NCBI RefSeq assembly: GCF_023213175.1
Contig: NZ_CP093312.1
Location: 496,001-560,000 of the forward strand
DNA from: Sulfurovum sp. XGS-02
GTDB lineage: Bacteria; Campylobacterota; Campylobacteria; Campylobacterales; Sulfurovaceae
Direction of reading: 5' to 3'
Length of the DNA: 64,000 bases
A program made the position numbers and the translations under genes. Shown here piece after piece: positions 1 through 64,000 of the stretch; the first letter of the stretch is position 1, and each line of letters opens with the position of its first letter. The notes under the pieces are model-generated. The model saw nothing but the letters and a program-made list of their open reading frames with translations. It was not told the DNA's origin and ran no database searches.

Positions 1-47
1 AGATCGTGGCGGAGTATGAGCTCAAGCTTGAAGAGATTGATGCTTAG
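1..47 (+). CDS. 3' end of an unidentified protein
   Basis: An open frame enters from the left edge and stops at TAG 45-47, leaving only the last 14 residues (IVAEYELKLEEIDA). The tail is acidic and probably helical. That is too little to identify a family. It reads toward the convergent HIT gene. No clear terminator hairpin follows; positions 48-254 are AT-rich and hold nothing I can recognise. Confidence 0.45.
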   Translation, partial: IVAEYELKLEEIDA

Positions 48-254
48 CATCTGATTTTAATTGATTTGTTAGATTTCCTTAACAATCGAACTGTGGTGAT
101 ATTACCCTCTTCATTTTTTTAGAAAAAACGAAGCGATTTGAGAATAGTGACGACTTTTGCTCACTTTTCTAGAAAAGTAAGAAGAGAGACAAGTTCACAA
201 GTAAAATATTGAGGGAGTTTTTTAGCCCAAGGAAATAAATTCCCCAAAAGAGTT

Positions 255-608
255 TTATAAACTCTTATGCGGGTCTTCGTGGCTGTGATCCCAGGTAAGT
301 TTTCCTCCGCCCAAGAGGTGGAAATGTAAGTGAAATACCTCTTGTCCTCCGTCTGGACCGTTATTGGTGATGAGTCTGTAACCGGACTCATCTATACCTA
401 CTTTGGTAGCTACTTCTTGTGCAAATTCTGTGAGTCCTGCCATCGTCTCGGGTGTCACATCCTGAAAACAGTCGACATGTGTTTTAGGGATGATGAGAAT
501 ATGGATAGGTGCTTTAGGGTAGAGGTCATGAAATGCTAAAAAATGTTCACTCTCATGGACAGTGTTGTTGGGGATTTCTTTGTTTACGATTTTGCAGAAT
601 ATGCACAT
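255..608 (-). CDS. HIT family nucleotide hydrolase/transferase (HINT-like)
   Basis: This 117-residue protein has the histidine-triad signature His-x-His-x-His (H93, H95, H97 in VFHLHFHLLGG) near its C terminus, and a CxxC at residues 2-5 as in many HINT proteins. The length is normal for the family. HIT enzymes hydrolyse nucleotide-phosphoramidate or related bonds through a nucleotidylated histidine; the cellular substrate is not predictable. The ATG is preceded by AAGGA with 7 nt spacing on the minus strand. It is transcribed away from pheS, from the gap at 609-811. Family assignment is firm; specific function is not. Confidence 0.93.
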   Translation of the reverse strand: MCIFCKIVNKEIPNNTVHESEHFLAFHDLYPKAPIHILIIPKTHVDCFQDVTPETMAGLTEFAQEVATKVGIDESGYRLITNNGPDGGQEVFHLHFHLLGGGKLTWDHSHEDPHKSL

Positions 609-811
609 GCCGTGGTCCTTTGATCGGTTGATTTATTTTCTTTTTTTATTATCATATCAACTTGCGGATATTCATGTCAAGCACGAATATGACGTGGGTA
701 TGGTCAAGTTTAATATAGGCAAAGTATAGCACAGATAAGTAGTAATAAATCCCATTGTTAGTAATTTTTCGATAAAATCACAACAATACACAGAAGTCAT
801 ATAGAGGTTAA

Positions 812-1804
812 ATGGAAAATTTAGAAGAGAAGATCATTCAGGCCGATTCGCTTGAAGCATTAGAAAAAGTACGTGTTGAACTTTTCGGGAAGAAGGGTGT
901 TTTGGCAGCAGAGTTTGCCAAGATGAAAGATGTACCCGGTCCGGAGAAAAAAGCATTTGCAGAGGGTTTGAACAAAAGTAAGGCCGCACTGCAAGCGAGT
1001 TTTGATGCACGTTACGCAGTGTTGAAGTCTGAAGAGATAGAAAAAGTACTTAAAAGTGAAGCGATCGATGTTTCACTCTATGGCACATTGGCACAAAAAG
1101 GTGCACTGCATCCGGTGATGGAGACGATGGACAAGATCATTGACTATTTTGTGGCGTTGAATTTTGCTGTGGAAAGCGGGCCTATGGTAGAGGATGACTT
1201 CCACAACTTTGAAGCCTTGAACCTGCCTAAATACCACCCTGCGCGTGATATGCAGGATACATTCTATTTTAAGGATGGGGGACTTTTACGTACACATACC
1301 TCTCCTGTACAGATACGTACGATGATGGAGATCAAACCTCCTATCCGTATGATCGCTCCGGGAACAGTGTTCAGACGTGATTATGACCTGACACATACAC
1401 CGATGTTCCACCAGGTGGAGGGTCTTGTGGTAGATGATAAAGGCAAAGTGAGTTTTGCAAACCTCAAGTCTATATTGACAGATTTCCTACAGTATATGTT
1501 TGGAGATGTTGAAGTGCGTTTCAGACCGAGTTTCTTCCCGTTCACTGAACCGTCTGCCGAAGTGGACATCTCTTGTATCTTCTGTGCAGGTGAAGGATGC
1601 AGGGTCTGTTCACATACAGGCTGGCTGGAAGTACTTGGATGCGGGATCGTCGATCCGAATGTCTTTAAGGCAGTAGGATACGAAGATGTGAGCGGCTATG
1701 CCTTTGGTTTGGGTGTAGAGCGTTTTGCAATGCTGATGCATAAAATACCTGATTTGAGATCTTTATTTGAAGGTGATATTCGTTTGTTGGAGCAGTTTAG
1801 ATGA
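812..1804 (+). CDS. pheS: Phenylalanyl-tRNA synthetase alpha subunit
   Basis: The catalytic alpha subunit of the heterotetrameric PheRS charges tRNA-Phe. At 330 residues it has the N-terminal coiled coil (about 1-85) and a class II core: motif 2 near [18 protein letters not shown] (183-200) and motif 3 near [10 protein letters not shown]. Between them lies a four-cysteine cluster, C255, C258, C263 and C266 (CxxC-x4-CxxC), probably a zinc site; as I recall it occurs in some bacterial PheS lineages and is absent from E. coli. The stop overlaps the pheT start by 4 nt, so the two subunits are translationally coupled. Confidence 0.98.
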
Positions 1805-4134
1805 TAGTAACAAGAAGTTGGTTAAGTGAATTTATAGACCTTAGCAGTGTCTCTAATGAAAAGCTGTATGAAACGTTTAATGCCATAGGACTTGAAGTTG
1901 ACAGTCTGACACAGATAGAGATAGCTGAAAAAGTAGTCGTAGGAGAGATACTGTCTTGCGAAAAACACCCTGATGCAGATAAACTCAATGTATGTAAAAT
2001 CAATGTGGGAAGCGGTACAAGACAGATCGTTTGCGGTGCTGCCAATGTTGTGGATGCCGAGTATGTGGCTGTAGCGACCATAGGTGCTGTACTGCCTGGT
2101 GACTTTACCATCAAACATGCGAAACTCCGCGGTGTCGAGAGTGAAGGGATGGTCTGTTCCTCTTCTGAACTTGGACTCCCTGATACGGGGGAAGGGATCA
2201 TGATACTCGATGAGAGTATCGGTGAACTGGAACCGGGTAGAGAGTTACGTACCTATGAGAAGGTCGCAGACACGATCATCGAGCTTGAACTTACAGCCAA
2301 CAGAGGGGATTGTCTGAGCATTTACGGTGTAGCAAGGGACTTGAGTACCGCACTTGATATCGAGATGAAAACATTTGAATATAAACAAGAAGATAAGATA
2401 AAACTCGGCATCGCCAGAGAAGCAGAACTTCACCATACCGGTGAAATGGATGCAGACCTGCATTATAAACTTGCAACGATAGAGCAGATATCAAACAATT
2501 TTCTTGTACAGTTACGTTTAGCGATGGTAGGTGTAGAAGCTGAAGGAAGACTGGCAAGTATGCTGTCGTATGCAACGCATACGACAGGAGTCGTGTTACG
2601 TGCCTATGACAGTAAAATATTCCGTAATGAGGAAAACAAGATCTCTGTACATACGGCAGCGAAAACAAAAGGGATTATCGAGATCATCGGAAATGAGAAG
2701 GTGCTTTCTGTTGTAGGTGTGCAACAAGAAGCAGAGTGCACGGCAAATGACAACACCAAAGAGCTTCTCATAGAGGCGAGTTATATCAATCCCGATACTT
2801 TGGTTGAGGCGGTTGCAAACACTTCTTTGAAAACAGATGAGCTGTATTATAAGACATCCAGAGGTTCCAATCCTGATCTCCAGTTCGGGTTATCGTTCCT
2901 GGGTTCTATGATGGACAGTTATACAGATATCTCCTGTTATGAAGGTTCACTGATCGTAAGTGCCGAAAAAGAACATGATACGGTGATCGTTGATGCCAAA
3001 GAGGTTTCTGCTATCATCGGTATGGATATTGAAATAGGGAAGATCGTAGCGATACTTCAAAAACTTGGATTTGAGATCAATTCTATGGGGCATGATCTTA
3101 TCGCAGCAGTGGTACCGCATTTTAGACATGACATCAAACATTTACAGGATATCTCAGAAGAGATCGTACGTATCATCGGAATCAATAATATAGAAGCCAA
3201 ACCTTTTGTATTTGCTGAGAAACCGCGTCTTAATGACACATCCGATAGATATAAGGCAAAAAAAGAATTTAAGAACCGTGCAGTGGGTGTCTCATTCTAT
3301 GAGAACGTATCGTATGTCTTTTCTGAAAGAGCACTTTTGGAAAAATATGGTTTCTCTACGGTAGATGAAGACTTGGAACTGGCAAATCCTATCGCAGAAG
3401 AGCTCAATACACTGAGATCTACGATCCTGGTCAATTTGCTCAATGCAGCGAAGCGCAATGTAAGTTACAGTAAAAAATCGATTCCTCTCTTTGAGATCGG
3501 TGCAGTATTTGGAAGCCAAAGAGAACAGAAAGAGGTGATCTCTTTTGTCTTCTCTGGACAGGTCGAAGGTGAAAATGTAAGAAATGCGGGTAAACCGAAG
3601 ATGATCGATTTTGCCACCTTTACACAAAAAGTAGGTGCTGTTGTCGGTGCCTTTGAGCTGGAACCTTGTACCTATGAGAATGGGCTTATCCACCCTTATC
3701 AATCTGCTAACATCATGGTAGACGGCAAAGTGTGCGGGTTCATTTCAAAGTTGCACCCGACCGTGCAGGAAAGTTTTGATCTCCCTGTGACATTCATCGC
3801 GGAACTTGATTTTGATGTGTTGTTACCGACACATATCAATGCCACACCTATCTCCAAGTTCCAAGGTGTCTATAAAGACCTCTCTGTAGTGATCGATAAA
3901 TCTTTGAACTACTATGAAGTGGCTAAGGTACTCAATGCACTGGAACTTCCAATGCTTAAAGATACCTATCCTGTAGATATCTATGAAGATGAAAAATTGG
4001 GGGATCAAAAGAGTCTTACGATACGTTTCTTCATCCAATCTATGGAAAAAACACTTGAAGATAGTGATATAGAAGCAGTGATGGGTCAGATTATGGCTGC
4101 ACTTGAAACAGAATGTAAAGCTGAATTGAGATAA
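1801..4134 (+). CDS. pheT: Phenylalanyl-tRNA synthetase beta subunit
   Basis: The 777-residue beta subunit pairs with PheS. The N terminus ([14 protein letters not shown]) begins the B1 region, followed by an EMAP-like tRNA-binding domain (about 40-150, around [18 protein letters not shown]). A B3/4 editing-like region and B5 domain come in the middle, and an anticodon-binding FDX-ACB domain at the end (about 685-777, from [14 protein letters not shown]). The length matches the family. Residues about 200-390 look less like familiar B3/4 sequences and may be lineage-divergent. It overlaps pheS by 4 nt and ends 2 nt before ispH. Confidence 0.97.
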
Positions 4135-4136
4135 AG

Positions 4137-4988
4137 ATGAAAATACAATTAGCTTCCAGTTACGGATTTTGTTTTGGTGTGAAACGGGCTATCGAGATAG
4201 CGGAAGAACACAGAGGGTCTGTGACGTACGGTCCTCTGATCCATAACAAAGATGAGATCAATAGACTTAAAGAGGGTTTCAATATCGGTCTTGCTGAACG
4301 TCTTGAAGATATCGAGACGGATGATGCTGTGGTGATCCGTACCCACGGTATCCCTAAAAATGAATTGGCTGTGTTGAAAAGCCAAGACCATAAAGTCATT
4401 GATGCAACCTGTCCTTATGTAACAACCCCGCAGAATATCGTACAAAAGATGAGTCTAGAGGGGTATAGCATCGTGATATTCGGTGACAAGGACCATCCGG
4501 AGATCAAAGGCGTAGTGAGTTATGCTGAAGATCCGGAAGATGCGTTCATTGTGCTTGAGCCTGAAGAGCTGGAGAGCCTTCCTCTTAAAGGAAAGGTTGC
4601 CGTTGTTTCACAAACTACAAAAAAACCCGAAGATTTTGCAAAGATCGTGACAGCCTTGATGGAAACACGTAAAGAGATAAGGGTATTCAATACGATCTGT
4701 AATGCAACATTTGAAAACCAGGACGCAGCTGCAGAACTGGCCAAAGATGCTGATGTGATGATCGTCATTGGGGGGAAACACTCTTCCAATACAAAACAGC
4801 TGCATAGTATCTGCGAACGTGACTGTAAAGACAGCTACCTCATAGAGAATGAAACAGAGCTCGAAGCCAGCTGGTTTGAAGGTAAAGAGCTTTGCGGTAT
4901 CTCTGCGGGTGCTTCTACCCCTGACTGGATCGTGCAGAATGTGATCAATAAGATACAGGAGATCAAAAAGGTGGATGAGGTTATATGA
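4137..4988 (+). CDS. ispH: 4-hydroxy-3-methylbut-2-enyl diphosphate reductase
   Basis: IspH (LytB) performs the last step of the MEP pathway, reducing HMBPP to IPP and DMAPP with an Fe-S cluster. All three cluster-ligating cysteines are visible: C12 (GFCFGVKRA), C92 (DATCPYV) and C188 (NTICNAT). The substrate-binding THGI and HPEIKGV motifs are also present. The 283-residue length is typical of the short bacterial form without an S1 extension. It sits 2 nt after pheT and overlaps aroA by 4 nt, so pheST, ispH and aroA are probably one transcript. Confidence 0.98.
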
Positions 4989-6265
4989 ACACATTGACAC
5001 TCAAACCCATCTCCAAAATAGAGGGAGAGGTTAATCTTCCGGGATCTAAAAGTCTCTCAAACAGGGCTCTGCTACTGGCAGCCTTAGCAGAGGGCACGAC
5101 TAAGATTACCAATCTTTTGGAGAGTGATGATACAAGACATATGCTCAATGCCCTGAAACAGCTGGGTATCACCTATACTCTCTCAGCAGATAAAACAGAA
5201 TGTACGGTGACCGGTAATGCAGGGGCGATACAGAGTGATAATCTGCAAGAACTCTTCTTGGGGAATGCTGGTACAGCTATGCGTCCGCTTTGTGCGGCAT
5301 TGTGTCTTGGTAGAGGCTCTTATCTGCTTACGGGTGAGCCTCGAATGAAAGAGAGGCCCATAGGGCACTTGGTCGATGCGTTAAGAGAAGCAGGTGCAAC
5401 GATCAGCTACCGGGAAAATGAAGGGTATCCGCCTCTTTTGATAGAAGCCAATGGACTCTTAGGGGGTGATGTGAGGATCGACGGTGCTATCTCAAGTCAG
5501 TTCCTAACGGCACTGCTGCTTGCAGCACCTCTTGCAAAAGAGGATATGACCATTACTATTATCGGGGAGCTCGTCTCCAAACCCTATATCGATATCACAC
5601 TGCATATTATGAAAGAATTCGGTGTAGAAGTTGAGAATGACAATTATCAAACCTTTAAAGTAAAAGGCGGACAAAGCTATCAAGCCGTAGAAACCTTCAT
5701 GGTAGAGGGAGATGCCTCTTCGGCTTCTTATTTTTTAGCTGCTGCTGCGATCAAAGGCGGTACGGTCAAAGTCACTGGTATCGGGAAAAAGAGTATCCAA
5801 GGTGATGTACAGTTTGTCGATGTCCTTGAAAAAATGGGTGCGATCGTAGAGTGGGGTGATGAGTATGTAGCGGTAAGCAGGGGTGAATTGCACCCCATAG
5901 ATATGGATTTCAACCATATACCTGATGCTGCAATGACCATAGCCACAACAGCACTTTTTGCAGAGGGTACGACAACACTTAGAAATATCTATAACTGGCG
6001 TGTCAAAGAGACCGATAGACTCTTTGCAATGGCAACGGAACTTCGCAAGGTGGGAGCAGAGGTAGAAGAGGGTGAAGATTACTTGAAGATCACCCCGCCT
6101 AAACAACTTAAACATGCCGCTATAGACACGTATGATGATCATAGAATGGCCATGTGTTTCTCTCTTTTAGCACTCGACCCGGTCTCTGTGACTATCAATG
6201 AACCCGAATGTACTGCTAAAACTTTCCCTACTTATTTTAAAGTATTAGAGAGTATTTCTTCTTAA
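4985..6265 (+). CDS. aroA: 3-phosphoshikimate 1-carboxyvinyltransferase (EPSP synthase)
   Basis: AroA joins PEP to shikimate-3-phosphate in aromatic amino-acid synthesis. The 426-residue protein shows the family landmarks: K22 in [22 protein letters not shown] near residue 94, and [14 protein letters not shown] near the C terminus. The length is normal for a monofunctional enzyme. The start overlaps ispH by 4 nt. Behind the stop (6266-6433) are a small hairpin (TAGGC and GCCTA arms near 6316-6332) and a longer inverted repeat that belong to the rpsA leader region. Confidence 0.98.
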
Positions 6266-6346
6266 AAAAAACTGCTAAAAACAGTGTCACGAACATACCA
6301 AAACAGCAAGGTGCGTAGGCAAAGAGCCTATATCGGCCTGCTATCC

Positions 6347-6381
6347 ATATGGCTTGTGATACTTTCTCCTATAAGCCATAT
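6347..6381 (+). promoter_or_regulatory. Inverted repeat in the aroA-rpsA gap
   Basis: ATATGGCTT at 6347-6355 is the exact reverse complement of AAGCCATAT at 6373-6381, with a 17 nt loop. It lies directly upstream of the rpsA -10 box, so it could be an aroA terminator without a T-run or an operator. Which one cannot be decided from sequence. Confidence 0.4.
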
Positions 6382-6396
6382 TTATGGTTAAAATAG

Positions 6397-6402
6397 TATA
6401 AT
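6397..6402 (+). promoter_or_regulatory. Predicted -10 box of the rpsA promoter
   Basis: TATAAT lies 32 bases before the rpsA ATG at 6434, after an AT-rich stretch with no clear -35 box, as is usual in this group. An AAGGATAG Shine-Dalgarno region sits just before the start. Confidence 0.6.
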
Positions 6403-6433
6403 AACGCAAAATTAGGCACACATAAGGATAGGT

Positions 6434-8086
6434 ATGAAGTTCGAAGATATCGAAATAGAAGATGTAGATTTTGAGGCGATGCTCGAGGAATCGTTTAAGA
6501 AGTCAGAGTCAAAAAGTGATTTAGTTACAGGTACAGTTGTTAAGATAGATGAAAAAGATAATATATCAGTCGTCGACATTGGTGGTGGCAGAGATGCAAC
6601 ACTTTCACTTGATGAACTAAGAGATGAAGAGGGTAACCTTGCGTTTAACGTGGGTGATACAATCGATGTTGTGAATTTGGGAAGAGGTCGTATCTCTCAT
6701 AAAGCGGCATTAAGCAGAGCAGCACTCAATGAATTTATCGCTGAGTATGATGAAGACCAAGAGTATATCATCGAAGGTGTAATAACAAAGACAAACAAAG
6801 GTGGTTATGTTGTTGACTGTGATGGTCTAGAATTCTTCATGCCACGTACACTCTCTTACCTCTCTTCAAAAGTGGATCCAACAGGTAAAAAAGTAAAAGC
6901 GGTTATCGTTAAAGTAGATAAAGACAAAGGTTCAGTCGTTGTTTCTAGAAAAGAGCTTATTGAACGTGACAAAGCAAAAACAGATGAGATCGTTGCGGAA
7001 CTTCTTGAGAAAAAAGAGCCGGTAGTAGGTACGATCAAGAAAATCACTTCTTACGGTATGTTTGTAGATGTTGGTGGTATTGACGGTCTTGTTCACTATT
7101 CACAGATCTCTCATAAAGGTCCAGTGAACCCATCTAAATATTTCTCTGAAGGTGATCAAGTGAATGTGATCGCTTTAGATTATGACAAAAAGAAAAGACA
7201 TCTTTCACTTTCAATTAAAGATGCAAATCCTGATCCTTGGGCTGATATTGATTCTATTATCGGTGTGGGTGATACTGTAACTGCTACAGTTTCTAACATT
7301 GAACCTTATGGTGTATTTGTTGATCTTGGTGAAGATCTTGAAGCATTCCTTCATGTATCTGAGATCTCTTGGGATAAAAATGTTAAACATCCGAAAGATT
7401 ACCTTGAACTTAATTCAGAGATCAATGTTGAAGTGATCGAGATCGATAAAGAGGGTAGAAGATTAAGAGTGAGCCTTAAAAATCTTCTTCCAAAACCAAT
7501 GGATGCATTTACGGCTGAAAACAAAGTAGGTGACGTAGTGACTGGTACTGTAACATCGATCACTGATTTTGGTGCATTTGTAAAAGTGGGTACAGTAGAA
7601 GGTCTTCTTCACAATCAAGAGATCTCTTGGGATAAGTCAAAGAATGCAAAATCAGAACTTAAAGTCGGTGACGAAGTTGAAGTGAAGATCATTAAAATTG
7701 ACAGAGATGCAGGTAAGATCTCATTGAGTAAAAAAGCGCTGGAAGATTCACCGGTAAAAGCATTTGCTCAAACACATAAAAACGGATCTATCGTAACAGG
7801 AACTGTAAAAGATAAAAAAGATTTCGGTGTGTTCATTTCACTTGAAGACAACATTGATGCACTTATTAGAACAGAAGATCTTCATCCGCTTAAATTTGAC
7901 GAGATCGAAAAAGGTCAGGAGATCAAAGGTGTGATCAGCTTTATCGATCCTAATAATGATAGAATCAGAGTATCTGTAAAAAGACTTGAGCGCCAAGAAG
8001 AGAGAGATGCAATGGAGCAGCTTAATCTAGAACAAGATGATAGCATGACTCTTGGTGATGCATTTGGCGATAAATTTAAAAAATAA
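6434..8086 (+). CDS. rpsA: 30S ribosomal protein S1
   Basis: S1 recruits mRNA to the 30S subunit. This 550-residue protein carries six S1/OB-type repeats: two degenerate N-terminal ones (about 33-100 and 117-180) and four clearer RNA-binding ones starting near residues 195, 282, 370 and 455, each with a GxVxxIxxFGxFV-like start (for example GTVTSITDFGAFVKVG). The length agrees with the six-domain form. It is monocistronic, with its own promoter and a hairpin behind it. The N terminus is acidic, which is common in S1. Confidence 0.98.
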   Translation: MKFEDIEIEDVDFEAMLEESFKKSESKSDLVTGTVVKIDEKDNISVVDIGGGRDATLSLDELRDEEGNLAFNVGDTIDVVNLGRGRISHKAALSRAALNEFIAEYDEDQEYIIEGVITKTNKGGYVVDCDGLEFFMPRTLSYLSSKVDPTGKKVKAVIVKVDKDKGSVVVSRKELIERDKAKTDEIVAELLEKKEPVVGTIKKITSYGMFVDVGGIDGLVHYSQISHKGPVNPSKYFSEGDQVNVIALDYDKKKRHLSLSIKDANPDPWADIDSIIGVGDTVTATVSNIEPYGVFVDLGEDLEAFLHVSEISWDKNVKHPKDYLELNSEINVEVIEIDKEGRRLRVSLKNLLPKPMDAFTAENKVGDVVTGTVTSITDFGAFVKVGTVEGLLHNQEISWDKSKNAKSELKVGDEVEVKIIKIDRDAGKISLSKKALEDSPVKAFAQTHKNGSIVTGTVKDKKDFGVFISLEDNIDALIRTEDLHPLKFDEIEKGQEIKGVISFIDPNNDRIRVSVKRLERQEERDAMEQLNLEQDDSMTLGDAFGDKFKK

Positions 8087-8115
8087 TTCTAAAATAAAGT
8101 TTAACTTATCAAAAT

Positions 8116-8144
8116 AAGGGGATGTGTAATTGACACATCTTCTT
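8116..8144 (+). terminator. Hairpin after rpsA
   Basis: AAGGGGATGTGT (8116-8127) pairs over 12 positions, including two G-U pairs, with ACACATCTTCTT (8133-8144) across a 5 nt loop. It sits 30 nt after the rpsA stop. The trailing T-run is poor (AGATTT), so termination may be inefficient. Confidence 0.6.
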
Positions 8145-8186
8145 AGATTTGATCCTTAATATTGAGTTGCCTGCAGTAGGTGGTTC

Positions 8187-8202
8187 ATACGATTAGTCGT
8201 AT
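8187..8202 (+). promoter_or_regulatory. Small hairpin in the serA leader
   Basis: ATACGA (8187-8192) and TCGTAT (8197-8202) form a 6 bp stem around TTAG, about 50 nt before serA. It may be part of a leader or an operator. No known riboswitch class was recognised. Confidence 0.3.
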
Positions 8203-8252
8203 CCTCACGTACTTTATGGTACTTAAATTTCACAAAAAATAAAGGTTATAAG

Positions 8253-9842
8253 ATGTCAAAAAAGACGATTGTTGTTTGTGACCATATCCACCAGGATGGA
8301 TTGGATATTCTTGCTAACGATAGTGAAATAGAATTTATAAATGCAGCAGATGAGCCTAAAGATAAGCTTCTTGCTGAGTTTATCCCTTTGGCAGATGTTG
8401 CTATCACGCGTTCTTCTACAGATGTAGATGATGCATTTTTGGCACAAGCTAAAAAAGTGACAGCAGTTGTACGTGCAGGTGTTGGTGTGGATAATGTAGA
8501 TATCCCTGGATCTAGTAAACAGGGTATTGTTGTAATGAACGTACCTACGGCAAATACTATCGCAGCAGTTGAACTTACAATGACACATATGCTTTCATGT
8601 GTAAGACAATTTCCGTATGCACATAACAATCTTAAGCTCGATCGCGTATGGAGAAGACAAGATTGGTATGGTACGGAATTGAAAGATAAAAAACTGGGTA
8701 TCATCGGTTTTGGAAATATCGGTTCACGTGTAGGGAAAAGAGCGAAAGCATTTGAAATGGATATCGTCGCATATGATCCATACATTGACTCAAGCAAAGC
8801 AACAGATCTTGATATCGGATACACAAAGAACTTTGAAGATATTTTGGCATGTGACATTATTACAATCCATACACCTAAAAACTCTGAAACGATCGGTATG
8901 ATAGGTAAAGATGAAATAGCGAAGATGAAAGACGGTGTGGTGCTTATCAACTGTGCAAGAGGTGGTCTTTATGACGAGGATGCACTTTTAGAGGGGCTTA
9001 CTTCCGGTAAGATCGCTATGGCAGGTATCGATGTGTTTAACAAAGAACCTGCAACCGATCATCCACTTCTTGATCTTGATAATGTGACTGTAACACCTCA
9101 CCTTGGTGCGAACACAAAAGAATCACAAAAAAATATTGCGATCCAGGCAGCTGAAAATGCGATCGCAGCTGCAAAAGGTATCTCATATCCGAATGCACTC
9201 AATCTGCCGATCAAAGAACATGAACTGCCTGATTTTGTAAGACCATACCTTGAACTGATACAAAAGATAGGTCACCTTTCTGCACAGATCACAAAAAGTG
9301 CTGTGAAGTCTATCAAGGTAAGTGCGGCGGGTCCTGTGGCTGAACATTTGGAATCTATGGGAACATTTGCAACGGTAGGTGTGCTTACAGAGTCTTTAGG
9401 TGATCAGATCAATTATGTCAATGCCGAATTCGTTGCAGAAGAACGCGATATAGAGATCACAAAAGAAGTGAAGCCGAATAACAGCGGATTTACCAATAAA
9501 GTCGGTGTCAAGTTGACAACGGCTGCAGGGACCATATCTATCGCAGGTACGGTGTTTGATGATACGGAACAACGTATTATCGAGATCGATGATTATATCC
9601 TGGATGTTGATCCAAAAGGTACCATGATCTTCTTTAGAAATACAGATACTCCGGGTGTGATCGGTGATGTAGGTAGGATCATGGCAGAGAATGGTCTGAA
9701 CATATCTGACTTTAGACTGGGGCGTGACAGCAAGAAACAAGCACTGGCTGTTGTACGTGTGGACGGTCAAGTCAAGAAAGAACTTCTCGAACAACTTGCT
9801 TCATTGGAAGCATGTATCAGTGTTGCTCACGCAACACTTTAA
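8253..9842 (+). CDS. serA: D-3-phosphoglycerate dehydrogenase
   Basis: SerA oxidises 3-phosphoglycerate in the first committed step of serine synthesis. The 529-residue protein is the long bacterial type. It has a split substrate domain, a central NAD-binding Rossmann fold (GFGNIGSRVGK, about 152-162), the catalytic histidine region TVTPHLGANT (about 280), an ASB intervening domain (about 320-450) and a C-terminal ACT domain (about 455-529, from GTMIFFRNTDTPGVIGDVG). The ACT domain suggests serine feedback, as in relatives. It is a single gene ending in a strong terminator. Confidence 0.97.
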   Translation: MSKKTIVVCDHIHQDGLDILANDSEIEFINAADEPKDKLLAEFIPLADVAITRSSTDVDDAFLAQAKKVTAVVRAGVGVDNVDIPGSSKQGIVVMNVPTANTIAAVELTMTHMLSCVRQFPYAHNNLKLDRVWRRQDWYGTELKDKKLGIIGFGNIGSRVGKRAKAFEMDIVAYDPYIDSSKATDLDIGYTKNFEDILACDIITIHTPKNSETIGMIGKDEIAKMKDGVVLINCARGGLYDEDALLEGLTSGKIAMAGIDVFNKEPATDHPLLDLDNVTVTPHLGANTKESQKNIAIQAAENAIAAAKGISYPNALNLPIKEHELPDFVRPYLELIQKIGHLSAQITKSAVKSIKVSAAGPVAEHLESMGTFATVGVLTESLGDQINYVNAEFVAEERDIEITKEVKPNNSGFTNKVGVKLTTAAGTISIAGTVFDDTEQRIIEIDDYILDVDPKGTMIFFRNTDTPGVIGDVGRIMAENGLNISDFRLGRDSKKQALAVVRVDGQVKKELLEQLASLEACISVAHATL

Positions 9843-9844
9843 AC

Positions 9845-9877
9845 ACTAAGTGGGCCCTCCACTTAGTCTCTTTTTTC
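9845..9877 (+). terminator. Rho-independent terminator of serA
   Basis: ACTAAGTGG (9845-9853) and CCACTTAGT (9859-9867) form a perfect 9 bp stem with a GCCCT loop, followed by CTCTTTTTT. It begins 2 nt after the serA stop codon. Confidence 0.9.
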
Positions 9878-10074
9878 TCCTTTTTTTATTTATAGGTACA
9901 CTATTCCCCACTGTTTTACTCCTCAATGTATTGTCTTCATGGTGAATATGATATAGTATCTATTGTACAAAGTTATATATGTTATAATAACAAGTTATTT
10001 TATTTTTGATTGTGGCAAACAAGTGCTACTTTAGTTATAATATAAGATAATCTTGGATACATGGAGTCTCTTTT

Positions 10075-11433
10075 ATGAAAAAATATCTCATTTTTCTTTT
10101 TGCATGGCCCTTATTTGCCGGCTTGGAAAATCTGGACATTGATCAGGCTATTTCTATGCTGAAAAACAGAAACCTGGAATTAAAAATTTCCCATTTCAAT
10201 GAACAGATGAAAGCGTATGAAACTGCTGCTGCCAAAGGAAATCATTACGGGAAATTGGATCTAACAGTTTCGGGGATGCGTTCGAATGATGCGGGGAATG
10301 TATTTGGATTTAAATTACAAAGCAGAGAAGCGACTTTTGGTGATTTTGGTGCACAAGAGTTCTTTGAAAATTATAATTCCGGTGCAGACCCGTTCACACC
10401 GCCACCGAAAGCATTAAATTACCCGGAAGCAAGAAATCACTATCAGTCAAAGATCTCCTATATGCTGCCACTCTATACAGGTGGAAAACTTTCAGAGTAC
10501 GGACGTATCACGGATGCTATGCATCGTATGAGCCAATGGGATACACAAAAACTCATTAATGAAAAGATATTTCAGACCAAAAAAGCATTCTATGATATCT
10601 CGTTGGTAGAGAACTATATTGTCAATCTTTCCAAGATCATAAAAAACATCAGTCGTTTGGAAACGATCGTCAAAAGTATGGGCGAAGAGGGGTATGCACA
10701 AGCTGTTGATCTGCTTGAAGTTCAGGCCCGCAAGGCAGAAGCAGAGAGTATGTACAACCAAGCCAAACTCAATAAAGACCTGGCTTACCAATTCCTTTCA
10801 TTTTTATTGAACACAGAAGTCAGCTCTATCAAAAAGGTCAACGATATGGCACCGATACCTGAGGTTGACAGGTTAGAAGTGGAAAAACATAATATAGATA
10901 TTCAAAAAGCACTCTTGGGATTGCATATCAGTGAAATGGCAGTAAACGTCGAAAAATCGAACTATTTGCCTACGGTTGGTGCCTTTGGGGAGTATGGCAG
11001 TGCAGATGATGAAATGTGGAATGAATTTAGGGACAAAGACGCTTATACCGTCGGGATCCAGTTGAAGTGGAATATATTCAATGGCGGTATAGATGCAGCA
11101 AATCTTGAAAAAGCAAAAGTGAATCATCTTAAAGTGCAAAATGAAGTTTCACTGGCAAAATCCGGAATTGCGCTGAAAGTAAAAAAGCTTGAAACGGAGA
11201 TATTGAGTAGAAATGCAGATGTAAAGAGTTACCAGAAACAGTTACGTTTTGCAGAAAAAGTCTATGAAAATTACCGTTCAAGATATCAAGAGGGTATCGT
11301 TTCTATTTCAGATGTACTCATGAAGCAATCCAAAGAGCTGGAAGTCTTACTTAGGCTGCTTACCCTAAAGAATGAACGTAATACAAAGATATTTGAACTT
11401 CATAGCATTTTAAATAGAGGAGGAGATGTATGA
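10075..11433 (+). CDS. TolC-family outer membrane efflux protein
   Basis: The 452-residue protein starts with a Sec signal peptide (MKKYLIFLFAWPLFAG). It has two OEP-type halves rich in long helices, with the characteristic LxxAKxxhxxA-like repeats (about 180-250 and 330-440), as in trimeric TolC channels. It is the first gene of a four-gene operon. Its stop overlaps the adaptor start by 4 nt, so it most likely provides the outer membrane duct of the RND pump encoded downstream. The substrate is not predictable. The promoter probably lies in the AT-rich stretch around 9960-10060. Confidence 0.9.
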   Translation: MKKYLIFLFAWPLFAGLENLDIDQAISMLKNRNLELKISHFNEQMKAYETAAAKGNHYGKLDLTVSGMRSNDAGNVFGFKLQSREATFGDFGAQEFFENYNSGADPFTPPPKALNYPEARNHYQSKISYMLPLYTGGKLSEYGRITDAMHRMSQWDTQKLINEKIFQTKKAFYDISLVENYIVNLSKIIKNISRLETIVKSMGEEGYAQAVDLLEVQARKAEAESMYNQAKLNKDLAYQFLSFLLNTEVSSIKKVNDMAPIPEVDRLEVEKHNIDIQKALLGLHISEMAVNVEKSNYLPTVGAFGEYGSADDEMWNEFRDKDAYTVGIQLKWNIFNGGIDAANLEKAKVNHLKVQNEVSLAKSGIALKVKKLETEILSRNADVKSYQKQLRFAEKVYENYRSRYQEGIVSISDVLMKQSKELEVLLRLLTLKNERNTKIFELHSILNRGGDV

Positions 11434-12230
11434 ATTACTTTATGAGGCTAATCGTTTTGGCATTGATGGTCACGTCTGTGCATGCTATAGAGATCGAATT
11501 AAGCGGTTCTGTTATTTCTGATAACCAAAAGATACTGACCAGCCGTTATATGGGGTATGTGAAACATATGGCCGTATCCGAAGGTGACATTGTAAAGAAA
11601 GGACAACTGCTGTATGAGATTGATTCAAAAGAGATAGAGTCCGCAGAGAGACAGGTGGAACTTGCTATCTCCCAAGCAAGACTCTCTCTACAGATGAATG
11701 AAAACCAATACAATAATGTGCTGACCAATCTTGCAAGGCATGAAAGACTCTATGAGAAGAAAATGGTTTCCAAGTATGAGTTTGAAATGCTGCAACTATC
11801 TGCCAAAAATCTTAAAGACATGGTTTCCATTGCCGAACAACAGGTGAAACAGGCATTGGCAAAAAAAGATGAAGTCTTGAATCAGTACAATTATTTGAAG
11901 ATACATGCGCCCAATGACGGCGTCATTGTCGATAAGCGTCTCAATGAAGGTGAAATGGCCATTCCCGGTATGCCTGCAGTCACGTTAACAGACCTGAGCA
12001 AGTTGAGCATTGTGGCAGAACTGAGCGAAACACAGTTAAAATATATCAATTTAGGTAAAAAGGTTGACATAGAGATACCCTCTATCGGTTTTAGCACGGT
12101 AGGTGAAATAAGCTCGATCATCCCTAGTTCAAACCCTATGACCCATAAATTTAAGATCAAAATGAAATTTGATCGTGAGGAGAGCTCTTCTGTTTATCCT
12201 GGTATGTATGCCAAAATCATGATCAAGTAG
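11430..12230 (+). CDS. RND efflux periplasmic adaptor (membrane fusion protein)
   Basis: The 266-residue protein has an N-terminal signal sequence (about 1-19), a split lipoyl/barrel-sandwich domain (SRYMGYVKHMAVSEGDIVKKGQ at the front, HAPNDGVIVDKRLNEGE at the back) and a helical hairpin between them (about 70-140). A beta-barrel region follows at the C terminus. It is short for the family and seems to lack the membrane-proximal domain. It overlaps the TolC-like gene by 4 nt and precedes the permease by 6 nt. It should link the inner-membrane RND protein to the TolC-like channel. Confidence 0.9.
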   Translation: MNYFMRLIVLALMVTSVHAIEIELSGSVISDNQKILTSRYMGYVKHMAVSEGDIVKKGQLLYEIDSKEIESAERQVELAISQARLSLQMNENQYNNVLTNLARHERLYEKKMVSKYEFEMLQLSAKNLKDMVSIAEQQVKQALAKKDEVLNQYNYLKIHAPNDGVIVDKRLNEGEMAIPGMPAVTLTDLSKLSIVAELSETQLKYINLGKKVDIEIPSIGFSTVGEISSIIPSSNPMTHKFKIKMKFDREESSSVYPGMYAKIMIK

Positions 12231-12236
12231 GCAATA

Positions 12237-13898
12237 ATGGAACAGACACAAGCGTATCAAATAGTCAATATAGCAGGAAGACTTGCAAAAGGTTTTTTAC
12301 GTAATCCCTTAACGATCGTTCTGGGTGCCATGTTACTTCTTATCGGATATATAGCACTTACTACAATGCCCAGAGAAGAGGATCCGCAAATTGCTATATC
12401 TGGAGGAGCTGTGATTGTTGCAATGCCGGGTGCTACACCTCAAGAGGTAGAGAATATCATCGTAAATCCCTTAGAGCGTAAACTGCGTGAAATACATGGG
12501 ATTGAACATATCTATGGCATGGCCATGGAGAATGTAGGTATTGTGAATGTCATGTACTATATTGGTGAGGACAGGGAAGATTCCAATTTAAAGCTCTATG
12601 ATAAAGTAATGCAAAATATGGACCTGATGCCTAAGGGTGTCATGCAGCCCAGTGTCAAACCTTTTGATATTGATATCGATATCCCGATCGTTACGGTGGC
12701 ATTCTATCCGAAAACAAAAAGTACTATAGACGAAGTCGAACTCTTTAAAGTGGTCAGAAAGGTCCAGCAAAAGATCAATGCTGTCGACAATGTGGCCAAA
12801 ACACTGCTCAAAGGTGAGAGAAAAGCACAATATAATATCGAGGTTGATATGGGAAAACTCTCAGCCTATCACCTCTCTTTGGGACAGATCATGAAAGCAG
12901 TACAATCTTTGGCTGTCTCTGTGCCTGATGTAAAGGGTAGAACCAAAGAGAACCACCTAGTGGTCTTTGGTGTCAAAAATGCCATTGAGAGTGTCGACGA
13001 TGTGGGGAATGTGATCGTAGCACAGTATATGGGATCACCTATATACCTCAAAGATGTTGCGGAAGTAAGCGAGGGCGTTGATAGACAAAACTTTCAAACA
13101 GCAAAGATATTATTAAGAGAGGATATCACTCATGAACAGAGTGAAAACCGCGTTTCATCAAAGGGGAAAGCAGGTTTGAGCGAAGAGAAAAATCAAATCA
13201 CACTCACCGTGGCAAAACTTGCCGGGACCAACGCAGTGTTCGTTGCTGAAGATGTACTTGATATTCTCAAAGGATATGAATCTGAATTTGAAAAGTTGGG
13301 TATCGGGTATCTGATCACAAGAAACTATGGTGTACGTGCAAATGAGGCGGTCAATGAACTGATGCATCACTTGATCATTACTATCGTGATCATTGCTCTA
13401 ATGCTGGTCTTTGCTTTAGGTTGGAGAGAGTCGATCATTGTGACATTTACGGTACCTGCCATTTTGGCCGTGACACTCTTTACTGCATGGATGACAGGTC
13501 AAACCATGAACAGGATCACACTCTTCGCACTCTTATTATCACTGGGATTGCTTGTAGATGCTGCCATTATCGTGATCGAAAATATCCACAGACATCTACA
13601 CAGCCACGGGGTTGAAAGCAAAGAGATGGATGCATTGCTGGTTGAAGCAACGGATGAGATCGGTGCACCGACAAATATAGCAACACTGGCGATCATCTTA
13701 ACTATGGTCCCTATGGCATTTGTCGGTGGAATGATGGGATCCTTTATGAAACCTATCCCCTACAATGTACCGGTGGCATTGATCGCGTCTCTGTTCGTAG
13801 CCTATATCTTTACGCCTTATTTGAGTTTAAAGCTATTGAAAAAACCGGAGCACGGAAAGCATCATATAAGAGATGATGATGAAGGATCGAAAGAATGA
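12237..13898 (+). CDS. RND efflux permease, N-terminal half (separate ORF)
   Basis: The 553 residues correspond to the first half of an AcrB/CusA-type permease: TM1 (about 25-47), the first periplasmic porter loop (about 50-385, including MPREEDPQ and GATPQEVENIIVNPLE) and TM2-TM6. The TM4 proton-relay motif reads GLLVDAAIIVIENIHRH, with one aspartate instead of the Asp-Asp pair of AcrB, as in heavy-metal RND pumps. The chain ends in a charged cytoplasmic tail after TM6, where a normal RND protein would continue. The ATGA overlap with the next ORF and an internal AAGGA suggest coupled translation of two half-proteins. Confidence 0.88.
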   Translation: MEQTQAYQIVNIAGRLAKGFLRNPLTIVLGAMLLLIGYIALTTMPREEDPQIAISGGAVIVAMPGATPQEVENIIVNPLERKLREIHGIEHIYGMAMENVGIVNVMYYIGEDREDSNLKLYDKVMQNMDLMPKGVMQPSVKPFDIDIDIPIVTVAFYPKTKSTIDEVELFKVVRKVQQKINAVDNVAKTLLKGERKAQYNIEVDMGKLSAYHLSLGQIMKAVQSLAVSVPDVKGRTKENHLVVFGVKNAIESVDDVGNVIVAQYMGSPIYLKDVAEVSEGVDRQNFQTAKILLREDITHEQSENRVSSKGKAGLSEEKNQITLTVAKLAGTNAVFVAEDVLDILKGYESEFEKLGIGYLITRNYGVRANEAVNELMHHLIITIVIIALMLVFALGWRESIIVTFTVPAILAVTLFTAWMTGQTMNRITLFALLLSLGLLVDAAIIVIENIHRHLHSHGVESKEMDALLVEATDEIGAPTNIATLAIILTMVPMAFVGGMMGSFMKPIPYNVPVALIASLFVAYIFTPYLSLKLLKKPEHGKHHIRDDDEGSKE

Positions 13899-15619
13899 AA
13901 AAACTTGAAAGTTTTATTTATGATATTTTGGACAACAGGTCAAAGAAAAAACTGGTGATCGTTTTAACTGCAGCAGCATTTTTCCTGGCGCTTTTAATGT
14001 TCCCAACCAAATTGGTACTGGCAAAAATGTTACCGGGGAAAAGTGATAATACATTCTCTGTCTATATAGACACACCTACAGGTTCATCGATACAACAGAC
14101 AAAAGCTGTAAGTGACTGTGTGATCGATTTTATCAAACAAGAAGATGAAGTGATGAATATAGAGCTTTTCCTGGGACAGGGTATTCCGCTTGATTATGCA
14201 GGTCTGGTCAAAGGTGCAAGTATGAAACGAACTGAAAATGTTTCAGAAATAGCGGTGAACCTTACGGACAAGCACAATCGTAAAGAACCCTCATTTCTTA
14301 TGGTGCAACGCTTAAGACCTAAGATCCAGGCAGGATGTTCCTCTTTAACCAAAGGTACGAACATTAAATTTATAGAGCAGCCGTCCGGACCTCCGACTAT
14401 GGCATCCATCGTGGTTGAAGTGCATGGTGATGATCTGCAAAAAATAAGAGATCTCGCTGCGGATGTTGCAGATGTCCTATCAAAAACAGAAGGGCTGGTC
14501 GATATTGACCTGATGGCAGATGAGCGATATGAAAAATATGAACTCATACCTGATAAAGATAAAGTTGCAAGAAGCGGGTTGGGTGTGGACCAGGTGAACA
14601 ATATCATCTATCTTGCTTTTGAGGGGATGGTCATTGCACACAAGAATTCTCAAAATTCACCCGACCAGATACCTATATTTTTGGTATTGGACAATAGCAG
14701 TAAAAAATTACCTGTCTCAAATGAAGACGCCTTGCAAAGTAAACTCTCTTCATTGAACTTAATGAATAAGCAGGGGATGATGGTCCCACTGAGTGAAGTG
14801 GTTACGATTCGTAAAGTGATGTCAAATCCTATGATCATGCATAAAAATCTTTCCCGTATGGTCAATGTGATCGCTGAAACTGATATGGTTTCACAGGTCT
14901 ATCCTCTTATGGAGGCTCGCAGTATGATGCTTGAAAAGTTTGAAAAAGAGTATTTGATCACTACCGCAGGATTATCAACCCATATGTTTGATTTTACTTT
15001 GGAAGATAAAAAAACACATGAAAAATTCCTCATCTCCTGGGATGGTGAAATGAAAGTGACCCTCGATACTTTCAGGGATCTAGGTGCTGCATTTATCGCT
15101 GCTTTGATATTGATCTTCTTGTTACTGGTCATTTACTATAAGAGTTTTGCCATCAGCGGTATGGTCCTGTTGGGTTCATTCCTCTCTCTTATAGGGGTGA
15201 TCGTAGGGCACTGGGTGGCAAACTGGTTCACTGCTGAGACCTTTTTTCTGACAGCGACCTCCCTGATCGGGTTTATCGCCTTGATAGGGATAAGTTCGAG
15301 AAATTCACTGCTTCTTATAGATTTTGCGAAGTCTTTGATGGAGATGGAGGGTATTAAAAAACGTAGAGCGATCGCGATTGCAGCAGCGACCAGGGCAAAA
15401 CCCATTGCTTTGACCGCGGTTGCTATTATTTTGGGTTCTGCACTGCTTGCAGGGGATCCGGTCTTTGGTGGGCTTGGTGTTTCGCTTATTTCAGGTACGG
15501 TTGCAGCGGTATTTGTTTCACTTCTTTTTATTCCCGTACTGATGGATAATGCAAAAGCGATGGATTTTGAACCAGTGGAGTATTCTGAAGAACATCGTAA
15601 TATTTCTATTACCAAGTGA
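13895..15619 (+). CDS. RND efflux permease, C-terminal half (separate ORF)
   Basis: The 574 residues form the second half of the RND permease: a short amphipathic start, TM7 (about 20-37), the second porter loop (about 40-385) and TM8-TM12. The TM10 relay region reads GISSRNSLLLIDFAKSL, with arginine where AcrB has the relay lysine. It starts at an ATG overlapping the TGA of the first half, with AAGGA 9 nt upstream. The break lies in the TM6-TM7 cytoplasmic linker, a tolerable place for a genuine split. A sequencing frameshift is a less likely alternative, because the start signals are good. Confidence 0.88.
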   Translation: MKKLESFIYDILDNRSKKKLVIVLTAAAFFLALLMFPTKLVLAKMLPGKSDNTFSVYIDTPTGSSIQQTKAVSDCVIDFIKQEDEVMNIELFLGQGIPLDYAGLVKGASMKRTENVSEIAVNLTDKHNRKEPSFLMVQRLRPKIQAGCSSLTKGTNIKFIEQPSGPPTMASIVVEVHGDDLQKIRDLAADVADVLSKTEGLVDIDLMADERYEKYELIPDKDKVARSGLGVDQVNNIIYLAFEGMVIAHKNSQNSPDQIPIFLVLDNSSKKLPVSNEDALQSKLSSLNLMNKQGMMVPLSEVVTIRKVMSNPMIMHKNLSRMVNVIAETDMVSQVYPLMEARSMMLEKFEKEYLITTAGLSTHMFDFTLEDKKTHEKFLISWDGEMKVTLDTFRDLGAAFIAALILIFLLLVIYYKSFAISGMVLLGSFLSLIGVIVGHWVANWFTAETFFLTATSLIGFIALIGISSRNSLLLIDFAKSLMEMEGIKKRRAIAIAAATRAKPIALTAVAIILGSALLAGDPVFGGLGVSLISGTVAAVFVSLLFIPVLMDNAKAMDFEPVEYSEEHRNISITK

Positions 15620-15629
15620 CCTTCTTTTG

Positions 15630-15646
15630 GCACCTGTTCAGGGTGC
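15630..15646 (+). terminator. Weak hairpin after the efflux operon
   Basis: GCACC (15630-15634) and GGTGC (15642-15646) can pair around a 7 nt loop. It starts 11 nt after the last efflux stop. The T-run behind it is interrupted, so this is a tentative terminator. Confidence 0.4.
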
Positions 15647-15673
15647 TATTACAATATTTTACCAAGCATTTGC

Positions 15674-15679
15674 TATAAT
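15674..15679 (+). promoter_or_regulatory. Predicted -10 box of efp
   Basis: TATAAT within GCTATAATCATG lies 26 bases before the efp ATG (15705), which has AAGGAG at a normal distance. Confidence 0.65.
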
Positions 15680-15704
15680 CATGCATTATTTTTAAGGAGC
15701 TACA

Positions 15705-16271
15705 ATGGCTACAGTCGGAATGGGCGATATCAAAAAAGGCACAAGACTTGAAATTACAGGAAACCCGTATAAGGTAACAGATTTTCAACATGTGAAACCA
15801 GGTAAAGGTGCAGCATTTGTACGTATGAAGATCAAAAACCTTGCTACAGGTAAAACCATCGAGAAGACAGTACATGCAGGGGATAAATTTGATGTACCTG
15901 AACTTGAACAAAAAACGATGCAATATCTTTATGATGATGGAGAGTTTTTACAGTTTATGGATACGACAACATTTGAACAGATCGGTCTTACACATGAACA
16001 AGTAGGTAAAGATACGTTTGATTTTATGATAGACGGTATGGAAGCGGAAGTCCTGTTTCATGGGGGTCAAGCGATCTCTGTTGAGATACCGCAAACCGTT
16101 GTTCTTAAAATAGTGGAAACACCACCTAACTTCAAAGGTGATTCACAAGGTGGAAAAAAACCTGCTACACTGGAAAGTGGTGCTGTCGTACAAGTACCTT
16201 TCCATGTACTTGAAGGTGAAATGATCAAAGTCGATACGGTTGAGGGTAAATATTTGGAGAAAGCCAAATAG
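15705..16271 (+). CDS. efp: Translation elongation factor P
   Basis: EF-P relieves ribosome stalling at polyproline stretches. The 188-residue length and three-domain arrangement are standard. K34 lies in the tip loop PGKGAAFV, the lysine that EpmA/EpmB modify in other bacteria; whether this organism modifies it cannot be told from the window. The C-terminal signature region is present around [15 protein letters not shown]. It is monocistronic, with its own TATAAT promoter and a strong hairpin behind it. Confidence 0.98.
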
Positions 16272-16274
16272 ATA

Positions 16275-16298
16275 CTTTTCAGGCCTTAGCCTGAAAAG
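16275..16298 (+). terminator. Hairpin after efp
   Basis: CTTTTCAGGC (16275-16284) and GCCTGAAAAG (16289-16298) form a perfect 10 bp stem with a CTTA loop directly after the efp stop. No T-run follows, but the position and stability argue for a 3' end or RNA-stabilising structure. Confidence 0.7.
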
Positions 16299-16317
16299 CT
16301 ACCCTGACACTGGGTCA

Positions 16318-16344
16318 CCATCCAAAGGTATCTCTTTTGGATGG
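16318..16344. terminator. Second hairpin between convergent genes
   Basis: CCATCCAAA (16318-16326) pairs perfectly with TTTGGATGG (16336-16344) across a 9 nt loop. It lies between the plus-strand efp and the minus-strand small gene at 16636, so it could act on either transcript. Confidence 0.45.
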
Positions 16345-16451
16345 TTGCACTCATTTATCTTTACTCTTCTTCAATACTTTTAAAAATCACTTATCATTAT
16401 ATTTTGTATGGTAGTTATATATGTGTACTATGAAGTATATAGTTCGGTCTT

Positions 16452-16473
16452 AAACCAGTACTGGTTTTTTTAA
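16452..16473 (+). terminator. Palindrome with T-run, possibly ending a small RNA
   Basis: AAACCAGT (16452-16459) is followed at once by its reverse complement ACTGGTTT and further Ts. It looks like an intrinsic terminator on the plus strand. No plus-strand gene ends nearby (efp stops 180 nt upstream, after two other hairpins). The rest of 16345-16635 is AT-rich with no ORF I can support. Confidence 0.4.
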
Positions 16474-16635
16474 TCTACTTTAGAGAGTTCTGGAATCATA
16501 GTAGAAGATAGAGAGAAGGATATTTTTTGATGAAGAGTTACATGTTGCCAATAGTCACTGTTTCAAAGTAAAGATTAGAAAGTAATATTTCCCACTCTAT
16601 CTGAAATCAATGACTATTTTCTATAGCAATGATAC

Positions 16636-16830
16636 TTAGCTGTGTTTAGCTGCAGAATCTTCACTTGTTTTAGCCTCAGCAGAAGCTTTCACGGACGTCT
16701 CTTGAGAATCTTTAGTGAGTGTAAGTGCAGCTTGTTTCATATCTTCGAACATCTCTCCAAAGCTAAAGTCTGCTTGTACATTTGTTAATAACGCTGCGAA
16801 TGCTACTGTTGTGACGATGATTTTTTTCAT
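16636..16830 (-). CDS. Small secreted protein of unknown function
   Basis: A 64-residue ORF with a convincing Sec signal peptide (MKKIIVTTVAFAALLTNVQA, cleavage after about residue 20) and a good AAGG-type ribosome site on the minus strand. The mature part is about 44 residues, hydrophilic and low-complexity (alternating Ser, Ala, Glu, Lys), with no cysteines. I do not recognise a family. It stands alone, convergent to efp and divergent from the DJ-1 gene. The 16831-17087 gap is very AT-rich and should hold both promoters. Confidence 0.6.
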   Translation of the reverse strand: MKKIIVTTVAFAALLTNVQADFSFGEMFEDMKQAALTLTKDSQETSVKASAEAKTSEDSAAKHS

Positions 16831-17028
16831 ATGTGTAACCTTTTTTATAAATTATTTATAAATACTAGCAGTAATTATTTTATAAATATCTTAAAATTAA
16901 AGATTAATTATAATTTTTACAAATATAATATCATTAACTAATAACTATTTTAACTTGAAACTATAAGTTATATTTGTTACTGGTTCGTATCGGACTTGTC
17001 ATTATGGTTTACTCATAGGTAAGTGTGT

Positions 17029-17034
17029 TATAAT
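17029..17034 (+). promoter_or_regulatory. Predicted -10 box for the DJ-1/PfpI gene
   Basis: TATAAT within GTTATAATCGTG lies 54 bases before the ATG at 17088. AAGGATG forms the ribosome site. Confidence 0.55.
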
Positions 17035-17087
17035 CGTGTCATAACAGTGTTCTTTTAGAATGCATAGCGCTAAGAAAAGGATGAAAT

Positions 17088-17648
17088 ATGGCAAGTGTAT
17101 TATTACCGATAGCAAAAGGTTTTGAGGAACTTGAAGCAGTGGCTCTCATAGATGTGATGCGCCGTGGGGGAATAGAGGTGCGTGTAGCATATCTGGAAGA
17201 TGAGTTCCAGGATGACTTGGTCTTGGGAGCAAACGGCATCACACTGCAGGCTGATACTTCTATCAAAAATGTCATCAGTGATGATTTTGATATGATGGTG
17301 CTTCCAGGTGGTTGGGGCGGTACACATGCCTTGGCCGAAAATGCAAGGGTGATAGAACTCCTGCAAGAGTTCAAAGCGACAAAAGTGGTCGGTGCCATGT
17401 GTGCTGCACCTTTTGCACTTAAAAAAGCCGGTGTTCTAGGTAATGAGTATACGTGTTACCCAGGTGCTAAAGAGGATATAGACCATCCTGGATACAGAGA
17501 GGATATGAAAGTGGTGACCGATGGGAATGTCATGACTTCACAGGGTCCTGGAACAGCGGTCTGTTTCGGGCTTGCCATCGTAGAACGTCTGGTAGGGAAA
17601 GAGAGCATGCAGCCTGTAAAAGATGGTATGCTTTTGAGTTACTGTTAA
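17088..17648 (+). CDS. DJ-1/PfpI family protein (YajL/ThiJ type)
   Basis: The 186-residue single-domain protein has the family nucleophile elbow with C105 in VGAMCAAPFAL and the acidic partner region near GFEELEAV (E13/E14). It contains GGWGGTHAL in the middle. Members include deglycase/chaperone-like and oxidative-stress proteins; the annotated roles of the family are disputed, so no reaction is claimed. It is transcribed alone from a TATAAT promoter just upstream. dnaE follows after 92 nt with its own promoter. Confidence 0.9.
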   Translation: MASVLLPIAKGFEELEAVALIDVMRRGGIEVRVAYLEDEFQDDLVLGANGITLQADTSIKNVISDDFDMMVLPGGWGGTHALAENARVIELLQEFKATKVVGAMCAAPFALKKAGVLGNEYTCYPGAKEDIDHPGYREDMKVVTDGNVMTSQGPGTAVCFGLAIVERLVGKESMQPVKDGMLLSYC

Positions 17649-17708
17649 GAAATTACCCGTCAGTCCTTTTTTCTACTTTATTTCAATCTATTTTTACCTA
17701 ACCTTTGC

Positions 17709-17714
17709 TATATT
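17709..17714 (+). promoter_or_regulatory. Predicted -10 box of dnaE
   Basis: TATATT within GCTATATTGG lies 27 bases before the chosen dnaE ATG (17741). Its position makes an upstream TTG start at 17705 impossible if this promoter is used. Confidence 0.5.
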
Positions 17715-17740
17715 GGACTCAATATTTTCAAAGGTTATCC

Positions 17741-20700
17741 ATGTCAGAAGAACCAAAAGCCAAACCTCAATTTACCCATCTTCATTTACATACCGAATAT
17801 TCGCTGCTTGATGGCGCAAATAAGATCAAGGCTCTTGCCAAAAAGATCAAAGAGCAGGGGATGACCTCTGTGGCTATGACGGACCATGGTAATATGTTCG
17901 GTACCATTGACTTTTACAATACCATGCGTAATGAGGGGATCAAACCGATCATCGGGATGGAAGCGTACGTACACAACCAGCCGGACCTGGGAGATAAATC
18001 TATACGACAGCGTTTTCACCTCTGTCTCTATGCCAAGAATGAAGTGGGGTATAAAAACCTGATGTACCTGAGTTCACGTGCTTATATCGACGGGTTTTAC
18101 TACTACCCCCGTATCAACTGGGACCTTCTTAAAGAGAACAGTGAAGGGCTTATCTGCTCTTCTGCCTGTCTGCAAGGGGAAGTCAACTGGCATATGAACC
18201 TTTCAAAGAGAAATGTGAAGTTCGGTGCCAAAGGGTATGATGAGGCAAAAAAAGTGGCCTTGAAATATAAAGAAGTCTTTGGTGATGATTTTTACCTTGA
18301 GTTGATGCGTCACGGAATTGGTGATCAGCACCGAATCGATAAGCAGATCATACAACTCTCGCAAGAGACGGGTATCAAGATCGTAGCGACCAATGATACA
18401 CATTATACAGAACAGAAAGATGCCGATGCCCATGAAGCATTTATGTGTATTGCCATGAACAAACTCTATGATGATCCCAACCGTCTACGCCATTCGGTCC
18501 ATGAGTTCTATGTGAAATCACCAGAGCAGATGGCGGAACTTTTTGCAGATATCCCTGAAGCTATTGAAAGTACCCAGGAGATCGCGGATAAATGTAACCT
18601 GGAGATCAAACTGGGTGACCCTACACCGCCTAACTTCAAATTTGCAAGGGAACGTGCAGCAGCCATTGGTCTAGATCTTCCTGAACCGGATAAAGAGTAC
18701 TCTTTAGAGAATGACAAAGTGCTTTTCATAGAAGAGTCACGCAGAGGACTTGAAAAACGTTTGGAGATCGTGCCTGAAGAGAAGCACCAAGAGTATAGAG
18801 ATAGACTGCAGGTGGAGATCGATATCATCAACAATATGAAGTTCCCGGGCTATATGCTGATCGTTTGGGATTTCGTGGACGCGGCTAAGCAGATGGGTAT
18901 ACCGGTAGGGCCTGGACGTGGGTCAGCTGCAGGTTCACTTGTCGCCTATTCGCTAAAGATCACAGATATCGACCCTATGCCGTACGGCCTGCTCTTTGAG
19001 CGTTTCTTGAATCCTGAGCGTATCTCCATGCCGGATATCGATATGGATTTCTGTCAGGCGCGCCGTCAGGAGATACTTGACTATGTGGTTGAAAAATACG
19101 GACGGGTCAATGTGGCGCAGATTATCACTTTTGGTAAACTGCTTGCCAAAGGGGTGATCCGTGATGTTGCGCGTGTTCTTGATATGCCTTACTCCAAGGC
19201 AGATGCCATGGCCAAGCTTATCCCGGACGAGCTGGGGATAGATCTGAAAAACTCTTATGAAAAAGAGCCTAAGATCAAAGAGCTCTTAGAGAGTGATCCT
19301 CAGGCAAAACGTACCTGGGAGTATGCACTCGCACTTGAAGGTCTGAACCGTAATGCAGGAACACATGCCGCAGGTGTGGTGATCTCCAATGAACCGCTTT
19401 GGCAGAAAACACCTCTATTTAAACCTACAGGTCTTGATACACTTGCAACACAGTACAGTGGAAAATATGTAGAAGATGTGGATCTCATCAAGTTTGACTT
19501 TTTGGGGCTGAAAACACTTACGGTCATAGAAGAGGCACTGAAGCTCGTAGAGAAGAGACATGGCAAGCGTATCAACTTTGTCGAAGAGAATATTGAAGAC
19601 AAAGAGGTCTATGATTATATCAGTACCGGCGAGACCCTAGGGCTCTTCCAGATAGAATCAGCTGGTATGCAGGACCTGGCCAAAAAATTGAAGCCGAATG
19701 GATTTGAGGATGTGATTGCGATGCTCGCACTTTACCGTCCCGGACCGATGGAGTCAGGAATGCTTGATGACTTTGTCGAGCGTAAGCACGGTCGGGCAGA
19801 GATCACGTATGCTTTCCCTGAACTTGAGCCTATCCTCAAACCGACCTATGGGGTGATCGTATACCAGGAGCAGGTTATGCAGATCGTGCAGACCATTGGT
19901 GGGTTTAGTCTTGGTGGTGCGGACCTGGTACGTAGGGCGATGGGTAAAAAGATCAAAGAGGAGATGGATAAACTCAAAGGACAGTTTGCTGATGGTGCTG
20001 CTCAGAAAGGTTTTGACAGAGAAAAAGCAGCAGATCTTTTCGATCTTATCGTAAAATTTGCAGGCTACGGTTTCAACAAATCCCACTCGGCTGCGTATGC
20101 GATGATCACATTTTATACTTCTTACTTGAAGCATTACTATCCTACGGAGTTCATGGCGGCTATCCTTACACTGGAAAAGAACAATACAGACAAAGTCGTT
20201 AAATATGTAGATGAACTCAAACGTATGGGTATTCAGCTTCTTCCACCGGATATCAATAAATCCGGGCTTGTATTTGAAGCACGTAAGGTGGATGGTGATG
20301 AGGTCGTTATGTTCGGTATGGGTGCCATTAAAGGTGCAGGAGATATTGCCATCAAGAGTATGCTTAAAGCACGGGAAAATGGGGAGTTCAAAGACTTTTC
20401 TGACTTTGTTTCACGTATTGATTCGAGTAAAGTGAACAAAAAGGTCATTGAATCGCTGATCAAGGCAGGGGCATTAGACAGTTTTGGATACAGCCGTAAA
20501 GCGATGCTTTCACAGATCGAAGAGATCATTGAGGCTGCAAAAAAAGCAGGAGATGCGAAAAAACAAGCTGTAGGCTCTCTTTTTGGTGAAGGCGAAGAGA
20601 TGACCGCGGTGACACTGGACCTTTCCCATATGGGTGAATTTGAACCCATGGAAATCCTGGAGATGGAAAAAGAGTCGCTAGGTTTCTATGTCTCAGGCCA

Positions 20701-21310
20701 TCCACTTGATAAGTATCGTGAAACACTCGATGAGATCAACTATACACTCAGTTCGGAGATAGATGATCTGGCTGATGGATCACAGGCAATGTTCATCGGT
20801 AAAATTGAAGAGATCACAGAGAAGATAAGTAAAAAAGGGAACAAGTTCGGTATCGCCAATATCATGGACCTGCACGGTAACATTGAACTGATGCTCTTTG
20901 AGAACCGTCTGAAAGAACTCGAAGAGGATTTTGATCTCAGCAAACCGATTGCGTTTAAAGTGAAGATCACCAAAGACGGTGATTTTACACGTATGAATAT
21001 ATTGAAGATTTCAAGTATGAAAGATGCGAAAAAGACCAAGGTTAAAGTAGAAAAAGAGGTCAAACATGTCGAAGAACCTGTACAACCTCCGCTGATTCTC
21101 TCGCTAAACCTCATGCCTGATGCAAAGATCGTCGAAGAACTGATGTGTCTGGTTGACAAATACCCTGGAAAACGTCCGTTAGAAGTTCATATTAAATCGA
21201 AGCTTGCAGATGTAGTGATAGAGTCAAAGTTAAAGGTGAGTGAACTGATTATGGAAGAGGCAAAAGAGCTTGGGGTTTATTTGGAAGAGCCTTTAGCTGT
21301 CGAAGGATAA
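17741..21310 (+). CDS. dnaE: DNA polymerase III alpha subunit
   Basis: The replicative polymerase catalytic subunit, 1189 residues from the chosen start. It has an N-terminal PHP domain (TEYSLLDGANKIK, MTDHGNMFG), a C-family polymerase core with the catalytic aspartates in PDIDMDF, the PGRGSAAGS motif, a helix-hairpin-helix region and a C-terminal OB fold (about 990-1075). The ATG at 17741 is preferred because it has AAGG 6 nt upstream and MSEEPKAKPQFTHLHLHTEYS matches family N termini. A TTG 36 nt upstream would overlap the promoter. Confidence 0.97.
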   Translation: MSEEPKAKPQFTHLHLHTEYSLLDGANKIKALAKKIKEQGMTSVAMTDHGNMFGTIDFYNTMRNEGIKPIIGMEAYVHNQPDLGDKSIRQRFHLCLYAKNEVGYKNLMYLSSRAYIDGFYYYPRINWDLLKENSEGLICSSACLQGEVNWHMNLSKRNVKFGAKGYDEAKKVALKYKEVFGDDFYLELMRHGIGDQHRIDKQIIQLSQETGIKIVATNDTHYTEQKDADAHEAFMCIAMNKLYDDPNRLRHSVHEFYVKSPEQMAELFADIPEAIESTQEIADKCNLEIKLGDPTPPNFKFARERAAAIGLDLPEPDKEYSLENDKVLFIEESRRGLEKRLEIVPEEKHQEYRDRLQVEIDIINNMKFPGYMLIVWDFVDAAKQMGIPVGPGRGSAAGSLVAYSLKITDIDPMPYGLLFERFLNPERISMPDIDMDFCQARRQEILDYVVEKYGRVNVAQIITFGKLLAKGVIRDVARVLDMPYSKADAMAKLIPDELGIDLKNSYEKEPKIKELLESDPQAKRTWEYALALEGLNRNAGTHAAGVVISNEPLWQKTPLFKPTGLDTLATQYSGKYVEDVDLIKFDFLGLKTLTVIEEALKLVEKRHGKRINFVEENIEDKEVYDYISTGETLGLFQIESAGMQDLAKKLKPNGFEDVIAMLALYRPGPMESGMLDDFVERKHGRAEITYAFPELEPILKPTYGVIVYQEQVMQIVQTIGGFSLGGADLVRRAMGKKIKEEMDKLKGQFADGAAQKGFDREKAADLFDLIVKFAGYGFNKSHSAAYAMITFYTSYLKHYYPTEFMAAILTLEKNNTDKVVKYVDELKRMGIQLLPPDINKSGLVFEARKVDGDEVVMFGMGAIKGAGDIAIKSMLKARENGEFKDFSDFVSRIDSSKVNKKVIESLIKAGALDSFGYSRKAMLSQIEEIIEAAKKAGDAKKQAVGSLFGEGEEMTAVTLDLSHMGEFEPMEILEMEKESLGFYVSGHPLDKYRETLDEINYTLSSEIDDLADGSQAMFIGKIEEITEKISKKGNKFGIANIMDLHGNIELMLFENRLKELEEDFDLSKPIAFKVKITKDGDFTRMNILKISSMKDAKKTKVKVEKEVKHVEEPVQPPLILSLNLMPDAKIVEELMCLVDKYPGKRPLEVHIKSKLADVVIESKLKVSELIMEEAKELGVYLEEPLAVEG

Positions 21311-21351
21311 ACTCATTCAACAAATATGTTTATAATTCAAAAGGAAAGAAT

Positions 21352-22044
21352 ATGCTCAAAAATATGTTAGTGGTTTTATCTTTATTTACTTTTACGTTTG
21401 CAGAACAAAATAGAGCTATGATACATGCACATAGTATTGATATCAGCTACACTGCAGAAGATGGAACAGTTAAAAAAACAACAATCGCTAGAGATTCTGA
21501 CTTAAGATGCCGTAAGATACCTTTTAATGCAAGAGAGTATTGGGATGGCTCGTATGCCAGTAGAGATGTGGCAGAATATTGTAAAAAAACATTTATTACT
21601 GCTGCTGGAAAACTCTCTCCGATGAAGATGCATAAAGATATTGAAACTTTTGGAGAGCTTGAAGTATTGGAGTTTCTTGAAGAGATGCAGGATGACAAGG
21701 AGATGCTGTTCGTAGACAGCAGAAAGACACAATGGTTTAATAGTTTGACCATACCTTCGGCGATCAATATACCTTTTATCTACTTTACCGAACGAGACAA
21801 GTGGATTGAAGAGAAGAAAGAAGCATTCAAACGTTTTGGGGTTAAAGGTGATAAAGCTCCTTATGATTTCTCAAAAGCTAAGACTATCCTATTCTTTTGT
21901 AATGGTGTTTGGTGCAGACAGTCACCACAAATGATAGAAGCTCTTTTAGAGTTAGGCTACCCACCGAAAAAGATGAAGTGGTATCGTGGTGGTATGCAAA
22001 GTTGGTTGAGTGTCGGTATGACCTCTACACGGACAGCAGAGTAA
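21352..22044 (+). CDS. Exported rhodanese-domain protein
   Basis: The 230-residue protein begins with a signal peptide (MLKNMLVVLSLFTFTFA) and has one rhodanese domain in its C-terminal half (about 105-225). The active-site loop reads FFCNGVWCRQS, with catalytic C183 and a second cysteine, C188, giving a CxxxxC pair that could form a disulfide in the periplasm. The N-terminal part (about 20-100) contains two more cysteines and is unassigned. It follows dnaE by 42 nt. A role in periplasmic sulfur transfer or thiol chemistry is a reasonable inference in a sulfur-metabolising organism, but the substrate is unknown. Confidence 0.82.
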   Translation: MLKNMLVVLSLFTFTFAEQNRAMIHAHSIDISYTAEDGTVKKTTIARDSDLRCRKIPFNAREYWDGSYASRDVAEYCKKTFITAAGKLSPMKMHKDIETFGELEVLEFLEEMQDDKEMLFVDSRKTQWFNSLTIPSAINIPFIYFTERDKWIEEKKEAFKRFGVKGDKAPYDFSKAKTILFFCNGVWCRQSPQMIEALLELGYPPKKMKWYRGGMQSWLSVGMTSTRTAE

Positions 22045-22146
22045 CCAGTTAATAATCATTGATATTAGGTAAGATGATAAAAGCGTATCGCAAGTTATCA
22101 ATGAAGGTTATACCAAGCCTTTAATCTTGTTTTTATTCATATGTAT

Positions 22147-22152
22147 TATAAT
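22147..22152 (+). promoter_or_regulatory. Predicted -10 box for the DUF302-like gene
   Basis: TATAAT within ATTATAATAACC lies 29 bases before the ATG at 22181, whose ribosome site is AAAGGA. Confidence 0.55.
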
Positions 22153-22180
22153 AACCCCTTATTCATACTAAAGGACAATA

Positions 22181-22789
22181 ATGAAATTTATTAAAGGTTT
22201 GTTTACATTTGTAGGAGCAGTCGTTGTTATTGGTTTTATTTTTGCATTTGTGAAGTTTGATCTGGGTATAAAGATCGGACAGGTAAGTAAACTTGATCCT
22301 CAGGCATTACCGGAGTACATGAAAATGTTTGATAAAGTACTCGAAACAGGAGATCCGGCAAAAGGGATGATCCGAAAAGTAAAAATGGTGATACCTGAAG
22401 GCATGACAAAACAAGAAGCCTTCGAGAATGCTTTAGAGATCATGGATGAAACAGCAAGTGAGTATGGCATGGCATTGGTAGATAGTAAAACGATGCCTAG
22501 ACACGGGAAGCTGTTTAAAGATGGTGGGCTTCTTACCCATATTCGCTCCTACTGTTCTCCTTATATTGCAGATAAGTTTTTAGGGCATTCTCCAGAGTTT
22601 ATCGGTTTTATGCCATGTAGAATTGGTTTTGTTGAAGAGCCAAACGGAGATATCTATATTTATACGATGAGTATGGAGCTGATGATCAGTGGAGGATATA
22701 AGTTATCCTCTGATCTTTATGAACTTGCGAATGAAGTAAGAACAGGTATGTATACGATGATGGAAAATGCTGCTGCGGGAGACTTTTAG
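22181..22789 (+). CDS. Membrane-anchored DUF302-like protein
   Basis: The 202-residue protein has a single N-terminal membrane segment (about 5-26) and a soluble domain that resembles DUF302. The soluble part includes SYCSPYIADKFL and FMPCRIGFVEEPNGDIYIYTMSMELMI, where the MPCRIGVYE-like segment is the family's recognisable stretch. The function of DUF302 is unknown; members are small alpha/beta proteins often seen near sulfur or redox genes in environmental bacteria. A small unknown gene follows after 29 nt and is probably cotranscribed. Confidence 0.72.
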   Translation: MKFIKGLFTFVGAVVVIGFIFAFVKFDLGIKIGQVSKLDPQALPEYMKMFDKVLETGDPAKGMIRKVKMVIPEGMTKQEAFENALEIMDETASEYGMALVDSKTMPRHGKLFKDGGLLTHIRSYCSPYIADKFLGHSPEFIGFMPCRIGFVEEPNGDIYIYTMSMELMISGGYKLSSDLYELANEVRTGMYTMMENAAAGDF

Positions 22790-22818
22790 CAGATGCGTAC
22801 ATCTTTATCAGGAATGCT

Positions 22819-23265
22819 ATGTCTAAGTTAGAAGATGAAAAAGCATTTACACTCTTAGAACAAGCAGTCTATCGGGCTCAGGGGCTGCTTGAAGAAACAA
22901 AGCACTTTCAACCTTTCTTAATGTTACTAAATGATGCGGGAGAGGTCGAACTTTTTGAAAATGAAGTAAAAGATACGACTGAGAGTTATGCTTTATTGGA
23001 AGATACATTAAAGAAACGCATTAAAGAGGGCGATGTAGATGTGATGGTACTGGCTGTTGATACACTCATACCTGAAAATTTTGTTCAAGATGTTCCAAAT
23101 AGTATACGTTTACATTTAGAAGAAAAAAGTCAAAGAGAGAAGAAGATCGCCGCAAGATTTCTCTATGTGCCTTATGAACTATGTAGAGTAGGGGATGGTG
23201 AAATGTTTGTAAAGCTTCACACTCCGATACCTGTTGGTTTCCCTGCAGAATATATTGTATGCTAA
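22819..23265 (+). CDS. Conserved-looking cytosolic protein of unknown function
   Basis: The 148-residue protein has no signal peptide or membrane segment. It is acidic at the N terminus, with alpha/beta character (FQPFLMLLNDAGEVELFEN, VDVMVLAVDTLIPENF). I do not recognise a domain. The start has AGGA 6 nt upstream. It follows the DUF302-like gene by 29 nt in the same direction, so the two likely form an operon. The next 168 nt, to icd, hold only AT-rich promoter-like sequence. Confidence 0.7.
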   Translation: MSKLEDEKAFTLLEQAVYRAQGLLEETKHFQPFLMLLNDAGEVELFENEVKDTTESYALLEDTLKKRIKEGDVDVMVLAVDTLIPENFVQDVPNSIRLHLEEKSQREKKIAARFLYVPYELCRVGDGEMFVKLHTPIPVGFPAEYIVC

Positions 23266-23433
23266 ATCGCTGTATCATTGTATATATAGTTCATTTAAAC
23301 TATATAAAGGGCAAAATTTGTGTAGTATAGAAACAAATAAATAATATAACTTTTTGATAACACTCCATTTCAATCCAATAATACTAAAATAGTGCTACAA
23401 TCTTTCCATTAATAATCAAACTAAGGAACAGAT

Positions 23434-25617
23434 ATGTCAAACTTACCAAAAATCATATGGTCAAAAATCGATGAGGCGCCGGCACTTGCTACGTATTCAT
23501 TATTACCAATTGTAAATGCATTCACGAAAGAAGCAGGCGTTGAAGTTGTAGAGAGTGACATCTCACTTGCAGGTCGTGTGCTTGCTGCAATGGGTCTTGC
23601 AGAAGATGAACTCTCTAAACTTGGAGAAGTCGTACTTCAACCAGACGGAAACATCATTAAACTTCCAAACATTTCAGCTTCAGTAGGACAGTTAAAAGAC
23701 TGTATCGCTGAGCTTCAAGGTCAAGGTTATGATATCCCTAACTACCCTGAAAATCCGGCTAATGATGAAGAGAAAGCGATCCAGGCAAAATACAGTGTAT
23801 GTCTTGGTTCAGCAGTTAACCCGGTACTAAGAGAAGGGAACTCAGACAGAAGAGCTGCGAAAGCGGTAAAAAGATTTGCACAGAACAACCCACACAGACT
23901 TAAGCCATATGCAGAAAATTCAAAAGCATATGTTGCTCACATGGGTGGAAAGGGTGACTTCTACGGACATGAAAAATCTGTAACATCTACTGCTGACCAA
24001 AAAGTAACGATCGCTCTTAATGGTAAAGAGTTAACTACGATCGATGCATTGGCAGGTGAAGTGCTTGACGGTACATTTATGTCTATTACTGCACTGAGAG
24101 AGTTCTACAAAAAGACTATCCAAGATGCAAAAGAGCAGGGACTTATCTGGTCACTACACTTGAAAGCTACAATGATGAAGATCTCTGACCCGATCATGTT
24201 CGGTCACGCATTTGAAATTTTCTTCGAAGATGTTTTCAATAAATATGCGGATACTTTTGCAGAACTTGGTGTAAATCCAAACCTTGGTATGTCTGACCTT
24301 GAGAAAAAGATCGCTGGTCATGCAAAAGAAGCTGAGATTAAAGCTGACTTCCTAGCAGCTGTTGAAGCAGATGCTCCAAAGATTGCAATGGTTGACTCTG
24401 ATAAAGGTGAAACGAACTTCAACGCATCTAACGATGTGATTATCGATGCTTCTATGCCTGTAGTCGTAAGAGAAGGTGGTAAGCAGTGGGATAGAAATGG
24501 TGATGCGCTTGAGACTGTTGCAGTTATTCCTGATTCTACTTACGGTATGTTCCACGCTGAGATGGTAGCGGACTGTGTGAAAAACGGTCAATACGATGTA
24601 ACTACTATGGGTACAATGCAAAATATCGGACTTATGGCTCAAAAAGCAGAAGAGTACGGTTCTCACCCGACTACTTTCGAACTAGCTGAAGCTGGTACAG
24701 TAACTGTAACAGGTACTGTAGATGGTGAAATGATGAGCTTTGAGTGTGAAGCTGGAGATATCTGGAGACTTGCTAGAACGAAAGATATTCCAGTGAGAGA
24801 CTGGGTAAGATTGACTGTTGAGAGAACAAGAATCGAAGGAATACCAGCTGTATTCTGGTTAGATGAGAACAGAGCACACGATGCAGAGCTTATCAAAAAA
24901 GTAAACGAGTATCTTAAAGAGTATGATACTGATGGTCTAGATATCAGATTCATGAATGTAACGGATGCAACTAGATTTACAAATGAGAGAATCAGAAGAG
25001 GTGAGAACACGATCGCTGTAACTGGTAACGTATTAAGAGACCACTTGACAGATATGTACCCGATCTTGGAGCTTGGAACATCTGCTAAAATGCTTTCTAT
25101 CGTTCCATTGATCGCCGGTGGTGGATTGTTTGAAACAGGTGCTGGTGGATCTGCTCCTAAGCACGTAGACCAGTTCCTTGCAGAGGGTCACTTAAGATGG
25201 GATTCACTTGGTGAGTTCTTGGCATTGGCTGAGTCACTAAGAATGATCGGTCAAAAACATGAAGATGCTAAACTTGCTGCACTTACTGCGGGTCTTGATG
25301 CTGCGAACCAAGGATACCTTGATAACAACAAAGCACCAGGAAGAAAAGTGGGTCAGCCAGACAACAAAGCGTCTCACTTCTTTGTTGCACAATACTGGGC
25401 AGAAGCACTTGCTGAGTCTGACAATGCAGAATTAGCTGCGAAGTTCGCTCCGGTTGCTAAAGCACTCAAAGAGAACGAAGAGAAGATCATGGAAGAGCTT
25501 CTTGCAGTTGAAGGTAAAGCTCAGGATGTTGGTGGTTACTTCCACCCGAACGATGAGCTTGCTGCGAAAGCAATGAGACCATCTGCTACATTGAATGCGA
25601 TCATTGACGCTATCTAA
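23434..25617 (+). CDS. icd: Isocitrate dehydrogenase, NADP-dependent, monomeric type
   Basis: The 727-residue length and sequence (PKIIWSKIDEAPALATYSLLPI at the start; SDRRAAKAVKRFAQ; MSDLEKKI) identify the monomeric IDH-II family, unrelated in size to the dimeric 400-residue enzyme. It interconverts isocitrate and 2-oxoglutarate with NADP; in reductive TCA autotrophs it runs toward isocitrate. The start has AAGGA at good distance. It heads a block of TCA genes. A strong hairpin follows 11 nt after the stop. Confidence 0.97.
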   Translation: MSNLPKIIWSKIDEAPALATYSLLPIVNAFTKEAGVEVVESDISLAGRVLAAMGLAEDELSKLGEVVLQPDGNIIKLPNISASVGQLKDCIAELQGQGYDIPNYPENPANDEEKAIQAKYSVCLGSAVNPVLREGNSDRRAAKAVKRFAQNNPHRLKPYAENSKAYVAHMGGKGDFYGHEKSVTSTADQKVTIALNGKELTTIDALAGEVLDGTFMSITALREFYKKTIQDAKEQGLIWSLHLKATMMKISDPIMFGHAFEIFFEDVFNKYADTFAELGVNPNLGMSDLEKKIAGHAKEAEIKADFLAAVEADAPKIAMVDSDKGETNFNASNDVIIDASMPVVVREGGKQWDRNGDALETVAVIPDSTYGMFHAEMVADCVKNGQYDVTTMGTMQNIGLMAQKAEEYGSHPTTFELAEAGTVTVTGTVDGEMMSFECEAGDIWRLARTKDIPVRDWVRLTVERTRIEGIPAVFWLDENRAHDAELIKKVNEYLKEYDTDGLDIRFMNVTDATRFTNERIRRGENTIAVTGNVLRDHLTDMYPILELGTSAKMLSIVPLIAGGGLFETGAGGSAPKHVDQFLAEGHLRWDSLGEFLALAESLRMIGQKHEDAKLAALTAGLDAANQGYLDNNKAPGRKVGQPDNKASHFFVAQYWAEALAESDNAELAAKFAPVAKALKENEEKIMEELLAVEGKAQDVGGYFHPNDELAAKAMRPSATLNAIIDAI

Positions 25618-25628
25618 GTAGTTATGTA

Positions 25629-25663
25629 TACAAGTATTGTACTTTTTTTGTACAATGCTTGTA
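25629..25663 (+). terminator. Long hairpin after icd with a poly-T loop
   Basis: TACAAGTATTGTAC (25629-25642) pairs with GTACAATGCTTGTA (25650-25663), 14 bp with a G-U type mismatch zone, around a loop of seven Ts. It begins 11 nt after the icd stop. The T-run lies in the loop rather than after the stem, so classical termination is uncertain. A second perfect 7 bp hairpin (TCAGAAC and GTTCTGA, 25702-25718) follows. The remainder of the gap to mdh (25719-25881) has no gene I can support. Confidence 0.6.
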
Positions 25664-25881
25664 ACCAAAATAAAACAAAATTGCGGTATTCTACGCATTC
25701 ATCAGAACATGGTTCTGAACACTTCTTAATTATCTAGTGTAAAAAGATACTTTCGGCACATCTGTGTCATAAACGTAGGGTTGATGTAAACCTCTTTCAT
25801 CGCAAGGCATAATTGATAACAAAAGTTATGAGTTATGTTTTGCTCTGGGGTCCCCTATAGTTCTCACTTAAAAGGATTGTA

Positions 25882-26835
25882 ATGGTAAAAAAAGGTAAAA
25901 AAGTAACGGTAATCGGTGCAGGAAATGTTGGAGCGACAGTAGCATTTATTCTTGCAATGAACGGCGTATGTCACCATGTAGTATTAAGAGACAGAAATAC
26001 TGAGATCGCTAAAGGTAAAGCGTTAGATATGTCACAAGCAGCGAATGCAGCAAGATCACATACCATTGTATCTGTAGCAGAGGATGCTTCAGAAATGGCA
26101 GGATCAGATGTGGTTGTGATCACTGCTGGAAGCCCAAGACAACCGGGGATGAGTAGAGATGATCTGCTTATGATCAATGCAGAGATCACTAAAGAAGTTG
26201 TTGGTGATGTAAAAAAATATGCACCTGATTCGATCATCATTATGGTTTCAAATCCTCTTGATGTCATGACCTATGTGGCACTTAAAGAATCAGGTTTTCC
26301 AAAAGAGAGAGTGGTTGGTATGGCAGGTATTTTGGATTCTGCCAGAATGGCACATTTTATTTTTGAAAAAATAGGTTACGGGGCAGGTCAGATCCGTGCT
26401 TCTGTAATGGGTGGCCATGGAGATGATATGGTACCTCTACCGAAATTCTCGACGGTTGCAGGTGTGCCACTTGTAGACATTTTATCTGAAGAAGATATCA
26501 GTGAAGTGGTTGAAAGAACAAAACATGGCGGGGCAGAGATAGTAGGTTACCTTAAGACAGGATCGGCATATTATGCACCGGCAAAATCTACAGCGATCAT
26601 GGTCGAAGCGATATTGAAAGATACAAAACAAATTCATCCTTGTGCCGTATATCTTGATGGACACTACGGGTATAGTGATGTAGTTTCCGGTGTGCCTGTT
26701 GCACTTGGTGCAAGCGGCGTTGAAAAACTTTTTGAAATGACATTGAATGATGATCAAAAAGAAAGATTTTCAAAAAGTGTTGCTTCTGTTAGAAGTATGA
26801 TCGATGTACTTAAAGAGAAGAATTTTTTTGGCTAA
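25882..26835 (+). CDS. mdh: Malate dehydrogenase (LDH-like type)
   Basis: The 317-residue NAD-dependent enzyme interconverts malate and oxaloacetate. It has the N-terminal dinucleotide motif [11 protein letters not shown], the substrate arginine region [25 protein letters not shown] and the catalytic histidine in [11 protein letters not shown]. The LDH-like group of MDH is typical of this phylum and of many autotrophs. It starts after a long gap with a ribosome site AAAGGA and is followed 9 nt later by the class I fumarase genes, so mdh-fumA-fumB form one operon. Confidence 0.97.
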
Positions 26836-26844
26836 AGGTAGTAG

Positions 26845-27696
26845 ATGAGAGAAATTGAATTTGATGTTGTTGTAAAAGCGGTAAAAGATATGATCATGCA
26901 TTGTGGTACGGATCTACCACAAGATACGTATGATGCACTCAAAGCTGCTATGGAGGCTGAAAAGTCACCGGTAAGTAAAGAGGTGATACGCCAGATACTT
27001 GAAAATGCCAACATCGCGAAAGACGAGAAGAGACCGCTTTGTCAAGATACAGGCTTGGCAGTATTTTTTGTAAAGGTCGGGGAAGATGTAGGGATTAAAG
27101 GTGGTCTTCTTAGAGATGCGATCAACAAAGGAACAGAAGAAGGGTACACAGAGGGATATCTAAGAGCGTCAACATGTGAACCGTTCAGCCGTTTGAATCT
27201 AAAAGATACGGTAGGATATAACCTTCCGGCAATTATCCATTTTGACATTGTAGCTGGTGATAAGATCGATATCGAATATGCTGCGAAGGGTGGTGGTTCA
27301 GAGAATGTTTCCCGTGCAAAAGTACTGCCTCCAGCAGCAGGAAAAGACGGAGTTGTTGAGTTTGTAAAAGAGGTGATCTCTGATGCAGGCGGAAACCCAT
27401 GTCCTCCTATTACTGTGGGTGTGGGGATCGGTGGAACATTTGAAAGAGCAGTGATCTCCTCTAAACATGCACTTTTTAGAGACCTTGAAACAACACACGA
27501 AGACCCGGAAATGGCTGAACTTGAAGAGAGAATATTGACTGAGATCAATAATCTAGGTATCGGTGCTATGGGTATGGGTGGAACAAAAACGGCATTGGCT
27601 GTACATATCGAGTCTAACCCTTGTCACATTGCATCACTTCCAGTTTCTGTCAATGTTCAGTGTCACTCATCTAGACATACACATATCACGATATAA
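26845..27696 (+). CDS. fumA: Class I fumarate hydratase, alpha subunit
   Basis: The 283-residue protein corresponds to the N-terminal (catalytic, 4Fe-4S) part of class I fumarase. Cysteines for the oxygen-sensitive cluster are seen in LCQDTGLAVFF (about residue 62) and in the conserved later parts (GGNPCPPITVGVGIGG, NVQCHSSRHT). The C-terminal domain is encoded by the next gene, 9 nt downstream, giving a two-subunit enzyme. It hydrates fumarate to malate; in the reductive cycle it runs from malate to fumarate. Confidence 0.95.
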   Translation: MREIEFDVVVKAVKDMIMHCGTDLPQDTYDALKAAMEAEKSPVSKEVIRQILENANIAKDEKRPLCQDTGLAVFFVKVGEDVGIKGGLLRDAINKGTEEGYTEGYLRASTCEPFSRLNLKDTVGYNLPAIIHFDIVAGDKIDIEYAAKGGGSENVSRAKVLPPAAGKDGVVEFVKEVISDAGGNPCPPITVGVGIGGTFERAVISSKHALFRDLETTHEDPEMAELEERILTEINNLGIGAMGMGGTKTALAVHIESNPCHIASLPVSVNVQCHSSRHTHITI

Positions 27697-27705
27697 GGGG
27701 AAGGA

Positions 27706-28263
27706 ATGGCTACGTATACACTAACAACACCACTGACTTCTGAAGATACAAAAAAACTTGTAGCTGGTGACACTGTTTTACTGAACGGTACTATTTATAC
27801 TGCGAGAGATGCCGCACATAAGAGACTTGTAGAGCTTATCGAAGCCGGCAAAGAATTGCCGTTTGATATAGAAGGCTCTGTGATCTATTTTGTTGGCCCG
27901 ACACCTCCTAAACCAGGTGACCCTATCGGTAGTGCAGGCCCGACGACCTCTTACAGAATGGATACCTATTCCCCAACGATGTTGAAACATGGTTCTAAAG
28001 GGATGATCGGAAAAGGTAAAAGAAACCAGGCGGTTAAGGATGCGTGTGTTGAATACGATGGTATCTATTTTGGTGCTACAGGTGGAGCAGGTGCTTTACT
28101 TGGTAAACAGATCCGTTCAGCAGAAGTGATCGCTTATCCGGAACTTGGTCCGGAAGCTGTAAGAAAGATTACTGTCGAAGATTTCCCTGTCACTGTTGTC
28201 AATGATACCAAAGGTAATGATATCTATCAAATGGGTCGTGCACAGTACGAGGTCAAGGACTAA
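27706..28263 (+). CDS. fumB: Class I fumarate hydratase, beta subunit
   Basis: The 185-residue protein matches the C-terminal swivelling domain of class I fumarases (VYFVGPTPPKPGDPIGSAGPTTSYRMD-like region near residues 60-90, shown here only in part; MIGKGKRN; GATGGAGALLGKQI). It pairs with the alpha subunit encoded 9 nt upstream. The last codons and the stop lie inside the first unit of a short palindromic repeat array: the TAA is part of GGACTAAAGTCC, so the repeat has met the very end of the gene. Confidence 0.95.
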   Translation: MATYTLTTPLTSEDTKKLVAGDTVLLNGTIYTARDAAHKRLVELIEAGKELPFDIEGSVIYFVGPTPPKPGDPIGSAGPTTSYRMDTYSPTMLKHGSKGMIGKGKRNQAVKDACVEYDGIYFGATGGAGALLGKQIRSAEVIAYPELGPEAVRKITVEDFPVTVVNDTKGNDIYQMGRAQYEVKD

Positions 28264-28394
28264 AGTCCAGTACATGCGAGGAACTAAATTCCGAGTCGTA
28301 TAAGGATTAAAATCCAATGCATGTGAGGGGCTAAACCTTGAATCGTATAAGGACTAAAGTCCAGTACGAGCGAGGAACCAGATCACGTGCTTGC
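28256..28394. repeat. Array of six ~23/24-bp palindromic units (47-bp dimer period)
   Basis: Six units follow one another: 28256-28278, 28279-28302, 28303-28325, 28326-28349, 28350-28372 and a decayed 28373-28394. Each begins AGG and carries a mini-palindrome with a TAAA core: GGACTAAAGTCC, GGAACTAAATTCC, GGATTAAAATCC, a degraded GGGGCTAAACCTTG, GGACTAAAGTCC again, then a broken copy. Arms differ between units but stay complementary. Odd units share tails such as AGTACATGCG, and even units share GTCGTATA, giving a 47 bp higher-order repeat. The rest of the gap (28395-28544) has no gene; ACACTGTATTG and ACAGTGTTAC elements near 28410-28442 can pair as a terminator-like stem. Confidence 0.85.
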
Positions 28395-28544
28395 AAAAAA
28401 CTTCAATAAGTAACACTGTATTGAACGATATACAGTGTTACCTACTTCCTACCACATCACTATTCACTTTTTTTTATCTTATCAATATTTCATTAACCGA
28501 AACATAGTACCATAGGTAATAATGATTACGGGAAAGGATCACTT

Positions 28545-29942
28545 ATGGATTATAGAATAGAAAAGGACACAATGGGAGAGATGCAGGTTCCTGCTGACAA
28601 GTACTGGGGTGCACAGACACAAAGATCATTGCATAATTTTGAGATAGGCAATGAAAAAATGCCGATTGAAGTGGTCTATGGTTTTGCCAATCTAAAAAAA
28701 GCCTGTGCTTTGGTCAATCACTCTTTAGATCGTCTCAATGATGAAAAAACTACGGCGATAGCTCAGGCCTGTGATAGGGTTCTGTCGGGTGAACTGGATG
28801 ATAACTTTCCCCTTGTGGTATGGCAAACAGGCTCAGGTACACAGTCGAACATGAATATGAACGAAGTCGTTGCAAATAAAGCAACAGAGATCCTGGGTGG
28901 AGATTTTACACAAGAAAACCTGGTGCATCCTAATGATGATGTCAACAAAGGACAGAGTTCAAACGATACCTATCCCACTGCGATGCGTATCGCTGAAGTT
29001 GTAGCAGTAACGGATACGCTTCTTCCTGCATTGATACAGTTGAAAAATACATTGGATGAAAAAGCCAAAACATTTTCTGATATTGTGAAGATAGGTAGAA
29101 CACACCTTCAAGATGCAACACCATTGACACTGGGTCAGGAACTTTCCGGGTATGTAGCAATGCTAGAGACAAATCTCAAGCAGATCAATGATGCACTTGC
29201 ATACTGTAAAGAGTTGGCTATCGGTGGTACGGCTGTAGGGACGGGTCTAAATTCTCATCCGGAGTTTTCACAAAGAGTTGTGGTACAGTTGAATCAGTTT
29301 ATGGAAAAAAACTACGGATTTGTTTCACAAGCAAATAAGTTTCATGCGCTTACAGGGCATGATGCAGAAGTTGTGCTTAGTGGTGCACTCAAAGCACTTG
29401 CTGCAAATCTTATGAAAATTGCCAATGACATACGATGGCTGGCATCAGGTCCCAGATGTGGTCTGGGAGAGATAGAGATCCCTGCCAATGAACCGGGTTC
29501 TTCTATCATGCCTGGTAAAGTCAATCCGACACAGGCAGAAGCTATGACGATGGTAGCAGTGCAAGTGATGGGTAATGATACAGCAGTAGGGATCGCTGCA
29601 TCCCAAGGGAATTTTGAACTGAATGTCTTCAAACCGGTGATCGCTTATAATGTCTTGCAATCCATTCGGCTTCTTTCTGATACCCTAAGAAGTTTTGATG
29701 TGAATTGTGCAGTAGGAATCGAGCCGATCAGAGCCAATATTGATAAATTTTTAAATGATTCACTCATGTTAGTGACTGCATTAAATCCTCATATCGGGTA
29801 TGAAAATGCAGCAAAGATTGCGAAGCAGGCACATGCAAACGGCACAACATTGAAAGAAGAAGCTGTTGCACTCGGTCTCATGTCAGCAGAAGAGTTTGAT
29901 AAAAACGTGAAACCTGAAGAGATGGTTGCCCCTAAAGGATAA
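28545..29942 (+). CDS. fumC: Class II fumarate hydratase
   Basis: The 465-residue protein is an iron-independent tetrameric fumarase of the aspartase/fumarase superfamily, with the signature [13 protein letters not shown] at about residue 318 and [16 protein letters not shown] near residue 100. It catalyses the same reaction as the class I enzyme encoded just upstream, but is oxygen-stable. It has its own upstream region (AAGGATC ribosome site) and a hairpin behind it. Having both kinds side by side may allow activity across changing oxygen or iron conditions (inference). Confidence 0.97.
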
Positions 29943-29952
29943 TATTTTACCT

Positions 29953-29972
29953 CCCTTTTGTTACAAAAAGGG
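29953..29972 (+). terminator. Hairpin after fumC
   Basis: CCCTTTT (29953-29959) and AAAAGGG (29966-29972) form a 7 bp stem 11 nt after the fumC stop. No T-run follows, so it is a modest terminator candidate. The remaining gap to sucC (29973-30131) is AT-rich and should contain the sucC promoter. Confidence 0.5.
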
Positions 29973-30131
29973 ACAATATGGGTTCTATACTATAAAATTT
30001 GAGAGAATCTCTCTAACTTAAATGTGTAAATACATAACAGTTTTCTAAAATCACTATCTTTTATAGGCAAATTAATCAATTCTTATCCTCTTTCATCGTA
30101 TAGTAATGCAATTTTATTAAAAGGAGTACAC

Positions 30132-31304
30132 GTGAATATTCATGAGTATCAAGCGAAACAAATATTCCAAAAGTATGGTGTTCCGACACCAAGAGGTATT
30201 ATTGCCAATACACCTGATGAAGCTGTAGCAAATGCACAAGAGCTGGGTGGTGATATCTGGGTAGTAAAAGCACAGATCCACGCTGGTGGTAGAGGACTAG
30301 GAGGTGGTGTAAAACTTGCTAGATCTGAAGAAGAAGTAAGAACACTTGCCCAAGAGATCCTGGGTATGACTCTTGTAACACACCAAACAGGACCAGAAGG
30401 TAAATTGGTTCAAAAAGTATATATCGAAGAGGGTGCAGCAATTGCAGATGAACTTTATCTTTCTGTTGTACTTGACAGAGCTGCTGAAATGCCGATCATC
30501 ATGGCTTCAACAGAAGGTGGTATGGATATTGAAACAGTTGCACATGATACTCTTGAAAAGATCATAAAGATCAAAGTGGATCCTGCGATCGGTTTCCAAC
30601 CTTATCATGGTAGAGAACTTGTATTCGGTCTTGGAATTACAGATAAAGCTGAACAAAAGAAGATGATGGATTTCGCTTCTAAACTTTATAAACTTTATAT
30701 GGAAAATGATGCAGAGATGATCGAGATCAACCCATTGATCAAAACAGAGTCTGGTGACTTTTTGGCACTAGATGGAAAAATGGGATTCGATGACTCTGCA
30801 CTTGGACGCCACCCGGATATCGAAGATATGAGAGATATCTCAGAAGAAGATCCTGATGAGAGAGAAGCAAGCCAATATGGTCTTTCTTATATCGCACTTG
30901 ATGGTGAGATCGGTTGTATGGTAAACGGTGCAGGTCTTGCAATGGGTACGATGGATACGATCAACTATATGGGTGGAACACCTGCGAACTTCCTTGATGT
31001 TGGTGGTTCGGCAAATGCAGAAACTGTTGCAAAAGGGTTTGAGATCATTCTTAAAAATCCAAACGTTAAAGCGATCTTTGTCAATATCTTCGGTGGTATC
31101 GTAAGATGTGATAGAATCGCGAACGGTATTCTTGAAGCAACAAAACTTGTAGATGTACATGTACCTGTTGTAGTGCGTCTTGATGGAACGAATGCACCGG
31201 AAGCAGCAGAGATTCTTAAAAATGCAAATATTCCAAACGTTATTGCAGCAACTGACCTGGCAGATGGTGCAGCAAAAGCAGTAGCAGCGGCAAAGGGAGA
31301 GTAA
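30132..31304 (+). CDS. sucC: Succinyl-CoA synthetase beta subunit
   Basis: The 390-residue ATP-grasp subunit binds nucleotide and succinate. The N terminus MNIHEYQAKQIFQKYGVPTP, AQIHAGGRGLGGGVKLA and the C-terminal flavodoxin-like domain (IFVNIFGGIVRCD, about residue 315) are family hallmarks. With SucD it interconverts succinate and succinyl-CoA; autotrophic relatives use it in the reductive TCA cycle. The start is GTG-preceded ATG-like NIHEY with AAGGAG 6 nt upstream (first codon GTG). sucD follows after 3 nt. Confidence 0.97.
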   Translation: MNIHEYQAKQIFQKYGVPTPRGIIANTPDEAVANAQELGGDIWVVKAQIHAGGRGLGGGVKLARSEEEVRTLAQEILGMTLVTHQTGPEGKLVQKVYIEEGAAIADELYLSVVLDRAAEMPIIMASTEGGMDIETVAHDTLEKIIKIKVDPAIGFQPYHGRELVFGLGITDKAEQKKMMDFASKLYKLYMENDAEMIEINPLIKTESGDFLALDGKMGFDDSALGRHPDIEDMRDISEEDPDEREASQYGLSYIALDGEIGCMVNGAGLAMGTMDTINYMGGTPANFLDVGGSANAETVAKGFEIILKNPNVKAIFVNIFGGIVRCDRIANGILEATKLVDVHVPVVVRLDGTNAPEAAEILKNANIPNVIAATDLADGAAKAVAAAKGE

Positions 31305-31307
31305 TAG

Positions 31308-32177
31308 ATGTCAATTTTAGTAAATAAAGATACAAAAGTAATCGTTCAAGGTTTTACAGGGAAAGAGGGTTCTTTCCATGCTGAGCAGTGTATAGACTAT
31401 GGTACAAATATCGTAGGTGGTGTGACACCGAACAAAGGTGGTCAAACACATCTTGGAAAGCCTGTATTCAATACAGTAAGAGATGCAGTGGAGACTACTG
31501 GGGCAACTGTTTCTATGATCTTCGTTCCACCGGCATTTGTAGCAGATGCAGTAATGGAAGCAGCAGATGCAGGTATCGAACTTGCAGTGATCATTACAGA
31601 AGGTGCACCGGTAAGAGACATGCAAATGGCTAAAGCACATGCAGTGAAGAACAATATGAAAACTATCGGGCCAAACTGTCCTGGTATCATCACGGCAGAA
31701 GAGTGTAAGATCGGTATCATGCCTGGTATGATCTTCAAAAAAGGTAATATCGGACTTATCTCTAAATCCGGTACATTGACGTATGAAGGTGCGAACCAAG
31801 TATGTAATGAAGGGTATGGTATCTCAACAGCTGTTGGAATCGGTGGGGACCCGATCATTGGTCTTTCATACAAACAACTGCTTCAAATGTTCCAAGAGGA
31901 TCCTGAAACTGAAGCGATCGTGATGATCGGTGAGATCGGTGGAGACCTTGAGATCCAAGCAGCAGCGTATATCAAAGAAAATATCACTAAACCAGTGGTT
32001 GCTTTCATTGCGGGTCAAACTGCACCGGCAGGAAAAAGAATGGGACACGCAGGTGCTATCATCTCTGGTTCTGCAGGTACAGCAAAAGAGAAAATGGACG
32101 CACTTCAGGCAGCAGGCGTGAAAGTGGTTGTTTCACCAGCTGAGATCGGTAAAGCAGTCAAAGAAGTACTTTCTTAA
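31308..32177 (+). CDS. sucD: Succinyl-CoA synthetase alpha subunit
   Basis: The 289-residue subunit has the CoA-binding N-terminal domain ([15 protein letters not shown]), [20 protein letters not shown] and the phosphohistidine loop [17 protein letters not shown] (His at about 244). It forms the catalytic pair with SucC, 3 nt upstream. Unlike some relatives, no 2-oxoglutarate:ferredoxin oxidoreductase genes follow; a heavy-metal-associated protein gene comes next after a hairpin. Confidence 0.97.
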
Positions 32178-32191
32178 CCGATACGCATATA

Positions 32192-32209
32192 GTGGGCATA
32201 CCTGCCCAC
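32192..32209 (+). terminator. Hairpin after sucD
   Basis: GTGGGCA (32192-32198) and TGCCCAC (32203-32209) form a perfect 7 bp GC-rich stem with a TACC loop, 14 nt after the sucD stop. The downstream sequence is pyrimidine-rich only after about 15 nt. Confidence 0.6.
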
Positions 32210-32331
32210 ACTTACACAATATATTTCTTCTACACTCATTTTTATCCCCTTTGTTTAATAAAATAATATTATATTTCTTATTTAGTTTTTTTGACTATAA
32301 TAGTAATAAATTTAATCGTCAGGAGTTATTT

Positions 32332-32610
32332 ATGCAGCAAACATTTGAAGTCTTTAATGTCAAATGCGGCGGGTGCGCATCTACACTCAAGAGCAAACTT
32401 GCCGAAGAGTTTGGAGAGATAGAAGTTGATCTGAGCGTACTTCCACGTAAAATTACTTTGGATATAGAGAATAATGATATCGATAAGTTATCCAAAGCAT
32501 TGAAGGCACTCGGTTATCCTTTGGCTTCAGAAGAGATGAGTTTCATGGACAGCACTTCAGCAAAAGCAAAAAGTTTTGTTTCTTGTGCCATAGGCAAAAT
32601 GAACAGTTAA
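32332..32610 (+). CDS. Heavy-metal-associated (HMA) domain protein
   Basis: From the ATG at 32332 (AGGAG ribosome site 6 nt upstream) the protein is 92 residues. It has an HMA/CopZ-like fold, with the metal site shifted slightly from the usual MxCxxC to VKCGGC (C12, C15), followed by STLKSKLAEEFG. A C-terminal extension with SFVSCAIGKMNS adds a third cysteine. The frame stays open 204 nt upstream, but that part runs across the sucD terminator and is not expected to be translated. It may be a copper or other soft-metal chaperone; no ATPase gene is adjacent. Confidence 0.85.
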   Translation: MQQTFEVFNVKCGGCASTLKSKLAEEFGEIEVDLSVLPRKITLDIENNDIDKLSKALKALGYPLASEEMSFMDSTSAKAKSFVSCAIGKMNS

Positions 32611-32718
32611 ACCGAATCAATGGCCATTGACTATTTACACGTTATTATGGATGGTTAATTTTACTAAAATCATATGAATCTATTTTCCTTCATCTAGATT
32701 ATATGGTATAATTGCATT

Positions 32719-33057
32719 AAGGTGAATAGGTAGTTGCTGGTGGCTTTATGCCACGAGAGGAAAGTCCGGGCTGCAAGTGAGACAGGACTCCATCTAACGG
32801 ATGGCCAGAGTGATCTGAGGGCAAGTGCAACAGAAAGTAGGTAGCCACTTCGGTGGTGATAGTGAAAGGGTGGGGTAAGAGCCCACCAGTGCTTATGGTG
32901 ACATAGGCAGCTAGGTAAACCCTGTTCGCAGCAAGAAGTATATGGTATAAGTCTCACAAGCTGTTAGATCAGCACTCATACTTTGCTTGAACGTATTGGT
33001 AACAATGCGTCTAGATAAATAACTACCCACGACAAAACCCGGCTTATCGTTCACCTT
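32719..33057 (+). ncRNA. rnpB: RNase P RNA (bacterial class A)
   Basis: This RNA is the catalytic part of RNase P, which matures tRNA 5' ends. Universal landmarks are present: GAGGAAAGTCCGGGCT at about 32755-32770 (P4 5' strand and CR-I), ACAGAAAGTAGGTAG near 32830, AGGTAAACCC near 32913, and the 3' block AGATAAATAACTACCC followed by ACAAAACCCGGCTTATC. Terminal strands AAGGTGAA (32719-32726) and TTCACCTT (33050-33057) pair as P1. The exact 5' and 3' ends are set by this helix and may differ by a few bases. The flanks to 33212 hold no gene. Confidence 0.96.
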
Positions 33058-33185
33058 ATCTTCTTATTTGCACTTTAGTATTCCCAAAGATTAAAAAACA
33101 GTGGTTTTCAGAGTCTATCGCATGAAAAGAGTCTTTCTGGAGATGCTTCTTTCTATTTCACATTCAGCACTTAACTCTATTTTGA

Positions 33186-33191
33186 TATAAT
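33186..33191 (+). promoter_or_regulatory. Predicted -10 box for the short adaptor gene
   Basis: TATAAT within GATATAATCAG lies 22 bases before the ATG at 33213. Confidence 0.55.
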
Positions 33192-33212
33192 CAGTGAAAA
33201 AAGAGACGGTGA

Positions 33213-33920
33213 ATGAAAGCATTTCTATTATTATTGACCCCATTAGTTATCTTTGCAAAAGTACATTATGCAAAAGTTGAACCCTATGAATCTGTGACAT
33301 TGAAGTCTGCGGTCAGTGCATTGGTACTGGATGTTGATCTCGAAGCTGAAGGGCGTGTAGTGAATGATAAACGCGTGATCTATTTGGATGACAGTTTGGA
33401 CAAGATCAACTTGAAAACATCCAATGAAAACCTTCGCATTCTTCATGAAACTTTAAAACGAAAAGAGTCATATTTTCATCGTATCAATAAGTTGAAAACA
33501 GCATCTTCGGCCCAAAAAGACGAGGCTTTTTACAGTTTTGCTTCTACAAAAACACAGTATTTGGATATGCAGTATAAGATCGCTCAGCTTGAAGACAGTA
33601 TTGAAAAAAAATCTATTATACTTCACCATATGTATCTGTATGAAATTATGGTACGCAAGGGTGATTATGTATCACCGGGTTCACCTTTGGCAAGCGTAGT
33701 AGATGCAAGCAGAGCAAAGTTGGTACTCTTTTTAGAACCTGAAGAGTTGGAACAGATAGAGCAAAAAACAGTTTATCTTAATGGTGAGAAAACGGCGTAT
33801 AAAGTCGATAAAGTATGGAAGGTAGCCGATGAGAAGTTCATCTCTTCTTATCGTGCAGAGATCTACATACCCGCACCTGAAGGCTCATTTTCCGAATTGA
33901 TGAAAGTAGAGATAAAATAA
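33213..33920 (+). CDS. Short HlyD/RND-type periplasmic adaptor-like protein
   Basis: The 235-residue protein has a signal peptide (MKAFLLLLTPLVIFAK), two half-lipoyl-like beta segments (VTLKSAVSALVLDVDLEAEGRVV and YEIMVRKGDYVSPGSPLASVVD) and a helical hairpin (about 65-135) between them. This is the layout of membrane fusion proteins, but short and without a clear barrel domain. It lies upstream of argD and a second TolC-like gene. No inner-membrane pump is adjacent, so its partner is unknown. Confidence 0.75.
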   Translation: MKAFLLLLTPLVIFAKVHYAKVEPYESVTLKSAVSALVLDVDLEAEGRVVNDKRVIYLDDSLDKINLKTSNENLRILHETLKRKESYFHRINKLKTASSAQKDEAFYSFASTKTQYLDMQYKIAQLEDSIEKKSIILHHMYLYEIMVRKGDYVSPGSPLASVVDASRAKLVLFLEPEELEQIEQKTVYLNGEKTAYKVDKVWKVADEKFISSYRAEIYIPAPEGSFSELMKVEIK

Positions 33921-33942
33921 TCATCATACAACAACACTTTGC

Positions 33943-33948
33943 TATAAT
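33943..33948 (+). promoter_or_regulatory. Predicted -10 box of argD
   Basis: TATAAT within GCTATAATACTG lies 30 bases before the argD ATG (33978). Confidence 0.6.
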
Positions 33949-33977
33949 ACTGTAAAGACTAATAGAGATGGAAAAAA

Positions 33978-35162
33978 ATGAATTTAGAACAACAAGATAA
34001 ACAATATGTGCTTCAAACCTATGCACGTGACTATACGAACTTTGTCAAAGGTGTAGGATCTACACTCTACGATGAGAATGGTAAAGATTATATAGATTTC
34101 GCTTCTGGTATCGCTGTAAACTCTGTAGGACATAACCATCCTAAACTTGTTGAAGCTATCTGTAATCAGGCAAAAAATATTATTCATATTTCAAACCTTC
34201 AAGTGATTGAGCCTCAGGCAAAATTGGCACAGAAAATAGTTGAACTCAGCGGATATGATATGGGTGTATTCTTTGCTAACTCGGGCGCAGAAGCGAATGA
34301 AGGGGCGATCAAGATCGCCCGTAAGTATGGTGAAACAAAATTCGAAAATAAACGGTACAAAGTGATCACACTCGAACACTCCTTTCACGGCCGTACGATC
34401 ACCACAGTAAAGGCAACAGGGCAGGAGAGTTTTCATACACCAAACTTTTCGCCCTATCCGGAAGGATTCAGCTATGAAAAGAGCATCGATGATGTCTATA
34501 AAGCGATCGATGATGAGACCGTAGCAGTGCTTATCGAACTGGTTCAAGGTGAGGGTGGGGTTCAGCCTTTTGAGAAAGAGGAGATCCAAAAACTCGCTAA
34601 ACACCTTAAAGAGCAAGGTGTGCTGCTGATCGTGGATGAGGTACAAACAGGTATCTACCGTACCGGTGAGTTTCTCGCATCCAATCTGTATGAGATCGAA
34701 CCGGATATCATCACCCTTGCCAAAGGACTTGGCGGCGGTGTACCTATCGGTGCAGTGATGACCAAACATAAAGATGTGCTGGTCGCGGGAGACCATGGAA
34801 GTACGTTTGGGGGTAATTACCTCAGTACTGCCGCGGGTCTTGCAGTTTTGGATATCTTGTATCCATTGTATGATGATGGTACCATTGATGAGACACTGGT
34901 CTATTTTTCTCAAAAACTACAGGCTATAGCTGACAAATATACTCATTTGTTTGAAAAAGAAGTAGGATTGGGATTGATGCGGGGGCTGCGTGCTAAAAGT
35001 GCGGAGGTTCAGGCAGGTGTGATAAAGAACTGTATGGCCGAAGGCCTTGTTGTCCTTAAAGCAGGACGTAATACAGTACGTTTCCTACCAAGTCTCACCA
35101 TCAGTAGAAATGAAATTGATGAAGGATTTAAACGTTTTGAAAAAGCTATTTCTTCTTTGTAG
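33978..35162 (+). CDS. argD: Acetylornithine aminotransferase
   Basis: The 394-residue class III PLP aminotransferase is needed for arginine synthesis (N-acetylornithine/N-acetylglutamate semialdehyde). It may also serve lysine synthesis through the succinyl-DAP step, as in other bacteria. The PLP lysine lies in ITLAKGLGGGVPIGA, with the aspartate motif LLIVDEVQTG before it. argB is elsewhere in this window (49736), so the arginine genes are scattered. The last codons overlap the start of the downstream TolC-like gene. Confidence 0.96.
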   Translation: MNLEQQDKQYVLQTYARDYTNFVKGVGSTLYDENGKDYIDFASGIAVNSVGHNHPKLVEAICNQAKNIIHISNLQVIEPQAKLAQKIVELSGYDMGVFFANSGAEANEGAIKIARKYGETKFENKRYKVITLEHSFHGRTITTVKATGQESFHTPNFSPYPEGFSYEKSIDDVYKAIDDETVAVLIELVQGEGGVQPFEKEEIQKLAKHLKEQGVLLIVDEVQTGIYRTGEFLASNLYEIEPDIITLAKGLGGGVPIGAVMTKHKDVLVAGDHGSTFGGNYLSTAAGLAVLDILYPLYDDGTIDETLVYFSQKLQAIADKYTHLFEKEVGLGLMRGLRAKSAEVQAGVIKNCMAEGLVVLKAGRNTVRFLPSLTISRNEIDEGFKRFEKAISSL

Positions 35163-36333
35163 TTTGGTGGCATCATCACTGATACATGCAGACGAATTGG
35201 GTGACATCCTTTCTGATAATAAAGAGTTGATCTTTGACTATCAGCTGGAGAGCAATGAACTTGAGAGCGATATACTTTCAAGAAGCTGGTTGAACCCGGT
35301 AAGAGTACAGTACAATAAGAATTTCACGACGCAGTTTACCGATACGACAGTGATAACCGGGGGGTACTCTGTTATTATAGATCAGCCTATATTCAGATCA
35401 GGAGGGATCTATTACGGTATCAAGTACTCACAAGCACTCCGTGATGCAACCAGAGCAGATATAGAGCTTCAAAAACGTACTATGATAGGGGATGCTATCT
35501 CCATACTTTTCAATCTGAAAAAAACAAAACTTGAACAAGAAAAGATGAAGTATCAGATCAAAAATGATGTGATAGATATACGTCAAAAACGTGACAGCTA
35601 TGATGCAGGTTTACTTGACAGCAGTTTTTTGGACCAGGCGATTTTGAAAAAGAGTCAAGATGAGACGGCACTGCTTGAAATGGACCTGACAATGATGGAG
35701 CTCAAGCAGAAATTTGCACTTTTAAGTGATAAAGATCCGGAGAGTTTACGTCTTCCTGCATTAAAACTGATGAGTAAAACAGACTACAGTGAATCAAATC
35801 TGGAACTTAAAAGGGACAGGTTACGTGCGGCACAGTCAGACTATAATCAAAAAGTGACATGGGCAAAGTACCTTCCTGAAGTCTCTTTACAGGGACAGTA
35901 TACAGATGCAGATCTTAATCCTCTGTTCGCGAGACCTGGTCTTGAAGAAAAGTATTATACCTACGGTTTTACTGTTTCCATGCCATTGGACATCAACTCT
36001 TTTTCTGACATTGAGGCCAGTAAAGTCGAAAAGCTAAGAGCTGCAACAGAATTGCTTGACCGAAAAGAGACAGTCGATGAAGAGTATGATTGGATAGATA
36101 ACAGTATAAGTATTTTAGATAAAAAGATCCTCTTGGCCCAAAAAGATGAAAAGGTCTATAAAAGCCTCTATCGTTTAACTAAAAATCTTGCGGATGCAGG
36201 AGAGAAGACCTCTTTTGATGCGGAGATCATGCATAACTCTCTGCAGATCAGGAAGATCGATCAAAAAATATATCATATAGACAAACAACTACAGTTATTG
36301 AAACTTTATGTACGGGTAGAGAATGCGATTTAG
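35137..36333 (+). CDS. TolC-like outer membrane protein
   Basis: A second outer membrane efflux-type protein, 398 residues from the chosen start. The TTG at 35137, 10 nt after AAGGA, gives a clean signal peptide (MKKLFLLCSLVASSLIHA). ATGs at 35110 and 35119 would add basic residues ahead of it and remain possible. Long coiled-coil helices fill the rest (for example about 105-180 and 320-390). It overlaps argD by 26 nt and the methyltransferase by 11 nt, so it is translationally embedded in an argD operon. It likely works with the short adaptor encoded at 33213. Confidence 0.82.
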   Translation: MKKLFLLCSLVASSLIHADELGDILSDNKELIFDYQLESNELESDILSRSWLNPVRVQYNKNFTTQFTDTTVITGGYSVIIDQPIFRSGGIYYGIKYSQALRDATRADIELQKRTMIGDAISILFNLKKTKLEQEKMKYQIKNDVIDIRQKRDSYDAGLLDSSFLDQAILKKSQDETALLEMDLTMMELKQKFALLSDKDPESLRLPALKLMSKTDYSESNLELKRDRLRAAQSDYNQKVTWAKYLPEVSLQGQYTDADLNPLFARPGLEEKYYTYGFTVSMPLDINSFSDIEASKVEKLRAATELLDRKETVDEEYDWIDNSISILDKKILLAQKDEKVYKSLYRLTKNLADAGEKTSFDAEIMHNSLQIRKIDQKIYHIDKQLQLLKLYVRVENAI

Positions 36334-37309
36334 TGACTATATGAATGCATGGCTTTATGGCGAAGAGGGCTACTATAAAAACTTTAAAGCGATAGGTAAA
36401 TCCGGAGACTTCTATACTGCGGTCAGCACCAGTAGGTTTTTTGGTGCAAGTATTGCCAATTATTTCTATTCTCTTTTGAAAGAGGGCAAGGCAGACAGAG
36501 ACGGATGGCTGATAGAGATAGGTGCGCATCAGGGGTATCTGATCTGTGACATGATACAGTGGCTTTATACTTGTGACCCGACCTTGGTAGAAACACTGAA
36601 GTTTGGTATCGTAGAACGTCAGCCTGAAGTACAAAAGGCGCAATTGGCCTATATACAGGAGCGTTTTGGCGATGATGTGCAGATTACACATTTTGATGAC
36701 ATTGCAGAAGTGGAAGCATCTTATGCTTTTGTTGTGGCCAATGAAATTTTTGATGCGTTCCCTTGTGAAATTTTAAAAGATGAAAAAATAGCACTGGTAA
36801 AAGAACATCAGATAGAGTGGGTAGAAGCGCCTGCTGAGATGTTGGGCTGGGCCAAAAAACATCATTTAAAACAAGGGGAGATCGCCATAGGCTATGAGGC
36901 ATTTGCACAAGAGATGGCAAAAGGTATAGAAAGATGTGACTTTGTCTCTTTTGATTACGGTGAAAAGTATGTACGCAATGACTTCTCCATCCGTGTCTAC
37001 AGGGCACATGAAACCTTTCCTCTGTTTGATGAAGCACTCACTTTATCCGAATCCTATAAAAAAGATGACATTACCTACGATGTGAACTTTGGACATGTGA
37101 GCGAAGCATTTGAAGAAGCAGGTTTTAAAGAAGTCTTTTATGAGACACAGGCACGTGCTTTAATACGTTTCGGAATCATTGATATTCTTGAAAGTTTTGC
37201 CAAACAGACAACGCAGGCAAGATATATGAGTGAAGCAGATAAGATAAAGACACTGATATCTCCCACCATGATGGGAGACAGGTTTAAACTGATACATTTC
37301 AGAAAGTAG
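36323..37309 (+). CDS. MidA/NDUFAF7-family (DUF185) SAM-dependent methyltransferase
   Basis: The 328-residue protein opens with MRFSDYMNAWLYGEEGYY, typical of the DUF185 family, then GKSGDFYTAVSTSRFFG. The SAM motif I region is WLIEIGAHQGYLICDM, and FVVANEIFDAFPCEI is the family's NE(L/I)xDAxP signature. The eukaryotic relative NDUFAF7 methylates an arginine of complex I subunit NDUFS2; the bacterial role is not established. It overlaps the TolC-like gene by 11 nt. The stop is close to the convergent lipoprotein gene. Confidence 0.88.
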   Translation: MRFSDYMNAWLYGEEGYYKNFKAIGKSGDFYTAVSTSRFFGASIANYFYSLLKEGKADRDGWLIEIGAHQGYLICDMIQWLYTCDPTLVETLKFGIVERQPEVQKAQLAYIQERFGDDVQITHFDDIAEVEASYAFVVANEIFDAFPCEILKDEKIALVKEHQIEWVEAPAEMLGWAKKHHLKQGEIAIGYEAFAQEMAKGIERCDFVSFDYGEKYVRNDFSIRVYRAHETFPLFDEALTLSESYKKDDITYDVNFGHVSEAFEEAGFKEVFYETQARALIRFGIIDILESFAKQTTQARYMSEADKIKTLISPTMMGDRFKLIHFRK

Positions 37310-37317
37310 CGTTTCTA

Positions 37318-37692
37318 CTACCTTGTTGCTTTGAGCATTTTACATCGTTTGATGGAAGCCGCTTCACTGCCGAACATCGCAGCATATTTATCGAACTTCT
37401 CTTGCGTGATCATAGCGATACACTCTTCTTTGTCCATGGTATCTGCAGTGGTACCGGCCATTTGCTCGGCTACCTCTGTTTTTTCGTTTTTCTTTGTATC
37501 TTTGGGATACATATAGGCTGCTTCGAAATTGGTATCATCCACTTCTTTGAGTTTTATTTTTTTCTTCGGAGGGGGAGGAAGGTACGTTTGTTTGACAACA
37601 TGAGGGGTATTTTGCACTTTGTTTTCCACTCTAGGTTGGTCACATCCGCCCAAGAGCATCAGAATAGCGATAGTGACGATGCTATATTTCAT
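37318..37692 (-). CDS. Small lipoprotein of unknown function
   Basis: The 124-residue protein has a lipoprotein signal peptide ending in the lipobox LLGGC (C17). A proline- and lysine-rich linker (LPPPPKKKIKLKEVDD) is followed by a C-terminal part with two cysteines (EECIAMIT and SIKRCKMLK) that may form a disulfide. I do not recognise a named family. It is convergent with the MidA-like gene (8 nt apart) and followed on the minus strand by nothing. Its upstream neighbour acpS is on the same strand, about 96 nt away. Confidence 0.8.
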   Translation of the reverse strand: MKYSIVTIAILMLLGGCDQPRVENKVQNTPHVVKQTYLPPPPKKKIKLKEVDDTNFEAAYMYPKDTKKNEKTEVAEQMAGTTADTMDKEECIAMITQEKFDKYAAMFGSEAASIKRCKMLKATR

Positions 37693-37788
37693 CTCTACTC
37701 CTTTAGGTAATAATCATACGCTTATTGTAATATAATCCACCGATAATTACAATAATACTTTTGAAGATCTAAAAAAGAGAGAGGATGG

Positions 37789-38139
37789 TCATTGGCTAAT
37801 GACTGCAACAGCAATAGCAAACCCGCCATCATGACTGATAGAGAGTGAAGATGCTTTGATTCGGTGTATCTTTTGTGCTTCTTCACTGAGTTTGAATTCA
37901 GGTGCACCACGGGTGTTTTTGGTGATGAGTATGTCATGAAATGAGAGTTCACTGCCAATACCGCAGCCCAATGCTTTTGCAATAGCCTCTTTGGCTGCCC
38001 AAAATCCGGCTATGGATGCCGTCTTTTGCACAAGCTCTATCTCTTGAGGGGTCAAAAAACGCTGTTTGAATTTATCACCAAACTGTGTCAATGATCTCTC
38101 TATTCTATGGATCTCTACGATATCTGTTCCTATTTTCAT
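37789..38139 (-). CDS. acpS: Holo-[acyl-carrier-protein] synthase
   Basis: AcpS transfers 4'-phosphopantetheine from CoA to apo-ACP. The 116-residue length is normal. Metal-binding D6 in IGTDIVEI and the WAAKEAIAKALG motif with its glutamate are present. It lies 24 nt downstream of radA on the same strand and is probably cotranscribed with it. Confidence 0.95.
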   Translation of the reverse strand: MKIGTDIVEIHRIERSLTQFGDKFKQRFLTPQEIELVQKTASIAGFWAAKEAIAKALGCGIGSELSFHDILITKNTRGAPEFKLSEEAQKIHRIKASSLSISHDGGFAIAVAVISQ

Positions 38140-38163
38140 AGTGATATTATATCCATAGTTCTT

Positions 38164-39516
38164 TTACATCCACTCAACGACTTTAGAGACTTCATCGGCT
38201 ACAAAACATTTAATGTTCGTTTTTTCAAGCGGCTTGTTAGGTATGACAGCTTTTGTAAATCCCTGTGTCTCGATCTCTTTGAGACGCTGCGAGAGTCCGG
38301 AGACTTCACGTATCTCACCTGTCAGACTGACTTCACCCAGAAAAAGTGTCTCTGCACTCAGTTTCCTGTCTCTATAGCTGCTTAAGATGGCTGCGATGAT
38401 CGCAAGATCAGCAGAAGGTTCATGTATCTTTATCCCTCCTGAGACATTGATAAAGACATCATAGGTACCAAGAGGCAGATCAAGTTTCTTCTCGAGCAGC
38501 GCCAAAAGCATGCCAAGACGATTGTTATCAAAACCGGTAGAACTTCTTTTAGGGTGTCCATAGGATTCTGAAACCAATGCCTGAACCTCTACAATGATGG
38601 GACGGCTCCCCTCCATGATGACTGTGAGTGCCGAACCTGACTGGAGATGGTCTTTGTTGAAGAATTTACCTGCCATACTTTTTGCATCGTTCAACCCCTC
38701 TTTGTTCATTTCGAATATACCCACTTCATTGGTCGCGCCAAAACGGTTTTTAAAACCACGCAGTAGACGAAGATCGGAGTTTGTATCTCCTTCGAAATAG
38801 AGCACCGTATCCACCATATGTTCAAGGACCCTGGGACCTGCTATGGAACCATCTTTTGTGATATGCCCGATGATAAAGATAGGGATCTGTAGGGACTTTG
38901 CAATACGCATCAGCTCAAAAGTGATCGTACGTACCTGTGTGACCGAACCTGGAGCAGAGGGGTTTTCATCAGAGTAGAGGGTTTGTATGGAGTCAATGAC
39001 GATAAGTTCATAGGTTTGGTTTCCTATCTCTGAGAGAACGGAACCAAGATTGATCTCCGGGAGCAGAAAAAGATTCTCATGGTTTGCTTCAAGTCTGTTC
39101 GCACGCAGTTTTATCTGTCCAGCAGACTCTTCTCCAGAAACATACAGGACCTTTTTTGATGCTCTGGCCAGGTTTCCTGCTATCTTAAGTAAAAGGGTCG
39201 ATTTCCCAACACCCGGACTGCCTCCAATGAGTGTCAGTGAACCCGGGACAATACCTCCGCCCAGTACCAGGTCCAGTTCTTTGCTTCCTGAAGTGAAACG
39301 GACAATATTATCCTCTTCTATCTGTGTGATCGGTTTTGCTTTTGGAATAGCTGAACCTGAAGCACTGGAACCTGAAGTCTCTTTCAAAAATTTAATTTGG
39401 TCAGCACTCAGTTCGACCATTGTCTCCCACTGATCACATGAAGTACATTTTCCCATCCATCTTGGAGATTGAAATCCACATGCCTGACATTCAAATAGTG
39501 TTTTTTTCTTTGCCAT
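38164..39516 (-). CDS. radA: DNA repair protein RadA
   Basis: RadA (Sms) is a RecA-related helicase that promotes branch migration in recombination. The 450-residue protein has an N-terminal zinc finger (CQACGFQSPRWMGKCTSC, residues 10-27), Walker A (GGSPGVGKSTLL), the RadA-specific KNRFG motif (GFKNRFGATNEVG) and a C-terminal Lon-like domain (about 290-450). The ATG is followed by MAKKKTLFECQAC as in relatives. It is expressed divergently from plsC. Confidence 0.97.
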   Translation of the reverse strand: MAKKKTLFECQACGFQSPRWMGKCTSCDQWETMVELSADQIKFLKETSGSSASGSAIPKAKPITQIEEDNIVRFTSGSKELDLVLGGGIVPGSLTLIGGSPGVGKSTLLLKIAGNLARASKKVLYVSGEESAGQIKLRANRLEANHENLFLLPEINLGSVLSEIGNQTYELIVIDSIQTLYSDENPSAPGSVTQVRTITFELMRIAKSLQIPIFIIGHITKDGSIAGPRVLEHMVDTVLYFEGDTNSDLRLLRGFKNRFGATNEVGIFEMNKEGLNDAKSMAGKFFNKDHLQSGSALTVIMEGSRPIIVEVQALVSESYGHPKRSSTGFDNNRLGMLLALLEKKLDLPLGTYDVFINVSGGIKIHEPSADLAIIAAILSSYRDRKLSAETLFLGEVSLTGEIREVSGLSQRLKEIETQGFTKAVIPNKPLEKTNIKCFVADEVSKVVEWM

Positions 39517-39544
39517 GATGACCCTTCTCTTCTATTGTGATGAT

Positions 39545-39550
39545 ATTATA
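39545..39550 (-). promoter_or_regulatory. Predicted -10 box of radA (minus strand)
   Basis: ATTATA on the plus strand reads TATAAT on the minus strand, 29 bases before the radA start codon at 39516. Confidence 0.5.
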
Positions 39551-39681
39551 GGGTGATATGATGTGAAGAGTATAAAATATGTCATATTGACATCTTTTTA
39601 ATTGTTTTGAACCTCAATGATGTTCAGATGGAATGGGTGGATGGCTTGAAGTTAATAGGTATACTTTTTAACTCTTTTGGT

Positions 39682-39687
39682 TATAAT
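39682..39687 (+). promoter_or_regulatory. Predicted -10 box of plsC
   Basis: TATAAT within GGTTATAATTTC lies 25 bases before the GTG start at 39712. Because it is inside the upstream open frame, it argues against longer starts. Confidence 0.6.
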
Positions 39688-39711
39688 TTCGGCATATACG
39701 AAGGAAACCCA

Positions 39712-40413
39712 GTGACATTTAATACCATTAAACAGCTTTTCTACGGTCTCTATCTTACGAACAGTTTTGGATATAGATTAAGTAAAGTCAATGACCCCAT
39801 GGACATCAAAAGATTACGGCTTGCCTATTCTGAGGCACAGCTGGATGCTCTGCATATTTCAGTGAAGGTTGAAAATCCGGAAAAACTGCCTCAAGAGGGT
39901 CAATATCTTCTTGTGGCCAACCATAGAAGTATCATCGATCCGCCTCTGATAGAAATAGCGTTGAAGGATACAAAGATATTTGGTCCATGGATCTCCAAAA
40001 AAGAGCTTTATAACTCTTTTTTCTTTGGACTGTTTGTTCGGAATGCGGGTTCGATACTCCTTGATAGAGAAAAGAGCCAGATGAGTGGGTTTTTTGCTGA
40101 GATAAAAGAGGCGGTCAAGCGCGGCGAGTCCATTTTCATCTTTCCTGAAGGTACGCGAAATAAAACGGACAAAGCGTTGACAACATTCAAAGAGGGGTCC
40201 CGTATTATCGCTTTGAAAAACCGTTTGCCTATTTTGCCTGTCTATATTAAAACAAATGCGGACAAGGCATTGAAAAATGCATTAAATGACAGTAAACTGG
40301 CACAGGACGTGACCGTTGTGATAGGGGATGTTATAGACTACAAGGAAAAAACAAGCCTTGAAATCACGTATCGTAAAATGTTCGACCTTGAGGAAGAGAG
40401 TAATCCTTCCTAA
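39712..40413 (+). CDS. plsC: 1-acyl-sn-glycerol-3-phosphate acyltransferase
   Basis: PlsC makes phosphatidic acid from lysophosphatidic acid at the inner membrane. The acyltransferase box NHRSIIDP (HxxxxD) and FPEGTRN are both present. The frame is open from a TTG at 39607, but GTG 39712 is chosen: AAGGA lies 6 nt before it and a TATAAT box 25 nt before it, and it gives a usual 233-residue length. The stop overlaps the convergent ftsY stop by a few bases, so the two genes share their 3' ends without a terminator. Confidence 0.88.
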   Translation: MTFNTIKQLFYGLYLTNSFGYRLSKVNDPMDIKRLRLAYSEAQLDALHISVKVENPEKLPQEGQYLLVANHRSIIDPPLIEIALKDTKIFGPWISKKELYNSFFFGLFVRNAGSILLDREKSQMSGFFAEIKEAVKRGESIFIFPEGTRNKTDKALTTFKEGSRIIALKNRLPILPVYIKTNADKALKNALNDSKLAQDVTVVIGDVIDYKEKTSLEITYRKMFDLEEESNPS

Positions 40414-41276
40414 ATAAAGATCTCGTCGAGTATCGTGTTGATATACTCATTCGCCTTGAACCTGATAAGGTCTTGGGGCTGTTCGCCGGTACCGATGTAG
40501 AAGATAGGCATTTTTAGCTCATCGGCTATACTGAATACTGAACCACCTTTGGCTGTACCGTCAAGTTTTGTAATGATGATACCGTCGATCCCGATCATTT
40601 CATTGAATGCTTTTGCCTGGTTGATGGATGAGCTACCCTGTGTACCATCCAGAATAAGCATTTTACGGTGGGGTGCACCATCCAGTGCTTTTCCCGCGAC
40701 ACGGATCATTTTTTTGAGCTCTTCACTCAGGTTCGCTTGTGTGTGGAGTCTTCCTGCCGTGTCAATGATGATGTGATCAAAACCTTTGGCTTTTGCAGAC
40801 TCTATGGCATCAAAGACCACGGCAGAGGGGTCATGTCCCTGTTGTGTAGCAATGATAGGAACCTCCAATTTGTCTGCCCATCTTGTCAGTTGTTCTATCG
40901 CCGCAGCACGGAAAGTATCTCCTGCCCCCAGCATCACCTTTTTACCTTCTTGTTTGTAGCGGTATGCCAGTTTGGAAATGGTCGTTGTCTTTCCTGCACC
41001 ATTAACCCCTATGATCATCTCTACAAAAGGTTTGGCATCACTCTCTTTAAAGTCCGCTTTATACTGAAAAACCGAGATGAGTGAGTTGAATGCCTGGATC
41101 CTGTTGATCTTGTCAGGCAATCCGGCTAACATTTTTTCTACCAGTTCATAATGTACATCCGCTTCAAGCAGGATATCTTCAAACTCATCTTTGGGAATTT
41201 CTTTTCGTTTTGTCGGTGCAACATCTTTGATGGCATCACTGGTTTTACCCAATACTTTTTTTAATAAATTAAACAT
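40410..41276 (-). CDS. ftsY: Signal recognition particle receptor FtsY
   Basis: FtsY receives SRP-ribosome complexes at the membrane. The 288-residue protein is the short form with little A domain, consisting of the helical N domain (about 1-80) and the GTPase G domain: GVNGAGKTTTISKL (G1), DTFRAAAIEQL, IDTAGRLHTQ (G3), TKLDGTAKGG (G4). It is encoded 6 nt after the TlpA-like gene on the minus strand and is likely cotranscribed with it. Confidence 0.97.
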   Translation of the reverse strand: MFNLLKKVLGKTSDAIKDVAPTKRKEIPKDEFEDILLEADVHYELVEKMLAGLPDKINRIQAFNSLISVFQYKADFKESDAKPFVEMIIGVNGAGKTTTISKLAYRYKQEGKKVMLGAGDTFRAAAIEQLTRWADKLEVPIIATQQGHDPSAVVFDAIESAKAKGFDHIIIDTAGRLHTQANLSEELKKMIRVAGKALDGAPHRKMLILDGTQGSSSINQAKAFNEMIGIDGIIITKLDGTAKGGSVFSIADELKMPIFYIGTGEQPQDLIRFKANEYINTILDEIFI

Positions 41277-41282
41277 GCTCTA

Positions 41283-41948
41283 TTACCTTGCTTCTAATTG
41301 TTTTTTTGCTTGTTGTATATCGTATTCTATCATCTCTACGGGAACGGTACCTTCATAATGTGTGAAGTACTCACCTTTGAGATAGATTACCGTCAGTGGA
41401 ATGGGAAAATTCTTGGGTAAGTGGAGTGTCGTTGCTAGCCAATCTGCAAACGCATCGTTTTCTTTACCGTTGGAGATAAAATAATTAATTTGGTTTTTTG
41501 CCATAAAGCTCTCCAATGCATCTTGCATAATAGTGTCATGGGTCAGTATACCTGCGACAAAGAGTTCTTCTTTGTATTTTTTCTGAAGATCATTCAAATA
41601 GGGTATTTCGCCGATACAAGGAGGACACCATGTAGCAAAAAGGTTTACAAGGACAATCGGTTGTGTCGTATCCTGAAAAATGACTTTTTCTCCAGAGATG
41701 GCCACTTTATGACTTTTCACTTTCGAGTTGATGAGCGTAAAGACCTTTGAGGGTGTTTCGGGTAGAGATGACTTCATTGGAGGAAGCACACCTTCTTGTA
41801 CCTTTTTCTCTTTTTTTACAATCACTTCAGTAGTGTTTTCTGTGGGAATAGGGGTGGATTCTGGTTGTTTCTCTTCCTCCCAGACAAAGATGATCAAAAT
41901 AATGAGCAGTAATAATAATGAAAGAAGCACAGCTATTTTTTTATGCAC
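41283..41948 (-). CDS. TlpA-like membrane-anchored thioredoxin
   Basis: From GTG 41948 the protein is 221 residues. AAGGG lies about 5 nt upstream, and the frame before it has no signal-like sequence. It has one N-terminal membrane anchor (KKIAVLLSLLLLLIILIIFVW), a low-complexity periplasmic linker and a thioredoxin fold with the active site FATWCPPCIGEIP. TlpA-type proteins reduce disulfides in the periplasm, for example in cytochrome c maturation; the target here is unknown. It is divergent from the folate gene and in an operon with ftsY. Confidence 0.88.
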   Translation of the reverse strand: MHKKIAVLLSLLLLLIILIIFVWEEEKQPESTPIPTENTTEVIVKKEKKVQEGVLPPMKSSLPETPSKVFTLINSKVKSHKVAISGEKVIFQDTTQPIVLVNLFATWCPPCIGEIPYLNDLQKKYKEELFVAGILTHDTIMQDALESFMAKNQINYFISNGKENDAFADWLATTLHLPKNFPIPLTVIYLKGEYFTHYEGTVPVEMIEYDIQQAKKQLEAR

Positions 41949-41962
41949 ACAGACCCTTTTGG

Positions 41963-41984
41963 TATAATTAGTCTGGCGATTATA
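41963..41984. promoter_or_regulatory. Overlapping divergent promoters
   Basis: TATAAT on the plus strand (41963-41968) and TATAAT on the minus strand (ATTATA at 41979-41984) lie 10 bp apart. The first fits the plus-strand folate gene (42008), the second the minus-strand TlpA-like gene (41948). The promoters face across each other, so RNA polymerase binding should be mutually exclusive. Confidence 0.55.
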
Positions 41985-42007
41985 GCCAAAGAGCAATAAA
42001 TAATAAG

Positions 42008-42571
42008 ATGAATAGACGGATGAGTATGACAAAAGAGGTTAAAAAAAAACAATTTAGATGTGAGAGCCTGGAACGGTTAAAAAGGGTTTCAGGATGTGGC
42101 AGTTATAAAAGAGATAAGACAATAGTACAGGCACTCTATCAATATATTGTAGAGAATAAAGCGCACACGGTGATGCTTTATATCCCTTTGGGAACAGAGG
42201 TGAACATCTATCCTCTCATACAGAGATTGCGTATGGAGAAGAGAGTGCTCTATGTACCATTTATGGAAGGTGCAAGTTTTAGGTTGGTAAAATATAGACT
42301 TCCACTAAAGAGAAAGCAGTTTGGGATCAAAGAACCCAATGATTCAAAACAATACAGAACAAAAAATATAGATATTTCTATTGTACCTATTGTGGGAGTA
42401 GATACGACACTGAGACGTGTTGGATTCGGTAAAGGTATGTATGATAGATTTTATGAAAAACAGAATAGATATATAAAAAAAACAGTTTTTGTAGCGCGTG
42501 AATTGTGTTACAGCGAAGAGATCATAACAGATGATCATGATGTAAAAGCAGACATGATCATCACCGCTTAA
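42008..42571 (+). CDS. 5-formyltetrahydrofolate cyclo-ligase family protein
   Basis: The 187-residue protein has the family's C-terminal signature as VGFGKGMYDRFYEK (the usual GxGxGYYDR) and VGVDTTLRRVG before it. It converts 5-formyl-THF to 5,10-methenyl-THF with ATP. The N terminus is basic; ATGs at 42008, 42020 and 42026 are all possible and no strong ribosome site discriminates between them. It precedes rny by 92 nt, a gap that contains no RNA gene I can recognise. Confidence 0.85.
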   Translation: MNRRMSMTKEVKKKQFRCESLERLKRVSGCGSYKRDKTIVQALYQYIVENKAHTVMLYIPLGTEVNIYPLIQRLRMEKRVLYVPFMEGASFRLVKYRLPLKRKQFGIKEPNDSKQYRTKNIDISIVPIVGVDTTLRRVGFGKGMYDRFYEKQNRYIKKTVFVARELCYSEEIITDDHDVKADMIITA

Positions 42572-42663
42572 ACAGGTTTTGCCAAAAGCAAATCCTGGAT
42601 GATCGAATGGCATGTGAACCTGGTTCGTATGTTAGGGGACATGTAATGACCGAAGGATAAGTA

Positions 42664-44190
42664 ATGTTAGGGATAATAGGAGTTTCAGGTATAGCGGGTG
42701 CAGCTATAGGGACAGGTGTGTGTTACCTGTGGTTAAAAAAGAGCACGAAGAACAAATTTTCATATATAGAATCAGAAGCAAAAGCCAAGGCCAATGCGAT
42801 AGAGAAAGAGACGGAACTTTTACTCAAATCTGCGCATGTAAAGATCAAAGAGAACGAGTTGGAACAAGAGCGTGAATTTCAAAAACGTGTGGCAAAGGTA
42901 GATGAACGTAACCGTACCTTGATCTTGAAAACCAAAGAGCTGACCTCTAAAGAAGAGAGTTTAAGACTCTTGGAGAAGAGGGTATTGGAAAAAGAGAAGC
43001 AGTTAGAAAAACTTGAGAAAAGAAAACAAGAAGAGATCGCTAATACGGTTGATAAAATGCAGCATATCGCTTCTTTGACAAAAGAGGAAGCAAAAGCCTA
43101 TATTTTAGAAAAGGTAGAAGAACAGAGCCGTGCAGATGTTGCGACTATTGTACGTAAGTATGAACAGATAGCAAAAGAAGAGGGTGAACGAAAGGCCAAT
43201 TATATTTTGGCACAGGCAACCACGCGTTATGCAGGCGATTTTGCAGGTGAGCGTCTGATCAACCTTGTAAACCTGCCAAGTGATGAACACAAAGGGCGTA
43301 TCATCGGCAAAGAGGGTAGGAACATCAAGACACTGGAGATGCTCTTGGGGGTAGATATCGTGATAGATGAGACACCGGGTGTGATCCTTGTAAGCAGTTT
43401 TAATCTCTACCGGAGGGCTATTGCAACCAGGGTGATAGAGATACTGGTGGAAGATGGACGTATACATCCGGGTCGTATAGAGGAGGTCCATGCAAAGGTG
43501 GAAGAGGAGTTTGAACAAAAAACCTTTGAAGAGGGTGAAAATATACTGATTGAACTAGGGCTTTTCCCTATGCATGAAGAACTTGTGAAACTTTTGGGTC
43601 GTATGAAATATAGAGCCAGCTATGGGCAGAATGCTCTGGCACATACCCTGGAGGTAGCCAAACTTTCACGTGTCATGGCAGCGGAAATGGGCGGAGATGA
43701 AAAACTTGCGCTTCGTGCCGGTCTCCTGCATGATATCGGCAAAGCCCTGACACAGGACCTGGGCGGCTCACACGTAGATATCGGTGTGGAGCTTTGTCGT
43801 AAACATGGAGAACACCCTACGGTCATCAATGCCATCTATGCCCATCACGGATATGAAGAACCGGACTCTGTAGAGAGTGCTGCGGTATGTGCTGCAGATA
43901 AACTCTCTGCAGCAAGACCCGGAGCCAGAAGAGAAGTGCTTGAAAGCTTTACAAAGCGTGTGAAAGAGGTTGAAGATATTGCCTTGAGTAAAGAGTATGT
44001 GACTCAAGCCTTTGCCATTAATGCAGGGAGAGAGATACGTGTCTTTGTGAATGCCCAAAAGATGAATGACAATGAAACCGTACTCTTAAGTAAAGAGATT
44101 GCCAAAGAGATAGAGGAAAAAGTACAGTACCCCGGTGATATAAAAGTGAATGTGATACGGGAAACACGTGCTGTCAATTATGCGAAATAA
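42664..44190 (+). CDS. rny: Ribonuclease Y
   Basis: RNase Y is a membrane-bound endoribonuclease that starts mRNA decay. The 508-residue protein has an N-terminal membrane segment (GIIGVSGIAGAAIGTGVCYLWL), a long coiled coil (about 30-195), a KH domain with GRIIGKEGRNIK and an HD domain with LLHDIGKAL as the catalytic metal site. The length is slightly under the Bacillus form but complete. The start has AAGGATAA upstream. Confidence 0.96.
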   Translation: MLGIIGVSGIAGAAIGTGVCYLWLKKSTKNKFSYIESEAKAKANAIEKETELLLKSAHVKIKENELEQEREFQKRVAKVDERNRTLILKTKELTSKEESLRLLEKRVLEKEKQLEKLEKRKQEEIANTVDKMQHIASLTKEEAKAYILEKVEEQSRADVATIVRKYEQIAKEEGERKANYILAQATTRYAGDFAGERLINLVNLPSDEHKGRIIGKEGRNIKTLEMLLGVDIVIDETPGVILVSSFNLYRRAIATRVIEILVEDGRIHPGRIEEVHAKVEEEFEQKTFEEGENILIELGLFPMHEELVKLLGRMKYRASYGQNALAHTLEVAKLSRVMAAEMGGDEKLALRAGLLHDIGKALTQDLGGSHVDIGVELCRKHGEHPTVINAIYAHHGYEEPDSVESAAVCAADKLSAARPGARREVLESFTKRVKEVEDIALSKEYVTQAFAINAGREIRVFVNAQKMNDNETVLLSKEIAKEIEEKVQYPGDIKVNVIRETRAVNYAK

Positions 44191-44203
44191 ACGTTAAACG
44201 CGT

Positions 44204-44209
44204 TATAAT
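44204..44209 (+). promoter_or_regulatory. Predicted -10 box for the cyclophilin gene
   Basis: TATAAT within GTTATAATACAAG lies 44 bases before the ATG at 44253. Confidence 0.5.
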
Positions 44210-44252
44210 ACAAGTACATATTAAATAGATACATTATGAAAAGGATGGATGG

Positions 44253-44783
44253 ATGAAAAGATTATTGGTCGCTTTACTGTTTGTAGGTTTGACTGTTCAA
44301 ACCTACGCAAAAGATACTATCGTGGTACTTGAAACCAATGTAGGGAAAATAGAATTAAAAATGTATCCGGAAGTGGCACCGCTTGCAGTTGAGAACTTTA
44401 CTACGCATGTGAAAAACGGTTACTACAACGGGCTTATTTTTCATAGGATCATTAAAGGTTTCATGATTCAGGGCGGCGATCCTACAGGTACAGGAAGAGG
44501 TGGTGAGTCTATCTGGAAAAAAGATTTTAAAGACGAATTCGCACCCAATGTGGTATTTGACAGACCGATGTTATTGGCTATGGCAAACCGTGGACCTAAA
44601 ACAAACGGAAGCCAGTTTTTCATCACACTTGCGCCAACCCCTTGGTTAAACGGTAAACATACGATCTTTGGTGAAGTGATTTCCGGTGAAGAAGCAGTAC
44701 GTAAGATGGAAAATGTTTCTACAGGTAGAGGCGACAGACCCATGTTCGATCAGATTATTAAAAAAGCGTATATCAAACAATAG
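44253..44783 (+). CDS. Exported cyclophilin-type peptidyl-prolyl isomerase
   Basis: The 176-residue protein has a signal peptide (MKRLLVALLFVGLTVQTYA) and a compact cyclophilin domain: FHRIIKGFMIQGGDPTGTGRGG with the catalytic arginine, then NGSQFFITLAPTPWLNGKHTIFG. It likely assists protein folding in the periplasm. cmoB starts at the very next base after the stop codon, so the two are cotranscribed, although their functions are unrelated. Confidence 0.95.
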   Translation: MKRLLVALLFVGLTVQTYAKDTIVVLETNVGKIELKMYPEVAPLAVENFTTHVKNGYYNGLIFHRIIKGFMIQGGDPTGTGRGGESIWKKDFKDEFAPNVVFDRPMLLAMANRGPKTNGSQFFITLAPTPWLNGKHTIFGEVISGEEAVRKMENVSTGRGDRPMFDQIIKKAYIKQ

Positions 44784-45689
44784 ATGGATTTAAACAGTTT
44801 ACGAGACGAGCGTAAGAAATGGCTCACGTGGAAAAATATCGCACCTTTTCAGGAAGCCATCAGATCGCTTAAAACGTATGAAGATGTTGAGGTAAAGCTT
44901 GGAGACAGGGTTGAGGTTCAGATCAAGGACCTCAGTCCACAAGATGCGCAGCAGATAAAAGAGACGGCACTTTTGATGAAGCCCTGGCGAAAAGGGCCCT
45001 TTCAGATCAATGATCTTTTTATAGACTCTGAATGGCAAAGCCAAATTAAATACAATCTGCTTGAACCCTACTTTGACCTAAAAGACAAGGTTGTTGGTGA
45101 CATAGGATGCAACAATGGCTATTATCTGTTTCGTATGTTGTCCCAAGCACCTAAAAAACTTATAGGGTTTGACCCCTCTGCCATCTACTATTCCCAGTTT
45201 CAGTTCATCAACCATTTTATCAAGTCTGATATTGTCTATGAACTTTTAGGGGTAGAGCATGTAGAGTTCTATGAACACAAGTTCGATACACTCTTCTGTT
45301 TGGGTGTACTCTATCACAGGTCTGATCCTGTTGCCATGCTCAAATCTCTCTTTAAGGGTCTTAATAAAGGCGGTGAGCTCATTTTAGATACCTTTATGAT
45401 AGATGGTGAAGGTGAGATGTGCCTGACGCCTAGAGACCGTTATTCAAAGATACCGAATATCTATTTCGTACCTACGGTGAATGCTTTAAAGAACTGGTGC
45501 TTCAGGGCAGGGTTTGAAACCGTTGAAGTGTTGGAGATCATGAAAACTGAACCTACGGAACAGAGAAAAACAGAGTGGATAGAGACGCAAAGCCTGGAAG
45601 ATTTCCTGGATCCTGACGATCATACGAAGACCGTTGAGGGATATCCTGCACCCAAAAGGGTCTACATCAAGGCAATGAAATCACTTTAA
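44784..45689 (+). CDS. cmoB: tRNA U34 carboxymethyltransferase
   Basis: CmoB transfers a carboxymethyl group from carboxy-SAM to 5-hydroxyuridine at tRNA position 34. The 301-residue protein carries the family-specific MKPWRKGPFQINDLFIDSEW, the SAM motif VVGDIGCNNGYYLFRML and LFCLGVLYHRSDPVAML. The length is near that of other CmoB proteins. cmoA is not in this window. It is directly abutted to the cyclophilin gene. Confidence 0.95.
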   Translation: MDLNSLRDERKKWLTWKNIAPFQEAIRSLKTYEDVEVKLGDRVEVQIKDLSPQDAQQIKETALLMKPWRKGPFQINDLFIDSEWQSQIKYNLLEPYFDLKDKVVGDIGCNNGYYLFRMLSQAPKKLIGFDPSAIYYSQFQFINHFIKSDIVYELLGVEHVEFYEHKFDTLFCLGVLYHRSDPVAMLKSLFKGLNKGGELILDTFMIDGEGEMCLTPRDRYSKIPNIYFVPTVNALKNWCFRAGFETVEVLEIMKTEPTEQRKTEWIETQSLEDFLDPDDHTKTVEGYPAPKRVYIKAMKSL

Positions 45690-45823
45690 AACAGCTTAAA
45701 AAGCTTCATTCTTAAAGTTACTTTTATTTTTAAATAAGGTTGATTTAGCTATAAATACGCTAATAAAAGCAAAAAGTCGACAAAATTTAAGTTTTGGAGA
45801 CTTTCTTACTGGATTGGAAAAGA

Positions 45824-46483
45824 ATGAGAATATTAACGGTAGGTTTCAACGATGAATACGTTAAGGAACTTGAAAAAGAGTTAGATAAATACTTTATTTG
45901 TATTGTTGACAATGCGAAAGATATGTATGATGCAACCAACTTTACAGACTTTAGACACTATGAACTGGTTGTGATCGTAGATGAAGGTGTGAAGTTTTCA
46001 CTAGAGCGTTACGTGAATGAAGTCAAAAAGAAAAAGAGTGAAACGAAGATTATGATCTTGACAAATAATGTCAAAGCACAATCAGCTTTCTTCTCTTTAG
46101 GTGTAGATGATGTGATCTATCAGCATGGTGAATACCCTGATCTTATCGCTGCAAGAGTTTTAGCGAACATGAGACATCTCTTCGGGACACAGGTGAACAT
46201 CGATAAACTTGTGATCGACATTGCGAACAAAAAGATCGAATATGATGAGAAAATCGTTTCTCTCAACGGCAAGACATTTGATATCTTGGCATACCTTGCA
46301 CTTCGTAAACAACGTGTTTTCTCGAAAGATGAGATCATCAATGCACTCTGGGAAGAGCCAGAGTATGTCAGCGATAACACGGTTGAAGTGGCGATCAATC
46401 AGATCAGAAAGAGATTGAAAAGTATTTTGGGTTTCCAGGTGATCCATACGGTGCGTAGACGCGGGTATAAATTTTCATACTAA
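45824..46483 (+). CDS. Atypical OmpR-type response regulator, HsrA/CosR-like
   Basis: From ATG 45824 the protein is 219 residues, with a degenerate receiver domain (1-115) and a winged-helix output domain. The C terminus (ALWEEPEYVSDNTVEVAINQ, then VRRRGYKFSY) closely resembles H. pylori HP1043/HsrA, an essential orphan regulator. The receiver lacks the acidic pocket (ILTVGFNDE in place of IxxVEDD), and the phospho-acceptor strand reads YELVVIVDEGV, so phosphorylation control is unlikely. No kinase is adjacent. A TTG start 30 nt upstream is open but without a better ribosome site. Confidence 0.88.
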   Translation: MRILTVGFNDEYVKELEKELDKYFICIVDNAKDMYDATNFTDFRHYELVVIVDEGVKFSLERYVNEVKKKKSETKIMILTNNVKAQSAFFSLGVDDVIYQHGEYPDLIAARVLANMRHLFGTQVNIDKLVIDIANKKIEYDEKIVSLNGKTFDILAYLALRKQRVFSKDEIINALWEEPEYVSDNTVEVAINQIRKRLKSILGFQVIHTVRRRGYKFSY

Positions 46484-46493
46484 ACTTTTTTTC

Positions 46494-46514
46494 TTCCCAT
46501 CATCATGATGGGAA
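46494..46514 (+). terminator. Hairpin after the HsrA-like gene
   Basis: TTCCCATCA (46494-46502) and TGATGGGAA (46506-46514) form a perfect 9 bp stem with a 3 nt loop, 10 nt after the stop. A T-run precedes rather than follows it, so its efficiency is uncertain. Confidence 0.55.
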
Positions 46515-46575
46515 TATAGCTTTCCACTTTTTCTATTTTGTACATATTCCCCCTTATTTTAACTGTGATGTTATT

Positions 46576-46620
46576 TCTCTCGAATCGCTTCGCTTACAAG
46601 GTCATTCGAAATGACAAGGC
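46576..46620. repeat. Possible dispersed intergenic repeat with hairpin
   Basis: The stretch from TCTCTCGAATCGCTTCGC to AATGACAAGG includes GTCATT (46601-46606) and AATGAC (46610-46615) around CGA. Its composition differs from the AT-rich intergenic sequence around it and resembles dispersed hairpin repeats found in other genomes. Only one copy lies in this window. Confidence 0.35.
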
Positions 46621-46648
46621 AGACAGTGTGATTCATAGGTTGTTTTGC

Positions 46649-46654
46649 TATAAT
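46649..46654 (+). promoter_or_regulatory. Predicted -10 box for the thioesterase gene
   Basis: TATAAT within TGCTATAATCTTC lies 25 bases before the ATG at 46679. Confidence 0.6.
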
Positions 46655-46678
46655 CTTCAAAAACGTTGAGGATAGCCT

Positions 46679-47062
46679 ATGCAATTAAATACCCATCTAA
46701 ATATCAATACGTCACTTTGTGGAAAAGTGACCAAGCTTAAAGAAAATTATGCAGAGGTTCTGCTGCATACCACACAGCAGATGGCAGCGGATAGTCAGGG
46801 ATTGGTCCATGGCGGTTTTATCTTCGGTGCAGCAGATTATGCAGCTATGTCCGCAGTGAACGATCCTTATGTGGTGCTGGGTGCTTCAAGTTCGAAATTC
46901 ATAGCACCTGTAAAGGTTGGTGACTCAGTACTGTGTAAAGCTTTGGTTGTCAATAGTCAAGGTAAGAAATCTGAGGTAGAAGTAGAGGGGTTTGTCAATG
47001 GAAAGTTAGTCTTTGAAGGTATCTTTACAACGTTCGTATTGTCTTCGCATGTTCTAGGCTAA
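46679..47062 (+). CDS. Hotdog-fold thioesterase (PaaI-like)
   Basis: The 127-residue protein has the hotdog-fold pattern with the central helix GLVHGGFIFGAADYAAMSAVN, in which the HGG segment matches the PaaI/thioesterase superfamily. The C-terminal strand pattern is also typical (VEVEGFVNGKLVFEGIFTTF). It probably hydrolyses an acyl-CoA or acyl-ACP thioester; the substrate is unknown. It has its own promoter and is followed 46 nt later by a small Cys-rich membrane protein gene. Confidence 0.82.
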   Translation: MQLNTHLNINTSLCGKVTKLKENYAEVLLHTTQQMAADSQGLVHGGFIFGAADYAAMSAVNDPYVVLGASSSKFIAPVKVGDSVLCKALVVNSQGKKSEVEVEGFVNGKLVFEGIFTTFVLSSHVLG

Positions 47063-47114
47063 CAGAAGCTTATGCTATACTTCATTTTTTAAATACAAAT
47101 CAAGGTAAATGACA

Positions 47115-47369
47115 ATGAAAAAATTCTTTCTCTATGTGTTTCTGGCTCTGGCAGTATTGGCAGCAATCTTTACATATATTCTTTACAGCGAAGGGGCATT
47201 TGAAACTTATGAACCTGAACCAAAAAGTGAACTGAAACCTTTTATGAAGTGTGAAGCAGGAAAGTGTGGCACAGGAAAACCGGAAACGGTAGAAAAGAGT
47301 GATCTAACACCTTCCATGAAGTGTGAGACTGGAAAATGTGCTACAGGAAAATGCGGTGAGGCTCAATAG
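47115..47369 (+). CDS. Small membrane-anchored protein with Cys-Gly-Lys repeats
   Basis: From ATG 47115 (AAGG 9 nt upstream; an ATG 6 nt earlier is too close to it) the protein is 84 residues. It has one N-terminal membrane segment (about 3-24) and a hydrophilic tail holding two copies, 24 residues apart, of a motif close to MKCExGKCxTGK. Five cysteines (C46, C51, C70, C75, C80) are spaced CxxxxC, suggesting binding of a soft metal such as copper. I do not recognise a named family. The related bases of the two copies show a recent internal duplication. Confidence 0.75.
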   Translation: MKKFFLYVFLALAVLAAIFTYILYSEGAFETYEPEPKSELKPFMKCEAGKCGTGKPETVEKSDLTPSMKCETGKCATGKCGEAQ

Positions 47370-47383
47370 ATCAGAGTAGAGGA

Positions 47384-47989
47384 TCAAATACTCCTCTTCA
47401 CCTGCTCTATCCAAAAAGGTATGACCTTTTGTTCTGCTTTAAGGGTCGTGCTCATCCCATGGCCGGGATAGATCGTATAATCATCCTCTATGGTAAGTGC
47501 TTTTTCCAAACTCTTCACCATATCTTCTCCGCTTGATGAAGGGAAATCCCATCTTCCGATACTTTGTTCAAAAAGAAAGTCTCCACTGAACCATACATCA
47601 TCGATCTCTATAATGGAACAGCCAGGCGTATGTCCCGGAAAGTGACGGTATTTGATCTTTACCCCCTCAATGGTCATTGCTTCATCACCTACGATGATAT
47701 AGTCTGGTTCACTTGGAGGCGTACCTTGCCCAAGAGGATCGTCAGTAAGCATAAAGACATCCCCTTTGGGACAATAGATAGGAAGCCTGAGTTTCTCCTG
47801 GACCTCTGCATTTGACCATACATGATCAAAATGACCATGCGTATTGAGTATCGCAACGGGATTGGTGACATTGTCAAGTACCCATTGGGTAGCACCCATT
47901 CCAGGGTCTATGATAAAATCTTTTCCCTCAACTGTAGCGATGTAACAGTTGGTTTGATAAGCGCCCATAGGTTGTATTTTGATTTGCAT
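47384..47989 (-). CDS. Metallo-beta-lactamase-fold hydrolase (glyoxalase II-like)
   Basis: The 201-residue protein has the metal-binding motif NTHGHFDHVW (HxHxDH), the later ligands PGHTPGC and FSGDFLFEQSIGRWD, and IYPGHG near the end. The length and motifs match the YcbL/GloB2-like small hydrolases that cleave S-lactoylglutathione or other thioesters. The substrate here is unproven. It is convergent with the Cys-rich gene (15 nt apart) and divergent from the DUF455 gene (14 nt apart). Confidence 0.9.
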   Translation of the reverse strand: MQIKIQPMGAYQTNCYIATVEGKDFIIDPGMGATQWVLDNVTNPVAILNTHGHFDHVWSNAEVQEKLRLPIYCPKGDVFMLTDDPLGQGTPPSEPDYIIVGDEAMTIEGVKIKYRHFPGHTPGCSIIEIDDVWFSGDFLFEQSIGRWDFPSSSGEDMVKSLEKALTIEDDYTIYPGHGMSTTLKAEQKVIPFWIEQVKRSI

Positions 47990-48003
47990 GATATAATTCT
48001 CCT

Positions 48004-48831
48004 ATGAATATATTTAGTCTTTTAGAACGTGCCATTATCAGTGATAATATTCTTATAAAAGAGGAGTTGACCACTCAATGTTTGGCGTATTGTACCCAAA
48101 ATGAAATAAGTTGTGATGGTGATTTTACACCTCAATTATTTTCAAAACCCTCCTATGCCTCCAAATGTCACATTGTGGATCCAAGAGATTTGCCTGCGAG
48201 AAAAGACTTTGAGAGTAAAGAGGGATTGGCCACATTGGTGCATGCCATTGCACACATAGAGTATTCTGCTATAGATCTGGCACTGGATGCCGTGTATCGT
48301 TACCCACAGATGCCTGGCGAGTATAAAGTAGATTGGCTGGAAGTTGCCAGTGATGAGATACGACACTTTAAAATGCTACAGAGACTATTGGCAGAGCTTG
48401 GATATAGCTATGGAGATTTTCCTGTACATTGTGGACTTTTTGATGCAGCTGAGCACAGTGCAGGGAATATTTTGGAGCGTATGGCGATTATCCCGCGTTA
48501 CTATGAAGCATCAGGTCTGGATGTCAGTCCCCAGATCATGAAAAAACTGGATAACAAGCGTAAAAACCCTCAGGTGAAAAAACTTATAGAGGCACTGCAT
48601 GTCATCTATGAGGAAGAGATAGACCATGTACACAAAGGTGATAAGTGGTTTAAATACCTCTGTAAAGCTACAGGAAAAGTAGAGGGGAGCGAAGAAGAGG
48701 TCTATTTTGAGATACTTGAACGCTATAAGCTGCTCTCGAAACACCGTCCCTATGTTAATGTGGAAGCCAGAAAAGAGGCGGGATTCTCTTGTTCTGAGAT
48801 CAAAAAATTGGGTGCTAAGGAGTGTTCATGA
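48004..48831 (+). CDS. DUF455 ferritin-like protein
   Basis: The 275-residue helical protein has carboxylate and histidine motifs of a di-iron ferritin-like fold: AHIEYSAIDLALD, SDEIRHFKMLQRLL and YEEEIDHVHKGDKWF. DUF455 members are uncharacterised, though the fold suggests an oxygen- or redox-dependent iron enzyme. The stop overlaps lpxK by 4 nt (ATGA), so it is translationally coupled to lipid A synthesis; whether this is functional is unclear. Confidence 0.88.
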   Translation: MNIFSLLERAIISDNILIKEELTTQCLAYCTQNEISCDGDFTPQLFSKPSYASKCHIVDPRDLPARKDFESKEGLATLVHAIAHIEYSAIDLALDAVYRYPQMPGEYKVDWLEVASDEIRHFKMLQRLLAELGYSYGDFPVHCGLFDAAEHSAGNILERMAIIPRYYEASGLDVSPQIMKKLDNKRKNPQVKKLIEALHVIYEEEIDHVHKGDKWFKYLCKATGKVEGSEEEVYFEILERYKLLSKHRPYVNVEARKEAGFSCSEIKKLGAKECS

Positions 48832-49739
48832 GAGCATTTTTAGAAGAGATGTTCTTTGTACCAAAGTGGTATCATTATCCTTTTATCCTGCTTCTGCTTC
48901 CTCTTTCCATTCTCTACGGGATCATCATGTCTTTGCGAAGAATGATCATTTCCCCAAAAGAGTTCGGTATTCCCATCATCTCTGTGGGGAATCTTATCGT
49001 TGGAGGGAGCGGGAAGACACCTTTTGTCATCGCACTTGCTTCACGGCTTGAAGGTGTGGTGATCATCTCCCGTGGGTATGGCCGTAAAAGCAAAGGGCTG
49101 GTCGAGGTCAGTTCTGAAGGCAGAATACTGGTCGATGTGACACAGAGCGGAGATGAACCTATGCTGATGGCACAGTCACTGCCTCATGCAAGTGTGATTG
49201 TCAGTGAAGAGAGGGCATTGGCTATAGCACTGGCCAAAGAGAAAGGTGCAAAGTGTATTATTTTGGATGATGGATTTAACCGTGTTGAGATAGACAAGTA
49301 TGACATTATCCTTGAGCCTTCAGTGGTCAAAAATTATCTGCCTTTCCCCGCAGGGGCATTTAGGGAATTCTGGTTCAATCAAAAGTATGCAGATATCGTA
49401 GCAAAAGAGGGAGAGGCATTCCATAGACACGTAGCATTTGAGAACCTTCAACCCAGCATGGTACTGGTAACGGCTATTTCAAATCCGCATAGATTGGATG
49501 CCTATCTGCCAGAGGGAGTGGTTCACAAGGTTTATTTGGAAGATCATGCCTATTTTGAAGAAGAAAAACTTAAAATGCTTCTCTCTGAACACAAGGCCCA
49601 GAGTCTTCTTGTGACAGAAAAAGATGCAGTAAAAATGCAGGATTTTAAGTTGCCTATCTCTGAAATGAAGTTAAAATTACAGATTCAAGAGACTATCTTC
49701 ACTCAGGTAGATGAATATATAAAGGGATATAGAGAATGA
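48828..49739 (+). CDS. lpxK: Tetraacyldisaccharide 4'-kinase
   Basis: LpxK phosphorylates the lipid A disaccharide at the 4' position. From ATG 48828 it is 303 residues. AAGGAG is 5 nt upstream, and a GTG two codons earlier lies within that site. It has an N-terminal membrane-associated helix (YPFILLLLPLSILYGIIM), the P-loop VGGSGKTPFV, SRGYGRKSKG, and DDGFNRVEI, a variant of the usual DDGFQ. It overlaps both DUF455 and argB by 4 nt. Confidence 0.94.
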   Translation: MRAFLEEMFFVPKWYHYPFILLLLPLSILYGIIMSLRRMIISPKEFGIPIISVGNLIVGGSGKTPFVIALASRLEGVVIISRGYGRKSKGLVEVSSEGRILVDVTQSGDEPMLMAQSLPHASVIVSEERALAIALAKEKGAKCIILDDGFNRVEIDKYDIILEPSVVKNYLPFPAGAFREFWFNQKYADIVAKEGEAFHRHVAFENLQPSMVLVTAISNPHRLDAYLPEGVVHKVYLEDHAYFEEEKLKMLLSEHKAQSLLVTEKDAVKMQDFKLPISEMKLKLQIQETIFTQVDEYIKGYRE

Positions 49740-50587
49740 AAAGTAATATAAATGTTGTCAAAACACTGCTTGAGGCTTTACCGTTTATCAAAAAGTTTTC
49801 CAATGAAAAAATAGTGATCAAGTATGGGGGATCTGCCCAAACAAGTAATGAACTCAAAGAACAGTTCGCACAGGATATCGTATTGTTGCACCTTGTAGGG
49901 ATGAAACCTATCATCGTACATGGCGGAGGTAAAAGTATTACAGACCTTCTTGCCAATCTAGGGGTAGATACGACGTTTATAGATGGACAGCGTGTCACGA
50001 CCAAAGAGGTGATGCGTATTGCAGAGATGGTATTGAGCGGTGAGATCAACAAAGAGATCGTCTCCTTGCTTGACAACCATGGCTCTAAAGCCATTGGGAT
50101 CTCTGGGAAAGATGGCGGTTTTCTAAAGGGTATCCCTAAAGATTTTGAAAAGTTCGGTTACACGGGTATCATCGAACATGTCAATCCCGAGATAGTCAAT
50201 AACATCATTGAGGACGGTGCGATACCTGTGATCGCACCTATCGCAGGTAGCAGTACGATGGGACATCCCGGGTTCAATATCAATGCGGATCTTGCAGCAA
50301 GCAAAATAGCCGTAGCCCTGAAAGCAAGAAAAGTACTTTTCCTGACAGACACACCAGGTGTACTAGATAAAGAGATGCAGCTGATCACGAATCTGAGTAT
50401 AGAAAAAACAGAGGCTCTCAAAGCAGATGGAACGATACAAGGAGGTATGGTACCTAAAGTGGATGCCTGTATCGAAGCGCTGCGTGGAGGTGTTAAAAAA
50501 GCACATATCATCGATGGCCGTGTAGAACATTCACTGCTTTTGGAAATTTTGACCAGTTCTGGTGTAGGGACCTGTATCGAACTCTAA
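49736..50587 (+). CDS. argB: Acetylglutamate kinase
   Basis: ArgB phosphorylates N-acetylglutamate in arginine synthesis. The 283-residue protein has the amino-acid-kinase features IVIKYGGSAQ, VHGGGKSITDLLANLG, NINADLAASKIAVAL and GGMVPKVDACIEAL. It is the hexameric-type length, with an N-terminal helix that in other species supports arginine feedback. It overlaps lpxK by 4 nt and ends the operon. A long gap follows. Confidence 0.97.
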   Translation: MKSNINVVKTLLEALPFIKKFSNEKIVIKYGGSAQTSNELKEQFAQDIVLLHLVGMKPIIVHGGGKSITDLLANLGVDTTFIDGQRVTTKEVMRIAEMVLSGEINKEIVSLLDNHGSKAIGISGKDGGFLKGIPKDFEKFGYTGIIEHVNPEIVNNIIEDGAIPVIAPIAGSSTMGHPGFNINADLAASKIAVALKARKVLFLTDTPGVLDKEMQLITNLSIEKTEALKADGTIQGGMVPKVDACIEALRGGVKKAHIIDGRVEHSLLLEILTSSGVGTCIEL

Positions 50588-50699
50588 TACAGGATCGCTG
50601 GCAACAAAATAGTAGGTTAAAATGCGCTAAACAATAAAAAAATAATAAGTTTTTAAAATTTTTTTTAGAATTTAAGTTATTTCTCTTAGGTAAATGTGC

Positions 50700-50705
50700 T
50701 ATAAT
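50700..50705 (+). promoter_or_regulatory. Predicted -10 box for a structured leader RNA
   Basis: TATAAT within GCTATAATTTTC, 113 nt after argB. A transcript starting about 7 nt later would begin just before the paired region at 50718. Confidence 0.55.
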
Positions 50706-50717
50706 TTTCTCATACGG

Positions 50718-50810
50718 TTATACTGTATTGAAAAAGCCAAGTTCATCGCGAGGTGGGTACGGAAAGTTATGGGTCTCACGTAGATCGCCAGACTACCAAT
50801 AGAGATATAA
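50718..50810 (+). ncRNA. Candidate c-di-GMP-I (GEMM-I) riboswitch
   Basis: The fold is a three-way junction. P1 pairs TATTG (50726-50730) with CAATA (50797-50801) and extends outward through TTATA and TATAA. A GNRA hairpin, TTCATC-GCGA-GGTGGG (50742-50757), mimics the conserved P1b tetraloop. TACGGAAAGTTATGGGTCT aligns with the consensus ACGCAAAGCCACGGGTCT, and after the CACGT loop AGATCGCCAGACTACC aligns with AGACCGCCAGGTTACC. A few consensus bases differ (GGAAAG for GCAAAG). No ORF with a ribosome site follows before thrC, which has its own promoter. The remainder of the gap (50811-51010) holds no gene. Confidence 0.6.
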
Positions 50811-51013
50811 ACTCATTCTATCTTTTAGAAAGTTTCATTTCTTCTATTACCTGAGTATTTTAGTGTTTGTTTGTCTCTATGATTTTATTAGTTGACATTC
50901 TTTTCCCTAAATCATTCTTCTCCTATTATTGTAGGGCAAATAGATACTAGATACTTGAGTTTACTTCATACCTAGATTCCCCCTAATTTCTGACAATCCT
51001 TAGCTTATTTAGC

Positions 51014-51019
51014 TATAAT
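51014..51019 (+). promoter_or_regulatory. Predicted -10 box of thrC
   Basis: TATAAT within GCTATAATTATC lies 32 bases before the thrC ATG (51051). AGGA precedes the start. Confidence 0.6.
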
Positions 51020-51050
51020 TATCATTCATATAAACAGTAGGATACTATAG

Positions 51051-52517
51051 ATGCAATTTATTGAGACACGGGGAAATGACGGACAGAAACCTTCATCTGT
51101 ACCATTTTCAGAAGCGATACTCAGCCCAAGTGCTAGTTTTGGTGGGTTATATGTACCCAAAGAACTCCCAACTTTAGATAAAGAATTTTTAGAGGGACAT
51201 CTCGCCAGCCATTATAAAACTTTGGCATTGGACTTTTTAGAGAAATTTGGTATAGATATTGAAACAGATGTACTGGTAGAAGCACTGAAAAGATATGATG
51301 CTTTTGATGACCCTTCAAATCCTGTGCCACTTTCCCAGATCGAAGACGACTGCTTTGTCTCTGAACTCTATCATGGGCCTACCAGAGCCTTTAAAGATAT
51401 GGCATTGCAACCTTTTGGGTATGTGTTAAGTAAATTAGCACAAAAAAGAGGTGAACATTACCTGATCATGGCAGCAACAAGTGGAGATACGGGTCCTGCC
51501 ACACTGGAAACATTTAAAGGTCAGGAAGGTGTACAGGTAGCATGTCTTTACCCTGATGGCGGCACATCTGATGTGCAAAGACTTCAAATGGTCACAGAAG
51601 ACGCTTCAAATCTGAAAGTGATCGGTGTGAAGGGTAATTTTGACGATACGCAAAATACACTCAAAGATCTACTTGCCTCTGATGATTTTAAGGCAGAATT
51701 GGAAGAGAGAAATATCAAACTTTCAGCAGCGAACTCTGTAAACTTCGGACGTATCATCTTCCAGATCATTTACCATATCCACTCCTACCTGGAGTTGGTG
51801 CGTAAAGAGAGTATTCAAATGGGTGAGAAGATCTATCTGGTTGTTCCAAGCGGTAACTTCGGTAATGCATTGGGTGCTTATTATGCCAAAAAAGCAGGTT
51901 TGCCGATAGAGAAGATTCTTATTTCATCCAATATCAATAATATTTTGACTGATTGGATCACCAAGGGTACCTATGATCTTACGACACGTACATTGATACA
52001 GACAGAATCACCTGCCATGGATATCTTGAAAAGTTCAAATGTTGAACGTATCATGTTTGACAAATTCGGTGCTGCACGTACCAAAGAACTTATGGAAGGG
52101 TTGGCTAGAGACGGTAAGTATCAGTTAACCGAAGATGAACTTGCATTGTTGCGTGAAGATTTTGATGCCTCTTTCTCAGATGATGAAGAGTGTGAAGCCG
52201 TTGTAGGCGAATATGCTAAAAAAGGGTACATTATGGACCCCCATACTGCCACATGTATGAGAGCCTATAAAACATTAAGAGAGAAAGATCTCAAAACAGT
52301 GGTCTACTCGACTGCAGAATGGACCAAGTTCAGTCCGTCTGTTTCAAAATCATTGGGACATGAAGTCAAAGATGATGTTGAAGCATTGAAATGGGTGAGT
52401 GAACATGCCAATGTATCCGTACCTCCTATGATACACGGGCTGTTCGAAAAACCTGTGATCCATTCGGTCATCGTTGAAAAAGAATCCATTAAAGGAGAGA
52501 TGTTAAACTTTTTATAG
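51051..52517 (+). CDS. thrC: Threonine synthase
   Basis: ThrC converts O-phosphohomoserine to threonine. The 488-residue protein has the N-terminal MQFIETRGNDGQKPSSVPF of the long enzyme class, the PLP lysine in GPTRAFKDMALQPFG, ATSGDTGPATLE and VPSGNFGNALGA. The length fits the fungal/proteobacterial long form. It is monocistronic or leads into the LysM protein gene 14 nt downstream. Confidence 0.96.
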   Translation: MQFIETRGNDGQKPSSVPFSEAILSPSASFGGLYVPKELPTLDKEFLEGHLASHYKTLALDFLEKFGIDIETDVLVEALKRYDAFDDPSNPVPLSQIEDDCFVSELYHGPTRAFKDMALQPFGYVLSKLAQKRGEHYLIMAATSGDTGPATLETFKGQEGVQVACLYPDGGTSDVQRLQMVTEDASNLKVIGVKGNFDDTQNTLKDLLASDDFKAELEERNIKLSAANSVNFGRIIFQIIYHIHSYLELVRKESIQMGEKIYLVVPSGNFGNALGAYYAKKAGLPIEKILISSNINNILTDWITKGTYDLTTRTLIQTESPAMDILKSSNVERIMFDKFGAARTKELMEGLARDGKYQLTEDELALLREDFDASFSDDEECEAVVGEYAKKGYIMDPHTATCMRAYKTLREKDLKTVVYSTAEWTKFSPSVSKSLGHEVKDDVEALKWVSEHANVSVPPMIHGLFEKPVIHSVIVEKESIKGEMLNFL

Positions 52518-52531
52518 TTTAGCATAACGTA

Positions 52532-53632
52532 ATGTCCAGAAATCACTTGAGATTTTTCTTATTATCCTATCTATGTCTAGAAACAGCCGCTGCAAAGTCG
52601 ATGATAGACTGCAGGGTCATCACCGGTGGTATGACTGAGTGTAACCCTTACGGGGCAAAATTTCTTAAAGCCAAAGAGATCGTATATGATGGGAACAGAC
52701 AAAAATTAATCAGGGCAAAAACGTTACCGGTGCCTGAAAAAAAGCGTTTTATCAAAGTGGTTTCCGTAGAGGATATGATAGAACGGCATGTAAAAGTCCA
52801 AGAGTCTGTACGTTTTAAGGGAAGTGAAAAAGTACCTACCGAGCACACAACAACAGAAGAAGCAGTCGCTCAAGTCATACTTGATGATAAAATAGAAGAG
52901 ATAGAGACGTCAGAAGTCCCTCCCCGTATAGAAAGAGAACTAGTAGAAACAATCGCACCAGACGTACCTGAGAAACCTCAAATTATTTACGGTAAGTATA
53001 GCGTTGTAAGCGGCGATGCATTGAGTAAGATTGCAAAGAAGTTTGGGTTAAGAACAAAAGAGATTGCGAAAATGAACGGTATTAGTATTCAATCTCCTTT
53101 GCGTATCGGACAGAAACTCAAGCTCCCTTTTGAACAAAAAATGATCGATGCGATCTCTTCTTGCATCTATATCATTGAGAAGGGAGATACGATTATCTCC
53201 ATTGCCAAAAAGTTTAAGCTTGAACCTAAGGAATTAATGCAATTTAATGGTATTAAACGCAAGGCAACTATACATATTGGTAAGACGTTAAGATTGCCAC
53301 TTCCACATATCTTCATAAAAACAACGAAAAAGCTTAGAGTCACAGCTACTGCGTATACGTCACATGTAGGACAAACAGACCGTACACCTTTCCTGGCAGC
53401 ATGGAATAATCGTCTCCGTCCGGGTATGAAGATCATTGCCGTCTCTAGAGATATGTTAACAAGATATGGTATGCGTAATGGGACAAAAGTGCGTATCGGC
53501 GGGTTACCTGGGTATTATACGGTACGTGACAAAATGAACAAACGCTACCAAAAACGTATAGATATCTATATGGGACTTGATAAAAGGAGAGCGCTGCGTT
53601 GGGGAAGACGCAGTGTCGTGGTGTACTGGTAA
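52532..53632 (+). CDS. LysM and 3D-domain cell-wall protein
   Basis: The 366-residue protein has a probable signal peptide (about 1-21), an unassigned segment, two LysM peptidoglycan-binding repeats (about 150-196, YSVVSGDALSKIAKKFG; about 210-255, YIIEKGDTIISIAKKFK) and a C-terminal 3D domain (about 267-366). The 3D-type acidic residues are in YYTVRDKMNK and RIDIYMG. The layout matches enzymes related to MltA and Rpf2/YocH-type wall proteins, so muralytic activity is likely but unproven. It follows thrC by 14 nt and is convergent with the ABC-F gene, 0 nt apart. The start has no strong ribosome site; a TTG 15 nt downstream is an alternative. Confidence 0.85.
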   Translation: MSRNHLRFFLLSYLCLETAAAKSMIDCRVITGGMTECNPYGAKFLKAKEIVYDGNRQKLIRAKTLPVPEKKRFIKVVSVEDMIERHVKVQESVRFKGSEKVPTEHTTTEEAVAQVILDDKIEEIETSEVPPRIERELVETIAPDVPEKPQIIYGKYSVVSGDALSKIAKKFGLRTKEIAKMNGISIQSPLRIGQKLKLPFEQKMIDAISSCIYIIEKGDTIISIAKKFKLEPKELMQFNGIKRKATIHIGKTLRLPLPHIFIKTTKKLRVTATAYTSHVGQTDRTPFLAAWNNRLRPGMKIIAVSRDMLTRYGMRNGTKVRIGGLPGYYTVRDKMNKRYQKRIDIYMGLDKRRALRWGRRSVVVYW

Positions 53633-55567
53633 TTAAAGAGACTCGAAGATCTCTAAAACTTCCAGATACCTGTCACTCTTTTCTTCATATATCTTTTCAA
53701 GCGTACTCAGTTCATCACTCAGTGCGGTCAGACCTTTTTCCTGATAACACTCCGGATCCTGTAAACATGCATTAATTGCAGCTATCTGCTGTTCCAGCGC
53801 TTCGATCTCATCAGGTAAGGTATCATAATCCCTTTGTTCTTTATAACTCAGTTTTGTCTGTTTTTTGGTACTTGCCGGTACCTCTTTTTTTACCGATGTC
53901 TTGACCTCTTGTTCGAGCGTATCAAGCTCTTTCATCTCTTTTTCGATCTCCAGGTACTCCGTATAGGTCTGATACGACTCTTCAACCACACCATTTCCTT
54001 TAAAGATAAAGAGTTTTGAGGCTATTTTGTCTATGAAGTAACGATCATGTGAAACAAAGAGTATGGCACCAGGAAAGTTGATGAGTTTCTCTTCCAGGAT
54101 ATTAATGGTCTGGATGTCCAGATCATTGGTAGGTTCATCGAGGATGAGGCAGTCTACTTTTTTAGTCAGGAGCAATGCCAATGCGACACGGTTCTTCTCT
54201 CCCCCAGAGAGCATACCTACCTTTTTAGCCAGGAACTCTTTAGGGAAAAGAAACGATTTAAGGTAGCCGTAGACGTGAAGATTTACACCCTGTACCTCTA
54301 TGTGGTCTCCCCCGTCAGGACAAAAGGTTTCAATCAGTGTTTTTTCATCGTCAAGCATCTCTCTGTGCTGGTCAAAATAACCTACGGAAAAGTCTCCCTG
54401 CTTTATGATACCGCTCTGGGGTTTGATACGTCCGAGCATGAGTTTTAAAAGTGTAGATTTTCCTGCACCATTGATACCTACGATGGCTATTTTGTCTTTT
54501 TGAAGGATACGTGTCGTAAAGTTTTCTATCAGTTTTTTCCCTGGAACGGAGTATGAGATGTTCTCAAGTTCAAAAAGCATCTTTTTTCTTGATACCCCTT
54601 CATCACGGTTAAAATGTTTTTTCTCACGTTCAAGTTCTACCATCATCTTTCGAATGAGTGTAGGGTTTTTCTTTGCTTCATCACGGAGCTCAAAAACACG
54701 TTTTTTACGTCCTTGATTACGTTTTTCTCTGGCTCTTACTCCTTTTCTGAGCCACGCTTCTTCCTGTTTAAGAAGTCTCAGAAGGTTTTCATGTCCTTTT
54801 TGCAAAGCATGCATACGTGCTTCTTTTTGTTCCAGGTAGCTCATGTAACCGCCTGTATAACTCACAAGCTTCTGATTGTCCACCTCTACCACACGTGTGG
54901 CAACTGTGTCGATAAAATGCCTGTCGTGCGAGATAAAGAGGAGGGTGAAATTCCCTTTGAGAAGCATCTCTTCTAAAAACTCGACCATATAGACATCAAG
55001 GTGGTTGGTCGGCTCGTCAAGAAGCAATACATCGGGTTTTTTGAGTATAAGAGATGCCAGTGCCACACGGCGTTGTTCTCCTCCGGAAAGGGAGACTACA
55101 GGACGGTCCTCATAGGCTTTGAGCTGAAACTCCTGCATCACACGTTCTATCTTGTCATCAAGGTTCCAGGCATTATGATGGTCCAGAAAAGAAGATACTT
55201 TTTCCAGTTGGGTGAGCAGTTCTTCATTTTCAAAGTCTTCAGATACTTTGAGACTTAACGCATCATACGCCTCTTTGGCTTCTTTGAGCTCAGTCAGTTC
55301 ATTGAATATTGCTTCTCTGACTGAAAGAGCCGGATCGAAGTGAGGCTGTTGTGCGAGCATCTCTACCTGTATCGCACTGTTCACCACTCTTTTCCCGTCG
55401 GTAGGTTCCTCTTCTCCCATGATGATCTTCATCAGTGTGGATTTTCCACAGCCGTTTTGACCCACGATCGTGACACGTTCACCCTCATCCAAATGAAAAT
55501 CAACCCCATTCAGAAGTAATTTGATGTCATATTGTTTTTTGATGTCAAAGAGATCAATGAGTGCCAA
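53633..55567 (-). CDS. ABC-F family ATPase (Uup/EttA-like)
   Basis: The protein has two ATP-binding cassettes without membrane domains: Walker A GQNGCGKST and GINGAGKST, signature motifs LSGGEQRRVAL and LSGGEKNRVAL, and Walker B LLLDEPTNHLD and LILDEPTNDLD. An ABC-F linker lies between (about 240-320), and a C-terminal coiled coil (about 545-640) like that of Uup. Start TTG 55567 has AAGGA 7 nt upstream and gives LALIDLFDIKKQYD as the true N terminus (644 residues); the longer frame adds a non-homologous stretch. ABC-F proteins act on ribosomes; the exact type is uncertain. Confidence 0.93.
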   Translation of the reverse strand: MALIDLFDIKKQYDIKLLLNGVDFHLDEGERVTIVGQNGCGKSTLMKIIMGEEEPTDGKRVVNSAIQVEMLAQQPHFDPALSVREAIFNELTELKEAKEAYDALSLKVSEDFENEELLTQLEKVSSFLDHHNAWNLDDKIERVMQEFQLKAYEDRPVVSLSGGEQRRVALASLILKKPDVLLLDEPTNHLDVYMVEFLEEMLLKGNFTLLFISHDRHFIDTVATRVVEVDNQKLVSYTGGYMSYLEQKEARMHALQKGHENLLRLLKQEEAWLRKGVRAREKRNQGRKKRVFELRDEAKKNPTLIRKMMVELEREKKHFNRDEGVSRKKMLFELENISYSVPGKKLIENFTTRILQKDKIAIVGINGAGKSTLLKLMLGRIKPQSGIIKQGDFSVGYFDQHREMLDDEKTLIETFCPDGGDHIEVQGVNLHVYGYLKSFLFPKEFLAKKVGMLSGGEKNRVALALLLTKKVDCLILDEPTNDLDIQTINILEEKLINFPGAILFVSHDRYFIDKIASKLFIFKGNGVVEESYQTYTEYLEIEKEMKELDTLEQEVKTSVKKEVPASTKKQTKLSYKEQRDYDTLPDEIEALEQQIAAINACLQDPECYQEKGLTALSDELSTLEKIYEEKSDRYLEVLEIFESL

Positions 55568-55663
55568 AATGGTTCCTTGTAATAGATTGCTGCAATTATA
55601 GCAAATAGAGTGGCCTTTAAGGCTTGATTTGGTATATTTCACCATTATATACCAAGGAAAATT

Positions 55664-56935
55664 ATGCTAGAAACCATTATTATTTTTTACTCTCTCTATA
55701 CCTTTATGAAACTCTATATCTCTGCTATGCAGATAGGGTATATTAATGAAGAAAAAAGAAAAACACCTGTATTGATGCCGGCAGACAAGTACCTTACAGC
55801 AGCAAATTATGCAGTGGCCAATGAGAAACTTTCTATGGTGACCACATTTGTGGACTATCTGGTATTTATCTGGTGGGTATTTGCAGGATTTGCCTGGCTC
55901 TCATCGGTAGTTCCGATAGAAGGAAGTATTATGCAGGCCGTCGTGTTCCTCTTTGGTTTCATCATAGTCAATTATGTGATAGGACTCCCTTTCGAACTCT
56001 ATCAGAAGTTCAAGATAGATGAAGCGTTCGGATTTAACAAAATGACTGCGAAAATGTATATAAACGACATGCTAAAGACAAGCCTGCTGTTTTTCATTTT
56101 GGGTGGTGCAGTTTTTGCACTTTTATCCTGGATCATACAGAGCTATGCAACATGGTGGGTATGGGGATTTGCAGCCATGTTCACCGTAGCTGTGATGGCA
56201 AATCTTCTGGCTCCCACCTTTATGGCTCTGTTTAACAAATTTTCTCCAATAGAGGAGGGTGAACTTAAAGAAAAGATCACGGCTATGATGAATGAGGCAG
56301 GACTTAAAAGTGACGGTATCTTTGTGATGGATGCCAGTAAACGTGACAGCCGTCTCAATGCATTTTTCGGTGGACTAGGGAAGAGTAAACGAGTGGTTCT
56401 TTTTGATACGCTTTTAGAAAAACTGAATACTAAAGAGCTCCTTGCGGTACTGGGACATGAATTGGGGCATTTCTCACATGGTGATATTTGGAAAAATATC
56501 GGGTTGATAGGTGTGCTTCTGTTCATTGCATTTTATCTCTTTGGACATTTGCCTGATGCACTCTTTACACAGATGGGAGTGATCCCTGAATCAGGGGTAC
56601 AGATAGCGATGTTGATGTTGCTCTTACCGCTTTTAAGTTTTGTTTTTACACCGTTCATGTCCTATGTAAGCCGTCATAATGAGTATGCAGCCGATGAGTA
56701 CGGTTCGCAAATGGGTGGTAAAGAAAACCTCGTTTCCGCACTGATGAAACTTGTGACAGAGAACAAAGCCTTCCCAAAATCACACCCATTGGTGATCTTC
56801 TTTTACTATACGCATCCACCGGTACTTGAAAGACTCAAGGAGTTAGGTTTTGATGCATCCAATACGATCGTAGGTGAAGAAGCAACATTGCCAAAAGAGG
56901 GTATCTTTGCACATATGGACAGAAATGACGATTAA
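55664..56935 (+). CDS. M48 family (Ste24/CaaX-type) membrane protease
   Basis: The 423-residue protein has several membrane segments and the zinc motif VLGHELGHFSHGD (HExxH). A later glutamate lies in NEYAADEYGS. The N-terminal region (about 1-180) resembles peptidase M48_N of CAAX prenyl proteases. Bacterial substrates are unknown, since prenylated CaaX proteins are absent. It is divergent from the ABC-F gene (96 nt) and overlaps prmC by 11 nt. Confidence 0.93.
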   Translation: MLETIIIFYSLYTFMKLYISAMQIGYINEEKRKTPVLMPADKYLTAANYAVANEKLSMVTTFVDYLVFIWWVFAGFAWLSSVVPIEGSIMQAVVFLFGFIIVNYVIGLPFELYQKFKIDEAFGFNKMTAKMYINDMLKTSLLFFILGGAVFALLSWIIQSYATWWVWGFAAMFTVAVMANLLAPTFMALFNKFSPIEEGELKEKITAMMNEAGLKSDGIFVMDASKRDSRLNAFFGGLGKSKRVVLFDTLLEKLNTKELLAVLGHELGHFSHGDIWKNIGLIGVLLFIAFYLFGHLPDALFTQMGVIPESGVQIAMLMLLLPLLSFVFTPFMSYVSRHNEYAADEYGSQMGGKENLVSALMKLVTENKAFPKSHPLVIFFYYTHPPVLERLKELGFDASNTIVGEEATLPKEGIFAHMDRNDD

Positions 56936-57761
56936 AGAAGGGCTTTTATGGGCCAAAGAAACACTTAAAGAGGCATGTGAACGTCCTGCTTTTGAAGCGG
57001 AACTGCTCTTGGCCTATCATCTTGGACAGGACAGGTCTTATTTACTGATACACGAGGGGGAAACTTTCCCTAATGTGGATCAATTTAAAAAACTCATTCA
57101 AAGACGAGCTGCACATGAGCCATACGAATATATCGTGGGGTCTGCCAGCTTTTATGACATTCATCTGGAAGTAGAAAAGGGGGTACTGATACCCCGTCCT
57201 GAGACGGAGATACTCATAGACCTCGTCGCAGAGATCATAGAAAAAGAGAAGATCACCCGTATCGCTGAAATAGGTGTGGGTTCTGGTGCCATCTCCATTG
57301 TGTTGGCCAGAAAGTTTCCTCAGCTTCGGATCATCGCCACAGATATCTGTGACACCCCACTCAAAGTGGCAAAGAAAAACATTGAAAGATTCGGTGTGGA
57401 ACAACAGATAGAACTCCGAAAGTCACATCTTATAGATGAGGTTCCTGAAGATCTGGAACTGGTGGTCTCCAACCCTCCTTATATCGCAGAAGATTTCTTA
57501 CTTGAATCCAATGTCATCGACTATGAACCCAAAGAAGCACTATTTGGCGGAAGTGTAGGGGATGAGCTGCTCAAAGAGATCATTTTGGATGTGAAGGAGA
57601 AAGGTGTGAAATACCTTGCTTGCGAGATGGGGTATGACCAAAAGGAACCACTCCAAGCATTTGTTAATGAAATCGGTGTAGAATACATAGAGTTTTATAA
57701 GGACCTGGCAGAGTTTGACCGTGGGTTTGTGATTAAATTTAAAGAGAGTGAGTCAATATGA
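56925..57761 (+). CDS. prmC: Release factor glutamine methyltransferase
   Basis: PrmC methylates the GGQ glutamine of release factors. From ATG 56925 it is 278 residues, with the helical N domain (about 1-80), RPETEILIDL, motif I IAEIGVGSGAISIVLA and the active-site SNPPYIAEDF. The ATG at 56925 is preferred over one 51 nt upstream, because family members start MTIKEGLLWAK-like and the upstream part overlaps the protease. The end overlaps the DUF4149 gene by 4 nt. Confidence 0.94.
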   Translation: MTIKEGLLWAKETLKEACERPAFEAELLLAYHLGQDRSYLLIHEGETFPNVDQFKKLIQRRAAHEPYEYIVGSASFYDIHLEVEKGVLIPRPETEILIDLVAEIIEKEKITRIAEIGVGSGAISIVLARKFPQLRIIATDICDTPLKVAKKNIERFGVEQQIELRKSHLIDEVPEDLELVVSNPPYIAEDFLLESNVIDYEPKEALFGGSVGDELLKEIILDVKEKGVKYLACEMGYDQKEPLQAFVNEIGVEYIEFYKDLAEFDRGFVIKFKESESI

Positions 57762-58237
57762 ATAGATATTTTAGAATGGTAACCATGACCTACCTTATAT
57801 TTTTGAGCGCGGTACTCGGAGCAGGACTTTTTGCGGGTATCGTAGTCGCCCCTGTGACTTTTCATACCGAACAGTGGTTAGGTTCTGAAGTACTTACGCA
57901 GTTTCAAGAGGGACAGATCATGACAGAGAATTTTTTGAGGCTCTCTTATCTGGTCAATGTGCTGCTTGTCTCTGTGGTACTGTATGAAGGGTATAAGTTT
58001 AAAAAGTTCGAGAGAGACACGCTGACACAGGTTGCGACATTTTTTGTATTGGCTACAGGATTACTATTTTCCCAGTATTATATCCCAGATATTATCGCAA
58101 TGCAGACACAGGGAGTGGAGGCAACCACATCGGTAGCCTTTGTTAATACGCACAAGGGAAGCGAGATCAATTTCAAGATCTTTTCTGTGGCACTGCTTGT
58201 CCTCATCGTACAAAATATGCGTAAGGCTTGTAAATAG
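57758..58237 (+). CDS. DUF4149-like four-helix membrane protein
   Basis: The 159-residue protein has four predicted membrane segments (about 9-31, 63-78, 88-108, 136-152). The first region LIFLSAVLGAGLFAGIVVAPVTFHT resembles DUF4149/TMEM205. No catalytic motif was seen. It is coupled to prmC by a 4 nt overlap and followed 4 nt later by the DNA glycosylase-like gene, so prmC through apaH form one run. Confidence 0.78.
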   Translation: MNRYFRMVTMTYLIFLSAVLGAGLFAGIVVAPVTFHTEQWLGSEVLTQFQEGQIMTENFLRLSYLVNVLLVSVVLYEGYKFKKFERDTLTQVATFFVLATGLLFSQYYIPDIIAMQTQGVEATTSVAFVNTHKGSEINFKIFSVALLVLIVQNMRKACK

Positions 58238-58241
58238 TCGA

Positions 58242-58730
58242 ATGAGTGAAGTTTTAACACACCCTTTCAAACCTATCGTATTTAAAGATACCCAGACACT
58301 CATTCTGGGTTCTTTCCCCAGTATCCAGTCTTTTGAAAAGAATTTTTACTATGCCCATCCGCGCAATCAATTCTGGAAGATCCTTGAAAGTGTGACATCC
58401 TATCCTGCGAATACCCGTGATCAGAGGCTCTGGCTGCTTAAAGAGTCTAAGCTTGGGCTTTGGGATATGGTCAAAGGGTGCAGCAGAGAGAACTCTCTTG
58501 ACAGCTCCTTGGAAAATGAAGAGGTCAATGACCTGGCTGCATTTTTGGAAGCACATCCTAGTATTACTAAATTGGCCTTTACAGGGAGAAAGGCAGAGGC
58601 ACTTTTTAAAAGACATTTTTCACATCTGGGTATAGAAACAGTCTATCTTCCTTCACCCTCTGCAGCGTATGCAAAGATGAGCTTTGAGCAGAAAGTAGAC
58701 GAGTATAAAAAAGAGTTGGGATACAGTTAA
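58242..58730 (+). CDS. Hypoxanthine-DNA glycosylase-like (UDG superfamily)
   Basis: From ATG 58242 the protein is 162 residues. It has the UDG-fold landmarks LILGSFPSIQSFE and YYAHPRNQFWKIL of family 6 hypoxanthine-DNA glycosylases/Mug-like enzymes, and a C-terminal LPSPSAAYAKM motif. It would remove hypoxanthine from deaminated adenine in DNA, but activity is inferred from the family. The frame is open 102 nt upstream inside the previous gene, without a ribosome site. It overlaps apaH by 1 nt. Confidence 0.86.
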   Translation: MSEVLTHPFKPIVFKDTQTLILGSFPSIQSFEKNFYYAHPRNQFWKILESVTSYPANTRDQRLWLLKESKLGLWDMVKGCSRENSLDSSLENEEVNDLAAFLEAHPSITKLAFTGRKAEALFKRHFSHLGIETVYLPSPSAAYAKMSFEQKVDEYKKELGYS

Positions 58731-59596
58731 TGGCAGTATGGGCAATAGGTGATATACAGGGGTGCTATCGTTCGTTTAGAGCACTACTGGAAAAGATACA
58801 GTTCGATGTTACGCAGGATAAACTCTGGATCGCCGGGGATCTGGTCAACCGAGGTGAAGGTTCACTGGAAACACTGGAATATCTTTACAGTATCAAAGAA
58901 AATGTTGAGATAGTACTCGGTAATCATGATATCACCCTCATAGCAGCATATTACGGTATCAAAAAATCCAATCCGACCATTGACCCTATACTTGGGTCAC
59001 CTGAAGCCAAAAAGCTCATAGATTGGCTTAGAGGACAAAAGCTGCTGCATGTGGACTATCAGCTTGGCTACTGTATGGCCCATGCCGGTATCTCCCCTGA
59101 GTTTGACCTGGGTATGGCAATGAGGTATGCAAAGCGTGTGGAAGAGAAACTGCAGAGTGAGCATGCTGCTGTTTGGCTGGAACAGATGTTAAGACAAGGA
59201 AGCAACCGTTTTAACAGGAAGGCAAGCCTGATAGATATCGACCGTTACATCGTCAGTGCATTTACGCGTATGCGATTTTGCTATGGTGACCACAGACTTG
59301 ATTTTGACCAAAAAGGTCCGCCAACAGATGAACTGCGAGAACAAGAGTTAAAACCCTGGTTTGAATGTGATTATCGTAAAGATATCCATCTTCGTATCAT
59401 TATGGGGCACTGGTCCGCTTTGGGATTTTATGAAGATGAACATGTTCTGGCCCTGGATACAGGATGTGTATGGGGAGGAAAACTCACGGCTGCACGTATT
59501 GACAGTGATGAAGTGGAGATCGTCTCTGTGGAATGCGTAAAGAAAGATGAAAGTAAAGGAGAAGAACCTACTTCAGCAGATGCCCCACAAATGTAA
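58730..59596 (+). CDS. apaH: Symmetrical bis(5'-nucleosyl)-tetraphosphatase
   Basis: ApaH splits Ap4A into two ADP. The 288-residue calcineurin-like phosphoesterase has AIGDIQGCYRSF, AGDLVNRGEGSLETLEYL (GDxVxRG) and LGNHDITLIAA, plus MGHWSALGFYED at the C terminus. The length is normal. It is the last gene of the run from the M48 protease onward. The 135 nt behind it (59597-59730) hold no gene; AT-rich only. Confidence 0.95.
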   Translation: MAVWAIGDIQGCYRSFRALLEKIQFDVTQDKLWIAGDLVNRGEGSLETLEYLYSIKENVEIVLGNHDITLIAAYYGIKKSNPTIDPILGSPEAKKLIDWLRGQKLLHVDYQLGYCMAHAGISPEFDLGMAMRYAKRVEEKLQSEHAAVWLEQMLRQGSNRFNRKASLIDIDRYIVSAFTRMRFCYGDHRLDFDQKGPPTDELREQELKPWFECDYRKDIHLRIIMGHWSALGFYEDEHVLALDTGCVWGGKLTAARIDSDEVEIVSVECVKKDESKGEEPTSADAPQM

Positions 59597-59730
59597 ATAT
59601 ATTTATCTTTCATTTCATTATAAAACATCCTATTATAGCACATTTTATAAGCTTCTGCACTTCTAATGCAAAACATAGTATATTCGTAGGTATTAAAAAA
59701 GAAGGATAATAAGGGAAAGTGGAGAATTTT

Positions 59731-60099
59731 TCATTTAGTATTATCAAATTGGAATACTACGCCTTTTTCATAATCCTCAACGAGCGTTTTAAAACATGAA
59801 GCTATTCCCTTCATTGTTTCTATATTAGGCTCAATATAAATTTTATTTTTGCTCTTTGTCATAGTGATGATCTGTGCATCTTTCAGCTCTTTAAGATGAC
59901 GAGATATCGTAGGCAGTGCAAAATCAAATTGTTCGGCAATACTTGTAACACATGTAGCTTGAGCGATCATATCATCTTTGGGTTGGCTATCATCAATAGA
60001 ACAGGCATAGCCACCCGTAAAAATGTTTTTAAATATTTTGAATCTTGTCTCGTTCCCCAGTGCTTTGAAAATCTTGATCTTATCTTCCATATTCAACAT
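59731..60099 (-). CDS. ArsR-family transcriptional repressor
   Basis: From ATG 60099 it is 122 residues; TTG 60111 and ATG 60090 are alternatives. It is a winged-helix protein with recognition helix DFALPTISRHLKELKDAQII and a start of the ArsR type (IFKALGNETRFKIF). Cysteines C33 (GGYACSID) and C50 (QATCVTSI) lie between helix 2 and the recognition region and may bind metal, but the spacing is not the ELCVCDL type. It faces the thioredoxin/MerT/methyltransferase genes over a 146 nt gap that carries a perfect palindrome, so it likely represses both directions. Confidence 0.9.
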   Translation of the reverse strand: MLNMEDKIKIFKALGNETRFKIFKNIFTGGYACSIDDSQPKDDMIAQATCVTSIAEQFDFALPTISRHLKELKDAQIITMTKSKNKIYIEPNIETMKGIASCFKTLVEDYEKGVVFQFDNTK

Positions 60100-60145
60100 T
60101 ATTTTATCCAACGTAATTTTTACATGATTATAACAAAATAAGATT

Positions 60146-60153
60146 ATTTAGCA
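60146..60153. promoter_or_regulatory. Operator half-site near the ArsR gene
   Basis: ATTTAGCA recurs here exactly as in the palindrome at 60205. A degenerate second half follows (ATTTAGA). It lies about 47 nt upstream of the ArsR start and would allow autoregulation. Confidence 0.45.
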
Positions 60154-60204
60154 ATTTAGACAACTAACTTTATTTTAAGTATCTAGTTTATACAATTATG
60201 GCGA

Positions 60205-60224
60205 ATTTAGCAAATATGCTAAAT
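60205..60224. promoter_or_regulatory. Probable ArsR operator
   Basis: ATTTAGCA (60205-60212) and TGCTAAAT (60217-60224) form a perfect 8+8 palindrome with a 4 bp centre. It sits 22 bp before the thioredoxin ATG, over the expected transcription start behind a TATACAAT-like -10 at about 60190-60197. This is the usual arrangement for an ArsR repressor. Confidence 0.7.
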
Positions 60225-60245
60225 AGATAAATATAAGGAAAATCA

Positions 60246-60641
60246 ATGAAAAAACTCATCATACTTTTACTTATGACATTAGGACTCAATGCATCTGAAA
60301 TCACTTGGTTTGAAAGTTATACAAAAGCAGCAGCAGTTGCCAAAGAAGAGAACAAGCCGATGTTACTCTTCATTAACAGGCCAGGGTGTGGTGCATGTGA
60401 GTTTATGAAAGAGAATGTATTTACAGATAAGATGATTTATACTTATGTTAATGAACATTTCATACCTGTATCTTTAGATATCAATAAAAACGATGCGCCT
60501 AAAGACCTACAATCAGAAGTGACGCCAACATATCATTTTGTGAAATATGATGGAACAAAAATAAGAGAGACACTTTTTGGTGGGAAGACAGGTAAATTTT
60601 ACCTGAACATACTCAAAGACGCGGTTGCTGCGTATAAATAA
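60246..60641 (+). CDS. Exported thioredoxin-fold protein
   Basis: The 131-residue protein has a short signal peptide (MKKLIILLLMTLGLNA) and a thioredoxin-like fold with active site GCGACEFM (C48, C51). The conserved cis-proline region is EVTPTYHFV. It resembles SoxW/thiol-disulfide proteins. It is the first gene of the ArsR-controlled run (AAGGA ribosome site), so it may keep protein or metal-bound thiols reduced in the periplasm for the downstream proteins (inference). Confidence 0.85.
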   Translation: MKKLIILLLMTLGLNASEITWFESYTKAAAVAKEENKPMLLFINRPGCGACEFMKENVFTDKMIYTYVNEHFIPVSLDINKNDAPKDLQSEVTPTYHFVKYDGTKIRETLFGGKTGKFYLNILKDAVAAYK

Positions 60642-60659
60642 TGAAAAAAGGTATTCTTC

Positions 60660-61631
60660 ATGTCAAATAAAAAAATCATCACTGCACTTGGTGCAACTAT
60701 TGCAGCCTCATTGTGTTGTGTTACTCCTATACTCGCTGTTTTAGCCGGCTCTAGTACTTTAGCTTCATCTTTCTCTTGGTTAGCACCCTATCACAACTAT
60801 TTGGTTGTATTTACTATTCTTGTTTTACTTTATGCCTGGTATGATAAATTGAAACCATTAAAAGAGGTTGAATGTGCGTGTGATGAGAAAGAAGGATTTT
60901 TTTCAAGTAAAACTTTTTTAGCTATAGTTACCCTGTTTGCTGTAATCATGCTCTCTTTTCCTCAATGGGGAGATAAGGTCTTTGTCTCAGCACCAAGTGC
61001 AAAGAGTTGTGCGACAGGCACCTGCGAAACTGAAGTAGGCTCAAAAAAAGAAGCAAAAGCAAATTCACTACCCTCTAAACAAGGAGAATCAGCCTGCGAG
61101 ACAGAGTCAGACTGTAATAAAAAACCATTTAAAACTGTTGAAAACACTCTACATAGTAAAGTGCCAGAGGGAGAGCAGGCATTAAAAGTTTTTAATTATA
61201 TGAAGAGAGAAAGAACAAATCCAACGCCTTACAAACAAGTAGCATGTACTGGAACAGGACTTGCGAAATTGGATAATTCAATTGCAGAAAAAAGAGAGAT
61301 TATTGAAGAGATGCCTCCTCCTGTACTAAAAAAGTTATTGGATGATGAAGAGGAAATTGTACTTCTTGATGTTCGTGAAGCAGGGCATAAGAATGGGCAA
61401 ACCATAGATGCATTCGAGAGTCATTCTATGACTTACGGGAAAGTACTTTTTAACAGCTTGAAAGTCTTACAAGATGAAGATGCAGTGATTGTCGTATATA
61501 GTAAGTTAGGGCTTATCAGTCTTTTTGCAGCAGCGACCTTAAAAGATTTGGGTTATAAAAATGTATACCATTTAAAAGGTGGATTAAAAGCTTGGGAACT
61601 TGCTGGGTACCCAACAGTAGATGAGGAATAG
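60660..61631 (+). CDS. MerT-like transporter fused to a rhodanese-like domain
   Basis: The 323-residue protein starts with three membrane segments (about 9-30, 45-62, 84-101). TM1 has the vicinal cysteines ASLCCVTPILAVLAG (C19, C20) and the loop after TM2 has VECACDE (C72, C74), both as in MerT mercuric transporters. A Cys-rich linker follows (C117, C122, C146, C152, C196), then a rhodanese domain (about 215-320) whose active loop reads VVYSKLGLIS: S281 replaces the catalytic cysteine. By MerT topology the C-terminal part would be periplasmic. No merA or merP is in the window, so the substrate is uncertain. Confidence 0.82.
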   Translation: MSNKKIITALGATIAASLCCVTPILAVLAGSSTLASSFSWLAPYHNYLVVFTILVLLYAWYDKLKPLKEVECACDEKEGFFSSKTFLAIVTLFAVIMLSFPQWGDKVFVSAPSAKSCATGTCETEVGSKKEAKANSLPSKQGESACETESDCNKKPFKTVENTLHSKVPEGEQALKVFNYMKRERTNPTPYKQVACTGTGLAKLDNSIAEKREIIEEMPPPVLKKLLDDEEEIVLLDVREAGHKNGQTIDAFESHSMTYGKVLFNSLKVLQDEDAVIVVYSKLGLISLFAAATLKDLGYKNVYHLKGGLKAWELAGYPTVDEE

Positions 61632-61634
61632 AGC

Positions 61635-63005
61635 ATGGTAGATAACACTCAGATAATTGAGCTCTATACAGAGCTGGCAGAAAATCCCAATAAAGATTTT
61701 GGCTGGGACAAAGGTTTAGCAAACGCAAAAGCGCACGGTTATAAAGAGGAATGGATCAAGGCTCTTCCACATGAGATCTGGCAATATTGTGCTGCTGTCG
61801 GTAATCCTTTTAATGAAGCTGATATAAAAGAAGGTGATACTGTTTTAGATCTAGGTTGCGGTGCTGGCGTAGATGTTTTAGTAGCACGGTTGCATGTTGG
61901 GCAAAAGGGAAAAGCATATGGAGTAGATATTACTCCAAAGATGGTTGAACTTGCATCTAAACATGTAAAAACAGCAGGTTTTGAAAATGTTGAGATCTTA
62001 GAAAGCAGTTTTGATTCTCTCGATCTTGAAGATGAGAGTGTGGATGTAGTTATATCAAATGGTGCTATTAACCTAACCTCTTGTAAAGAGTCTGTATTTG
62101 CAGAGATTTATCGTGTGTTAAAACCAAATGGGAAAATTTATTTCGCTGATATGATAGATATTTCTGAGCCATCATGTTGTAATGTCGAGCAAAGCTTATG
62201 TTGTGAAAGTTCTGGTGAAGAAGATTGGGCAAATTGTGTAGCTGGAACACTGCATGAAAACGAACTTATAGAGTTGATTCAAAAATCTGGATTTAAAGAT
62301 GTAGAGTGTACAGGGCATACGCACTATACAACGGCTGAAGCGACCAGAGGTGCGACATTTAGTGCTACAAAAATTCCTGCTGATGTGAGAAGAGAAAATC
62401 ATTGGGATAGTTTATTTCAAAGTATAGATTACATGCAAGTACTTTGGCATCAAGTGCATCCCGGTAAATCTCTAGAACAGATCGAAGCCTTTGCGAAAAA
62501 AGATGACTGTATCATTGATGTAGGCTGCGGTGCATCTTTGCTGGTCGATCATTTGATCGCAAAAGGATATCGAAATATCTATCTGCTTGATGCAGCGAAT
62601 GCATCTTTGGAGATCGTCAAAGATCGCCTCAAAGATGATGCGGACATTCCTATATATATATGTTCTGATATTGTCAACTTCCAACCGACACAAAAATGCA
62701 AAGTATGGCATGATAGGGCCATGTTCCATTTTCTGCTGAACAAACAAGACCGGATCAAATACTTTGACGTTTTGAATGATGCTTTACTTCCTGATGGTAT
62801 GGCTATCATCAATACCTTTGCTACCGGAGGTGAAACCAAATGTGCCGGGTTGAACACTGCACAATATGACAGTAAAAAAATAGCCGAAGAACTCCCCAAA
62901 GGTTTATCTTTGGTAGATACAGAAAACTTTGATCATACCACGCCAAAACATACCAAACAAAAATATTGTTGTTTTTATATCAAGAAGGGTACAGTAGATC
63001 CCTAA
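61635..63005 (+). CDS. Fusion of ArsM-like and second SAM methyltransferase domains
   Basis: The 456-residue protein has two class I methyltransferase domains. The first (about 30-245) resembles arsenite methyltransferases: LDLGCGAGVDVLVA, SNGAINLTSCKESVFAEIYRVL and CVAGTLHENELIELI, with C150, C201 and C225 as candidate metal ligands. A CC-rich insertion around residues 181-190 is unusual. The second domain (about 260-450) has IIDVGCGASLLVDHL and WHDRAMFHFLL and ends in a CC pair. It starts 3 nt after the MerT-rhodanese gene, so it shares its transcript. The substrate may be arsenic or another soft element; each domain could act on a different one. Confidence 0.82.
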   Translation: MVDNTQIIELYTELAENPNKDFGWDKGLANAKAHGYKEEWIKALPHEIWQYCAAVGNPFNEADIKEGDTVLDLGCGAGVDVLVARLHVGQKGKAYGVDITPKMVELASKHVKTAGFENVEILESSFDSLDLEDESVDVVISNGAINLTSCKESVFAEIYRVLKPNGKIYFADMIDISEPSCCNVEQSLCCESSGEEDWANCVAGTLHENELIELIQKSGFKDVECTGHTHYTTAEATRGATFSATKIPADVRRENHWDSLFQSIDYMQVLWHQVHPGKSLEQIEAFAKKDDCIIDVGCGASLLVDHLIAKGYRNIYLLDAANASLEIVKDRLKDDADIPIYICSDIVNFQPTQKCKVWHDRAMFHFLLNKQDRIKYFDVLNDALLPDGMAIINTFATGGETKCAGLNTAQYDSKKIAEELPKGLSLVDTENFDHTTPKHTKQKYCCFYIKKGTVDP

Positions 63006-63026
63006 CTTCTTGTATGAAAAGGGATC

Positions 63027-63194
63027 TTATTTTTTATCTTTAGGCGGTATCAGTCTATTATCTTGACCCATGTGTTTTCTATATTCCAACTCTTTTGGAT
63101 CTCTTCTCATAATATGAAAGAACATAAAGACATACCCGCCTACTACTATGGTCAGTACTATAAGAGAGAATATAATGATTTTCCAAAGCTCCAT
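63027..63194 (-). CDS. 55-residue single-span membrane protein
   Basis: On the minus strand, ATG at 63194 to TAA at 63027 encodes 55 residues: a membrane segment (IIIFSLIVLTIVVGGYVFMFF, residues 6-26, written here without gaps only in part) and a basic cytosolic tail ending PPKDKK. The ribosome site AAGGAG lies 6 nt before the ATG, which makes it a credible gene. It resembles small CcoS/CcoQ-like accessory proteins in size only. It overlaps nothing and lies 24 nt from the secreted protein gene on the same strand. Confidence 0.65.
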   Translation of the reverse strand: MELWKIIIFSLIVLTIVVGGYVFMFFHIMRRDPKELEYRKHMGQDNRLIPPKDKK

Positions 63195-63218
63195 ACGCCA
63201 CTCCTTAGTGATTCATCT

Positions 63219-63548
63219 TTAATCATTACATCCGTTAGGCGGCACACCATCTTTTGCATACTTCACTGCATAGGCATAGATCTCTTTCCACCACTCTTTT
63301 TTGATCGTTTCTATTGGAAGGTTTGGACAAATATTTTTCGCCTCTTCCGGTAATTTACCATTCTCATAGATCTCTTCCCACTCTGCTTGTAAATGGTTTC
63401 TAGAAAACATGACACCTGAAAAGTTACATTTTTTGTAGAAATGCTTCTTGTATATGCGTTGTCCTTTTTTTACACCTGCCATAGAATTTGTCGGTATAGA
63501 CATCGATATGAAGAGTGAAAGTGTTACAGCTCCGATTATTTTTCTCAT
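63219..63548 (-). CDS. Small exported protein with three cysteines
   Basis: The 109-residue protein has a signal peptide (cleavage after about SMA, residue 24). The mature domain has KKGQRIYKKHFYKKC (C41), EWEEIYENGKLPEEAKNICPNL (C74) and a C-terminal C107. The KKGxxxYKKxF.xxC start looks like a cytochrome-c-type motif that has lost the second Cys and His, so it is probably a degenerate or haem-less relative (uncertain). It has a GGGTTTCTCC-type ribosome region on the minus strand. Its promoter would lie in the palindromic gap that follows. Confidence 0.75.
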   Translation of the reverse strand: MRKIIGAVTLSLFISMSIPTNSMAGVKKGQRIYKKHFYKKCNFSGVMFSRNHLQAEWEEIYENGKLPEEAKNICPNLPIETIKKEWWKEIYAYAVKYAKDGVPPNGCND

Positions 63549-63584
63549 AGGGTTTCTCCTTGATACGTTTTAATAAAAGTATAT

Positions 63585-63619
63585 ATTAAAAACGTTAAGT
63601 TAGGCTTAACGTTTTTAAT
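63585..63619. promoter_or_regulatory. Perfect inverted repeat 1 before the YeeE/YedE gene
   Basis: ATTAAAAACGTTAAG (63585-63599) and CTTAACGTTTTTAAT (63605-63619) are perfectly complementary over 15 bp around a TTAGG centre. It could be a regulator site or a bidirectional hairpin. An almost identical element begins exactly 60 bp further on. Confidence 0.7.
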
Positions 63620-63645
63620 TTCTCTCTAAGAAATATCTCTTTATA

Positions 63646-63678
63646 ATAAAAACGTTAAGTTATAGTTAACATTTTTAT
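63646..63678. promoter_or_regulatory. Inverted repeat 2 before the YeeE/YedE gene
   Basis: ATAAAAACGTTAA (63646-63658) and TTAACATTTTTAT (63666-63678) match except for one C-A position. The left arm repeats the first element exactly (AAAAACGTTAAGTTA), 60 bp downstream of it. It lies 22 bp before the gene start, so it should overlap the promoter or leader. Confidence 0.65.
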
Positions 63679-63700
63679 AGATCTAAATAAAGGATAAATT

Positions 63701-64000
63701 ATGCCTCGTTCAATACCCTGGTGGCTTGGTGGTCTCTTAATGGCTTTACTGTTTTATTATACGTTTTCTATCTGGGGTGCTGATCGTCCTATTGGTGCAT
63801 CAACCGGAATGTCATATCTTGCTAATTTGATTTTTGATCTGGATCCAGAGCAGTATGAATATGCTGCGATCATAGAGACATCCGGTGCCTGGGAAGCTGT
63901 TATGCTTATCGGTGTATTTTTTGGCGGACTGTTTATGTCTACGGTTGTGACCAAAACATTTCATATAAGTTATATACCTACACTTTGGAAAGAAAGAAAA
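63701..64000 (+). CDS. YeeE/YedE family membrane transporter, 5' part
   Basis: The frame opens at ATG 63701 (AAGGATAA ribosome site) and runs off the window after 100 codons without a stop. The visible part holds two or more membrane segments (WWLGGLLMALLFYYTFSIWG; AVMLIGVFFGGLFMS). The YeeE/YedE-like loop RPIGASTGMSYLA and the GAWEAVMLIGVFFGG helix are also visible. Relatives import thiosulfate, and some YedE proteins are tied to selenium. It may belong with the upstream sulfur or metalloid genes, but its own palindromic promoter region separates it. Confidence 0.82.
   Translation, partial: MPRSIPWWLGGLLMALLFYYTFSIWGADRPIGASTGMSYLANLIFDLDPEQYEYAAIIETSGAWEAVMLIGVFFGGLFMSTVVTKTFHISYIPTLWKERK

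Follow-up and report, generated by a model that had tools for sequence, protein, structure and literature searches.

A conserved cassette in Sulfurovum sp. XGS-02 consists of an ArsR-type regulator, a MerT-type membrane carrier fused to a rhodanese domain, and a two-domain methyltransferase, and the fused rhodanese has a serine in place of its catalytic cysteine. We put the chance at about one in two that the cassette encodes a mer-like capture and import relay, in which the pseudo-rhodanese would serve as a periplasmic binding or docking module and the methyltransferase would act instead of MerA. The host is a sulfur-oxidising, vent-type bacterium. Its genome is a single contig of 2.19 Mb, of which we analysed a stretch of 64,000 nucleotides (the window). 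The nearest relative of the fusion protein in a named record, at 91% identity, is from Sulfurovum sp. AR. No description of a MerT-rhodanese fusion or of the cassette was found in the titles and abstract openings of the open-licence papers listed by our searches.

The fusion reading frame is intact, starts with ATG and has the boundaries given in the initial annotation (Table 1). Its N-terminal part matches the Pfam family MerT (PF02411; residues 4-103, E = 1.5e-6) at 28.7 bits, under the gathering score of 32.9, and the NCBIfam family MerTP_fusion (NF033556; 3.9e-38) at 130.9 bits, where the cut-off of 180 is not reached. The latter match spans residues 10-112 only. The C-terminal HMA domain is absent, and a rhodanese domain is found instead (PF00581; residues 223-313, E = 5e-10, 40.2 bits, above the gathering score of 22.2). 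Both cysteine pairs that we take to be defining for MerT, one in helix 1 and one in the loop that joins helices 2 and 3, are present (C19 and C20; C72 and C74). These four residues, together with C117 and C196 of the linker, are invariant in all 17 rows of the alignment, a pattern that would fit a metal relay, and C122 is a cysteine in 16 rows. The linker is indeed rich in cysteines by number (117, 122, 146, 152 and 196), although C146 and C152 are poorly kept (9/17 and 10/17 rows). The proposal that it traps metal gains from the conservation of 117, 122 and 196, which are possible ligands. To our knowledge, the motif around C196, PTxxxQxACxGxG, belongs to no familiar family. C117 and C122 are also present in a rhodanese-less protein (L033) that stops soon after them.

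Table 1. Features of the cassette and of the fusion protein, in window positions.
Feature	Position	Strand	Evidence or remark
ArsR/SmtB-type regulator, divergent	59731..60111	-	start TTG 60111 or internal ATG 60099; HTH_5, HTH_metalloreg
Thioredoxin_7-like protein, signal-like N-terminus, CGAC motif	60246..60641	+	PF13899 2.7e-11
MerT-rhodanese fusion, 323 aa	60660..61631	+	ORF, Pfam, NCBIfam, alignment
MerT-like part, residues 1-110, three hydrophobic helices	60660..60989	+	PF02411, MerTP_fusion, tree with MerT-HMA proteins
Cys19-Cys20, helix 1	60714..60719	+	invariant 17/17
Cys72-x-Cys74, helix 2-3 loop, predicted cytoplasmic by charge rule	60873..60881	+	invariant 17/17
Cys117 and Cys122, CxxGxC directly after helix 3	61008..61025	+	C117 17/17, C122 16/17
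Cys196, linker motif PTxxxQxACxGxG	61245..61247	+	invariant 17/17
Rhodanese-fold domain, residues 216-323, Cys-free	61305..61628	+	PF00581, pLDDT, structure matches
Ser281 codon AGT, catalytic Cys position	61500..61502	+	alignment with Sud, tree rows
Two-domain SAM methyltransferase, ArsM-like N-terminal domain	61635..63005	+	3 bp 3' of fusion

The fused rhodanese is probably periplasmic, as had been proposed from MerT topology. In the MerT-HMA homologues, a MerP-like domain occupies the spot of the fused rhodanese. Among the stand-alone homologues, 18 of 21 have, by eye, a hydrophobic leader-like N-terminal stretch; the exceptions are the L028 homologue, which is without its N-terminus, and two of genome G080 (L078 and L079), which have none. 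The charge pattern points modestly to an N-in, C-out arrangement, with one or two lysines and arginines at the N-terminus, none in loop 1 (17/17), two to five in loop 2 (with three to six acidic residues), and zero to two after helix 3.

The fusion is tightly linked to the methyltransferase gene. Our search of 175 genomes of the family matched 15, of which 12 encode the fusion and three (G078, G125 and G136) encode MerT-HMA proteins only. At E up to 1e-80, 15 of the 175 genomes have a homologue of the methyltransferase: 12 of the 12 with the fusion versus 3 of the 163 without a fusion match (Fisher P = 3.9e-16, uncorrected for kinship). In each of the 12, it lies directly 3' of the fusion, with the copies of G080 and G122 cut by contig ends, and the same order is seen in L025, L026, L027, L028, L031 and L034. 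The three others are G091, G139 and G115; in G115, a contig end cuts the methyltransferase copy exactly where the fusion would lie. The methyltransferase needs neither the rhodanese domain nor the fusion, since L033 has a MerT part and the methyltransferase with the rhodanese absent, and two other loci are fusion-less in the fetched stretch. The first of these (L074 5803-8591, G091) is the window's chromosomal place, where the methyltransferase and flanks are kept without the ArsR, thioredoxin and MerT-rhodanese genes. The second (L056 6196-10378, G484) has an ArsR gene, a stand-alone Cys rhodanese, a DsrE-like gene and a two-domain methyltransferase, without a MerT part. At L030 (6912-7562), tblastn finds only the second domain 3' of the fusion, the ArsM-like half being lost or elsewhere, and L076 (5901-6650, G139) encodes a 250-aa methyltransferase that matches the first domain only (residues 6-246, 61% identity); the 13 kb fetched there contain no fusion.

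Against the arsenite methyltransferase model PRK11873, the methyltransferase scores 182.7 bits, and the cut-off of 263 is not reached. It resembles ArsM 5evj (3.4e-22), whose arsenic-ligand cysteines we take to be 72, 174 and 224. Only C201 aligns with a ligand cysteine; the other places are V55 and G143, and the invariant C52 and C150 lie close to them. Eight cysteines, C201 among them, are invariant in 15/15 homologues, and NGAINL stands opposite the NCVINL of 5evj in all 15 full-length homologues. The second domain gave weak matches only among solved structures (best E 0.0019). The ArsR-type gene matches HTH_5 (8.4e-6) and HTH_metalloreg (7.4e-14; 51.3 bits, just below the cut-off of 55), and its Cys 37, 54 and 106 are invariant in 23/23 homologues (21 loci, downstream paralogues included); a comparison of the protein with solved structures returned no useful match. 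The thioredoxin-like gene, 18 bp 5' of the fusion, is at that place in the window genome only, among the loci compared. The cassettes of L034 and L027, and by sequence likeness that of L045, have DsrE and stand-alone rhodanese genes in their vicinity. Just 3' of the cassette, there is a split YeeE/YedE-type Sulf_transp pair with a DsrE-like protein (window 63701-64000 and L043 7702-9279). A tRNA search within the window found none.

On the MerT and mercury side, the homology to MerT stands, but mercury itself gains no direct support. Of the 22 genomes that we tested, 11 have the fusion or methyltransferase cassette and 11 were picked without the fusion (the window genome is included, G125 is not). 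None of them, the window genome included, has MerA over the cut-off of 454.45 bits. Matches below this cut-off are found in all (up to 340 bits in G066; 249.9 at best in the window genome) and are expected to be related oxidoreductases. Mercury import as part of a mer-type operon, with the linker in MerP's stead, would agree with the MerT homology and with the presence of MerT-HMA and MerA within the same genus (G125). We nevertheless consider this unlikely given the MerA result, a fusion without a MerP-like domain, and a constant partner that is an ArsM-like methyltransferase. In G125, a MerTP protein (237.5 bits, cut-off 180) is encoded directly 5' of MerA (535 bits, cut-off 454.45), and the MerT-HMA homologue scores 52.8 on PF02411, above the cut-off of 32.9. 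The MerT parts of six MerT-HMA proteins are homologous to those of the fusions and separated from them by a 100/100 branch. One branch of the family is thus seen with HMA and MerA (MerA checked in G125 only) and the other with rhodanese and methyltransferase; these different partners suggest a parallel mechanism, with methylation versus MerA. Acr3 as an arsenic partner was set aside, as 0/22 genomes have it over the cut-off. ArsB (21/22 over the cut-off) and ArsP-type permeases (20/22) are present with and without the cassette and are therefore uninformative about it.

The serine annotated at the catalytic position is borne out. In an alignment with Sud of Wolinella (1qxn), S281 stands opposite the loop cysteine (VVYSKLGLI vs VVFCKTAAR), which we take to be catalytic. 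We looked for another cysteine that could take the catalytic place; residues 216-323 of the window protein contain none, and so there is no alternative within the domain. An AlphaFold model made with 17 sequences has a mean pLDDT of 64.5, with residues 201-320 at about 85-92. Linker residues 100-166 and the greater part of the MerT region score below 50, so no metal site is visible in the model. Rhodanese structures matched by the model (Foldseek, VIA-align) include 6mxv (Z 17.3), 2hhg (16.1) and 1qxn (11.9), as well as 5ve4 and 5ve5 (C314S), laboratory mutants inactivated by the same Cys-to-Ser change as the natural S281. Two further pocket arginines of Sud, presumably R67 and R94, are Tyr and Ile in the window protein; in 8/8 domains of the Ser/Gly clade, Tyr replaces one of them and Ile or Val the second, and both are Arg in the remaining 27 rows. 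With the nucleophile and both arginines gone in the window clade, persulfide formation is hardly possible, and we strongly infer that the window rhodanese is without sulfurtransferase activity. Selenocysteine at the catalytic position was considered and dropped, as the window codon is AGT; the stops of G081 accompany a frame change in the record, and the stop of L028 is a TAA placed elsewhere.

Relatives were found in Sulfurovum, Sulfurimonas and Arcobacter. A search of 398 genomes of the order, a draw that overlaps other genome draws, added fusions in G403 and G454, and 397 genomes of the phylum (profile, E up to 1e-40; overlapping draw) held no further fusions. A short peptide pattern scan of the genome collection gave 15 loci and added the Sulfurimonas and Arcobacter records. 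Among viral contigs, three stretches had a pattern match and none was a relative; 18 plasmid records match the MerT part (in one, H1, the match runs to residue 192), and in every one less than 80% of the query is covered. Duplicates and larger refetches were merged (L001/L043/L061; L004/L022/L044; L005/L024; L006/L023/L057; L012/L029; L013/L018/L021/L032/L058; L014/L019/L050; L007/L045/L059; L008/L046/L060; L037/L027/L051; L038/L042/L034/L052/L062/L071). L028 (in-frame TAA, Gly form), L033 (rhodanese-less), and L035 and L036 (weak matches) were dropped before counting. The 18 fusion proteins that were compared carry 19 rhodanese domains between them. Directly 5' of the fusion, L025 has a short extra MerT-like reading frame (330-578; 39% identity over residues 1-92) with an altered cysteine pattern.

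The Ser form is real, but it is no one-off. The catalytic residue of the 19 fused domains is Ser in eight, Cys in six, Gly in two, Asp in two and Thr in one, so that cysteine is absent from 13 of the 19 versus 0 of the 21 stand-alone homologues read. The latter are 16 from loci fetched before the tree was built and five fetched later (L077-L081), for which the catalytic residue alone was read, after tree building. On a tree from which the loop columns were left out, the Cys/not-Cys state takes five changes and all residue states take seven. This tree is unrooted, and 13 of its 32 inner branches are starred. Starred branches hold eight Ser/Gly domains together (100/99), join these with the Cys protein L011 (98/96), unite L029 with L030 (97/83), and define a clade of L007-L010 (96/94) with both Cys and Asp forms. 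Provided that cysteine was not regained, it would have been lost separately at least three times on well-supported branches. Cysteine and both pocket arginines are retained in 6 of the 19 fused domains, and activity may therefore matter in those fusions.

Could the protein still be a sulfurtransferase, with Cys196, which lies 20 residues ahead of the domain, or a different linker cysteine as sulfur carrier in the rhodanese pocket? C196 is invariant, and sulfur-relay genes lie nearby (DsrE and rhodanese at L034, L027 and L045; the Sulf_transp pair and DsrE at the window). However, C196 is just as invariant where fusions retain the catalytic cysteine, so it has not arisen as a substitute, and the window clade is without the two pocket arginines. 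We regard this activity as improbable.

There is similarly little chance that the pseudo-rhodanese is a scaffold for a separate active rhodanese, in a mixed dimer or in tandem. L032/L058 does have both a Ser and a Cys domain in one open frame, and a stand-alone Cys rhodanese lies shortly 5' of the Gly fusion in L026, L034 and L028, with a DsrE gene between in L034. Against this, the fused domain is the only one found in G137 and G110 (Ser), G086 and G122 (Asp), and G088 (Thr), in searches that took the own-genome stand-alone rhodanese as the query (E up to 1e-15; G110 and G088 are incomplete, and distant rhodaneses are below reach). The tandem frame (L032 6444-7565, the same place as L058, in G081) has Ser in its first domain and Cys in its second, with a copy of the linker motif ahead of each; the MerT part is in a different frame of the record.

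Purifying selection acts on the rhodanese domain, including where the cysteine is gone. We compared 10 pairs by simple Nei-Gojobori counts; dS is near or above 1 in several, so exact dN/dS values are soft. For rhodanese, MerT part and linker, respectively, dN/dS is 0.109, 0.211 and 0.198 in window/L022; 0.043, 0.061 and 0.421 in window/L024; 0.058, 0.098 and 0.605 in window/L023; 0.056, 0.117 and 0.602 in L022/L023; and 0.080, 0.042 and 0.617 in L023/L024 (all Ser). The corresponding values are 0.118, 0.195 and 0.319 for L026/L034 (Gly) and 0.063, 0.010 and 0.071 for L009/L010 (Asp), and three pairs including a Cys form have 0.055, 0.042 and 0.109 for the rhodanese vs 0.033, 0.050 and 0.047 for MerT. 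With such low values in Cys-less pairs, the domain is not debris. The weakest alternative is that the rhodanese has been decaying since cysteine loss and has no present role: the loop and pocket arginines are also altered in the Ser/Gly clade, the rhodanese is absent from L033, L028 (Gly) has an in-frame TAA, and rhodanese dN/dS is above that of the MerT part in 4/10 pairs (L023/L024, L009/L010, L007/L009 and L008/L010), but it is 0.04-0.12 in 7/7 Ser, Gly or Asp pairs and below the MerT part in 6/10, and D237, R239, G284, G298, G308 and W312, among others, are invariant.

The domain is therefore folded, selected and, from repeated cysteine loss together with a conserved fold, probably a binding rather than a catalytic one, in line with the inactive binding module of the initial annotation. 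We favor a MerT-type inner-membrane relay in which the MerP-like partner would be replaced by the linker (Cys117, Cys122 and Cys196) and the pseudo-rhodanese. At recruitment, the rhodanese may have been an active and secreted domain of the sulfurtransferase type, whose nucleophile was later lost several times, and it would now most likely be a folded binding or docking module. Periplasmic thiols would bind a metal(loid) and pass it from Cys117/122/196 to Cys19-20 and Cys72/74 and on to the co-encoded methyltransferase. An ArsR-type thiol sensor would control this path, and methylation would replace reduction by MerA; which metal(loid) this is, and that it ends up methylated, are guesses. A fuller version, which we offer tentatively and think doubtful as a whole, is a second MerT pathway in Campylobacterota. 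Here, the periplasmic cysteine linker and pseudo-rhodanese would catch a thiol-bound metal(loid), MerT would import it and a dedicated two-domain methyltransferase would volatilise or expel it, the rhodanese having begun as an enzyme that strips sulfur from metal(loid)-sulfide complexes and been repeatedly turned into a receptor.

If the relay is real, a MerT carrier is coupled to a methyltransferase rather than to mercuric reductase in vent-type sulfur bacteria. One family and one cassette also provide a natural series of nucleophile loss (Cys to Ser, Thr, Gly and Asp) under selection, and thus pseudo-enzyme evolution is testable against close relatives that retain the cysteine.

Non-catalytic rhodanese domains that act as binding platforms are known, for example in TBC1D23 (PMC7274447). 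The likeness is a rhodanese fold used as an interaction platform; TBC1D23, however, is a eukaryotic trafficking protein that retains a putative active-site cysteine, which the fusion has lost. MerT, rhodanese and ArsM families linked to selenoproteins appear in a selenoprotein review (PMC13188914), and a further review also treats selenoproteins (PMC9312934). The NCBIfam models of such families (NF045683, NF045694 and NF041537) score on the same kinds of protein as we find here (MerT, rhodanese and ArsM), but all scores are far under the cut-offs, and the catalytic codon in the window is AGT. The single-domain rhodaneses Sud of Wolinella (1qxn) and GlpE (1gmx) share the fold and the loop position, whereas in the fusion the catalytic cysteine is a serine, Tyr and Ile replace two pocket arginines of Sud, and the domain is joined to a membrane carrier. 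With the MerT and MerTP fusion families (PF02411, NF033556), the protein shares three helices, both cysteine pairs and an extra domain after helix 3, but that domain is a rhodanese in place of HMA (MerP), both curated cut-offs are missed, and MerA is not over the cut-off in the genome. A parallel in arrangement is the MerT-HMA and MerA system of G125 (L053), which has a homologous MerT part and an ArsR-type gene nearby; where G125 has HMA and MerA, the fusion has a rhodanese and a methyltransferase.
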